Positions 1 to 39,415 of a stretch of 39,415 nt of DNA are shown piece after piece. Numbering within the stretch: the first letter of the stretch is position 1; each line of letters begins with the position of its first letter. Made by a program: the position numbers and the translations under genes. This DNA is from a virus. The notes under the pieces are model-generated. The model saw only the letters and a program-made list of their open reading frames with translations, was not told where the DNA came from and searched no databases. Where the stretch lies: IMG/VR virus record IMGVR_UViG_3300031688_000045, positions 1 to 39,415 of that record; one strand, written 5' to 3'.

Positions 1-38
1 ATACATACCTTTTGTGGACGTCTGCTTAACAATACACA

Positions 39-1913
39 ATGCATAATGATCTAAATAAAAAGATACTTTCGGACATTACAGTCCATATGAAGTATGCTAA
101 GTATGTGCCAGAGTTAAACAGAAGAGAGACGTGGAACGAACTAGTAACAAGAAACAAGGAGATGCATCAAAAGAGGTATCCCGAATTAACTGATGAAATA
201 CAATTAAACTACCAATATGTCTATGATAAAAAAGTTTTACCATCTATGCGGAGTCTTCAGTTCAGCGGTAAGCCGATTGAGATTTCCCCGAATAGATTAT
301 ACAATTGTTCTTATCTACCTATTGATCACACTGATAGCTTTAGCGAGTGCATGTTTCTTTTGCTCTCTGGCTGCGGCGTTGGTTACTCAGTTCAACAACA
401 CCATACTAACCTACTCCCTGGCTTAACAAAGCCTTTTGAGGGTAGAACTAGAAGGTTTGTTATTGGAGATTCAATTGAAGGTTGGTCTGATGCAATTAAG
501 GTCTTAATTAAGTCCTACCTAGGCTCTAAGAGATCATCTAAGGTCAAGTTTGACTTTTCTGATATTAGACCAAAGGGAGCACGACTTGTGACTTCAGGAG
601 GGAAGGCTCCGGGACCACAACCATTAAAAGAATGTTTAGTAAAAATTAAAGGAATATTAGATGGAAAACAAGAAGGAGATAAGTTATCTACTCTTGAGGT
701 TCATGATATCATATGCCATATTGCTGACGCTGTGCTGGCTGGAGGCATACGACGCGCTGCGTTAATATCATTGTTCTCAGCGTATGATGAAGAAATGATC
801 TCGTGTAAAACAGGTGATTGGTGGGAAACTAACCCTCAAAGAGGAAGAGCCAACAATTCAGCTGTCTTAATGAGACATAAAATAACTAAAGAGTTTTTCT
901 TAGATTTGTGGAAACGTATTGAATTATCCGGAGCGGGTGAGCCTGGCATATACTTTAACCACGACAAAGATTGGGGAACTAATCCTTGTTGCGAAATTGC
1001 GTTAAGGCCATATCAGTTTTGTAATCTGTGCGAAGTTAATGTAAGTGACGTCACGACCCAGGAAGATCTTAACGATCGTGTTAAGGCCGCATCTTTTATT
1101 GGTACACTTCAAGCAGGTTATACGGAATTCCACTATCTAAGAGAAATATGGCAAGAGACTACTGAGAAAGATGCTTTGATCGGTATATCAATGACTGGCA
1201 TCGCATCCAAAGCTGTATTAGCAATGGATATGCCAAAAGCTGCTGATATCGTTAAACGAGAAAATTCTAGAGTTGCAAAGCTAATAGGCATAAATAAAGC
1301 AGCTAGAACAACATGCGTTAAACCTGCAGGGACGACATCTCTGGTGTTAGGAACATCTTCAGGTATTCATGCTTGGCACAATGAGTTTTACATCCGTAGA
1401 CTACGTGTTGGTAAGAACGAACCTATATATAAGTACCTAAAGGAAAACAACCCTGATTTAGTTCAGGATGAATACTTCAGACCTCATGACACAGCTGTCA
1501 TCGAGATACCACAATCAGCTCCTAAAGGTTCTATTACTAGAACCGAATCTGCTTTTGACCTACTCAAAAGAGTAAAAAAAGTTGCAACCGAATGGGTTAA
1601 GCCGGGTCACAGAAAGGGATCTAACACTCACAACGTATCAGCAACGATAAGTCTTAAAGACGATGAATGGGATAAAGCTGGAAAATGGATGTGGGATAAC
1701 CGAGAATGCTACAATGGTTTGTCTGTCCTACCTTATGACGGTGGTTCTTACACTCAACCACCTTTTGAGGACATAACCGAAGAGGAGTTCAACAAGAGAG
1801 TCAAACTCTTAAATGATGTAGATTTATCTATGATCATTGAATCAACTGACGAAACAGATCTATCCGGCGAACTAGCTTGCTCCGGTGGGTCTTGTGAAAT
1901 ATCAAGCTTATAA
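39..1913 (+). CDS. nrdJ: Class II (adenosylcobalamin-dependent) ribonucleoside-triphosphate reductase, monomeric type
   Basis: Reduces ribonucleotides to deoxyribonucleotides, supplying dNTPs for phage replication. The family's catalytic residues can be placed by comparison with the Lactobacillus leichmannii enzyme. C90 and C328 form the reducible active-site pair (C119/C419 there). N315-P-C317-C-E319 holds the thiyl-radical cysteine and its Asn/Glu partners (N406/C408/E410). C614-x4-C619 is the C-terminal shuttle pair (C731/C736). The C317-to-C328 spacing of 11 matches exactly. At 624 residues it is about 115 shorter than the bacterial enzyme, with roughly 60 residues lost between C90 and C317, where the regulatory insertion lies. 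The ATG at 39 is chosen because the frame is closed by TAA at 27-29. No Shine-Dalgarno is visible. It is first in a + strand block with two small genes. Class II enzymes are common in marine phages. Confidence 0.95.
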   Translation: MHNDLNKKILSDITVHMKYAKYVPELNRRETWNELVTRNKEMHQKRYPELTDEIQLNYQYVYDKKVLPSMRSLQFSGKPIEISPNRLYNCSYLPIDHTDSFSECMFLLLSGCGVGYSVQQHHTNLLPGLTKPFEGRTRRFVIGDSIEGWSDAIKVLIKSYLGSKRSSKVKFDFSDIRPKGARLVTSGGKAPGPQPLKECLVKIKGILDGKQEGDKLSTLEVHDIICHIADAVLAGGIRRAALISLFSAYDEEMISCKTGDWWETNPQRGRANNSAVLMRHKITKEFFLDLWKRIELSGAGEPGIYFNHDKDWGTNPCCEIALRPYQFCNLCEVNVSDVTTQEDLNDRVKAASFIGTLQAGYTEFHYLREIWQETTEKDALIGISMTGIASKAVLAMDMPKAADIVKRENSRVAKLIGINKAARTTCVKPAGTTSLVLGTSSGIHAWHNEFYIRRLRVGKNEPIYKYLKENNPDLVQDEYFRPHDTAVIEIPQSAPKGSITRTESAFDLLKRVKKVATEWVKPGHRKGSNTHNVSATISLKDDEWDKAGKWMWDNRECYNGLSVLPYDGGSYTQPPFEDITEEEFNKRVKLLNDVDLSMIIESTDETDLSGELACSGGSCEISSL

Positions 1914-1924
1914 TAAAGTAAATT

Positions 1925-2083
1925 ATGGATGCAAAAGAATTCTTACACTCTGAAGATGGGATAAACGAATGGGATACAATATTCGACCCACCCACTAAAT
2001 GTGAATACAGTGAAGAGCAATTAATCCGCTTCGCAGAAATGTGGGCAAAAATGGAAGTAGCAGAAGCAAATAAATTAAATTAA
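1925..2083 (+). CDS. Hypothetical small acidic protein (52 aa)
   Basis: An ATG-initiated reading frame starts 11 bases after the reductase stop and ends at the TAA at 2081-2083. It encodes 52 residues, begins MDAKEFLHSEDG and has a helical C-terminal half (EEQLIRFAEMWAKMEVAEA). It is rich in acidic and aromatic residues and has a single cysteine (C26). I do not recognise a family. Tight co-directional packing between the reductase and the H1-like gene, together with the coding-like composition, suggests a real early gene. Its last codons and stop lie within the TAAAT repeat, which also forms the leader of the next gene. Confidence 0.6.
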   Translation: MDAKEFLHSEDGINEWDTIFDPPTKCEYSEEQLIRFAEMWAKMEVAEANKLN

Positions 2084-2095
2084 ATTAAATTAAAT
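2071..2095 (+). repeat. Five perfect tandem copies of TAAAT
   Basis: The pentamer TAAAT occurs five times without interruption. The first copies encode the last residues (Lys-Leu-Asn) of the 52-residue protein and include its stop codon. The remainder forms the A/T-only leader just before the ATG at 2102. Because 5 is not a multiple of 3, gain or loss of a unit would change both the upstream C-terminus and the leader length. Its role as an initiation region is inferred from the similar A/T-only leaders elsewhere in the window. Confidence 0.85.
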
Positions 2096-2101
2096 ATTAT
2101 T

Positions 2102-2296
2102 ATGGAAAATGAAGTAATCAACATCATGAAGAACATGGAAGCAATTTTTGAAACAGCAGCTACAGACGCTACTAAATTCTCAGAGGGTAACAACTCTGCA
2201 GGGACTAGAGTAAGGAAAGCAATGCAAGACCTTAAGAACTTAGCGCAACACGTTAGAGTTGAGGTTCAGTCTCAGAAAACTGGTGCTACAGCTTAA
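2102..2296 (+). CDS. Histone H1-like (Hc1 family) DNA-associated protein
   Basis: A 64-residue, largely helical protein. The segment NSAGTRVRKAMQDLKNLAQ followed by VRVEVQ matches the conserved core I remember for the small Bacteroidota histone H1-like proteins (Hc1), where an AGTR-(I/V)-RK-x-MQ-(D/E)-LK core is typical. It lacks the long Lys/Ala-rich basic tail of chlamydial Hc1, as do the short Bacteroidota forms. Expected roles are binding or compacting DNA, either the replicating phage genome or the host nucleoid; this is inference. The start ATG follows the A/T-only leader with no Shine-Dalgarno. It is the last gene of the + strand block and is followed directly by a hairpin terminator. 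Its presence supports a Bacteroidota host. Confidence 0.8.
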   Translation: MENEVINIMKNMEAIFETAATDATKFSEGNNSAGTRVRKAMQDLKNLAQHVRVEVQSQKTGATA

Positions 2297-2318
2297 TCCC
2301 AAACCATGGGAAACTAAT

Positions 2319-2346
2319 AAAGGGGGCCTAACGGCTCCCTTTTTTT
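2319..2346 (+). terminator. Rho-independent terminator at the convergence point
   Basis: Arms 2319-2328 and 2333-2342 form a 10-bp stem with one G-T wobble around the tetraloop TAAC, followed by a T run ending at 2346. It ends the + strand block (reductase, 52-aa protein, H1-like protein). On the - strand the same hairpin is followed by TTTATTAGTTT, so weaker termination of the leftward late transcript is possible. A short dyad (2297-2301 with 2307-2311) sits between the H1 stop and this hairpin. Confidence 0.9.
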
Positions 2347-2384
2347 ATATCTAAATGAATATAGTTTGACTGTTTTTAGTTAGA

Positions 2385-2456
2385 TTATATCTCCTTACGT
2401 ATAGTCCTGATGTCTATAACTAGGTCTTCCTCTGTTATCTCTATATCAAACGTCAT
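2385..2456 (-). CDS. Putative 23-aa micro-ORF overlapping the 33-aa membrane peptide gene
   Basis: An ATG at 2456-2454 opens a 23-codon frame (MTFDIEITEEDLVIDIRTIR...) ending with TAA at 2387-2385. The start lies inside the last codons of the 33-aa ORF, an 11-base overlap in a different frame. The peptide is acidic and alternates hydrophobic and charged residues. No family is recognised. It would be the last gene of the leftward late operon. Tiny ORFs arise by chance, so the call rests mainly on the overlapping arrangement. Confidence 0.35.
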   Translation of the reverse strand: MTFDIEITEEDLVIDIRTIRKEI

Positions 2457-2547
2457 CTTTGTCACTTTTTATTCTGCTTATTGTTATTACTGTTATTGTT
2501 ACGATTGCTAAAAATGCTAGGTAGTACACGAGTATCTCTTCAATCAC
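2446..2547 (-). CDS. Putative 33-aa single-pass membrane peptide (holin- or spanin-like candidate)
   Basis: The endolysin stop TAG and a GTG start share one base (TAGTG, 2549-2545). The 33-codon frame runs to TGA at 2448-2446. It has a short acidic N-terminus, one hydrophobic stretch (about residues 5-24, rich in Ile/Val/Leu/Thr with two Tyr) and a charged C-terminus (RIKSDKDD), giving an N-out/C-in type layout by charge. Coupling to the peptidase stop and its place in the lysis region suggest a membrane lysis accessory. That is inference, because I recognise no family. An alternative GTG start lies seven codons into the ORF. Confidence 0.45.
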   Translation of the reverse strand: MIEEILVYYLAFLAIVTITVITISRIKSDKDDV

Positions 2548-3002
2548 TAGATAACCATGTATTTAGTTTTACCATCTTCCTTATATGCCTTTAAGCATCG
2601 ATTCCTATTGTCAATCTCATTGACGTAACTAATGTGTACCCAATTTGGATTATCATCCGTACCGAACTCCCAGATCATTTGATCAAAGTTTAAATTCTCT
2701 TTAATGTAAGCATACATCTCTGCGTTTGTTTTCTTACAACCTCCATCATCAATGTCCATGGCTTGTCCCTTACAATGTTGAGACGATGTTGATCCGCCAA
2801 TAGCTTTGTTCAAGGCTTTGCCTCTATAAAAACTATTAATTCTAATAGGTCCTGAAACCCACTCTCTCAATGGCTCAAATACTTGCTCGGCTAATTCCTT
2901 CATGTTAGCTAATTCAAACTGACTTGGATTATTATCCAAACCTCTTCGTGTTGCCGTTGTGCTATACACGCCTTCCTTATCGCTTATGTGTTTACTTATC
3001 AT
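2547..3002 (-). CDS. M15-family zinc peptidase, probable endolysin
   Basis: A 151-residue protein with the peptidase M15 (VanY / M15_3) signature. The segment INSFYRG (residues 55-61) precedes SQH76-x6-D83-I-D, and the second half has W111-E112 and W-V-H123. H76, D83 and H123 fit the zinc ligands and E112 the catalytic acid of L,D/D,D-carboxypeptidase-like endolysins. It would cut peptide crosslinks in host peptidoglycan during lysis. There is no signal peptide, so export would need a holin; the 33-aa membrane peptide immediately downstream and the anchored 94-aa protein are candidates. The start is preceded by an A/T-only leader (TATATTATATTA type) and no Shine-Dalgarno. It is located at the end of the late operon. 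Length is normal for a single-domain enzyme. Confidence 0.88.
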   Translation of the reverse strand: MISKHISDKEGVYSTTATRRGLDNNPSQFELANMKELAEQVFEPLREWVSGPIRINSFYRGKALNKAIGGSTSSQHCKGQAMDIDDGGCKKTNAEMYAYIKENLNFDQMIWEFGTDDNPNWVHISYVNEIDNRNRCLKAYKEDGKTKYMVI

Positions 3003-3013
3003 ATTATATTATA

Positions 3014-3994
3014 TTACGGGATTAAAGTTTTGATTACCATAGTGATGTTGCAATAAACTTTGTTGGCAGTTGCCTCGAGTACAGCAGGGATTATTAGGTC
3101 TCCAGCTGAAACCGCTAGTGATTGACTTAAGTCGATAGCCTTACAAACACCCTTATAGTTAGTACCGCTCCCACCAGTGTAAACACCTGTTGAATAAGCT
3201 CTTAGAGCAAAGTTAGTAGTAGCTGTTGTACCCCACGCTGTAGATCCTGTTTGGTGGAATAACCCCACCGCGGCTTGGTTGTTAGCATCATTATTCCTAA
3301 TTGAAGCGTAGAAACCCACTAATATACCGTCAAAGGGAATTGTAAATCCAGTGACAGCTTTATCTCTACCCACTGATATCGTCGTGCCAATAGCCGTTGC
3401 GCTAACACTTGTATTTGTGCTCCATTGATTACCATAGGCAATCCAACCGTTCAAATGAGGTATAGCCCAGTTTGTAGCAATATCAGATACTCCGAAGAAA
3501 GAAGTATATGTATAAGTGTACCTAGTGTCTACATAAGCCTTAATTGATTCAGCGGAAGCAACGTTAGTACTAGACGCGCCAGTCATAACATCTGAATCTA
3601 TAAGTGCTAACTGAGTATTTGTATCTGTATAATTTCCAGTGTGGAGGTTGGTCCCACCTTGATCTGCTGTCCAATCTATAACTGCATTTCCACTTGGGAT
3701 AGAAGTATCACCCGCTAAAGCAGTTGAACTGGACGTGCCTAGTTCTAAGTGCGTCTTCCCATCTACGTATGCTTTAATTGACTCTGCCGACGCTACATTA
3801 CTAGAGCTAGCTCCAGTCATAGTATCAGAATCTATCAAGGTATGCCTAGTTATGGTAGCTTTTACAATCTTATTGTTTGAATCTAAGCCTAGATTACTAC
3901 CACTAGCAATAGTACCGGAGGAAACATCCTCTAAGTAGACATCACTACGGAACCTAGATATTAAATCATATATATGTTGTCCTATCCATTTCAT
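3014..3994 (-). CDS. Tail fibre / receptor-binding-like structural protein
   Basis: A 326-residue protein. The N-terminus MKWIGQHIYDLISRFRSDVY resembles an N-terminal segment I remember from environmental marine phage fibre proteins, probably a virion attachment element. The middle contains two copies of a unit, IDSD-x-MTGASS-x-NVASAESIKAYVD, at about residues 53-79 and 132-156, separated by a Ser/Thr/Gly-rich linker. The C-terminal ~160 residues are Gly/Thr/aromatic-rich and low in charge, typical of a beta-rich trimeric fibre tip. A fibre function is inferred from composition, repeats and location next to the small beta-rich paralogues and the endolysin. No catalytic motif is visible. Confidence 0.65.
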   Translation of the reverse strand: MKWIGQHIYDLISRFRSDVYLEDVSSGTIASGSNLGLDSNNKIVKATITRHTLIDSDTMTGASSSNVASAESIKAYVDGKTHLELGTSSSTALAGDTSIPSGNAVIDWTADQGGTNLHTGNYTDTNTQLALIDSDVMTGASSTNVASAESIKAYVDTRYTYTYTSFFGVSDIATNWAIPHLNGWIAYGNQWSTNTSVSATAIGTTISVGRDKAVTGFTIPFDGILVGFYASIRNNDANNQAAVGLFHQTGSTAWGTTATTNFALRAYSTGVYTGGSGTNYKGVCKAIDLSQSLAVSAGDLIIPAVLEATANKVYCNITMVIKTLIP

Positions 3995-3995
3995 A

Positions 3996-4304
3996 CTAAG
4001 AGATTATAACATCAACCGCTGATGCTGATGAGCCTGTTAGTTTTATGAATAAACCAAACTCATTGATACTGTTGTCTAGTACTAAATCACTTTTACCGAG
4101 TATGAGAGTTACCCCAATTGGTAAGGTCACATTCTTTAAGAGGTAGAATTTACCAGTTAATTTCTTCTCCATATACAAATCTACAGCACAGCTTGCGCTT
4201 GCGTGAATATTAGCTAGGGAGATGTATGTCGGGTTGACGTTATCTCCCACGGCTAATAATTCCTGTGTTAATTCACCTGATATGTTATGATGAGTAGTAG
4301 CCAT
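3996..4304 (-). CDS. Conserved phage structural protein, small beta-rich (102 aa)
   Basis: A 102-residue, beta-rich, low-charge protein starting MATTHHNISGELTQELL. This opening and the later KKLTGKFYLLKNVTLP segment look like a small protein I recall from many marine phage genomes, usually annotated hypothetical or virion-associated. It sits one base from the fibre gene downstream and three bases from the 156-aa paralogue upstream, clearly co-translated in the late operon. There is no membrane segment. A virion or fibre-accessory role is inferred from context only. Confidence 0.55.
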   Translation of the reverse strand: MATTHHNISGELTQELLAVGDNVNPTYISLANIHASASCAVDLYMEKKLTGKFYLLKNVTLPIGVTLILGKSDLVLDNSINEFGLFIKLTGSSASAVDVIIS

Positions 4305-4307
4305 TTA

Positions 4308-4778
4308 CTATTCGAAGAATACCATGTACTCTATATTCTGCGGAGCAGCTGTTGTAGCTACACTTGCTTGTATAGTTATATCACCAGTAGTAGAAGTTGC
4401 TATCCAAGGGATAAGCATCCAGTTACCACCGTAAAGTCTTCCTAATTCGAAGAAAGTAGCATCATTATCATTTACCGTAGCCGTACCACTTGTACTAGCA
4501 TTACCAAACCCAACATTGATATACGTTGTAGCATCAGTACCTACATTTTTGATATATACTTTTGCTGATTTACTAGCCGTTACATCAACCGCTATTCCAG
4601 CTCCAGCTGTTAAAAGATCAACGTGATTTGTATTTGTTATAGATCTTCTAGCTAAACCCGTAGTTAATTCTAACCCATCTACAGAACCAGCTTTATTCAT
4701 TTGCATAGTTTTAGAGAAAGATAATCCGTATTCAGATATATCACTCGATAAACTCATTGTTGCATTTATTGTTGCCAT
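4308..4778 (-). CDS. Small beta-rich structural protein, tandem paralogue A (156 aa)
   Basis: One of three adjacent related proteins. Shared landmarks with its neighbours are the start MATINAT-x-(S/T)-LSS, a KAGS/TTGLARR-like stretch near residue 40, an acidic YI(K/N)N segment near residue 75, and GRLYGG-x-(W/F)-x-(L/M)-PW near residues 113-124. Composition is Ser/Thr/Ala-rich, almost without Lys/Arg in the second half, typical of beta-sandwich virion surface proteins. The leader is A/T-only without Shine-Dalgarno. Function is unknown. I infer decoration, fibre-accessory or tail appendage roles from composition and from the neighbouring fibre gene. Confidence 0.6.
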   Translation of the reverse strand: MATINATMSLSSDISEYGLSFSKTMQMNKAGSVDGLELTTGLARRSITNTNHVDLLTAGAGIAVDVTASKSAKVYIKNVGTDATTYINVGFGNASTSGTATVNDNDATFFELGRLYGGNWMLIPWIATSTTGDITIQASVATTAAPQNIEYMVFFE

Positions 4779-4802
4779 TTTTATTTCTTTTTTATATTAA
4801 TA

Positions 4803-5258
4803 TTAAGCTGCGTCTGGATACTCAGTTCCTTCGTTTACACAAATCCAGTCAAACCACATTCCCGTAGCTACACTAGGTGCAAGCTCTATATCTCCATGTA
4901 AGTTCTCTGCTGCTGAATCTTCAGATTGACTCCAAGGCATCCATAAGAAATCACCACCGTACAATCTACCGATAACGTTACCAGAAATTGTTATTGTAGC
5001 AAACTCTGTTGCGTCTGTAGACTTGTTACATATGTAAACCCAAGAAGCTTTATCTTGAAAAGCTAAGCTACCCTCTATTAACGTTGGGAATACATCTATA
5101 TTTGTTGTTGCTGTTAGGTAAACTACAGACATACCTGTTGTTTGGTCTATTCCAACTGTTGAACCAACCTTATTAAGGGTGTTCGATGTTGTTAGTGACA
5201 AAGCGTCACCAACTAAGTCACTACTAGATATAGTAAGTGCTGCTGTTGTTACTGCCAT
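4803..5258 (-). CDS. Small beta-rich structural protein, tandem paralogue B (151 aa)
   Basis: The middle member of the tandem family, 151 residues. It shares with its neighbours the N-terminal pattern (LTISSSDL, then NKVGST near residue 30 and QTTGM near residue 40), a central YICNKSTDATE segment, and the GRLYGGDFLWMPW motif near residues 96-108. It diverges at the C-terminus (WFDWICVNEGTEY) and carries two cysteines, unlike paralogue A. It is separated by 24 and 38 A/T-rich bases from its neighbours, with no overlaps. A virion-surface role is inferred only. Confidence 0.6.
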   Translation of the reverse strand: MAVTTAALTISSSDLVGDALSLTTSNTLNKVGSTVGIDQTTGMSVVYLTATTNIDVFPTLIEGSLAFQDKASWVYICNKSTDATEFATITISGNVIGRLYGGDFLWMPWSQSEDSAAENLHGDIELAPSVATGMWFDWICVNEGTEYPDAA

Positions 5259-5296
5259 AATTTTTGTTGTTTTTGTTTATTATTAATTGTTGTTGT

Positions 5297-6004
5297 TTAT
5301 TCGTTAAATAACATGTGCTCCAAGTCTATCGTAGTGACCACACTTGGTACTATCATTATATCTGAGGTAGTTGCAACCCCCATAGCAGCGCTAGAAACTA
5401 CTGAAGTAGCATCCGAACCACCAGTTTGTACTATAACCATATCAGCCGTAGCTGTTACCACTGTCCCCGTATCTACAGAGTGTCTAGCTGTAAAGGTAAC
5501 CGCGGCACCTGAAACTGTTGTTGTCCAGTTAGGAAAGTTCTCCCCATTAATTTGAGTTGCTATGTTAGCTACCGTAGTGTCAGCTGCCGTGACTAATACA
5601 CCATCAAACTCCCAAGTCTCACCTGCTACCCATGTACCACCTATAGTTGCTATAAAAGTTTCTTTTGTTCCACCAACAGCTGTCCAAGGAAAGAAAGCCC
5701 AGTCACCAGCATACAACCTACCCATTTCTTCCTGATCAATAAACACGGTGAAGTATTCAGCGGCAGTGGTTGATAGGTTCTTCAAGTATATCTTGTTAGC
5801 CCCATTACTTTTTGCATCATCCGAGCGGTAAAGTATCTTTGATTGAATAGGGTTGTTGGTGAAGTTCGTTCTAGCTAAACCAGATGTTTTTGATAAACCT
5901 GTAGCTGTGCCTGCCGTACTAAGAGTACTAGCTACTGAAAAAGCAAGATTACTTGTAAGTAAGTCGCCAGATGATAATGTTAGTGTTGCATTTATTGTTG
6001 CCAT
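5297..6004 (-). CDS. Small beta-rich structural protein, tandem paralogue C with inserted domain (235 aa)
   Basis: The first-transcribed member of the tandem family, 235 residues versus 151-156 for its relatives. Residues 1-113 align with paralogue A (MATINATLTLSSGDL, then SGLARTNF, YLKNLSTTAAEYF, GRLYAGDWAFFPW), and residues ~212-235 correspond to the end of paralogue A (LEHMLFNE versus IEYMVFFE). The ~98 residues between are an extra segment whose pattern (GGTWVAGETWEFDGVL, then IATQING, then AVTFTAR) recalls a small repeat domain common in phage tail proteins. Virion-associated function is inferred. Confidence 0.62.
   Translation of the reverse strand: MATINATLTLSSGDLLTSNLAFSVASTLSTAGTATGLSKTSGLARTNFTNNPIQSKILYRSDDAKSNGANKIYLKNLSTTAAEYFTVFIDQEEMGRLYAGDWAFFPWTAVGGTKETFIATIGGTWVAGETWEFDGVLVTAADTTVANIATQINGENFPNWTTTVSGAAVTFTARHSVDTGTVVTATADMVIVQTGGSDATSVVSSAAMGVATTSDIMIVPSVVTTIDLEHMLFNE
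5372..5665 (-). other. Inserted domain in paralogue C (approximate limits)
   Basis: This stretch encodes about residues 114-211 of the 235-aa protein and has no counterpart in the 156- and 151-aa paralogues, whose flanking motifs continue uninterrupted. It begins just after the shared GRLY-x-GD-x-x-x-x-PW motif and ends before the shared C-terminal strand. It is Gly/Thr/Val-rich, consistent with an independent beta domain. The limits are estimated by eye. Confidence 0.55.
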
Positions 6005-6005
6005 A

Positions 6006-8783
6006 TTAGTTTTTTGTTATTTTTTTATTCACCGTTCCATCATTATAGATGTAAAAGAGAAGCTTGTTTTTAATTTCCTTAGTTGGTCTACCTAATATAT
6101 CTGTTATATATAATAGTTTCTTTTCTTCTTTAGTTCTACTCAGTAAAGGTCCGACATAAGTTCCATCACAATAATTATAAGTTAACAAACAAATATCATC
6201 CCAAGCGTTGCCACAGCAATAGTCATCTACTGATATCACCCATGCATAACAAGGATCGTTTAACCAAAAAGGATTTCCTGGACCAGTAATACAACCAGCA
6301 TCAAAAAGACAATCATTACTATTAATATTAGCACTATCAGAGTAGTTATAGGCGTTAGGATCCATGCAACCTGTAATGATAGCGATACACGATTGATTCT
6401 CCGTGTTAGCCAACGAGTCATAATTGAGAGCCGTAATATCCATACAGCCATATAGGAATTCAATACAACTAAAATCCTCTGTGTTCGACAAAGCATCATA
6501 GTTGAGCATCGAAGGATCCGTACAGCCGAATATAAAAGGAGAGCAGCTACTATTGTCAGCATTCGCTAGTGGGTTAAAATTAAACATTGTACTATCAGTA
6601 CAACCATATATAGGTAATATACAACTAAAATCATCCACGTTACAACTATCACAGTAATTTAGAGCTATTGGATCAATACACCCTAGTACAATAGATACAC
6701 AACTGCCATTATCAATATTCGCTAGAACATCATAGTTGTAAGCTAAAGAATCTAAACAGCCATATATAGGTATGATACAACTAAAATCATCGGTATTAGC
6801 GGTGGGGTCGTAGTTCAAAGCTATTGGGTCTGTACAACCCAAAATGATAGGCATACAAGAGTTGTTGTCTGTGTTTGCTAAAGCCGTGTAGTTGAGCATT
6901 GTTGAATCCGTGCACCCATAAATATATGGAATACAAGATCCATTATTTGTATTAGCTAAAGGATTGTAATTAAATTGACTTGGATTTATACAGCCATAAA
7001 TAAATGGAATACAACTACCATCACTAGCGTTAGCCAGGGGAGCATAATTAAATGCCGAGGTATCAATACATCCATAAACAACTCCGATGCAGCTACCATC
7101 ATCTATGTTGGCTAGAGAGTCATAATTTAAAGCTATAGAACTCATACATCCGTATGCGACGGCTATACAAGTATCTGGAGTGTTAGCTAGAGGTTCGAAG
7201 TTAAAAGCTAGTGACTCCATACATCCTAAGATTACAGGTAAACATCCACCGTTATCTATATTTGCAAGCGAATCGTAATTAAAAGCTAAAGAATCTATAC
7301 ATCCCCAAGCAGCTTGCGTAACACAATAACCATTATTAAAGTCAGCTACATATCCTTGGGTGTAGTACTCTAAGAATTGTGGGTCAGTACAACCCGGATT
7401 GTAATAACAACTACTATCACTAGTGTTGACTAGAGAATTATAATTAAATGCACTGATATCCATACAACCATAAACATATGGGTCACATATGGTGGGGCAA
7501 TTTGGTATTGCAATATATTTTTTTGGGAATATCTTTATCTTATCACTCCATGGGTTGGTACCCCCTGCAATTACAGTAACTCCCTCTGGGTTTACCAATT
7601 CAAATCCAACTTGATCTAAAGTGGCGTTAGAACTTGTTTGAGTGTAAGCTCTAATAGTAACCGGGTGATTGGACTTTAAGTTTAGTGATATACTATCAAT
7701 GTAAGAGCTTACGTTTGTATATGGGCCGAATGTATTTCCTAATTGGCTCACAACAACATATGCTCCTAGCCATCCATCTCCACCTCCATCTGTTAGCTTA
7801 AGTATATAACCACAACTATCATCCATCAACGGTATATTAGCTATAGAACTATAGTCGAACATCGAAGTGTCCATACAGCCTGCTGATTTCAAAGTACTAC
7901 ACAGTGACGAGTCTCTAACATCGGCTGAAGGGTTAAATTCTAAGTAGCTTGGGTCAGGGCATCCATAAGTAGGCTCCCAACTACAATCCTTCATTATAAA
8001 GGCATCTGACGAGTCTACACTACCAAAGTTTAAATTGTCTCCTGGCAACAAGCTATATATAACATCTCCACATTCATCTGTAATCAATACATCTCCATCA
8101 ACACCTCCAAAACAAGATCCACATATTCCATCTCCAAACAAATCGTAGATAAAGAACTTTACGGTATCACCAATAGGAACACATAAAGTATTGTTGTATA
8201 TGTTACCTGTTCCTTGGTTTTGAAAGAAGTTTTGTGAGACGTTAAGCAGGGTGTCTCCATTTTGATTTATAACATCTAATGATGTTTCTCCAGGGTATTG
8301 ATCTGGAGTTATAGCTATTATTATTGATGTTTTAGAACTATCTAAACAGTTGTCTTGTGGCGGCGGCATCGCAAGGCAATTAGCCGGTATGTTTGCTATG
8401 GGGTTGAAATTATCATAAGAAGCATCCATGCACCCTGAGATACAACTAAATTCATTTGCAAAAACCGTGTCAGTGAAACTACCATCTTGCATTTCTAATA
8501 AAAACCAAAAACCCTCTGAACTTGCAAACGGATCCCCCTGGTTGTAATTATTGATGAACACGTAATTAGTGTCTAACTGGTTAGTCCAAGAGTAAGAACC
8601 TATGTTGTAAGGTGTTCCTTTGTGATAAGTATCTATTACGCAACCACTGTCTAGCGACTCCCACTCTACAAGTGTCCTAGCATAACCAAAAGAACACGTG
8701 TCCGTAGCTATTAAAGTTGGAGCACAGTTCTGCCCAAACAGTGACACAGGTAGTAATAATAATAGTAGTAGTAGTTTTTTCAT
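6006..8783 (-). CDS. Secreted cysteine-repeat protein with signal peptide and T9SS-like C-terminal tail (925 aa)
   Basis: The ATG at 8783 is chosen because it starts a textbook signal peptide (MKKLLLLLLLLPVSLFG, cleavage before QNC) and lies 4 bases after the upstream stop. A start at 8852 would overlap that gene and bury the signal. The body has about 18 copies of a cysteine-rich unit (GC-x-D-x3-x-NY-x3-AN-x-DDGSC type). Five are dispersed in the first half among beta-rich segments, and 13 are near-contiguous with a ~26-residue period. The last ~37 residues (KKLLYITDILGRPTKEI then FYIYNDGTVNKKI) strongly resemble C-terminal tails of flavobacterial T9SS cargo as I remember them. The predicted route is Sec to the periplasm, then T9SS to the cell surface. 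Alternatively it is a virion fibre whose host-like ends are vestigial. It sits in the late operon between tail genes and the envelope-directed cluster. Confidence 0.75.
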   Translation of the reverse strand: MKKLLLLLLLLPVSLFGQNCAPTLIATDTCSFGYARTLVEWESLDSGCVIDTYHKGTPYNIGSYSWTNQLDTNYVFINNYNQGDPFASSEGFWFLLEMQDGSFTDTVFANEFSCISGCMDASYDNFNPIANIPANCLAMPPPQDNCLDSSKTSIIIAITPDQYPGETSLDVINQNGDTLLNVSQNFFQNQGTGNIYNNTLCVPIGDTVKFFIYDLFGDGICGSCFGGVDGDVLITDECGDVIYSLLPGDNLNFGSVDSSDAFIMKDCSWEPTYGCPDPSYLEFNPSADVRDSSLCSTLKSAGCMDTSMFDYSSIANIPLMDDSCGYILKLTDGGGDGWLGAYVVVSQLGNTFGPYTNVSSYIDSISLNLKSNHPVTIRAYTQTSSNATLDQVGFELVNPEGVTVIAGGTNPWSDKIKIFPKKYIAIPNCPTICDPYVYGCMDISAFNYNSLVNTSDSSCYYNPGCTDPQFLEYYTQGYVADFNNGYCVTQAAWGCIDSLAFNYDSLANIDNGGCLPVILGCMESLAFNFEPLANTPDTCIAVAYGCMSSIALNYDSLANIDDGSCIGVVYGCIDTSAFNYAPLANASDGSCIPFIYGCINPSQFNYNPLANTNNGSCIPYIYGCTDSTMLNYTALANTDNNSCMPIILGCTDPIALNYDPTANTDDFSCIIPIYGCLDSLAYNYDVLANIDNGSCVSIVLGCIDPIALNYCDSCNVDDFSCILPIYGCTDSTMFNFNPLANADNSSCSPFIFGCTDPSMLNYDALSNTEDFSCIEFLYGCMDITALNYDSLANTENQSCIAIITGCMDPNAYNYSDSANINSNDCLFDAGCITGPGNPFWLNDPCYAWVISVDDYCCGNAWDDICLLTYNYCDGTYVGPLLSRTKEEKKLLYITDILGRPTKEIKNKLLFYIYNDGTVNKKITKN
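6309..7304 (-). repeat. Thirteen near-contiguous copies of a ~78-base cysteine-repeat unit
   Basis: The translated units are about 26 residues long, each opening with an aromatic/Leu-Gly-Cys and closing with Ser-Cys or similar. Asn-Tyr/Phe and Ala-Asn lie in the middle and Asp/Asn near the end. Units vary substantially in codons and residues, so this is an old, diverged array rather than a recent DNA-level expansion. One unit has three extra-position cysteines (NYCDSCN, near 6650). Five more dispersed units lie between 7350 and 8435. Confidence 0.85.
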
Positions 8784-8787
8784 AATC

Positions 8788-9150
8788 TTAACATTTCCAT
8801 CTTGACCTAGCGGCCTTACCTCTCTCGCCAGTCCAACCCTTGGATCTAGCACAAAATGACTTTCTTCTTCCAGCAGCTTTGCTACCAGCTTTAACGTCTC
8901 CTGTTACAGCTGTCTTTAACTTACTTCCTGGGTTTTCTCTTTTATAATCAGCAACTCCCTTAGAGGTCATACCAGCACCTTCTTCTGGTGTTCTAAAAGT
9001 TCTACCTTTACCTTTAGTAGTCTTACGCATTGTTAATGGTGATCCATCATTTCTTCTTCTACCACAACTAGTAACGGGGAAAGGATTGCCACCTTGGACA
9101 TATCCTCTACTTTTCTCGAACATACTGTTTTGTTTTTCAGTTCCTGGCAT
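8788..9150 (-). CDS. DUF6321-like basic protein (120 aa)
   Basis: A 120-residue, strongly basic protein. The C-terminal half (EEGAGMTSKGVADYKRENPG, then SKLKTAVT, GSKAAGRRKSFCARS and GERGKAARSRWKC) matches the conserved pattern I associate with DUF6321, found in phages and marine bacteria. Cysteines lie at about 29, 99 and 120. The basic charge and Gly-Lys-rich character suggest nucleic-acid or virion-DNA association, but no function is established to my knowledge. It is tightly packed: 2 bases after the thioredoxin-like gene and 4 bases before the secreted repeat protein. Confidence 0.7.
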   Translation of the reverse strand: MPGTEKQNSMFEKSRGYVQGGNPFPVTSCGRRRNDGSPLTMRKTTKGKGRTFRTPEEGAGMTSKGVADYKRENPGSKLKTAVTGDVKAGSKAAGRRKSFCARSKGWTGERGKAARSRWKC

Positions 9151-9152
9151 AA

Positions 9153-9515
9153 TTAAAAGTCGCTCATTAATATGTTATCTATTTCTTCTTGTACATCCTC
9201 TAACTTCGCTAGCATTTTAAAACTAAGATCAGCTTGAAATCTAGCTACTTCAAACCCATCTTTAAATATGATGATAGTCGGTATAACCGCTATCTTATGT
9301 CTTTTTTGCATCTTTGGACTTGTCATTATATCTATATAACTAACAGTCTCGCAATCACTGAGATCTTGTATCCAGTCTACAGCGTTACTATTATTCCATT
9401 CAGCATTAAATTGAGATACAGATATTTGACCAGAAGCCTTTCCTCCGATACACATTAGTACTAATACTAATAGGTATATACCGAAGATCTTCCAAGAAAC
9501 ATCTATATTCTTCAT
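9153..9515 (-). CDS. Membrane-anchored or exported thioredoxin-fold protein lacking CxxC (120 aa)
   Basis: Residues ~8-29 form a hydrophobic signal peptide or anchor (IFGIYLLVLVLMCIGGKASG), with a plausible cleavage before QIS. The rest looks like a trimmed thioredoxin fold: a helix with W, the strand VSYIDI, then the cis-Pro signature VIPTIIIFKDG (about residues 77-87) followed by E-x-AR-x-QA. The redox CxxC is absent: the expected active-site region is DWIQDLSDCE, with one cysteine. It is therefore unlikely to be an oxidoreductase and may serve as a binding scaffold in the periplasm or at the inner membrane. Its ATG overlaps the previous stop (ATGA at 9515-9512), implying translational coupling to the 94-aa membrane protein. 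Confidence 0.65.
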   Translation of the reverse strand: MKNIDVSWKIFGIYLLVLVLMCIGGKASGQISVSQFNAEWNNSNAVDWIQDLSDCETVSYIDIMTSPKMQKRHKIAVIPTIIIFKDGFEVARFQADLSFKMLAKLEDVQEEIDNILMSDF

Positions 9516-9796
9516 CTTAATGCGTCAATTTTATTCTCCATTCGTATCAACCTCTCTTTCAATTCTAAGACATCCTCGTTGGTTGTAAGGATCGTTTGAC
9601 GTATCATCTGATCTTTCATATCGAACTCCATACGACTGACGTCTGACGCTACTGGCTCTGGTAAAGTCCTTGCTTCCGCAATGTCAGCTTGTAACATAAA
9701 CCACATGCTGATTACAGTGGCCATAGCCGCTCCGATTCCCATTAAGGTTTTTATGCTTACTTGGAAGCCTGAGTTTTCGTTTAGTTCTTTTGTCAT
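9512..9796 (-). CDS. Small membrane protein with C-terminal coiled coil; possible holin/spanin-type factor (94 aa)
   Basis: The N-terminal ~15 residues are polar. Residues ~16-37 are a single hydrophobic segment (TLMGIGAAMATVISMWFML). From residue ~50 a charged heptad-like helix runs to the end (MKDQMIRQ, then LELKERLIRMENKIDALR). Single-pass, coiled-coil small proteins of this type are often found in marine phage late regions, with holin or membrane-tether roles proposed but not proven. It lies 1 base from the barrel-like protein gene upstream, and its stop overlaps the start of the thioredoxin-like gene. It belongs to the envelope-directed cluster. Confidence 0.6.
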   Translation of the reverse strand: MTKELNENSGFQVSIKTLMGIGAAMATVISMWFMLQADIAEARTLPEPVASDVSRMEFDMKDQMIRQTILTTNEDVLELKERLIRMENKIDALR

Positions 9797-9797
9797 G

Positions 9798-10904
9798 TTA
9801 AAATATAACGTAGTTTAATCCTAATTTAAAGTCGTACCATTCTCTGTTCCAGTACTTATTATATTTCCCCTCAAGAAAATATCCAAATGATTTACTGTGC
9901 TTGATGCCGTATATGAATCCAACTGAGTAATCCACCCATTGTTTACCCTCGTATTTGTGATAAGAGTAATCCCCACCCGCGTCATAATGATAAGGCATGA
10001 AACTACCCCAAGCGTGTGTCCAGCTTTTCTTCCTGTATTTATAGTAATCAAACCCTAGAACAAGTGAATGCTGTAGAGTTTGTTTTAATTCGTTTCTTTT
10101 CTTTTCTGTATAATCAGACAAAACTCCTGGTATAACAACCGCATCCCAAACCTCTGGGCTTGTCGCTACTAGCTCTCCTGACGGTGAGAAGTACTCACTG
10201 TTGTGAACGTCCACATTATACCCTTCTTGTAGAGCCAGATAAGTATAATGAATACTTCCATTATCTAATAACCACTCCTCAAGTGGATCATATCCATATG
10301 GCTCCGCGAGTCTTTGTGCTGCCCCGATATTCCACGATAGGTTTTTGTTAACCTTCATTCTATATCTTTCCGATGCTTCAAAGTATTTTATGTCAGCAAA
10401 ACCATTCTCTAGATACTCTACTTTAAGAGCAAAGAAGTTTATGCAAAGTTTATCTTGACAACCATCATCAGAACTATACCTGATAAAATGATGTTGATCT
10501 AAGTAGCTTTTACCTTCTTGTCTCGTATAGTCTATTTCAAACAAATATTCAACCCCTCTTGATTTACCCACAATGGCCGCATCACTGTAATTTGCTTCGG
10601 TTCCATCGTAAAATGTTTGGGCTTTATTTTCATAGCCGAATCTAGCTATTTTACGTAGACCTATAGCGAAGTTATAATCGAAAGGAGTTGATATTGTCTG
10701 TGTTGATAATCCGTTGTTTACAGAGTAAACGTCCACATCAGAAATCGATGTACCACCATTTACCGCAGCGTAGAACGTAGAAAACTTAAAAAGCTTCTTA
10801 ACACTCTCTTTACTAAGCGATTGAGCTGTTACTAGGTTTGATACTAGCAAAAGCAATATTATTAATCTTTTCACCATCTTTATATTATCACTTAATTTGT
10901 TCAT
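9798..10904 (-). CDS. Signal-peptide protein, predicted outer-membrane beta-barrel (368 aa)
   Basis: A hydrophobic export signal lies near the N-terminus (MVKRLIILLLLVSNLVTAQ from Met10; cleavage after TA). Met1 at 10904 follows an AAAAA leader; Met10 at 10877 is an equally plausible start with a cleaner signal peptide. The mature part is aromatic-rich with many alternating amphipathic strands (GVEYLFEIDYTRQEG, later YSVGFIYGIKHSKSFGYFLEG) and ends in KLGLNYVIF. A terminal Phe after a beta strand is the classical outer-membrane barrel signal. Two cysteines (about 150 and 155) could pair. A periplasmic or outer-membrane location in the infected host is inferred; possible roles are receptor masking or lysis support. 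It follows the giant polyvalent gene by 7 bases. Confidence 0.62.
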   Translation of the reverse strand: MNKLSDNIKMVKRLIILLLLVSNLVTAQSLSKESVKKLFKFSTFYAAVNGGTSISDVDVYSVNNGLSTQTISTPFDYNFAIGLRKIARFGYENKAQTFYDGTEANYSDAAIVGKSRGVEYLFEIDYTRQEGKSYLDQHHFIRYSSDDGCQDKLCINFFALKVEYLENGFADIKYFEASERYRMKVNKNLSWNIGAAQRLAEPYGYDPLEEWLLDNGSIHYTYLALQEGYNVDVHNSEYFSPSGELVATSPEVWDAVVIPGVLSDYTEKKRNELKQTLQHSLVLGFDYYKYRKKSWTHAWGSFMPYHYDAGGDYSYHKYEGKQWVDYSVGFIYGIKHSKSFGYFLEGKYNKYWNREWYDFKLGLNYVIF

Positions 10905-10911
10905 TTTTTAC

Positions 10912-13900
10912 CTAATCGTGGTAGTAACAAAGACCGCTTTTAGCAGACGTTTGCATACCGCATTGTTTACCACCCTTCTTAATCTTTTTACACTGAGATT
11001 TTTTACCAGTAGAATTTTGAGTAGCTTTTTCATGAACCGTACAGAATGATTTACCTTCAACTATAACATTACCACATCTACCACCGCTTTTACCCACGGC
11101 AGAACAAACCCCATCTTTTTTACTTTTCTTTTTGTTCTCCTCAATAACAGCTACATTCTCTTTTGCTTTCTCCTTCTTTTTTTCCTCCTTCTTAACTTTA
11201 GCTCTTTCCTTAGTAGCGATTTTCTTCTCTTCTTTTACCTCTGTTTTGATAGCTTCGATGTCTGGGTCTTTGATTCCTAGATCCCAGGTGTTTTGTCCTA
11301 ATAACAAAGCAACACGTTGCCACCATTCGTGACTAGAATCCATAGCGTTATCTAATTGTAGCATTATATTGGATATTCTACCAAGAGGTGCGTTTGTTGC
11401 TCCCTCAATAACATTACCAATTCCAGACCAAGCAGGATTATCCAAAGACAATCCTCTTTTTTCAAACACTCCTCTATTGAACTCCTCAGTTTGTATAGAC
11501 GAATATATTTTACGTAGCTTAGATCCTATAGGTGGTGAGAATGATAGTAAAGTTAATATAGTGTAAGTATGGTCGGAGTTAAACCCCTTCTCTCTTTGCT
11601 CGAGATATTCCATTATAGTGTTCTTAACAGTACCAATAGCTTTTCCACCATATCCAATACCAGTTAACCAAGAGTCAACCATTTGGTTTAATATTCTTTC
11701 TTTCTTTCCATCAAACTCTTCCTCGTCATCTTCCCCTAACGAAGCATATATAGCGGATTGCAATGCTCCAAATATTATACTTTGAACAACTCCGTAATAA
11801 ACTATTTTAGATATATGTGTCTTATAATCACCTCTACCGTTAGCTAGATCTCTAGTTGCTTTATTCATTACTCTCGCGTACTGCATTGGAGTATTTTGAA
11901 ACGAAAGAATCAATCTACCAAGTGGCGATGCTTGTTGTTGAGATATCATATCAGGTCTTGCTGATTGCTGAGATACTTCTGTTGTTTCTCTGAAATCTAA
12001 AAATGCTTGTGACTCAGCTTGCTCTTGAGACATTCCTTCTTTGACATACTTCTTAGCTCTATTTCTATAAAATGGAGCTCCACCAATTGATATAGCAAAA
12101 CTATCCGCTAATTGAGTTGGTGTAAATCCTTTTTTAAGTAAGTAGTTTAAAGCTGCTTTAGCTTTGTTCTCAGCGCCAGCAACAGCTGCTGAAAGCTCAG
12201 CTTCATTTATACCTCTTTGATTACCTGATCTCCTTTGCTTTAGGTAAGGAGAATTCCATATCATCGAGAAGTCAGTCCAGAATTGTTTTTGATTCCCAAA
12301 TGCTGCGGCAGCTTTCAGTGGGTTATTATCAGTCCAGTTAATATAATTTGTAGCTGAAATTGTCTGAAGAGTTGCAGATCGCATGTTAAGGAACATAATA
12401 GCTCCAACTGAGTTGTTAACCCAATTCATGTACGTATTTACTAACCTACCCCCTCCAGCTGGTCTGTTTTTACCAGTTTTCATTCGGTACAATATATCCT
12501 CCAAAGCTTCTCTAAACTTACCGCCGTATATAGCTTCGATTTTATTTAAGTTTTCCTTAGAAAACACCTGATCAGCGTTCTGTTGCCATTCAGCTAAGAA
12601 GTCAGCTCTAGCGTCTCCAATAGCTCCATCACTTAGTAGATCAGAAGCTATATTCTCAGCCAACCAGTAATCTCCAGGCTTAGAGTATCCAGCATCTTTT
12701 TTAGAGATAACACCGATACCCTCGGCAAACGCTTTTAAATCAGAGTTACCCTCAACATGCTCCACTAGGGATTTTAAATCTCTTTTTGACAAGCCAGGCA
12801 CTTCAAACCCAGCTTTATCCCAAAGGTAAACTCTAGCAGCTTGGTCATTAGTGAATTCTAGCCCATCTATTTTTTTGTTTATTATCTTTTTTACCCCAGG
12901 GAAAGCTTTTTTCAGGTTAACATAATCATCACCCGCGTTCTGCCTCGATGAATTAATTTCATCTATACCTCTAGCAAATGGATCAATTAAAGCTTTTTTA
13001 AAGAAAGCCATGTCTTGCTCTCCTTTCTTACCTTTACCTAAGAAATTGTACAGTAAACCTACAAAATCTTGAGCAGACGGAGGTATTACGCTTTTGTATT
13101 TGGATTTGTGACCTCTAATTTTAGCCTGAGCATCTGAGAATACCTTTTTAGATTCAATCCCGGTTGTTTGCTCTATTATGCTATTGAAGTTTTCATTTAT
13201 CGATTTACTAAACTTAACCCTTGCTTGCTGAACTTTAGACTTCACATCGAATTGATTAAGCATATTCTTAACGGCGGTGACATTTTGCAAGGCATCATCA
13301 GCGAAGTAGAAGTCGTTGTAACCATCCCCAACCTTTTCAGCCATCCAGTTTGCTTTAGCTTCAGCGGTGGAATTCGCTAGTCCAGTAATATTCTCTAAAG
13401 GTATGTTCAATCCATTCGCTTGAAGGAATGTAAATATAGCCGGAGCAGCTTCTGATGGCCTAGCTGTTAATACGAACATATTCTCAGGACCAAACTTACC
13501 TTGTAATTTTAATGCTTTTTGGAACAGTGGAGCTATCTTACCTTTTACAACTTTATTGAACTCTGAAAAATCCCACGCATAACCTAACTCAGTTAGCTCT
13601 TGATATGTACTAGCGTACTGCTCTGCATTTAAAGTACCTGTAGTTCCGTCTGGTTTTGTGAATCTTATTAAAGATTTACTGGTGGCTAGGGTATCATCAA
13701 AATCTAAAACTGTAATGCCTTTTGTAGGGTTGTTAGTTGATCTAGAGAAGTTAATAGCTTTGTTTAGTTTTCTTCCTTCAATTGATTTTGAAAAGTTAAT
13801 GCCAAGAGCTTTTTGTAGATCTTCTTTTATAGTAATGTCTAAAATTTTCGGTTGTTTATTAAGAGCGTCTTTACAGGCTTTGTTAAATTGCTTTAAATTT

Positions 13901-16900
13901 TTAGTGGCATCTTTAGCATAACCATCCTGCATGTTCTCAATAGCCACGTCTAGAAAGCCTGATATTTCGTCAGCTTGTTCATTGTTTAGATTTTCAAAAC
14001 CATCAGAAAGCTTTAATAACGCGTCTTCACCCATTTTTTTGGTAGCTATTGAGCCCTGTTTTAGCAGAGGTCTAAGGCCTCTTGGTAATTTTTCGCTTTT
14101 TACATTATTCAGCTTTGATATCTTAAATTGAACTCCGAGGCTAAGTGATATTACCTTGTTACCATTAACTATTTTAGAACCTCCGTTTCTAAACGTAAAA
14201 TTAACATCTACATCCGCATCTAGCCTAGGTAAATTTAATATAGACTCACTATCAAGACTAAGAGACATATTACCAGTTTTTGTACCAACAAAACTAAGCG
14301 ATCTAACACCAATACCGTTTTTATCTTTTTTGCTCTTGTAGTGGTTCTCTATTACGGCTTGATCTGCTTTTAGTTGGTAAAACATTTTATTTCCAAAACC
14401 CTTCTTGTCCATGTAGAGCTCGTATGGAATGTTCTGAGGCTTACCGCTAGTAACATCATAATCTATAAGTGTATATTTTTCGCTAGAATCTTTGATTTTT
14501 AAGTTCAGCTTTTCAATACCTTTGTTTACAAAGTCTACTCGCTTTTTATAACCCTTCATAAATCCCTTCACATCAACTTGTTCTAATAAGTTGTTATGTG
14601 TGTCTGTTGCAAATTCAATCTTTCCGTTTTTAAGGTTTGAAATAGATATGCTACCCATAAAAGCGGTTACAGAAGCTTTTAACTCGTGGTTTTCCACTTT
14701 ACCATTGTATTCAAAAACAAAATCCGCCATACCATCAACCTCACTTGCTATTTCAGATAAAACTTTTAATCCTTCTATGCCATTTTTCATGAAGTAATTA
14801 GCGAAGGCTTGTTCCCAAATTCTTCCTTTGTCTACAAAGCTTTGTGGCTCGTTAGTGTAAGGGTTTACGTAACCAGTCCAAATAGTGCCTTTTTGAACCA
14901 ATGGTTTTCCATTGTTTCCCCTGTAAAATATAGCACTGAATTCCTGAGACAATCTAGTTGGTAGTATTTTGTTTTTAGAATACTTAATAGAGTCAAAACT
15001 TTTTTGCTCAACCTGAGTGTTTTCAATGGCTCTCGATACTTTTCTTAACTTAGCTTCTGCGATTTTGTCTAAGTGCTTTGAATTAGCTTCGATGTAGTTA
15101 TCTGTCGCTATCTTCGCTTTCCTTCTAGCTATACGTCTTATCAAAGCGGTTCTTCTTTCCGTTAAGTTACGCTCATTGCCCTCTAAGAACCACCTTATAT
15201 ATTCACGTTTGTTAGTTGTATTTTCATAAACATCTTTTACGTAGTTTGTTACCTTATCCGTTTTGGGACTAACACCTTTATACTTCTCTGTACGTATTTT
15301 TTTCTTTTCAAACCACGGTCTATAAGCGTTCCTTATTGTTTCCATACCTAGGCTTTGCACTATCTCTAGGTATTCGTTTCTTATAAAAGCTTCGTATTCA
15401 GCTGTTGGACCTCTTTTTCCTGTTTTCTTATCCTTAGCTATTTTACCAATAATACCGTCAAGCGATTTACGTATATCACCTAGTATAAGCTTTTCCATTT
15501 GAACTTCAACATCATCAGGACTTTTTTCTAATAAAGCCTCAACCTCAGCCTCTATCTCAGCATCAACCAAACCATCTTCTACTTCTATGTCAAAATCTCT
15601 TAGATTTCTAGCTTTACTCTTATCTTCTACCTCTATTGACGTCGATGTATCTTCTAATTCCTTAGCCTCCTTAGTGTCTATTGTAGTTGTTTTCTTTAAT
15701 TTCTCCCCAGCTTCAAACAACTTTTTCTTGGCGTCCAACTTACCGAACCTAGTGTTAGCGAATACAAATTCACCAAAACCCTCTGGCCCAACAACTGATC
15801 CATCCTTTCTTGTTGCTTCTGGATCAAAATTAATAAGCCTGTTTTGAACAGATTTTATAGCATCATTATATTCATCGCCTATAGACTTAGACTTGACGTA
15901 ATTACTAATTACGCCATTATCCATTGTGGCCATAAATACGGCTGGGAACAACCTGCGATTCTGTACGAACGCGTTGTAATCCTCTTTTGTCTTTATATCG
16001 CTTGGTATAAGTTCATTTATAGCCTCAAGAGGCGTTGCTTTTGACAGCTGCATGCCTGGTTTCACTTCGCTCCCTCCATCGACAAGCTTTCCTTTAGCTC
16101 CTTTTTTCGCTACATTCAATATAGCTTTATTTATCTTACCATCCTTTATGTTCTGGCTATAATCTTTTACAAAGTTAAAGACATCCTTACCGGTGTTAAG
16201 TTTAATTCTACCAAGAGCAGTGTTTGGAGCAATTTTCTGAAAAAATCTTCTTATATTGTCTCCGATCTTGGTAAAGAGAGTCTCTTCAAATTTTAAACTA
16301 CCATCTACGATAGATTCAGACATTATAGTGATCACCTCTTCACCAAAGTTATCATCTCTCACGAATTCCCCGTCTTTTGTGAATTTCCCATATGCAGCTA
16401 ATCTTTTGCCCAGCCTGCTCTTATCACCCTCTATATTAGCAACGTGATCTATCAACGCATCTCCCAAGTTGTTTTGTACATCTTTATCGTTTCCAATAGT
16501 CTTAAATAAAACTGCATGAGCAAACTCGTGTGCCTCGGTAGCAACCAATTTCTTATCTTTGTTCAGGATAATATTAAAACTTCCGTCAGACTTTTGAGCT
16601 ATAAAACCATATTCATTAGAAGCAGTTTTTGAATCAAATCCCTCTTCTTCAATATCAGCAATTTCTTTAGTAGACATTTCAGTGACCTCACCCTTTAAGT
16701 CACCTTTTTCTATAGCTCCTTTTATAGTAGTTTCTATCTTTTTTATCTTAGCTTTCTCAGCTTGCTTGATAACTGAGTTTGATATCTTCTCGTCAATCTC
16801 TTTTATTTGATTATCTATACCGACAGAGATAGCTTTATCTTTACCCTGCTTTTGCTTTACTAACCCTTGTTTTTGTATTAGTAAATCTACTTGAGAATCA

Positions 16901-19236
16901 GAAACATTTTCCGGAGCGGAATTAACAGCGTTAATTATACTTTGTCCGTAATTTTTCGCATCATTAATTTGATTAATGGTTGCTTGATGGTTATCTTTAG
17001 ATTTTTGAGTTCTAGCATTCTCAAACTTTGCGTTAGCAACCTTTAGGTTGTCATCTAAGACATCTATAATGTCTTGACCTCTATCTTTATATTGTTGGTA
17101 TACTTGTTTCTTAGCGTTTTTAATATCATTTACAGTACCTATGCTCCCTAAACTCCCAGACAGCATTAGAGTTGCTGCTATCGTTTCTTTTTGAGTTCTT
17201 AAGTCTAAAATATCAGGGGAATGCTGTAGTCCAACTGAGTACTTAGCAATATCTCCAAAAGCTAGTTCTAATTCCTCCTCACCAAGTTCCTTCCCCATGT
17301 TGATGACGAATTGCTTCGTTGCGCTACCAATAGCTTTTTTAGTAGCGGAATTCCTTAGGTTACTCACAAAACCTTTTAGTATCGTTTTACCAGCAGTTGA
17401 ACCTAGGAAGTTCGCATCAGGCATTATCATTTGAGACAAGCCAGTTCCAAACGATTTCATACTGCTATAAGCATATGACTGGCCATCGTCGAGTCCCAAG
17501 TCTTTTCCCTCGTGAAAATTATCATTAACAGTCATTCTATAAGAAGCGTCAACCATTCTGATAGTGGATCTACCCTTGGGTGATGTTAGGAATCTTGGAC
17601 CCACAGTGTTCCACAGGCTTTTAACTGGTTTTAAGTTTCCTTTTCTAGCCGACAAAATCACACCCACAGTGAAGGGTAGCATGTTTGCTATTGTTTTAGT
17701 GGTAGATCTAGCGTTTATAGTGTAGTTACCATCCTTGTCTAATATATCGGCACCATAATCAGACGTTCCAGCCCAATTGAAATTCGCGTAATTCTTGTAC
17801 GAGTCTGAAACAGCATCATGCCCATCATAGTAGCGACTCTCCTCGTTCACAGTCTCGTCCATTAAACCAGCCAGCCAAACACTAGTCCCTATTGTAGCAT
17901 CAGAAGCTATGTTAACACCCCCTTGAACAAAGGTTGCTACGCCATCGTAAGTTCCGCCCCAAAAACCTCTTTCCTTAACATATTTATCTCTCCAGCCCTT
18001 GTAGTCGTCGGTCATCTCGAAGTTATTGCTAATAGTTCCATCTACAGCATTAAAACCTAACTCGGTAAATGTCGTCTCTAACCTACTTTTTGCTGACAAA
18101 ACTAAATCATTTACTTTCTCTCTCTCACCGTCTAAAGCATTGTATTGGTTAACTAAGTCATTATATTCGTTAGCTTCTCCTTCGGTCTCGAATGGCAGTA
18201 GCAATCCCTCGTCATCGTACTTGTTCGCAGCTTTAATCCTAGCATCTAAATCATCTCTCTTTTTAACAAAGTCCAAAACCACAGCGCTGTTATAAACGTC
18301 GTTAGCTTTTTCGTACTCAACTCCTATCACTTCGTGCTTAGCGTTTCTTATTATATCTTCCTTCTCACTAAGAGTATAGTTGTTCTCAGCTGCTCTACCC
18401 ATGTCTTTGATAGAAAGGTCTTCTATTATCTGCTGTTCAACCAAGTTGTTTAGCTCGGTAGATTCTTCCTCCGTATCACTATAGCTCGAGTAAGTGTCAC
18501 TAACGTTAGCTGTAGATATGTTATCTAAAGCCTTGTTAACGGTTTCTACCTCGTAATTAGCAGTATTAATCCTTGTTTGCTCAGGATTATTCTTTTCGTA
18601 AAAATCAACTTGTTTTTTAATCTCATTTTCGTCCCCGCCATTGTCTACAACTCTATTAGTTATCTCTGCAACCTTATCCTCGTGTTGAGTAACAATATTA
18701 ATGTTATTTTGGTACGACTTATTTCTTGGATTAACCTTAGACTCGGTGGTTGCGCTTTTAATACTTTCTATTTCCTTTAATATATCAGCCGCTTCTTGAG
18801 ACATAGAGGGAGCTTCCGCTAACATAGCTTCTAACTCCACTATTTTAGGCGAACTCGCTAACTCCAAATCAGTAGTCACACTAGCGATGTCTTGTTTTGT
18901 TAGTGGTACTTCAATCTCGGTATTTTCTAAAGCTTGCTCTAACTTTGATTTCTTTGACGCAAACCAGTCTGGCCCAGACATATAATCCCTAATCTTCTTA
19001 GCCTCGGGATCCACAACCACAACTTCTTCTTGTATACCCGTAGAATCTCCCTCCCCATTGGATGCCGTATCTTCTACCTTCACAGCGACATCCGCCTGTG
19101 CTGGTGCTTCCTTTACTTCCTCAGTCTCCTCTACCTCAATGTTAAATTCACTTTCTGGAGTAGCATCTAACACGGCTAATTCTTCGTCTGTAGCTCCGTT
19201 TTCTACTGCAGCTAATATTACCTCTGATTTCGTCAT
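10912..19236 (-). CDS. Giant polyvalent internal virion (ejection) protein (2774 aa)
   Basis: A very large, mostly helical protein in the position of ejected internal proteins. Visible domains in order: acidic N-terminus (1-80) and coiled-coil regions; HEFAH zinc-metalloprotease motif (H903, E904, H907); PD-(D/E)xK-nuclease-like segment with D1505 and E1518-L-K1520 after an E-rich helix; HAD-hydrolase-like segment with DFDDTLA (D1845, D1847), then VLTARP, a later Lys and FADDA; Ala/Gln-rich helical region around 2250-2550 with a hydrophobic stretch (VVQSIIFGALQSAIYA); Lys/Glu-rich linker; and two Cys-His fingers of identical spacing C-x9-C-x10-C-x2-H at the C-terminus. The motifs are seen; the enzyme activities are inferred. 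It resembles the large polyvalent proteins of phages that co-inject activities with DNA. It could be proteolytically processed. The adjacent 317- and 256-aa genes probably encode its partners. Confidence 0.75.
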   Translation of the reverse strand: MTKSEVILAAVENGATDEELAVLDATPESEFNIEVEETEEVKEAPAQADVAVKVEDTASNGEGDSTGIQEEVVVVDPEAKKIRDYMSGPDWFASKKSKLEQALENTEIEVPLTKQDIASVTTDLELASSPKIVELEAMLAEAPSMSQEAADILKEIESIKSATTESKVNPRNKSYQNNINIVTQHEDKVAEITNRVVDNGGDENEIKKQVDFYEKNNPEQTRINTANYEVETVNKALDNISTANVSDTYSSYSDTEEESTELNNLVEQQIIEDLSIKDMGRAAENNYTLSEKEDIIRNAKHEVIGVEYEKANDVYNSAVVLDFVKKRDDLDARIKAANKYDDEGLLLPFETEGEANEYNDLVNQYNALDGEREKVNDLVLSAKSRLETTFTELGFNAVDGTISNNFEMTDDYKGWRDKYVKERGFWGGTYDGVATFVQGGVNIASDATIGTSVWLAGLMDETVNEESRYYDGHDAVSDSYKNYANFNWAGTSDYGADILDKDGNYTINARSTTKTIANMLPFTVGVILSARKGNLKPVKSLWNTVGPRFLTSPKGRSTIRMVDASYRMTVNDNFHEGKDLGLDDGQSYAYSSMKSFGTGLSQMIMPDANFLGSTAGKTILKGFVSNLRNSATKKAIGSATKQFVINMGKELGEEELELAFGDIAKYSVGLQHSPDILDLRTQKETIAATLMLSGSLGSIGTVNDIKNAKKQVYQQYKDRGQDIIDVLDDNLKVANAKFENARTQKSKDNHQATINQINDAKNYGQSIINAVNSAPENVSDSQVDLLIQKQGLVKQKQGKDKAISVGIDNQIKEIDEKISNSVIKQAEKAKIKKIETTIKGAIEKGDLKGEVTEMSTKEIADIEEEGFDSKTASNEYGFIAQKSDGSFNIILNKDKKLVATEAHEFAHAVLFKTIGNDKDVQNNLGDALIDHVANIEGDKSRLGKRLAAYGKFTKDGEFVRDDNFGEEVITIMSESIVDGSLKFEETLFTKIGDNIRRFFQKIAPNTALGRIKLNTGKDVFNFVKDYSQNIKDGKINKAILNVAKKGAKGKLVDGGSEVKPGMQLSKATPLEAINELIPSDIKTKEDYNAFVQNRRLFPAVFMATMDNGVISNYVKSKSIGDEYNDAIKSVQNRLINFDPEATRKDGSVVGPEGFGEFVFANTRFGKLDAKKKLFEAGEKLKKTTTIDTKEAKELEDTSTSIEVEDKSKARNLRDFDIEVEDGLVDAEIEAEVEALLEKSPDDVEVQMEKLILGDIRKSLDGIIGKIAKDKKTGKRGPTAEYEAFIRNEYLEIVQSLGMETIRNAYRPWFEKKKIRTEKYKGVSPKTDKVTNYVKDVYENTTNKREYIRWFLEGNERNLTERRTALIRRIARRKAKIATDNYIEANSKHLDKIAEAKLRKVSRAIENTQVEQKSFDSIKYSKNKILPTRLSQEFSAIFYRGNNGKPLVQKGTIWTGYVNPYTNEPQSFVDKGRIWEQAFANYFMKNGIEGLKVLSEIASEVDGMADFVFEYNGKVENHELKASVTAFMGSISISNLKNGKIEFATDTHNNLLEQVDVKGFMKGYKKRVDFVNKGIEKLNLKIKDSSEKYTLIDYDVTSGKPQNIPYELYMDKKGFGNKMFYQLKADQAVIENHYKSKKDKNGIGVRSLSFVGTKTGNMSLSLDSESILNLPRLDADVDVNFTFRNGGSKIVNGNKVISLSLGVQFKISKLNNVKSEKLPRGLRPLLKQGSIATKKMGEDALLKLSDGFENLNNEQADEISGFLDVAIENMQDGYAKDATKNLKQFNKACKDALNKQPKILDITIKEDLQKALGINFSKSIEGRKLNKAINFSRSTNNPTKGITVLDFDDTLATSKSLIRFTKPDGTTGTLNAEQYASTYQELTELGYAWDFSEFNKVVKGKIAPLFQKALKLQGKFGPENMFVLTARPSEAAPAIFTFLQANGLNIPLENITGLANSTAEAKANWMAEKVGDGYNDFYFADDALQNVTAVKNMLNQFDVKSKVQQARVKFSKSINENFNSIIEQTTGIESKKVFSDAQAKIRGHKSKYKSVIPPSAQDFVGLLYNFLGKGKKGEQDMAFFKKALIDPFARGIDEINSSRQNAGDDYVNLKKAFPGVKKIINKKIDGLEFTNDQAARVYLWDKAGFEVPGLSKRDLKSLVEHVEGNSDLKAFAEGIGVISKKDAGYSKPGDYWLAENIASDLLSDGAIGDARADFLAEWQQNADQVFSKENLNKIEAIYGGKFREALEDILYRMKTGKNRPAGGGRLVNTYMNWVNNSVGAIMFLNMRSATLQTISATNYINWTDNNPLKAAAAFGNQKQFWTDFSMIWNSPYLKQRRSGNQRGINEAELSAAVAGAENKAKAALNYLLKKGFTPTQLADSFAISIGGAPFYRNRAKKYVKEGMSQEQAESQAFLDFRETTEVSQQSARPDMISQQQASPLGRLILSFQNTPMQYARVMNKATRDLANGRGDYKTHISKIVYYGVVQSIIFGALQSAIYASLGEDDEEEFDGKKERILNQMVDSWLTGIGYGGKAIGTVKNTIMEYLEQREKGFNSDHTYTILTLLSFSPPIGSKLRKIYSSIQTEEFNRGVFEKRGLSLDNPAWSGIGNVIEGATNAPLGRISNIMLQLDNAMDSSHEWWQRVALLLGQNTWDLGIKDPDIEAIKTEVKEEKKIATKERAKVKKEEKKKEKAKENVAVIEENKKKSKKDGVCSAVGKSGGRCGNVIVEGKSFCTVHEKATQNSTGKKSQCKKIKKGGKQCGMQTSAKSGLCYYHD

Positions 19237-19242
19237 ATAATT

Positions 19243-20196
19243 TTATTTACTATATTTTGCAATTAAATCCTGTGCTAACGTTGATTTTGTTTCTTTTGTG
19301 GCTGCTTCTCTTTTCTCAAATTCTGCATCGTGCATTCCTAACACCGTGTCGACAAACCCATCATTGAAGTCAACATCTGTTTTATTTAGGCTATAAAGCT
19401 CCGCGTACTCTTTAGATTCCTTAAACTCAGGAGTGATTTCTATACCAGTTTGATTTGAAATAAACATGTCGATTAATTCTGGATTCTGATACATGTAATC
19501 CTTAACAGCTGTTTTACCATCTTTACCTCTAACTAGCTTATTCAGATCTTTCTCTAGAGTGGGTCTAGTGACATTATTATATTCTTCAATACTAATAGCT
19601 CCATCTCCGTGTGCAAGCTCTCTAGTGTCAACTAAAGCAGCATCTACCACGTCCTCTAACTCGGGGTTATATTCACCGCCAGTATCTATAGCATCCCAAG
19701 CGTTTCCTCCATACATGAGTCTCGGCACGCCACTTTCATCTTCCACTATCAAGCCTTCTTCACCAAATGTCCCGTTAGCGAAGTTGTGGAAGTTTGTAGC
19801 TTGTTCGCTTGTGTTTGAGTTAGCGTATGTCTCATTTACTTCAGTGTCTAATAGTTGTTTTCTTTTGGTAGCCGCTCCCTCAAGGTCTTCGTTTAGTTTT
19901 TTTAATCCTTTTTCGATGTTATTAATCCCATCAATAGCTTCGTTGTAACCCTCAGCATTAGAGCCTAACGCTTTAATTTTTTCAAACTCAGCTAGTTCCA
20001 ATTTCTTCAAAGGCAAGTACTGTGTGAGTTGATTATTAATCGACTCTGAAAACTTAGTTATCGTGGTTCCGTTAGGATTTGCGCTTATTAAATCTTGGGT
20101 CTTTTGAGTAGCATCTTGTATTGGTGAGTTCTTTACCTCCTCACCCGCTATATTAGAAACACCAAAACCATATCCACCTATTTGTTTGTTTGACAT
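19243..20196 (-). CDS. Predicted internal virion protein (317 aa)
   Basis: An acidic, soluble, mostly helical protein starting MSNKQIGGYGFGVSNIAGEE. Residues ~60-115 look coiled-coil (KLELAEFEKIKAL, then INNIEKGLKKLNEDLEGAA). No enzymatic motif or membrane segment is visible, and I recognise no family. It lies between the 256-aa Ala/Gln-rich protein and the giant polyvalent protein, with 6- and 13-base gaps. It therefore most likely belongs to the ejection apparatus, analogous in position to the T7 internal core genes. The leader is A/T-only. Confidence 0.5.
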   Translation of the reverse strand: MSNKQIGGYGFGVSNIAGEEVKNSPIQDATQKTQDLISANPNGTTITKFSESINNQLTQYLPLKKLELAEFEKIKALGSNAEGYNEAIDGINNIEKGLKKLNEDLEGAATKRKQLLDTEVNETYANSNTSEQATNFHNFANGTFGEEGLIVEDESGVPRLMYGGNAWDAIDTGGEYNPELEDVVDAALVDTRELAHGDGAISIEEYNNVTRPTLEKDLNKLVRGKDGKTAVKDYMYQNPELIDMFISNQTGIEITPEFKESKEYAELYSLNKTDVDFNDGFVDTVLGMHDAEFEKREAATKETKSTLAQDLIAKYSK

Positions 20197-20209
20197 ATTT
20201 TATTATTTT

Positions 20210-20980
20210 TTAAGCATATTTCCCCATAAAACCTTCCACTCCCTTACCGAGAAGCCCACCCGCACCAGCACTCGCCAGTCCAGAGGTAACTCCACCAAGT
20301 ATTTGACTCATCCCACCTGCACTCTGAGCCTTAGCAGCTGCGGCAGCAGCATTACTCGCTGATAATTGTCCAGACGCTAATCCCATTAAACCCTCTTGCT
20401 TTTGATATTTCAACCCTCGAGCTGCAGCCGCACCACTCAGTCTAGATGCTTGTGCTTGTTGTGCTCCTGTTGCGATTTGCATTTCAGCTTGTGCTTCAGC
20501 TGTTTGTTTTTGACCGGCTCCCTGAGCTGCCATCACTTGGTTTCGTGATTCCTGTTGCCCAATAGATGCGGATGCTTGTCTCGCCGCGTTTTGACCTTGA
20601 TTAGCCATTGCTTGCGCTAAACTAGCGATACCAGACCCACCAGCGGCGCCTTGCATGCTCTGCATTATGTTAGCTCTATTTTGATTCCCTTGCTCTGCTT
20701 CAAACTGAGCTTGTTGTTGGTTAACGGTTAAGTCCTCCATCGTATTCTCATAGCTAGTTTGTATGCCAGAATACGCATTAGTAACGTTAGCGTTTAGATT
20801 ACTAGTGTCTAGTTTACCATAAGCTTTCTTTTGCTTGTTCATTTCTATCCTAGCTTTCTCTTGGGCTCTAGCGGCTGCTTTAGCGGCTTTATTCCCTCCA
20901 ATCATATTCATGACTCCCCCAACAACTCCAAGAGCTGCTCCGAGGAACCTTGCAGGACTTACTTTTTTACCTATTGCCAT
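20210..20980 (-). CDS. Ala/Gln/Gly-rich internal virion protein, T7 gp14-like by character (256 aa)
   Basis: A 256-residue protein. A Gly-rich hydrophobic segment at about 12-29 (FLGAALGVVGGVMNMIGG) precedes a basic Ala-rich helix (AAKAAARAQEKARIEMNKQKK). A long Gln/Ala/Ser-rich middle follows, and the end is a second Gly-rich hydrophobic stretch (ILGGVTSGLASAGAGGLLG). This two-hydrophobic-ends, Q/A-rich-middle composition is typical of podovirus ejection proteins that insert into the host envelope (T7 gp14 type). The identification rests on composition and on its place just before the 317-aa and 2774-aa genes. The leader is A/T-only without Shine-Dalgarno. Confidence 0.6.
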   Translation of the reverse strand: MAIGKKVSPARFLGAALGVVGGVMNMIGGNKAAKAAARAQEKARIEMNKQKKAYGKLDTSNLNANVTNAYSGIQTSYENTMEDLTVNQQQAQFEAEQGNQNRANIMQSMQGAAGGSGIASLAQAMANQGQNAARQASASIGQQESRNQVMAAQGAGQKQTAEAQAEMQIATGAQQAQASRLSGAAAARGLKYQKQEGLMGLASGQLSASNAAAAAAKAQSAGGMSQILGGVTSGLASAGAGGLLGKGVEGFMGKYA

Positions 20981-21028
20981 ATTTTTGTTTATTTGTTATT
21001 TATAGTCACAGTTTATGCTATTTTTTTA

Positions 21029-22807
21029 CTACCCAGCTACTAAAAAGCCTTCAACGTTGAGATACAAGGTTGTATCAGTAATCGGCATGTTCCTAACATC
21101 AATAGTTCCTGTTATCAAAAGCTCGTTACTAGGTCCATCGAAGTATAGTGTGATACCATCTTCTAGCGTCTGCGCGCTACTAACTACAATGTTAGCTGCT
21201 CCAGTAGGTGCCGACTTACTAACCACCGTTGGATTCGCCGTTGTGGATCCAATCCCAACACCCCTAACCGTTTGGCCTACTAAGATATTCCCAACTTCCG
21301 TCATAGCTATAGTTGCACTAGCACTACTAGCAGCTGTCGTGGTTGTCGACACTTGGGTTGGTGTTACTACGGTATCACTTATAGCTACACTCATACCAGT
21401 TGCCTTACTTATTAACCCCGCGCCTTGGGCTATCACAAGTACATCCGCGTCAGCCTTAAGTGCATCAAGCTGCTGCACGTCAAATACTACATCCCCTGCT
21501 TGCGCTTGCACTCTTCCATTACGATCTATACTACTAATAAAACCAGTACTAACAATCCCTCGTACGAACACATCTTCTTCCTCACTGCTCTCAACGTCTG
21601 TATAATACCTATTTGACTCATCCAACTCCTGAATCGTTTTATTTACCACGTAGTTACTTATGGTAGTGGGAGTGGTAGTATTGCCACCAGAACCGGACCT
21701 TGACGGATCTAACTCCATTCCATTAGTTAAGTTAGCTATGTTTGTGATAGGCCATCTATAATAAGTGGAACCACTAATATCTTCCCCCGCAATAGGTGAT
21801 GCCTCCGCTCCAAATGTAACTGAATTTATGAAACATAAATCATCTGTTACTGGTGTTCTAATCGAGCTAAACCCACGGCTATCTACCGCTGCCAGGGTGA
21901 TTGAAAATTCGTGTTTGCCTGAGGATCCAGATACTACTTCGATCGCCGCTCTACCCGTAGTCGATGATATGTTGTTCGGTATCATCCCTCTAAATGCTGG
22001 GTAAAAAGTAACAGCAACACCGTCACCCACTACGTCCTCCTCACTCATTTCGATCTCGTGTATATTATCTCCATCAGGGTTGATCTTGGTAACCAAAGTT
22101 CCTAATCCACCAGAAATACCAGTGCACTCTATCAAATCACCAATCTCAACAACGTTTGGGTCAGTTGCATCCTCGTCTAGTATCATTCTATTGCTACTAA
22201 CTGCTCCATTAGTTGTGGCTGTTGATTGACTAGTTTTAGACGGTGATGCTGTTGATATGTATAGGTTTTTAATAACGTCTTGGTACAAAATTTTTGTTAT
22301 GATATTAGAGTTTGAACCCGTTGAACCATTTACATTTGGGCTACCATCCAAGTATCTAGCCTCAGAGAGTGCAACGTGCCTTGTTCTTATATTCTCCACC
22401 GTCTCTGCGATAATGTTAATTGTAATTGTTTTTAGAGAGGTTTGCTGTGGTAAGATAACACTAGTAGCATAAGAACCTCCGGCACCAACCTGTGCGTATA
22501 TACGCTTGTAAGGAATTGCACTCCACGTTTTGGTTTTGAAGTTATAGTAGTTAACTCTATCGCCCTCGTACGTTTCAATACTGAACACAGCTCCCTCGTC
22601 AGCAATGATAGTGATAGCTTTCAGTCCTCCATCAGGAGATATGTCACTGTAGTCAATAATAACATCTTTAATCTCCTTTTCAATGTAACCATATAGTGCT
22701 AAGTAGTCAGCGTCTTTAGCTATACCACCGTCTGGTTTATAGTGAAAGCCCTTAGGTGCCTTTACATTATCAATTGACTTTATAAATGCTTCTTCTCCGT
22801 ATGCCAT
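21029..22807 (-). CDS. Predicted virion structural protein, tail or appendage (592 aa)
   Basis: A beta-rich, low-charge protein starting MAYGEEAFIKSIDNVKAPKG. The first ~140 residues read as a compact domain with aromatic strands (VNYYNFKTKTWSAIPYKRIYAQ). The rest is Ser/Thr/Val/Gly-rich with several GTLVTKI- or VGQTVRG-type strand-turn units. The end has DVRNMPITDTTLYLNVEGFLV. There is no signal peptide and no catalytic motif. It starts one base after the 132-aa gene and follows the giant tail protein, so it probably belongs to the tail. I do not recognise a family. Confidence 0.5.
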   Translation of the reverse strand: MAYGEEAFIKSIDNVKAPKGFHYKPDGGIAKDADYLALYGYIEKEIKDVIIDYSDISPDGGLKAITIIADEGAVFSIETYEGDRVNYYNFKTKTWSAIPYKRIYAQVGAGGSYATSVILPQQTSLKTITINIIAETVENIRTRHVALSEARYLDGSPNVNGSTGSNSNIITKILYQDVIKNLYISTASPSKTSQSTATTNGAVSSNRMILDEDATDPNVVEIGDLIECTGISGGLGTLVTKINPDGDNIHEIEMSEEDVVGDGVAVTFYPAFRGMIPNNISSTTGRAAIEVVSGSSGKHEFSITLAAVDSRGFSSIRTPVTDDLCFINSVTFGAEASPIAGEDISGSTYYRWPITNIANLTNGMELDPSRSGSGGNTTTPTTISNYVVNKTIQELDESNRYYTDVESSEEEDVFVRGIVSTGFISSIDRNGRVQAQAGDVVFDVQQLDALKADADVLVIAQGAGLISKATGMSVAISDTVVTPTQVSTTTTAASSASATIAMTEVGNILVGQTVRGVGIGSTTANPTVVSKSAPTGAANIVVSSAQTLEDGITLYFDGPSNELLITGTIDVRNMPITDTTLYLNVEGFLVAG

Positions 22808-22808
22808 A

Positions 22809-23207
22809 TTATTTGCTATTTATTGTTATCTCACTTCCGACGCTAAAGATCTCTGCTTTCTCTCTAGAATTGTTGACGAACTTTGCTTCAGCATAGTAAC
22901 CTATCACCTCCCCTACTGTTTGGTCATATTTAGAGAACATAATAAAGTCGCCTTCCGCTGGTGTATACTGAAATTTACCAACAGTGTCATCGACTTCTAA
23001 AGACCAATCCCCATTCCCTAAATCAGTTATCCGCCTTAAAACACCTACTACGTGTTGGACATTAGTATCAACCGAGCTCGAGGTTGAGGTTCCGCCGACC
23101 TGTGAGTCAATTGATCCAACTTGCGTTACGGTTGGCCTAGCTAAGATCAAATCACCAACTTGAAGCGAGACGTTTAAGTGCGGGAGTGTTAATTCGAATG
23201 TTTTCAT
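22809..23207 (-). CDS. Predicted small tail-region protein (132 aa)
   Basis: A 132-residue beta-rich protein (MKTFELTLPHLNVSLQVGDLI start) with a central Ser/Thr linker and hydrophobic strands such as VVGVLRRITDLG and DFIMFSKYDQTVGEVIGYY. No family is recognised. Its ATG overlaps the stop of the 2306-aa tail protein by one base (TAATG at 23209-23205), implying translational coupling and probably stoichiometric or chaperone-like partnership with that protein. It is followed one base later by the 592-aa gene. Confidence 0.5.
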   Translation of the reverse strand: MKTFELTLPHLNVSLQVGDLILARPTVTQVGSIDSQVGGTSTSSSVDTNVQHVVGVLRRITDLGNGDWSLEVDDTVGKFQYTPAEGDFIMFSKYDQTVGEVIGYYAEAKFVNNSREKAEIFSVGSEITINSK

Positions 23208-26200
23208 TATTTATCTTGTATTAAACGTATTGGCCTCCAGACGCAACTACCATCGTCCACCGTTGCTGCTGGGTTGTAATTAATCGCGGCAGGATGTGTA
23301 CATCCCTTTATAGCTGGGTTTGATGTCCCACCAACCACCGCTTGCTTCTCTTCCGTACATTCCCAAGCTTTAGTTTTAGCATTCCACCAGGAGAATACCG
23401 CCACGAGAGTATAAGGTAGGGTTGCTCCATTAGATACAACCATCGCTTCTATAAATCCATTAGGTCCGGCCTGAGGGTATAAACTACTGTGGTCCACGGT
23501 GCCATCATCATAGCCTGGTGTCATTCCAATTGCTCCCGCCCCTCTTGATAGAGCTGTATTTCCATTAGGAAGCTCTATATCCATTCTCCAAAGGCCATAC
23601 GAACCTAAAGTTGCTCCAAACACAACTCCACCTGTACTGTTGGTGTAGAAAATAGCCGTGCCGTCACAACTGGTTTGAACAGGGGATATACAAGAACCAT
23701 CATCATAGGTTGCTAATGGGTCGAAATTACTCGCGTCTCTATCCATGCATCCACCGCCACTGTTAACAACACCTCCAACAACACCTACACCTTGGAATGT
23801 GAAATCACCACTATCAGCACTTACGCTAAGGTCTATGTTTCTGTTTATGCTATTGTACCATTTACCATCTTTTTCTAAAAACTCCTTGACACAACCTTCT
23901 TCCTTATTAGTTATAATAGACTCCACGCTCCACCCTGGTTTGCTAGATAGATTGTGGGGTTGTTGGTCACTATAATCAGTGTTTGGCTGTAGAGGTATCT
24001 GTTTTTGTAATTCAGTAGTGAATCTTTCGACTTTGGATTGACTACCCTCGTAGTTCAGAGTGTTAAACACTTTGACCATGCTAGGGTCATTATTCAAAAT
24101 CACATCGAGGGACGATGGTTTGAACACGCCGTAAAAAGTGTTTCTATCTTCCGACTCGCTGTAATGTAGATATAATCTCCCCTCATCAAAAGTGTAGTAG
24201 TTGTTCGCTAGGCTAATACCATGCTGCATGTTTGTGTAGGATTTAAAACTGACCCAACCACCAACTTTCTCGCTGAATGATAATAGGCTAGGCTCAACAC
24301 TACTTTGTAGTTTGAAACCAGCCTTTAGTGGTGTTGGAAACTTCATAAAACCTCCGTCAATAGGTCCTTGTTCTGGATAAGCACCCCATATGTCTTTTAG
24401 TGGTTCGAGTCCCGTTGTTTGGTTAACGATTTCATCAGAAATCCCAATACGCACCCAGAACTGTGTTACACTTTGTGTTCCAAAAGTAAGTGGAATACCC
24501 GTGTCAATACTGGTAATAATTGTTCCTATTGGAAGCAGAGGCGCATTTGAAGATGGGTCGTTAAGTGTCACCCCATCACCGATAGCAACACTATTGCTAA
24601 ATGAATATTTAAACCAATCAGGTTCAGAGAACCATATACTTGCTTGGGATGGAGTTGTTGGTGGTAATCCGCTACCGGGTACGTGTTTTTGAGTGGCACC
24701 AGTGATAAATGTTTTAGCACTAAAGAAAGTACTATTCGTCAATAGGATGTTATACTCGTTATTCCTATCGTCATAGCTCCCAATTAACTTCTTGTTCTCT
24801 TTCAAATTGTCTCTAAACCAATCTTTCATTCCAGCATCAGATATAGGTGTTAAACCATCCTTAGATAATCTCATTACAGCTCCTCTAACTCTATCTGTGA
24901 AGTAAGCTCTGTAGGATTCCTCCGCAAACGACTCTGGGTTAGTTGATATACCATACTCACCGGCAAAGGGTATTGTTTGCCCTAAAACTCTATCTGTAGC
25001 TATTAATTGTGGATTACCATCAGCATTGTATAAAGCATCTTTATTTGCCGATATCCTTAATATCTTATCTTCACATAGAGCCACTAGGTCGGAGTCTCTG
25101 GAGTATAGCTTTTGAATACTACCATATACTGGGTTAACGTCCTTAGTGATCTTCTCTCCAGCAATAAACTGGTTTAAATTATTTATACCAGAAGTTGAAT
25201 TGTATATACCTGAGTATATCAATCCATACTTCCGATGTTCTTCTTCATACTCTTGCTCTAGTGTTGTTGACGCTTTTACCCCATTAGATATGTACGGTAA
25301 GTTAAAGTTGTCTCTAATTCTATTAGATTCAACTCCATTACCAAAAGAATAACAGTTGTGCCATGGCAAGACGAATTTGTTTCCAACCAAGTTCTCTTCA
25401 ATACTTATTTTCCATTGATTTGTTCCAGGACCATTATCCACAAAAGTGACATCCGCTTCTATTATCAAGTCATCTGGCCTATTGAATAGACTAACTCCTT
25501 GAGCGGGGGAGGTTGTTGGGCTATCTGGATTCATTACGATTACATTCTCACCCTCATGTCCAACAACAACAAAATTGTTTGATAGATTTACCAGCTTAGT
25601 CCCTACTGGAAAGGCTCCTCCCACTGTTTTATCATTAACCAATGCTGGTATAGCTCCTGATGCCTCGTAGTATATGTCTAATTCTGTGGATTCCTTAGGT
25701 TCTGTCTCCCATATCGCTGGGTTGTCAGATAAAATTTCTATAGGTTGGATTTCTTCGATGAATTCCATAGTATAACCAACTGCACAAATAGCACCTAAAC
25801 CACGTTTCCTACCTACTGTGTTCATGTTAAACTCAGAGTTAGGGCTATAACCATTCATACCCACCTGTTCGAAAGTATAATCCTCATTGAGGTCGGGTTT
25901 GCTCGTTATAAACAACTCTGTGTGATGAGCCGTGGTTAGTGGTCTTTCCCATCCACCAAGATATAAAAGGAACTTACTACCGATTGGTACAATATCTCTA
26001 ACAGCGAGGTTTGACGGGTTGATTGCACTACCACTGGACTCATAGCGCGTTAGAGCCATTCCTTTCGCGAGCTTCTTAGTTCCATCCGTCAGTGTGTCAA
26101 CGGCTATGACGAGGTCCACCCAAACAGAAGTGCTACCGGTTACAACTAGATTACTAGCTACATTTACTGCTTTCAACTCAACTTTAAGCCCGTTTGGGAT

Positions 26201-29200
26201 AACCCCAGGTGCGACTGGATCCCAGCCCAACGCTGGGGTTATATCGTTTATGCGAAATGTTTTGGTGTTATTGAAACTCAAGTTTTCAGCCATACTATCT
26301 AGGTTGGAACCCATGCTAGTTTTAAGTGGAAAATTAACCCCTTGTGAAAAAGTTGAGGATGTTGGTGAGAGGTGGTAACTTGATTGCGCGTTATAAACCT
26401 GGGGATTACCCAAGACATTGAGATCATGCTTACCATGGCTATGCCTTCTTTCATTATGCCCAACTACGCCTCCGTTGATCACGTATTCTTGTTCAGCTGG
26501 ATCTTCCTTCCACCTAAAAGTGCTACCAGTTTCTAATGACCCGGCAAAAGCAACTGTACTCGCATCTAGGTAGTCTGGGTTAGCAGGTAAATTTGTCAAG
26601 TTGCTCCAATTCCCAACTCGCCAAAACCCCTTACCAGTGTTATTGGCATTGTCGAAACCAGGTTTATGACCGATTAAACCCCCGAAGCCTAAGTATACTC
26701 TCCATTGACTTCCCCAGGTAGTTATACCTTTACCGGTTACCGGTGTAGGGTGTTTGGACCAAGGAAAAGACTCTAGATCGTCATTGGTATTAATTGAGTA
26801 ACCCTCTATTGGGCCCTTGTCTACAAACCACACTTCATTGTCTCTAGCGGAATCTCTATCCGATTTGTAATCACTATCAGTATAACCTTCTTCATACCAC
26901 TCCCAATCAAATCCAAGCCCATGATTCTTGTGCTTATGTTTCCACGAAGCAGTTACACTCCTCCCCCTTTCAGCCCAATCGCGGTCATAGCTGAACTTAT
27001 TCACCATGCTTTGATTGTGTGTTTTATAACCAAACTCCTTCCACCATTCATCAGCATCCTTAAAGTGATCCCCTTGGTATTCCACACTACCAGCTGTAGG
27101 GGAACTCTTCAAATGTACTAGTGCTTCAAAATTATTATCGTTTAGAAATTTTTTAGCATCTGTAATATTAAGCAATCCTCCCAATCCAATAAACCCATTT
27201 TGAGGCTCTTTACCAATTTTATCTTCGTCATCATAAGGTATCGTTCTATATTTCCTAAAGTATATAGCGTTAGCAGTGAACTCATGGATATTGTAATACC
27301 CATATATATTTATGTTTTTGGTGTTTCCAATCCCATTAGCACCCGCATTCCACGTGAGGCCGGTGATGGGGTGTTGGTAGTTCGCTTTTAAACGTGCTGC
27401 GTCAGTATTGCCTAGCAAGAAGTTACCAACCCCATGAGTATGTGTTTCAACAAGATCGGGTTCCATAGAGTACACTTTCTTTTTTGATATAATTCTTTGT
27501 CCTCCTCCAGTCGTAGATGTCTCTATATTCTTCCTAAAAACCTCATCAAAGTATATTTTTACAAAAAACTTTCCATCAAACTTAGCTGAATTCTCTACTT
27601 TATACTTGTATATATTGACAATGGCTCCATCCTCTATTTTAGTTTGACTAACCCCAAGTGGATCGTCTGTTATAAAATTGACGTCATCACCTAGGTTTTT
27701 GGCTAGCTTTACCTTGTACTTACTTGACGCGGCACTAGTATTAACGGTACTGTCGTAGTTATTAGTGATAGATACTATCTTATACCTCTCGGAGATAACA
27801 TCAGTACTGGTATGGCCAAATTCAACCCACAGTTCCTCTGTCGCGCCAGCTAGGTCACTTCCCGATGAACTTATAAAAGGTCCGTACCTCATATCAAACT
27901 CATCCCTACCCTCCATTGGAGCGTTATCATCAATTGCTGAGAAGAGATTGTCACCCGATACAGAATGTTTTACAGTGGCGGCTTTTCTCTTGGTTGTTTT
28001 AATAAAATCGGGCGCTTCATTTTCAATAGCCAACACTTTATACCTAGCCTCCTCCTTCACTAGATCATCAGAATCAGATCCTTTTTTAAGAATTAAAAAC
28101 GTATCGATATCTAACTTGTTTCTATCACTAGACGGGAATGCAAGCCAAATGTTTCCGTCCCCAGCGCTATACCAACGATCCATAGCCATGTTGTAATATT
28201 CTGTGCTCGTTTCTTTAATGAAGAATTTAAAGTGAGATAGTGATTGTGGGTAATCGTCAGAAGAAAACTTCACACCAAGTCTATTTGCCTTGTCACCATG
28301 CTTTTTACTATATTTTACTATGGCTGTCGCGTTAGACAGAACAGGTGTCTCTCTTCCGTGCTCGTCTAGAAACACCACACCCAACTGGTACTCCCTTAGT
28401 GATTTAATGGATTTAAAGGCTTTGGTAGCTTGACTGTTATTTTGAGCAAAGAAGCTCATGTTTGTGTCATCGAATGTATCGTCAAACGCATCGACTAAGA
28501 ACTCAGGAACAAATTTATCTCCAGCTCTAGTCTCTAAGTCGTAGTTTTGAAAGTAATTAGCATACACAATTCTATTCCCAGTTATATCTTGAGCAAGGGC
28601 TTTCTTAGGAACATTGTCCCACGGTCTCAGTAGCTGATTCGAGGGTATTATACTGCTAATAGTCTCTCTCTCTATAGTAAAACCAACCGCATCAAAATTA
28701 AGATTAGTACTCGCTGTAAGCATTTTATTCCAAACGTTGTTCTGGGTTCCGTTATTATGGTAGTCATTTGGCTTTATGGTATCCACTACGTAAACACTTG
28801 GTGAGGCGTCGTCTTTAAACAGTATGTCTATAGATACTACATCTGCCGGCGTCTGCTCAGTAACTATATCGAATAAATCAACTCCAGACAACCTATTCGT
28901 CATACCTATGTTATAACCTTTTCTAGGGTGATAATCAAAAGCACCAGGGGAAAATGCGACTTGGGTAAAAGGTGCGAATGCAGAGTACTCACCATCCTCG
29001 AACTTATACCTATAAGAAAATCTTGGGTATTTAAACTCAAATAGTTTATCTTGTGGATCGTAGAGGTCTATGACGTACTTTAGATTCGCTGTTCCACTAG
29101 CTACTTCAGGAAAGCCATCGATAGAAGTTAACGTTATATATAGAACATCATTACCAGCATCATCTATGTAACCTTTCATCACGAAATCGGTTAGAGGCAC

Positions 29201-30127
29201 TCCAGGTGGATCCTGCGTACTAGTGTTTTCATCAAAATCAAATGCCTGTAGGACAACAGCTTTACCCACCAAATCATTAAAACCGTTGACCCCGGTTAAA
29301 TCATTTAGGTTATTACCAGTTGTATTGGTTGAGGTTGGAAATGATATTTCATTCCCACTTGAGTCTATACCTGACTTGATTTCGACAGCAAACCTATTCT
29401 CACCTGCCACCGTTGAAAAAGTATTGAAGTTATGAGTACCAGCTCCAGTTATACTGAAGTGAGTAAAAGAACTAGTACCGTCATCAGTGAGTGATATCTC
29501 CATAACCGCTGTGTATACTTTATCTGGATCTCTATGCGTCTTAAGTTGCATTCTTGGGGCTACTTGCGGTGCTTTTTTAATAACGGTTATGTGTTTCTCT
29601 TCGATATCAGTGAGACTACCCGTTGAGTTGTTCAGTAGTTTAGTGGCATTACTCCCCATAGTACCATCTATACAACGTTGTATATTTATTTTTCTAGGCT
29701 CATTGACATTATCCGTCCAAAACAACATGTCGTCAATAACATTTATACCAGTGATAATCATGTCGGAAGCGAATTTCAGAACACTGTTATCTTCATCCCT
29801 AAACACAACCGTGCTCTCATCCCCATTGTACGATAATATAAAACACGACGATGGCGTCCACACTAAGTAGTACATAGTATCGACTTTTTCGTCTGAAACC
29901 GCCCCTATGACAATGGCATCACCCCCAACTGGAAGTGGAATCCCCGTGTTATTTGCTAAAACTATTTCCTCGTTACCCAACACATTTTGAGCTGTCCCAA
30001 CATCAGATCCTTCTGAAGTTGCCACTTGTATGTTCATTGCGTCTCTATACTCTCCGTCAGGAACAAGTCTCTCGTCGAGATCCTTATTCATCTTCCCGCC
30101 TGTAAAATGGTGCTTAATTTCTGGCAT
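23207..30127 (-). CDS. Giant tail stabilisation / tail tube-type protein with C-terminal cysteine repeats (2306 aa)
   Basis: The N-terminus (MPEIKHHFTGGKMNKDLDER, followed by LVPDGEYRDAMNIQV and a TSEGSDVG stretch) is a signature I remember from tail proteins of Bacteroidota and environmental marine podoviruses, commonly annotated tail tubular or stabilisation protein. Aromatic beta strands with DNRNNEY- and DRVRGAVMRLSKDG-type segments (about residues 1740-1800) also recall that family. At 2306 residues it is roughly three times T7 gp12, so the family core has apparently been extended by insertions. Two copies of the GC-x-D…DDGSC unit found in the secreted 925-aa protein lie at residues ~2126-2146 and ~2275-2295. 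It follows the adaptor gene by 3 bases and is coupled to the 132-aa gene. Confidence 0.75.
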   Translation of the reverse strand: MPEIKHHFTGGKMNKDLDERLVPDGEYRDAMNIQVATSEGSDVGTAQNVLGNEEIVLANNTGIPLPVGGDAIVIGAVSDEKVDTMYYLVWTPSSCFILSYNGDESTVVFRDEDNSVLKFASDMIITGINVIDDMLFWTDNVNEPRKINIQRCIDGTMGSNATKLLNNSTGSLTDIEEKHITVIKKAPQVAPRMQLKTHRDPDKVYTAVMEISLTDDGTSSFTHFSITGAGTHNFNTFSTVAGENRFAVEIKSGIDSSGNEISFPTSTNTTGNNLNDLTGVNGFNDLVGKAVVLQAFDFDENTSTQDPPGVPLTDFVMKGYIDDAGNDVLYITLTSIDGFPEVASGTANLKYVIDLYDPQDKLFEFKYPRFSYRYKFEDGEYSAFAPFTQVAFSPGAFDYHPRKGYNIGMTNRLSGVDLFDIVTEQTPADVVSIDILFKDDASPSVYVVDTIKPNDYHNNGTQNNVWNKMLTASTNLNFDAVGFTIERETISSIIPSNQLLRPWDNVPKKALAQDITGNRIVYANYFQNYDLETRAGDKFVPEFLVDAFDDTFDDTNMSFFAQNNSQATKAFKSIKSLREYQLGVVFLDEHGRETPVLSNATAIVKYSKKHGDKANRLGVKFSSDDYPQSLSHFKFFIKETSTEYYNMAMDRWYSAGDGNIWLAFPSSDRNKLDIDTFLILKKGSDSDDLVKEEARYKVLAIENEAPDFIKTTKRKAATVKHSVSGDNLFSAIDDNAPMEGRDEFDMRYGPFISSSGSDLAGATEELWVEFGHTSTDVISERYKIVSITNNYDSTVNTSAASSKYKVKLAKNLGDDVNFITDDPLGVSQTKIEDGAIVNIYKYKVENSAKFDGKFFVKIYFDEVFRKNIETSTTGGGQRIISKKKVYSMEPDLVETHTHGVGNFLLGNTDAARLKANYQHPITGLTWNAGANGIGNTKNINIYGYYNIHEFTANAIYFRKYRTIPYDDEDKIGKEPQNGFIGLGGLLNITDAKKFLNDNNFEALVHLKSSPTAGSVEYQGDHFKDADEWWKEFGYKTHNQSMVNKFSYDRDWAERGRSVTASWKHKHKNHGLGFDWEWYEEGYTDSDYKSDRDSARDNEVWFVDKGPIEGYSINTNDDLESFPWSKHPTPVTGKGITTWGSQWRVYLGFGGLIGHKPGFDNANNTGKGFWRVGNWSNLTNLPANPDYLDASTVAFAGSLETGSTFRWKEDPAEQEYVINGGVVGHNERRHSHGKHDLNVLGNPQVYNAQSSYHLSPTSSTFSQGVNFPLKTSMGSNLDSMAENLSFNNTKTFRINDITPALGWDPVAPGVIPNGLKVELKAVNVASNLVVTGSTSVWVDLVIAVDTLTDGTKKLAKGMALTRYESSGSAINPSNLAVRDIVPIGSKFLLYLGGWERPLTTAHHTELFITSKPDLNEDYTFEQVGMNGYSPNSEFNMNTVGRKRGLGAICAVGYTMEFIEEIQPIEILSDNPAIWETEPKESTELDIYYEASGAIPALVNDKTVGGAFPVGTKLVNLSNNFVVVGHEGENVIVMNPDSPTTSPAQGVSLFNRPDDLIIEADVTFVDNGPGTNQWKISIEENLVGNKFVLPWHNCYSFGNGVESNRIRDNFNLPYISNGVKASTTLEQEYEEEHRKYGLIYSGIYNSTSGINNLNQFIAGEKITKDVNPVYGSIQKLYSRDSDLVALCEDKILRISANKDALYNADGNPQLIATDRVLGQTIPFAGEYGISTNPESFAEESYRAYFTDRVRGAVMRLSKDGLTPISDAGMKDWFRDNLKENKKLIGSYDDRNNEYNILLTNSTFFSAKTFITGATQKHVPGSGLPPTTPSQASIWFSEPDWFKYSFSNSVAIGDGVTLNDPSSNAPLLPIGTIITSIDTGIPLTFGTQSVTQFWVRIGISDEIVNQTTGLEPLKDIWGAYPEQGPIDGGFMKFPTPLKAGFKLQSSVEPSLLSFSEKVGGWVSFKSYTNMQHGISLANNYYTFDEGRLYLHYSESEDRNTFYGVFKPSSLDVILNNDPSMVKVFNTLNYEGSQSKVERFTTELQKQIPLQPNTDYSDQQPHNLSSKPGWSVESIITNKEEGCVKEFLEKDGKWYNSINRNIDLSVSADSGDFTFQGVGVVGGVVNSGGGCMDRDASNFDPLATYDDGSCISPVQTSCDGTAIFYTNSTGGVVFGATLGSYGLWRMDIELPNGNTALSRGAGAIGMTPGYDDGTVDHSSLYPQAGPNGFIEAMVVSNGATLPYTLVAVFSWWNAKTKAWECTEEKQAVVGGTSNPAIKGCTHPAAINYNPAATVDDGSCVWRPIRLIQDK
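23243..23305 (-). repeat. Cysteine-repeat unit near the C-terminus of the giant tail protein, copy 2
   Basis: It encodes GCTHPAAINYNPAATVDDGS plus the closing Cys, the same pattern as the units in the secreted protein at 6006-8783. It lies 11 residues before the tail protein's stop. Confidence 0.85.
23690..23752 (-). repeat. Cysteine-repeat unit in the giant tail protein, copy 1
   Basis: It encodes GCMDRDASNFDPLATYDDGS plus the closing Cys. It is preceded by a Gly/Val-rich linker and separated from copy 2 by a ~130-residue beta-rich segment. It matches the array units at every defining position. Confidence 0.85.
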
Positions 30128-30130
30128 GTA

Positions 30131-31516
30131 CTAGTGTTTTATTTGTTTCGATTTACCTCTTAAAATTTGAGTAAGTTCTTCTAACTTTAAATTTGATAAC
30201 CTTAATTTTGCAGTTCTAATAGCTGCAAACCTTTCTTTCTTAAACCTAAGAACTTGATACTCTGGGACGTTAGCTCTACCAGATAAAAGAGCATGTGATA
30301 TCCACTTATACATTGCTTCTTCTGCAAACTTGTGAACTTGCATTTCCCCATCCGTGCCAAGACTATCGCTTATGTAATCTAAGATCACAGTTTTTCCACT
30401 AATATTAGAGCTAAAGTGTATTTTTCCAGAAGTACAGTCTATATAGAATGATCCATTCGTTTGAGCGTGCTGAGGGTCTAAACCAAATCTAGATCCCTCG
30501 GTAGGCCAATAAGTATCGTCTTGATAGTCATCTTGGTTTTCCGCTGGGGTTGAAGAAGAATAGTTAGTCGAAGTGGTATTAGCATCTTCGTCTCCAACCT
30601 TAACTAATGAGACACCATCTATAATACAGTTCCCTGGCGTACCGCTTGTGTTTTCGATCCAAAAGCTATATGGAGGATAACCCCACTCTCCACCTCCACC
30701 ATCCGCCCCAGAGTATCCTAAGAAAAATGTTTCAGTGTAAGTGCCATTAGCAGTCCTCGTTATACCTACAAACGCATCACCATGTTGATCAACTGCGGTA
30801 AATCTAAACCCACCAGAAGTGTAACCGCTTATAGTGTATGTTACGGTATAAGTAGTTTGGCTTTCTAAAGGCACGTTCCTTTGCACAATTGCAGAGTCCT
30901 CGGGCACGTTATACGCTCCAATTGCATAATTGTCATACCCATAAAACCACCCCTCACTACTAGCGGGTACTATCATATCAATAATTGGAGTGCCAGTAGT
31001 AGGACTAGTGACAATATTTGTTGATGCTACATCTCCATTAGCACCCACTATATTAATCTCCCAATCGCCTATTCCGTTAAAAGTTCCATTTTTAATTAGG
31101 TTACCGGACTCTATTAAATTCCCGCTACTAAACAAGTAGTCTCCATCTGAATTTTGCTGGAATCTTTCAGGGTTAGACGTATTAGATGTTGGGTGTATCA
31201 AGTGCTTTATACCAGCAGAATCAACCCAACTAACTTTAGTGTAGTTAACGTAATCTTGCGGTAACGCCATTTGTAATGATGAAGGAATCGTAACCTCTTG
31301 GGCTTTACATGATTTTAATGTATCAAAGGATAATTCCGCTAAAGCTCTCTGCGCATGGAATGCAACATCCACTCTCTTTGCTTTGGGAATAATTTTATCC
31401 TCACCGACATACACTAGCATGAATTGATTTATAACGTCTTTCAACGAAACAAATTGATAATTACCGAGATCACTACTACTATAGTATTCCTGGGGAGTGC
31501 TGTTTAATAACGCCAT
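30131..31516 (-). CDS. Head-tail adaptor (gp4/gp11-like) with inserted carbohydrate-binding-like domain (461 aa)
   Basis: Residues 1-~135 are helical with FVSLKDVINQFMLVYVGEDK and IPSSLQMALPQDYVNYTKV. Residues ~340-461 end in helices (EEAMYKWISHALLSGR, then FKKERFAAIRTAKLRL). This split pattern, including the 'P-x-D-Y-V-x-Y-x-K-V' strand, is what I recall for podovirus head-tail adaptor or tubular-A-like proteins of marine Bacteroidota phages. Between them, ~170 residues (about 139-308) form a separate beta domain resembling CBM4/9-type galactose-binding folds. It probably bridges the portal and the tail. It sits 6 bases after the 241-aa gene and 3 bases before the giant tail gene. Confidence 0.65.
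   Translation of the reverse strand: MALLNSTPQEYYSSSDLGNYQFVSLKDVINQFMLVYVGEDKIIPKAKRVDVAFHAQRALAELSFDTLKSCKAQEVTIPSSLQMALPQDYVNYTKVSWVDSAGIKHLIHPTSNTSNPERFQQNSDGDYLFSSGNLIESGNLIKNGTFNGIGDWEINIVGANGDVASTNIVTSPTTGTPIIDMIVPASSEGWFYGYDNYAIGAYNVPEDSAIVQRNVPLESQTTYTVTYTISGYTSGGFRFTAVDQHGDAFVGITRTANGTYTETFFLGYSGADGGGGEWGYPPYSFWIENTSGTPGNCIIDGVSLVKVGDEDANTTSTNYSSSTPAENQDDYQDDTYWPTEGSRFGLDPQHAQTNGSFYIDCTSGKIHFSSNISGKTVILDYISDSLGTDGEMQVHKFAEEAMYKWISHALLSGRANVPEYQVLRFKKERFAAIRTAKLRLSNLKLEELTQILRGKSKQIKH
30593..31102 (-). other. Inserted CBM4/9-like (galactose-binding-fold) domain in the adaptor (approximate limits)
   Basis: Residues ~139-308 of the adaptor carry the hallmarks of this fold: an opening NLIKNGTFNGIGDWEI, a central YNVPEDSAIVQRNVPLE leading to TTYTVTYTISG, and a closing CIIDGVSLVKVGD. 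This is the usual start (N-G-F/D-x-G-x-x-W), middle (Q-x-x-x-x-Y-x-v-x-f-x-x-x) and end (i-D-d-V-s-l) pattern. Sugar binding is inferred; no binding residues can be assigned. Confidence 0.65.
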
Positions 31517-31522
31517 TTATTT

Positions 31523-32248
31523 TTATTGTTTTTCTTGTTGTACTTGGGATTGTTCTAGAGTTGCTCCCACTTGCACTACTTCTTGTGACTTGAGGTTTAT
31601 ACCAGCAAGCTTTAGGACTTTGTAAACTAATTCAGTTTCCTCCGAAGCATGTAGTTTAAAGTCGACAGATATATTGCCATTATACAGTGGCTTATCATTT
31701 ACAATAACATAAGCCCATTGAGCTGTCGGGGGTCTCTCTATATAACTTATATTCATATTGTGACTTGTTGGAGTGGCGAATGTATTTTGGCTGATAGCAA
31801 CTGTTAAACCCGTTGCGGTTAAGTAACCAATTGGCCTTGTTAGAGTAGGAGCTGTTAGTGGACTAATTCTAGCCGCATCAAAATCCTTACTGTTTAGCAT
31901 CTCTACTTGATTGGTACCAACCCTAACGGTACCTATCCTGTATATCTCGCTCCTAGGTACTATCATCGCACTACCTATAGCGAACATATTACCAGCCATC
32001 CACCCATTTCCTTTTTCCATTTCAAATTCACTCACCTTCTCGTTCAAGACGGATAGCATATCCGAGTATTCGTGAGCGTTTCCCGCTGCTCTGTTGAATT
32101 GATTTATGTCATAAAAATATTGTTCAAATATTTCCATTTGTGCTTGGTTAGCAAGTAAGTTAAACTCCTGAGGCGTTATATAGCCTCTCTGCTCTTTATT
32201 AGCCAAGACTAACACTCTCTGATATACTGTATCTATACTTACTGCCAT
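31523..32248 (-). CDS. Predicted head/neck (connector-region) protein (241 aa)
   Basis: A 241-residue protein. The N-terminal helical part (VYQRVLVLANKEQRGYITPQ, then EFNLLANQAQMEIFEQYFYD) looks like a phage connector- or adaptor-type start that I recall from marine Bacteroidota phages. The middle is beta-rich (VPRSEIYRIGTVRVG) and the end Gln-rich (EQSQVQQEKQ). Its place between the head genes and the adaptor suggests a neck role. It is preceded by a 60-base gap holding a structured hairpin. There is no membrane segment or enzyme motif. Confidence 0.55.
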   Translation of the reverse strand: MAVSIDTVYQRVLVLANKEQRGYITPQEFNLLANQAQMEIFEQYFYDINQFNRAAGNAHEYSDMLSVLNEKVSEFEMEKGNGWMAGNMFAIGSAMIVPRSEIYRIGTVRVGTNQVEMLNSKDFDAARISPLTAPTLTRPIGYLTATGLTVAISQNTFATPTSHNMNISYIERPPTAQWAYVIVNDKPLYNGNISVDFKLHASEETELVYKVLKLAGINLKSQEVVQVGATLEQSQVQQEKQ

Positions 32249-32263
32249 AATTTCTTTTTGTTT

Positions 32264-32302
32264 TGTAGTTTACGATCGCCCCGTAGAGCGACCGCATCTA
32301 CA
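32264..32302 (-). other. Structured RNA hairpin in the intergenic gap
   Basis: In the - strand transcript, 32294-32287 pairs with 32280-32273 (8 bp including two G-U wobbles) around the six-base loop CTACGG. An outer 5-bp stem joins 32302-32298 with 32268-32264 across a small internal loop. It is GC-rich in an otherwise A/T-rich gap between the 280-aa stop and the 241-aa start. No T run follows, so it is not an ordinary terminator; an RNA processing or stability element is possible. Confidence 0.5.
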
Positions 32303-32308
32303 GTTAGA

Positions 32309-33151
32309 TTAATTTAATCTTTTTTCAATATTGGAGTAAATCTCCATTCCTTCATCTGTCTTGAACCAAGCAGCTAAAGCTGAATAAGGATGCTCATCAA
32401 ACGGAACGTTCATTAGTTTTCTATCGTTAGATCCCCATGAAAAAGTTCTTTGGTCAGCTGTTAACTTTAGTATACCCATTTCAGTAGCTTTAATCCCAAA
32501 GTTTCTAAGTACAACATTTTCATCATTCACTAGTTCTAAGAACAAACCTGGGTTCCTCTTAGCATATAACAGTAAATCTCTTTTAAGCTCCTTAGAACTC
32601 ATGTTTGACACCTTAGACCCCACCTCAACACGCATAACGGCTTCTGCCATATCTATATCCATGTTCATCGCAGCATTTAAAGCTTCAACCTCTAGCTCTA
32701 TAAGCTCTACTTGGTCGTTAGCTATGGCTACTGGCTTGTATTCTGTATATTTTTTATTTAAACCTGGGTGGTATAAAGACAGTAACTTTTGTAAAGTTTG
32801 TTTGTTTTTAGGAACGAGTAACACTCCATCCCTAAAAGTCACGTGTGCTAACCTGGCATCGCCTTTAAACTCATCTACAAACGGAGTTTTTTGATTGCTA
32901 GTGTATTTCAACTCTCTTTCATAGCCCATTTTCTCATCAAACCAAAATATGTTAGTTGATTTTATAGTGTGTGATAAAGCGGCTCCGTCTTTTAAGATAT
33001 AGCTTCTGTCTTTTATCTCCCAGCTATCTTTTTTTGGTGTTTTCATTTTTGGAGTCATATCCACAGTATCTTCAAAAAATTCTGTAACTACTTCTTCCAT
33101 TGTTTCGATTTGAGGTTCTACCTCAACTTTCTTTGTTTGTTTCTTTGCCAT
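32309..33151 (-). CDS. Predicted head-associated protein (280 aa)
   Basis: Starts MAKKQTKKVEVEPQIETMEE with a charged, probably disordered N-terminal ~45 residues. A compact domain follows (SYILKDGAALSHTIKSTNIF, then WFDEKMGYERELKY, later DGVLLVPKNKQTLQKLLSLY), then a helical C-terminal half (NPGLFLELVNDENVVLRNFG, then MGILKLTADQRTFSW). No family name is recalled, though similar proteins occur downstream of capsid genes in marine Bacteroidota phages. It lies between the capsid gene's hairpin terminator and the hairpin gap. Its leader is identical for 28 bases to that of the scaffold-like gene. A head-completion or virion role is inferred. Confidence 0.5.
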   Translation of the reverse strand: MAKKQTKKVEVEPQIETMEEVVTEFFEDTVDMTPKMKTPKKDSWEIKDRSYILKDGAALSHTIKSTNIFWFDEKMGYERELKYTSNQKTPFVDEFKGDARLAHVTFRDGVLLVPKNKQTLQKLLSLYHPGLNKKYTEYKPVAIANDQVELIELEVEALNAAMNMDIDMAEAVMRVEVGSKVSNMSSKELKRDLLLYAKRNPGLFLELVNDENVVLRNFGIKATEMGILKLTADQRTFSWGSNDRKLMNVPFDEHPYSALAAWFKTDEGMEIYSNIEKRLN

Positions 33152-33176
33152 AATATAATATAATAATAATTAATAA
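33149..33176 (-). promoter_or_regulatory. A/T-only leader including the start codon, copy 1
   Basis: These 28 bases, from the ATG of the 280-aa gene back into its leader, are identical to 35817-35844. They consist only of A and T apart from the start-codon G. The segment overlaps the tail of the preceding terminator region, so it could act in initiation at a reset transcript. The function is inferred. Confidence 0.6.
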
Positions 33177-33213
33177 AAATAAAAACTACCCCCATATTTC
33201 AGGAGGTAGTTTT
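33174..33213 (-). terminator. Hairpin terminator or attenuator after the capsid gene
   Basis: On the - strand, arms 33213-33205 and 33190-33182 form a 9-bp stem (AAAACTACC with GGTAGTTTT), extended by two pairs past a mismatch. The T-rich tail TTTTTATTTTTATTA follows. It lies 13 bases past the capsid stop and 31 bases before the next start. Partial termination here would make capsid mRNA more abundant than distal tail mRNA. Confidence 0.85.
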
Positions 33214-33225
33214 AAATATAAATGC

Positions 33226-34632
33226 TTAAGCAGTTAATAACATGAAGTTATTTGCACCTTGAGTAATTAAACATCTTTCAGATAAGTGATGTACTTCCAT
33301 CGCGTCTAAATCAGAAGTAACAGCTCCAACAGATCCAGTGATCCAAGACTTCATTTTTCTTGATTCAGTTTGTGATGCTCTATATCTAACATGTAAGAAT
33401 GGGCGTTTTAGGTTTTTACCTAAAGCTTGATCGTAAACTGAAGAAACTCCAGCTGGAACGATAACACCATCAATATCAGCGAATGCTCCTCTTGTAGTAG
33501 CATCGTTTAAGTATTTCCAGTCAGATTTGTAGAAATCGTAAGATCCACGTCTGAAGCCAGAGAAACCTAAGTTTAATGCCATATCTTCAGAATTGTCAAA
33601 TACTCCGTAAGAAGTACCTCCAGATCCGTAAGCATTCATCCCAGCTAACATATCGTCAATAGCTAAAGCAGTTCCTCTATTTAAGAACATCATGTTCTCT
33701 TCAATAGCACCTTGCTTATCAAACTCAGCTAAGATTAAATCAAATGATGCTAAGTTATCAGCAGCACTATCATCCGCATTAAGTTGGTCAATAGAGTTAC
33801 CTCTAGATTTAACAGCAGCGAATAAACCTTCAGTACCAGATAAAGCGCCAAGCGAAGCCGCAACACCAGCACTAGCCGTAGCTAATTCACCTTCAATACA
33901 TGTCATTTCACAGTAATCAGTAAATCTAGACACAGTATCCCCAGCAGCTTTTAAGTACCATAAGTAACCATTTTGACCATCTTCACCCGAAACCTCAATC
34001 CAACCAATAGCTGATGCATCAGATCCTGATACTTCGTAAAGGTCTTTTAAGATAACTGGTTTGTTAGTAAATGATGTAACTTCTGGCTGAATAGCTTCTG
34101 CTCTACCAGTTTGCCCCTTCTTGTACTCAGATCCATAAACAAATCCTATTACCGCGCCATCTGTAAACGTAACATTACCTGATGCAGATGAATTCACTGC
34201 AACTTGAGTGTAAGGTTTCACTGTATACGTAGTGTTGTTAGATGCTATAGCAGTAACATAACACTTAAGAGTTCCTACACCCGTTCTGTTTAAAACCACA
34301 GTATCACCAACTCTAATCCCATGAGTTGTATCTGTTGTTGTTACCACACCTGTTGCCGCTACAATAGCACCATCAGCAACCATATGTAATCTTCCTTGTT
34401 CTGACCAAACCACTTGGTCTGAAGCCATTGCTTCTTCAGCACCTACTTGTGCTAAGAATCCTGAAATTGTTCTGTTACCGAAAACTTCAGCTTCCTTTTC
34501 CATTAAATCAGGTAAATATTGTTGAGCCCAACCGCTGTTTCTTAAATCAACGTATGCTGAGGCTACGGTTTGTTTACCTGGAGCTGGTACGGAGTTTAAC
34601 GCTCCACCAGCAGTAATTGTTCCTGTTGCCAT
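33226..34632 (-). CDS. Major capsid protein
   Basis: A 468-residue protein starting MATGTITAGGALNSVPAPGK. It reads as an N-terminal arm, then a helix/loop (WAQQYLPDLMEKEAEVFGNR), a beta-rich insertion (~85-170, TTHGIRVGDTVVL, YTVKPYTQVAVN), then an HK97-like core character with long helices and NRGTALAIDDMLAGMNAYG. The end is FLHVRYRASQTESRKMKSWI then LITQGANNFML. Identification rests on gene order (terminase, portal, scaffold, this), length, composition and a distinct regular codon choice with few rare codons compared with neighbours, expected of the most highly expressed gene. It is followed by a strong hairpin terminator. The leader is A-rich (AAAAACAAAAATTATG) without Shine-Dalgarno. Confidence 0.8.
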   Translation of the reverse strand: MATGTITAGGALNSVPAPGKQTVASAYVDLRNSGWAQQYLPDLMEKEAEVFGNRTISGFLAQVGAEEAMASDQVVWSEQGRLHMVADGAIVAATGVVTTTDTTHGIRVGDTVVLNRTGVGTLKCYVTAIASNNTTYTVKPYTQVAVNSSASGNVTFTDGAVIGFVYGSEYKKGQTGRAEAIQPEVTSFTNKPVILKDLYEVSGSDASAIGWIEVSGEDGQNGYLWYLKAAGDTVSRFTDYCEMTCIEGELATASAGVAASLGALSGTEGLFAAVKSRGNSIDQLNADDSAADNLASFDLILAEFDKQGAIEENMMFLNRGTALAIDDMLAGMNAYGSGGTSYGVFDNSEDMALNLGFSGFRRGSYDFYKSDWKYLNDATTRGAFADIDGVIVPAGVSSVYDQALGKNLKRPFLHVRYRASQTESRKMKSWITGSVGAVTSDLDAMEVHHLSERCLITQGANNFMLLTA

Positions 34633-34643
34633 AATTTTTGTTT

Positions 34644-35819
34644 TTAATTTTTAAATTTATTGTTTTTAATCTTGAACTTGTAATCAGAAGAACTATCACC
34701 TAACACCTTGAACTTAGTACCATTCGTTTTAATTTCCCCATGACTTTGTCTTGGGTTCATGTCAACGTTTTTGGATTTAGCGATACTATTTTTCATAGCA
34801 TCTGCTTTACCTTGTTCGTAAAAGTGGTTCGCGACAGCGTCGGGATTCATTGCTGTGTACAGAGATTTATGGTAACCCTTAGCATCTGACATTTCATTAT
34901 CTTTATTCAAGAACTTCTTGACAAAATTATTAATGTCGCTTTGGTTGTTTTTAACCTCTCCAGCGTTATTCACGTTAAACCTGTATTTCTTATCACCGAC
35001 GTTATATTCAAAACCTTTGAATTTGTCGTTAAAAACTTGTTCAGTTTTACTTAAGAAAGTAGATTGTTGTGCCTCTGCTATCTTTTGAGTCTCTCCTGAC
35101 TCCTTATTGTACCTATCAAAGAAACTAATTGCATTTTGTTGCTCTGTTGTGAGCTTCGATCCGCCTTTAATGTCTTGATAGTATTTAGACTTTTGCCCGT
35201 CTAGGTGGCTTTTAGCGCTGGCAACTTGCTCTTTAAGCGCTAATTTCTTTCTACGTATATCTCTATCGTCGTCTACATCTTCGTCGAATGAGAATGTATC
35301 TTCCATTAGGAAGTTAATTTCTTCGTTGTTTAAATGAGGTTTTGTTTGCTTATAGAATTCATGTAGTAGATCATCATTATCCATTTCATTGTAATCTTGA
35401 TTAAGCTTAACATAATCACTTATATCTCCACCAGTCTCATCTATAAAGTCAACTAATTTTTGGATATTTTCTGGTAAGGGTTTCCCGGTAGCCTCAGCCT
35501 CCGCTATAGCTTCAACAACTTGCTCTTCAACCTCTTCAACCTCTTCATCAGTAATTTCTTCTAATACTGGAGTTTCTTGTGCTTGAACTTCCGGTTGTAC
35601 TTCTTCTTGTTCTTGTGTGGTGTCGGCATTTTCAACGCCATCAACCACTCCGCTGTCGTCAGTGTTACTTTCTTGAGTTTCATCTTGGATTGGTTCTGGT
35701 GGTTTGCTTAAATCCACCTTAGCAACATCGTTGTCATCAGCAGATTCAAATTTTGTTTCTTCAACCTGTTCGGTTGGGACTGTAGTCTCTTCGACTACTT
35801 TTTCATTTTCTTCTTCCAT
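34644..35819 (-). CDS. Scaffolding-like protein, acidic N-terminus and basic C-terminus (391 aa)
   Basis: The first ~135 residues are extremely acidic and low-complexity (MEEENEKVVEETTVPTEQVE, then EEVEEVEEQVVEAIAEAEA). The middle is helical, with an RRKKLALKEQVASAK segment. The last ~60 residues are basic (AKSKNVDMNPRQ, ending KFKIKNNKFKN). An acidic, disordered, helical protein with a basic tail directly upstream of the capsid gene is the standard scaffolding layout, where the basic end contacts capsid. No protease motif is visible. It is preceded by the 28-base leader shared with the 280-aa gene. Confidence 0.7.
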   Translation of the reverse strand: MEEENEKVVEETTVPTEQVEETKFESADDNDVAKVDLSKPPEPIQDETQESNTDDSGVVDGVENADTTQEQEEVQPEVQAQETPVLEEITDEEVEEVEEQVVEAIAEAEATGKPLPENIQKLVDFIDETGGDISDYVKLNQDYNEMDNDDLLHEFYKQTKPHLNNEEINFLMEDTFSFDEDVDDDRDIRRKKLALKEQVASAKSHLDGQKSKYYQDIKGGSKLTTEQQNAISFFDRYNKESGETQKIAEAQQSTFLSKTEQVFNDKFKGFEYNVGDKKYRFNVNNAGEVKNNQSDINNFVKKFLNKDNEMSDAKGYHKSLYTAMNPDAVANHFYEQGKADAMKNSIAKSKNVDMNPRQSHGEIKTNGTKFKVLGDSSSDYKFKIKNNKFKN

Positions 35820-35844
35820 AATATAATATAATAATAATTAATAA
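35817..35844 (-). promoter_or_regulatory. A/T-only leader including the start codon, copy 2
   Basis: Identical over 28 bases to 33149-33176. Here it precedes the scaffold-like gene, 27 bases after the portal stop. It contains no Shine-Dalgarno. The exact duplication suggests a conserved initiation or transcript element. Confidence 0.6.
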
Positions 35845-35846
35845 TT

Positions 35847-38246
35847 CTAACTAGGATCAAACTTCCCCAAACTGAAATCACCACCTAGTATATCATTACC
35901 TGATGACTCAAAGTTTTTAGCTGGTTTGTTGTTTTGTTTTTGATCTATAAGCTCACTTTGTTGTGATGCTTGCATTTTCGTTCTACTATCTTTACGATCT
36001 TCTTTAACCGTGTCCTTCATATCGACTTGCTTCATGTTCATTTGTTGAAGTTGCTGGTTGATCTCAAACTCGAACTGCATTAACTTCATTTTGTGCTGAA
36101 CTTCTAAATCCATTTGCTCATTTTTCAACCCAGCTTTTATTTGTTCTAATTGAGCTTGGCTTTGAGATATAGCTTGGTTTTTCTGAACCTCACTTTGAGC
36201 AGCTGCTTGTTGAGCTTGTTGATTAGCTTGAGCTTGAACCTGGATATTCTCTTGCTGCATTTTTTGATCGCGCTCCATCTTCTTTTTCCTCCTGATCTTT
36301 AGTACTTGATTAGCTAGTTTAACATTTCTAATCTCTCTAACGTCAATAGCATCTTCTAAGTCTATTATCTTTTGCTGAAGAGCCATTTGAATGTTGTTTT
36401 CTAACAAAGCTTTCTCCTCTTCATCTGGCAGTAGCTCTAGGAATATACCGAAGTCATATAAGTGTAACTCAGACATCTCATCTAACGTAGCTAGATTGTG
36501 TCCGCCGATTGCTTGCATGAATGCGTCTTTTGATGGAGAATACTCTAGTATGTCAGATATTCTAAGTGATAAACACTCACAAGTTTCAGCTGTTAAGAAT
36601 AAACCCGCTTGTAACATGTGTCTTGTAGCTGTGTTTGAATTCGCTGCCGCTAATTTCTGAACACCAACTAAAGCGTTCTTATCTGGAGTACTACCGTCTC
36701 TAGCTTCGTTAAGACCAGTTACATCTCTTATCATTTGTAGATAGTAATTATACGTACCTATCAATGCTTGCATTTTATTACCACCAGATCCTGATTGTAT
36801 TTCTTGAATAGGAACTTTCCCAGGGTTTTGATCACCCTCAGAAGTAAAACTCCTACCGATAACAGATCCTGTTTGGAAGAACATGTTTAGGGCTTCTTGT
36901 GGACTGTAATTCGTTCCATTACCTAAATCGATCTCAGCTAAACCATCAGCATCCAAGTAAACTCCATCAGGAACCATTCTAGACATTATTTGCTGTAATT
37001 TCAAATGAGTCAACTGGATCATATCCGCAAAACCAGTAATCTTCCTAACCAATGAGTCAATCTTTCCGTTATACATTCTAGGGGCGACTATAGAGTAATT
37101 CATTCTAACCTTAGTGTAATCACTCTTAGGTCTCATCATGTTCTTAGCTAATTCCCATTTAAGTAACCTATCAGTACCAAGAATCATAGCACCATCATAA
37201 AGGCATTCTATAGATCTCTGTAGTTTAGAATAGTTGAAATCCACGTTCTCAGGTGGGTCAAACGAGTCATCTTTCTCAATTACCTTGGCAGAACCACTAC
37301 CAGTTTCCTTAACCTTGTAAACCTCGTTCATATAGGTCTTGTAGTTAAAGTATACTACTTGGATAGTATTAGTATCTCCTCGGTGGTTGGAGCTTTGGTT
37401 TAACTTGCTCTTCATTATCTCCTCTAAATCCGTCTCTGTTAGGTGTGGAAATTGCTTAGCTAATTCATTAACCGGAATGGTCTTTACTTCTCCAACATAA
37501 TATATGTCATCGAAATAAGGTGAGTCTGTGTAAGAGTACACTAAGTTAGCCGGGTCAACGTAATCTATAACAACTCCCTCAGAAGTGTTAAAGCTAGTTT
37601 TTGTAGCTCCAATACCTATAACAGCAAGATCATGGTAAAACCTTTTCTTTATCAATTCAAACTTATTACCGTCCAACAAAGTATTTATAGCTTGTTCTTC
37701 AGCAATCTCTACGGCTTGCTTATATGATAATTGCATGTGTAATGCTAATTCTTCTTCAGAATCGGGTAACGTCTCCTCGTCGTGCTCTGAGACTTGTATC
37801 CCAAAAGCGTCTTCAGTGAAAGCGTTAAACTCTTTAGTTCGCATGTCAGCTAAGATAGAGTCCATATAAGCCGTTCTCTTACTAACACCATAAGGATCTT
37901 GAGAGTACGCTTTTATATCATACATCCTAGAGCTCATACCGTTAACAACAATATCAACAAACTTTGAGATTATAGGGACTGGAGTCCAATCTAAATTAAG
38001 ATAGGACAAATCACCGTTGATCGATAACTCATCCTTATACTTTTGAATAGACTGCTCGCCTCGAGCATACAATCTTAAATTATGAAAATCGTTAGTATTG
38101 GTCCCATACTTATTAGAACTACCATCATTACTGAACCATTCTTGCTCTATAGCTTTACCAACTTTTAAACCATACTCGTAGCTCAACTTTTCAGCATCAC
38201 TTACGGTTTGACTTGGGAAATAACTTTTAATGCCAGACTCTGCCAT
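35847..38246 (-). CDS. Portal protein (799 aa)
   Basis: A dodecameric DNA-packaging channel is expected. The N-terminal half has the order of a podovirus-type portal: RLYARGEQSIQKYKDELSIN, then LDWTPVPIISKFVDIVVNGM and later YYLQMIRDVTGLNEARDGST, the last being the crown/stem region typical of portals in marine Bacteroidota phages. About residues 680-770 form a very Gln-rich coiled coil (QAQANQQAQQAAAQSEVQKN and on), which would make a long internal barrel. At ~800 residues it is large, like P22-type portals. It is located between terminase (5 bases) and the scaffold-like gene, which supports the call. Confidence 0.85.
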   Translation of the reverse strand: MAESGIKSYFPSQTVSDAEKLSYEYGLKVGKAIEQEWFSNDGSSNKYGTNTNDFHNLRLYARGEQSIQKYKDELSINGDLSYLNLDWTPVPIISKFVDIVVNGMSSRMYDIKAYSQDPYGVSKRTAYMDSILADMRTKEFNAFTEDAFGIQVSEHDEETLPDSEEELALHMQLSYKQAVEIAEEQAINTLLDGNKFELIKKRFYHDLAVIGIGATKTSFNTSEGVVIDYVDPANLVYSYTDSPYFDDIYYVGEVKTIPVNELAKQFPHLTETDLEEIMKSKLNQSSNHRGDTNTIQVVYFNYKTYMNEVYKVKETGSGSAKVIEKDDSFDPPENVDFNYSKLQRSIECLYDGAMILGTDRLLKWELAKNMMRPKSDYTKVRMNYSIVAPRMYNGKIDSLVRKITGFADMIQLTHLKLQQIMSRMVPDGVYLDADGLAEIDLGNGTNYSPQEALNMFFQTGSVIGRSFTSEGDQNPGKVPIQEIQSGSGGNKMQALIGTYNYYLQMIRDVTGLNEARDGSTPDKNALVGVQKLAAANSNTATRHMLQAGLFLTAETCECLSLRISDILEYSPSKDAFMQAIGGHNLATLDEMSELHLYDFGIFLELLPDEEEKALLENNIQMALQQKIIDLEDAIDVREIRNVKLANQVLKIRRKKKMERDQKMQQENIQVQAQANQQAQQAAAQSEVQKNQAISQSQAQLEQIKAGLKNEQMDLEVQHKMKLMQFEFEINQQLQQMNMKQVDMKDTVKEDRKDSRTKMQASQQSELIDQKQNNKPAKNFESSGNDILGGDFSLGKFDPS

Positions 38247-38251
38247 ATTTA

Positions 38252-39415
38252 TTACTTGATTATTTGTGAATTGTTTCCAGTATTTGAATATCTAGAAACC
38301 GTTATATTTAATTTTGGTTTTTCAACCGTTGCGTTTGGAGCGTACAAGTGTCTATTGTTAGCCATTATAGCTAAACCAGAACTTATCGATGCATCGTGCT
38401 TTGTTCTCTTGTTTATATCAAACTTGGACCAATCATTTAGAAGTTCGTTGAAGTAACAATCTCCATGTGTTCCATCTTGCTTAATACCTACGTGATCTTG
38501 AATGTACATCTCAATAGCCGCGGCGTGTGCTTGTTTTATATCCTCACTTGAATTGGGTATTCCACCAACTTCTTTTTCCGCTACAGATAATTTGTTCCAA
38601 ATTTTATCAGGTCTGTTCATACTAAACCCTCTATATCCTCTTCGCCTTAAATAGTACAGTAGACGTGGTTTGTTGTTCTCCGCTAATATTGGCATCCCGT
38701 AAAAAACTAAAGCCATTAAAACGTCTTCAAAGAACATCTCAGCTGTCGGGGGTCTTGATAGGTATTCTAAAAAGAAACTGTTTGCCGGAGCATCTTCCAT
38801 GCTAAACTTCGTTAAACCGTGTAAAGCTCCTTTGGATCCAACTCCATCCACCGTCCCTGATATGTCATAACTATCACAACCAAAAGAACCCATATGAGCA
38901 TTCCCAGGATGCTTAACCCCATTCTTTACAACCACATTGTTTTGCAGTTCCTGAGGTGGAACCCAACTTAACTTAAACCTACCCTTTGGGTCTGGGTAAA
39001 ATATAACTCGTGAATCCTTAATTCCATTAACCCACTGAAAATTACCTCTAGTAATTCCTAACGTCCTAGACATCTCTTCATTGTAATCTATCTGCTCGTA
39101 AAGCTTTGTTAGATTAAATATACTTCCTTTCGTCTCGTCTCTAAACGCGTGTTCTGTTGTTCTTGGGAACTGACGGTAGAATTCATTTAACCCATCTGAA
39201 TCATCTTTTAAACCATCAACTTCATTCTGCCAGTTATCTATTACACCTACATCTATCAGTTCACCGTCTGGTGCGAATCTATCGATATCAGGATTAGTAA
39301 AGACTGGAACTCCGTACTCGTCAATAAATCCCTCGTAGTTCCACTCCATTGGGATAAAAAGAGAGTATAATCCAGACTTTGTCTGACCATTTCTATTTCG
39401 TTTCGTGACATCTGA
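38252..39415 (-). CDS. terL: Terminase large subunit, C-terminal nuclease part (5' end beyond the window)
   Basis: Packaging ATPase/nuclease. The frame stays open to the right edge: 22 codons precede Met 39349 without a stop (…NGQTKSGLYSLFIP), and their sequence is typical of the region after the ATPase domain. The gene is therefore cut by the window, and 39349 is not the true start. Numbering from that Met, the RNase H-like nuclease has G-C-D159-S-Y-D-I-S-G-T (first metal-binding Asp), FFE208-D near RPPTAEMFFEDVLMALVFYG, and KHD319-ASISSGLAIMA (last acidic ligand followed by the usual GLA). The ATPase Walker motifs lie outside the window. It is first in the visible late operon, 5 bases before the portal gene. 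Confidence 0.9.
   Translation of the reverse strand, partial: SDVTKRNRNGQTKSGLYSLFIPMEWNYEGFIDEYGVPVFTNPDIDRFAPDGELIDVGVIDNWQNEVDGLKDDSDGLNEFYRQFPRTTEHAFRDETKGSIFNLTKLYEQIDYNEEMSRTLGITRGNFQWVNGIKDSRVIFYPDPKGRFKLSWVPPQELQNNVVVKNGVKHPGNAHMGSFGCDSYDISGTVDGVGSKGALHGLTKFSMEDAPANSFFLEYLSRPPTAEMFFEDVLMALVFYGMPILAENNKPRLLYYLRRRGYRGFSMNRPDKIWNKLSVAEKEVGGIPNSSEDIKQAHAAAIEMYIQDHVGIKQDGTHGDCYFNELLNDWSKFDINKRTKHDASISSGLAIMANNRHLYAPNATVEKPKLNITVSRYSNTGNNSQIIK

Follow-up and report, generated by a model that had tools for sequence, protein, structure and literature searches.

Why phages inject giant proteins that carry several enzymes, and whether such proteins are processed, is a question to which the survey of polyvalent proteins of phages and conjugative elements (Iyer et al. 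2017, PMC5512222) could only suggest an answer, namely processing driven by the zincin, the commonest hub domain of these proteins. The stretch of viral DNA studied here (39,415 nucleotides, analysed at full length and called the window below) raises this question in a concrete form. Its gene at 10912-19236, on the minus strand, begins with ATG and encodes a modular protein of 2774 aa that belongs to a family of 102 analysed proteins; the open reading frame was confirmed. The original prediction, which left the strand unnamed, had described protease, nuclease-like and HAD-like motifs and a pair of fingers in this chain, and all of them were located where it had placed them: HEFAH at residues 903-907, D1505, E1518-L-K1520, DFDDTLA at 1845-1851, followed by LTARP and FADD, and two fingers of identical C-x9-C-x10-C-x2-H spacing starting at residues 2711 and 2749. 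Searched alone against Pfam, PHROGs, NCBIfam, PDB and cultured phages, the protein gave no reliable match, and the reading of its motifs therefore rests on comparison within its family. The Pfam names MpsC, NNH2 and Acb1 were below their cut-offs for this protein and were disregarded.

We considered the position of the gene. On the minus strand, TerL is followed by the portal (phrog_6547), a 391 aa protein, a major-capsid-like protein (phrog_13704) and head/ring-type proteins, then by a 2306 aa muzzle protein (Pfam crAss_MUZ, 1.5e-12, and crAss_MUZ_C, 2.7e-12), a 256 aa protein, a 317 aa protein and, finally, the 2774-aa gene. The 256 aa product (20210-20980, minus strand) resembles internal virion proteins (phrog_805, E 3.5e-4) and has one hydrophobic stretch, at residues 10-30; the 317 aa upstream neighbour (19243-20196, minus strand) corresponds to a medium-sized protein found at this place in relatives. 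The portal and the muzzle match those of 87 cultured podoviruses of Flavobacterium, Cellulophaga, Tenacibaculum and Maribacter. The muzzle block of the cultured relatives that were checked is succeeded by a giant protein, of 3859 (MW202828), 1829 (Panino), 3694 (elemoC), 2482 (Gundel_1) or 1439 (phi46:3) residues, and several of these giants are annotated as structural, according to the annotations as deposited. Judged by gene order, the 2774-aa gene lies at the place of an ejection protein, within a head/tail module akin to those of cultured Flavobacteriia podoviruses and crAss-like phages, and the internal-protein position that had been proposed for it is borne out by this order and by the giants at the same place in cultured relatives.

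Other genes of the window deserve a brief mention. A 368 aa gene downstream of the giant (9798-10904, minus strand) has a signal-like N terminus and a beta-barrel-like C terminus ending in ...GLNYVIF, is kept beside the giant in five members of the family (L003, L004, L006, L008 and L010), and perhaps encodes a phage outer-membrane protein. A secreted-looking protein of 948 aa (6006-8852, minus strand, GTG start) contains many GCxDxxAxNYxxxANxDDGSC repeats, and the muzzle protein carries this repeat at its own C terminus. A ribonucleotide-reductase-like protein is encoded on the opposite strand (39-1913, plus), and Maribacter phage Panino, too, has a gene annotated as a ribonucleotide reductase. 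The product of 2547-3002 (minus strand), which matches the cell-wall endopeptidase family Peptidase_M15_3 (3.6e-15), is a probable endolysin.

A search with a profile of the C-terminal region gave 10 stretches in genome bins and at least 537 confirmed ones in IMG/VR, 80 of which were retrieved; the analysed set of 102 core-bearing proteins includes 13 from the first search. The family is large and mainly marine, and the phage of the window is itself a marine flavobacterial one. All of its members have an all-helical core (residues 2012-2665; 11242-13203, minus strand), with identities to the window of approximately 43-95% across the aligned set, whereas the N-terminal region (residues 1-863; 16648-19236, minus strand) is variable, only some members sharing it, at approximately 30% identity. 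The AlphaFold model of the core is all helical as well, with a pLDDT of 81. Foldseek comparison of this model to PDB produced no fold match: the proteins returned were helical but unrelated, transporters for the most part, at TM-scores of about 0.1. Likewise, no T7 gp16-type match was found among the solved ejection proteins in PDB. Comparison to BFVD yielded close relatives and, in addition, distant fold matches (1e-12 to 1e-6, TM approximately 0.4-0.66) to giant phage proteins, including those named ART-PolyVal and large polyvalent associated. As far as the predicted model goes, the fold of the core has a remote relationship to that of proteins named polyvalent. This strongly conserved core was absent from the original prediction and is newly recognised here.

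Ahead of the core, the comparison of family members places a HAD domain directly, a zincin further upstream and exchangeable cassettes between the two; a basic or finger-bearing tail follows the core. The zincin-like metallopeptidase domain (residues 864-1059; 16060-16647, minus strand) was delimited by the family alignment, and its model has pLDDT values mostly of 80-94. In this model, the HEXXH motif (HEFAH; 16516-16530) lies within one helix, and E967 (16336-16338), the candidate third zinc ligand corresponding to the gluzincin Glu, lies in a later helix; H903, E904, H907 and E967 are invariant in 59 of 59 aligned zincins. An HExxH motif is present upstream of the core in 86 of the 87 N-terminally complete proteins, compared to approximately 2 expected by shuffling. 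Together with the invariance of the putative catalytic residues, this excess indicates that the motifs are not due to chance. Of the 59 zincins, 10 match Peptidase_M78 (best 7.7e-5), and Foldseek of the protease/nuclease model (pTM 0.37) against the structure database gave no significant match. The metalloprotease that had been predicted is supported by the motif and by the Glu of the second helix, with which the secondary structure of the model agrees. In addition, 11 complete members without the common zincin (L043, L025, L051, L064, L036, L032, L009, L023, L019, L082 and L059) carry another HExxH ahead of the HAD, mostly of the HExxHxxD-like type; members of this kind are included in the count of 86. 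By sequence, this is a replacement of the protease by a non-homologous or very diverged one; the 2017 survey (PMC5512222) describes a class of polyvalent proteins in which HEXXH is followed, at a distance of three residues, by Asp.

Between the zincin and the HAD, the sequence turns over among members of the family. In the window protein, this zone contains a variable cassette, V1 (residues 1060-1418; 14983-16059, minus strand), delimited by the family comparison and the model, and a second cassette, V2, with a PD-(D/E)XK nuclease-like core (residues 1458-1575; 14512-14865, minus strand) that has the alpha-beta-beta-beta order in the model. When this region was searched alone, one close relative only was found, and the other homologues were obtained by iterating a profile within the family. 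The resulting 17 modules have D1505 (14722-14724) and both E1518 and K1520 of the E1518-L-K1520 motif (14677-14685) invariant, in spite of the fact that the modules other than that of L001 are just 12-28% identical to the window. Hjc resolvases lead the matches of the profile to PDB, at E values of 0.1-1, and Hjc entries recur in the Foldseek results of the protease/nuclease model, at E above 1. We assign V2 to the PD-(D/E)XK-like modules with high, albeit not complete, confidence: the invariant residues and the order of strands agree with the original prediction, whereas the Hjc profile matches stay at E 0.1-1 and the Foldseek matches are not significant.

The HAD-superfamily phosphatase domain (residues 1835-2008; 13213-13734, minus strand) contains DFDDTLA from residue 1845, LTARP and FADD. 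HAD motifs I-IV (DxDxT, S/T, K and DD, in this order) are invariant in nine of nine aligned domains. A strict pattern of these motifs is found in 89 of the 97 members with the domain, and the eight misses differ only in the letters around the motifs, so that all four motifs are kept in essentially 97 of 97. All nine uninterrupted HAD domains tested match PHROG 415, "polynucleotide kinase" (4e-5 for the window and 5.6e-8 for the best, a relative), and this match, along with the kept motifs, points to HAD, as had been predicted. In six members (L010, L022, L027, L059, L102 and L106), a P-loop kinase (AAA_33, 4e-13; phrog_505, PNK) is inserted at the same position, shortly after motif I; in L010, this arrangement is seen at residues approximately 2584-2766. 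Because Zeta-toxin and PNK models fit this kinase about equally, a role in end healing is a suggestion only. At the same slot, L011 (residues approximately 1650-1775) has an ART-like insert, for which the ART-PolyVal match is weak (0.0076). Since either a kinase or an ART-like domain is found at the same place, the cap position of the HAD is an insertion slot, which is newly recognised here; the window protein has no kinase, and the insert is found in relatives only. Thus, the family resembles the T4-type polynucleotide kinase/phosphatase in the PHROG 415 matches and in the addition of a P-loop kinase by six relatives; however, the T4-type enzyme is a tandem fusion, whereas the kinase of the relatives sits inside the HAD, after motif I. 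A further cassette, of approximately 470 aa, is located exactly at the HAD/core junction of L027 (residues 2818-3288) and L059 (residues 3211-3691), with GIQFSK at its C-terminal end. In L027, the HAD ahead of this insert also ends in FSR.

That the most conserved part of the protein is the non-enzymatic core might indicate an ordinary ejection or structural protein with decayed remnants of enzymes. We find this highly improbable, given that, within each enzyme module, conservation is highest at the catalytic residues, which show no erosion.

The core is followed by a Lys/Glu-rich linker (residues 2666-2710; 11107-11241), the first, DUF5763-like, finger (residues 2711-2735; 11032-11106) and the second finger (residues 2749-2773; 10918-10992), all on the minus strand. 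The spacing is the same as that of DUF5763 (PF19067), for which the finger pair of the window scores 11.8 bits, below the cut-off of 26.3, whereas the pair of L060 scores 36.3 bits, above it. One or two window-like CxxxH fingers were found in 32 of the 98 members with an intact C terminus, and the remaining members have a Lys/Arg-rich tail (43% Lys+Arg versus 15% overall). That a basic tail takes the place of the fingers speaks for binding of nucleic acids by the tail, although it is no proof of it. The proposal that the fingers bind DNA fits this swap; the fingers themselves are optional.

A tail that is either basic or finger-bearing, a PNK-type HAD that suits end healing, and Holliday junction resolvases as the nearest profile matches of the nuclease are also what could be expected if the core and the nuclease serve the genome of the phage itself (anchoring, end protection or resolvase-like processing) rather than host targets. 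This possibility seems to us rather unlikely, because the nuclease cassette is found in 17 members only and the others have different sequence there, unlike what a core genome function would require.

By sequence comparison, several unrelated enzyme domains reside in one phage polypeptide, and the window protein is, in this sense, a polyvalent protein. The family shares with polyvalent proteins the disparate enzymes in each chain, the zincin, the ART-like module (L011) and the likeness of the core fold in BFVD; it differs in that no LPD, ART or RNAP family was detected in the window protein with Pfam, and the zincin of the window protein is recognised by its motif and through its family. The text of the survey (PMC5512222) contains none of the terms "Haloacid", "HAD phosphatase", "REase" and "zinc finger", and "restriction endonuclease" is found in its references only. 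Two syntenic giants of cultured phages, both annotated as structural, are instructive. Gundel1_74 of Tenacibaculum phage Gundel_1 (2482 aa) has a homologous part of the core (3.7e-12), HEFGH and a Lys/Arg-rich tail; unlike the window protein, it has no HAD or PD-(D/E)XK profile match, and just a core stretch aligns. The giant of Flavobacterium phage elemoC (YP_010356528.1, 3694 aa) has a homologous zincin (6e-12), but neither a core nor a HAD match and no excess of FS[KR], a motif that is considered below. The likeness to the crAss001 cargo (crAss cargo proteins, PMC10172136) and to the gp14/gp15/gp16 ejectosome of T7 consists in the place after the muzzle/ring genes, the helical core and a small internal-virion-like protein two genes upstream; unlike in those systems, no RNAP or lysozyme/transglycosylase domain was found in the window protein, and its core has no fold match in PDB.

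We consider it probable (roughly 0.8) that the window protein is a polyvalent virion cargo protein, consisting of a core, enzymes and exchangeable cassettes, that is ejected with the genome. It would be packaged in the head as an ejection protein of the T7 gp16-like or crAss-cargo-like type, attached through its core and tail to DNA or the ejection assembly. Gene position and the annotation of cultured relatives suggest that the enzymes enter the cell along with the genome, where, at an early stage of infection, nucleic acids or their ends may be the substrates of the nuclease and the PNK-type HAD phosphatase.

Many of the modules end in a short motif. In the window protein, we identified a degenerate LSK at residues 1064-1066 (16039-16047), YSK at 1419-1421 (14974-14982), FSK at 1815-1817 (13786-13794), FSR at 1830-1832 (13741-13749) and, at the HAD/core junction, FSK at 2009-2011 (13204-13212; present in 66 of 97 members), all on the minus strand. 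In 100 distinct proteins, [FY]S[KR] was observed at 423 sites, compared to 170 by shuffling, and no tripeptide of the variable zone is more strongly over-represented than FSK (99 versus 22.5); the excess of FSK at the HAD/core junction is in part due to shared descent. FSK also ranks first of 788 tripeptides at the ends of homology blocks (52% versus 6.6% in the background), and 243 blocks versus 44 end within 5 aa of a motif, with the reservation that related pairs do not yield independent block ends. Single-linkage clustering of the cassettes chained them into one group and was left out of the counts. In the other minus-strand ORFs of the window, the motif is at the level of chance (6 versus 5.2). 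The consensus is [VIL]-[KQM]-[FY]-S-[KR]. The recurrence of FS[KR] at module ends, together with the swapping of cassettes, is newly recognised from these comparisons, and no earlier description of FS[KR] module ends or of HAD cap insertions was found in the literature. We also noticed that the 317 aa protein upstream of the giant has the C terminus ...LIAKYSK, that its relatives have similar LI.KY.K ends, and that these ends resemble the module-end motif.

Homology at the DNA level breaks near the same sites. The window and L001 lose DNA homology at codon 1067, beside LSKA; compared to L003, there is no DNA match from codon 68 to codon 1826, and DNA identity of 88% is found from codon 1826 on, i.e., it resumes four codons before FSRS at 1830. 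These breaks, and the ends of homology blocks at FS[KR], could mean that the motif is a recombination joint, a short shared piece of DNA used for module exchange and having no function in the protein. However, Ser, Phe and Lys are encoded at the sites with approximately background codon frequencies, Ser by codons of both families, and most of what lies upstream of the sites is unrelated in sequence (124 clusters for 162 sites). Near-background codons and unrelated upstream sequence indicate conservation at the protein level. A recombination joint is improbable in our estimate, and the codon usage led us to discard DNA recombination sites as the origin of FS[KR].

What the motif does in the protein bears directly on processing. 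Speculatively, the modules would be set free by cleavage of the FS[KR] linkers, either by the embedded zincin or by another protease. In its full form, this idea describes a self-processing effector polyprotein delivered by the virion, in which the zincin or a partner protease would cut the [VIL]-x-[FY]-S-[KR] tag and free an exchangeable magazine of enzymes, including the end-healing HAD/kinase and the nuclease, as separate proteins; we hold this to be a tentative and somewhat doubtful proposal. Alternatively, the chain could remain uncut, the zincin being an injected effector directed against host proteins, and FS[KR] a structural cap, an ejection/unfolding signal or a leftover of module joining. 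This is a real possibility, if one with less than even odds: the N4 vRNAP is packaged unprocessed despite its zincin domain (PMC5512222), and the type of zincin and the presence of FS[KR] are not tightly linked. Members with the second zincin type have 2.2 FS[KR] versus 0.86 expected; they have somewhat fewer sites (p 0.049), and the junction site is present in 7 of 11 of them versus 53 of 74 (p 0.72). If the common zincin alone were responsible for the cutting, the motif would be expected to be lost with other zincins, but the junction site is kept about equally. Conversely, the retention of the protease in 86 of 87 members, against the turnover of the other cassettes, is more in keeping with a housekeeping role than with that of one effector among many, and the site examined (residue 1419) is within a predicted disordered linker (residues 1408-1430, pLDDT below 50). 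Taken by itself, self-processing is at least as likely a role for the protease as the attack on host proteins.

For the question of injected multi-enzyme giants, the family offers specific candidate sites of cleavage, a protease embedded in nearly all members and an anchor that is strongly conserved. These results also suggest that, in some phages, the virion may bring in an end-processing enzyme of the PNK type, whose action would precede all phage gene expression.
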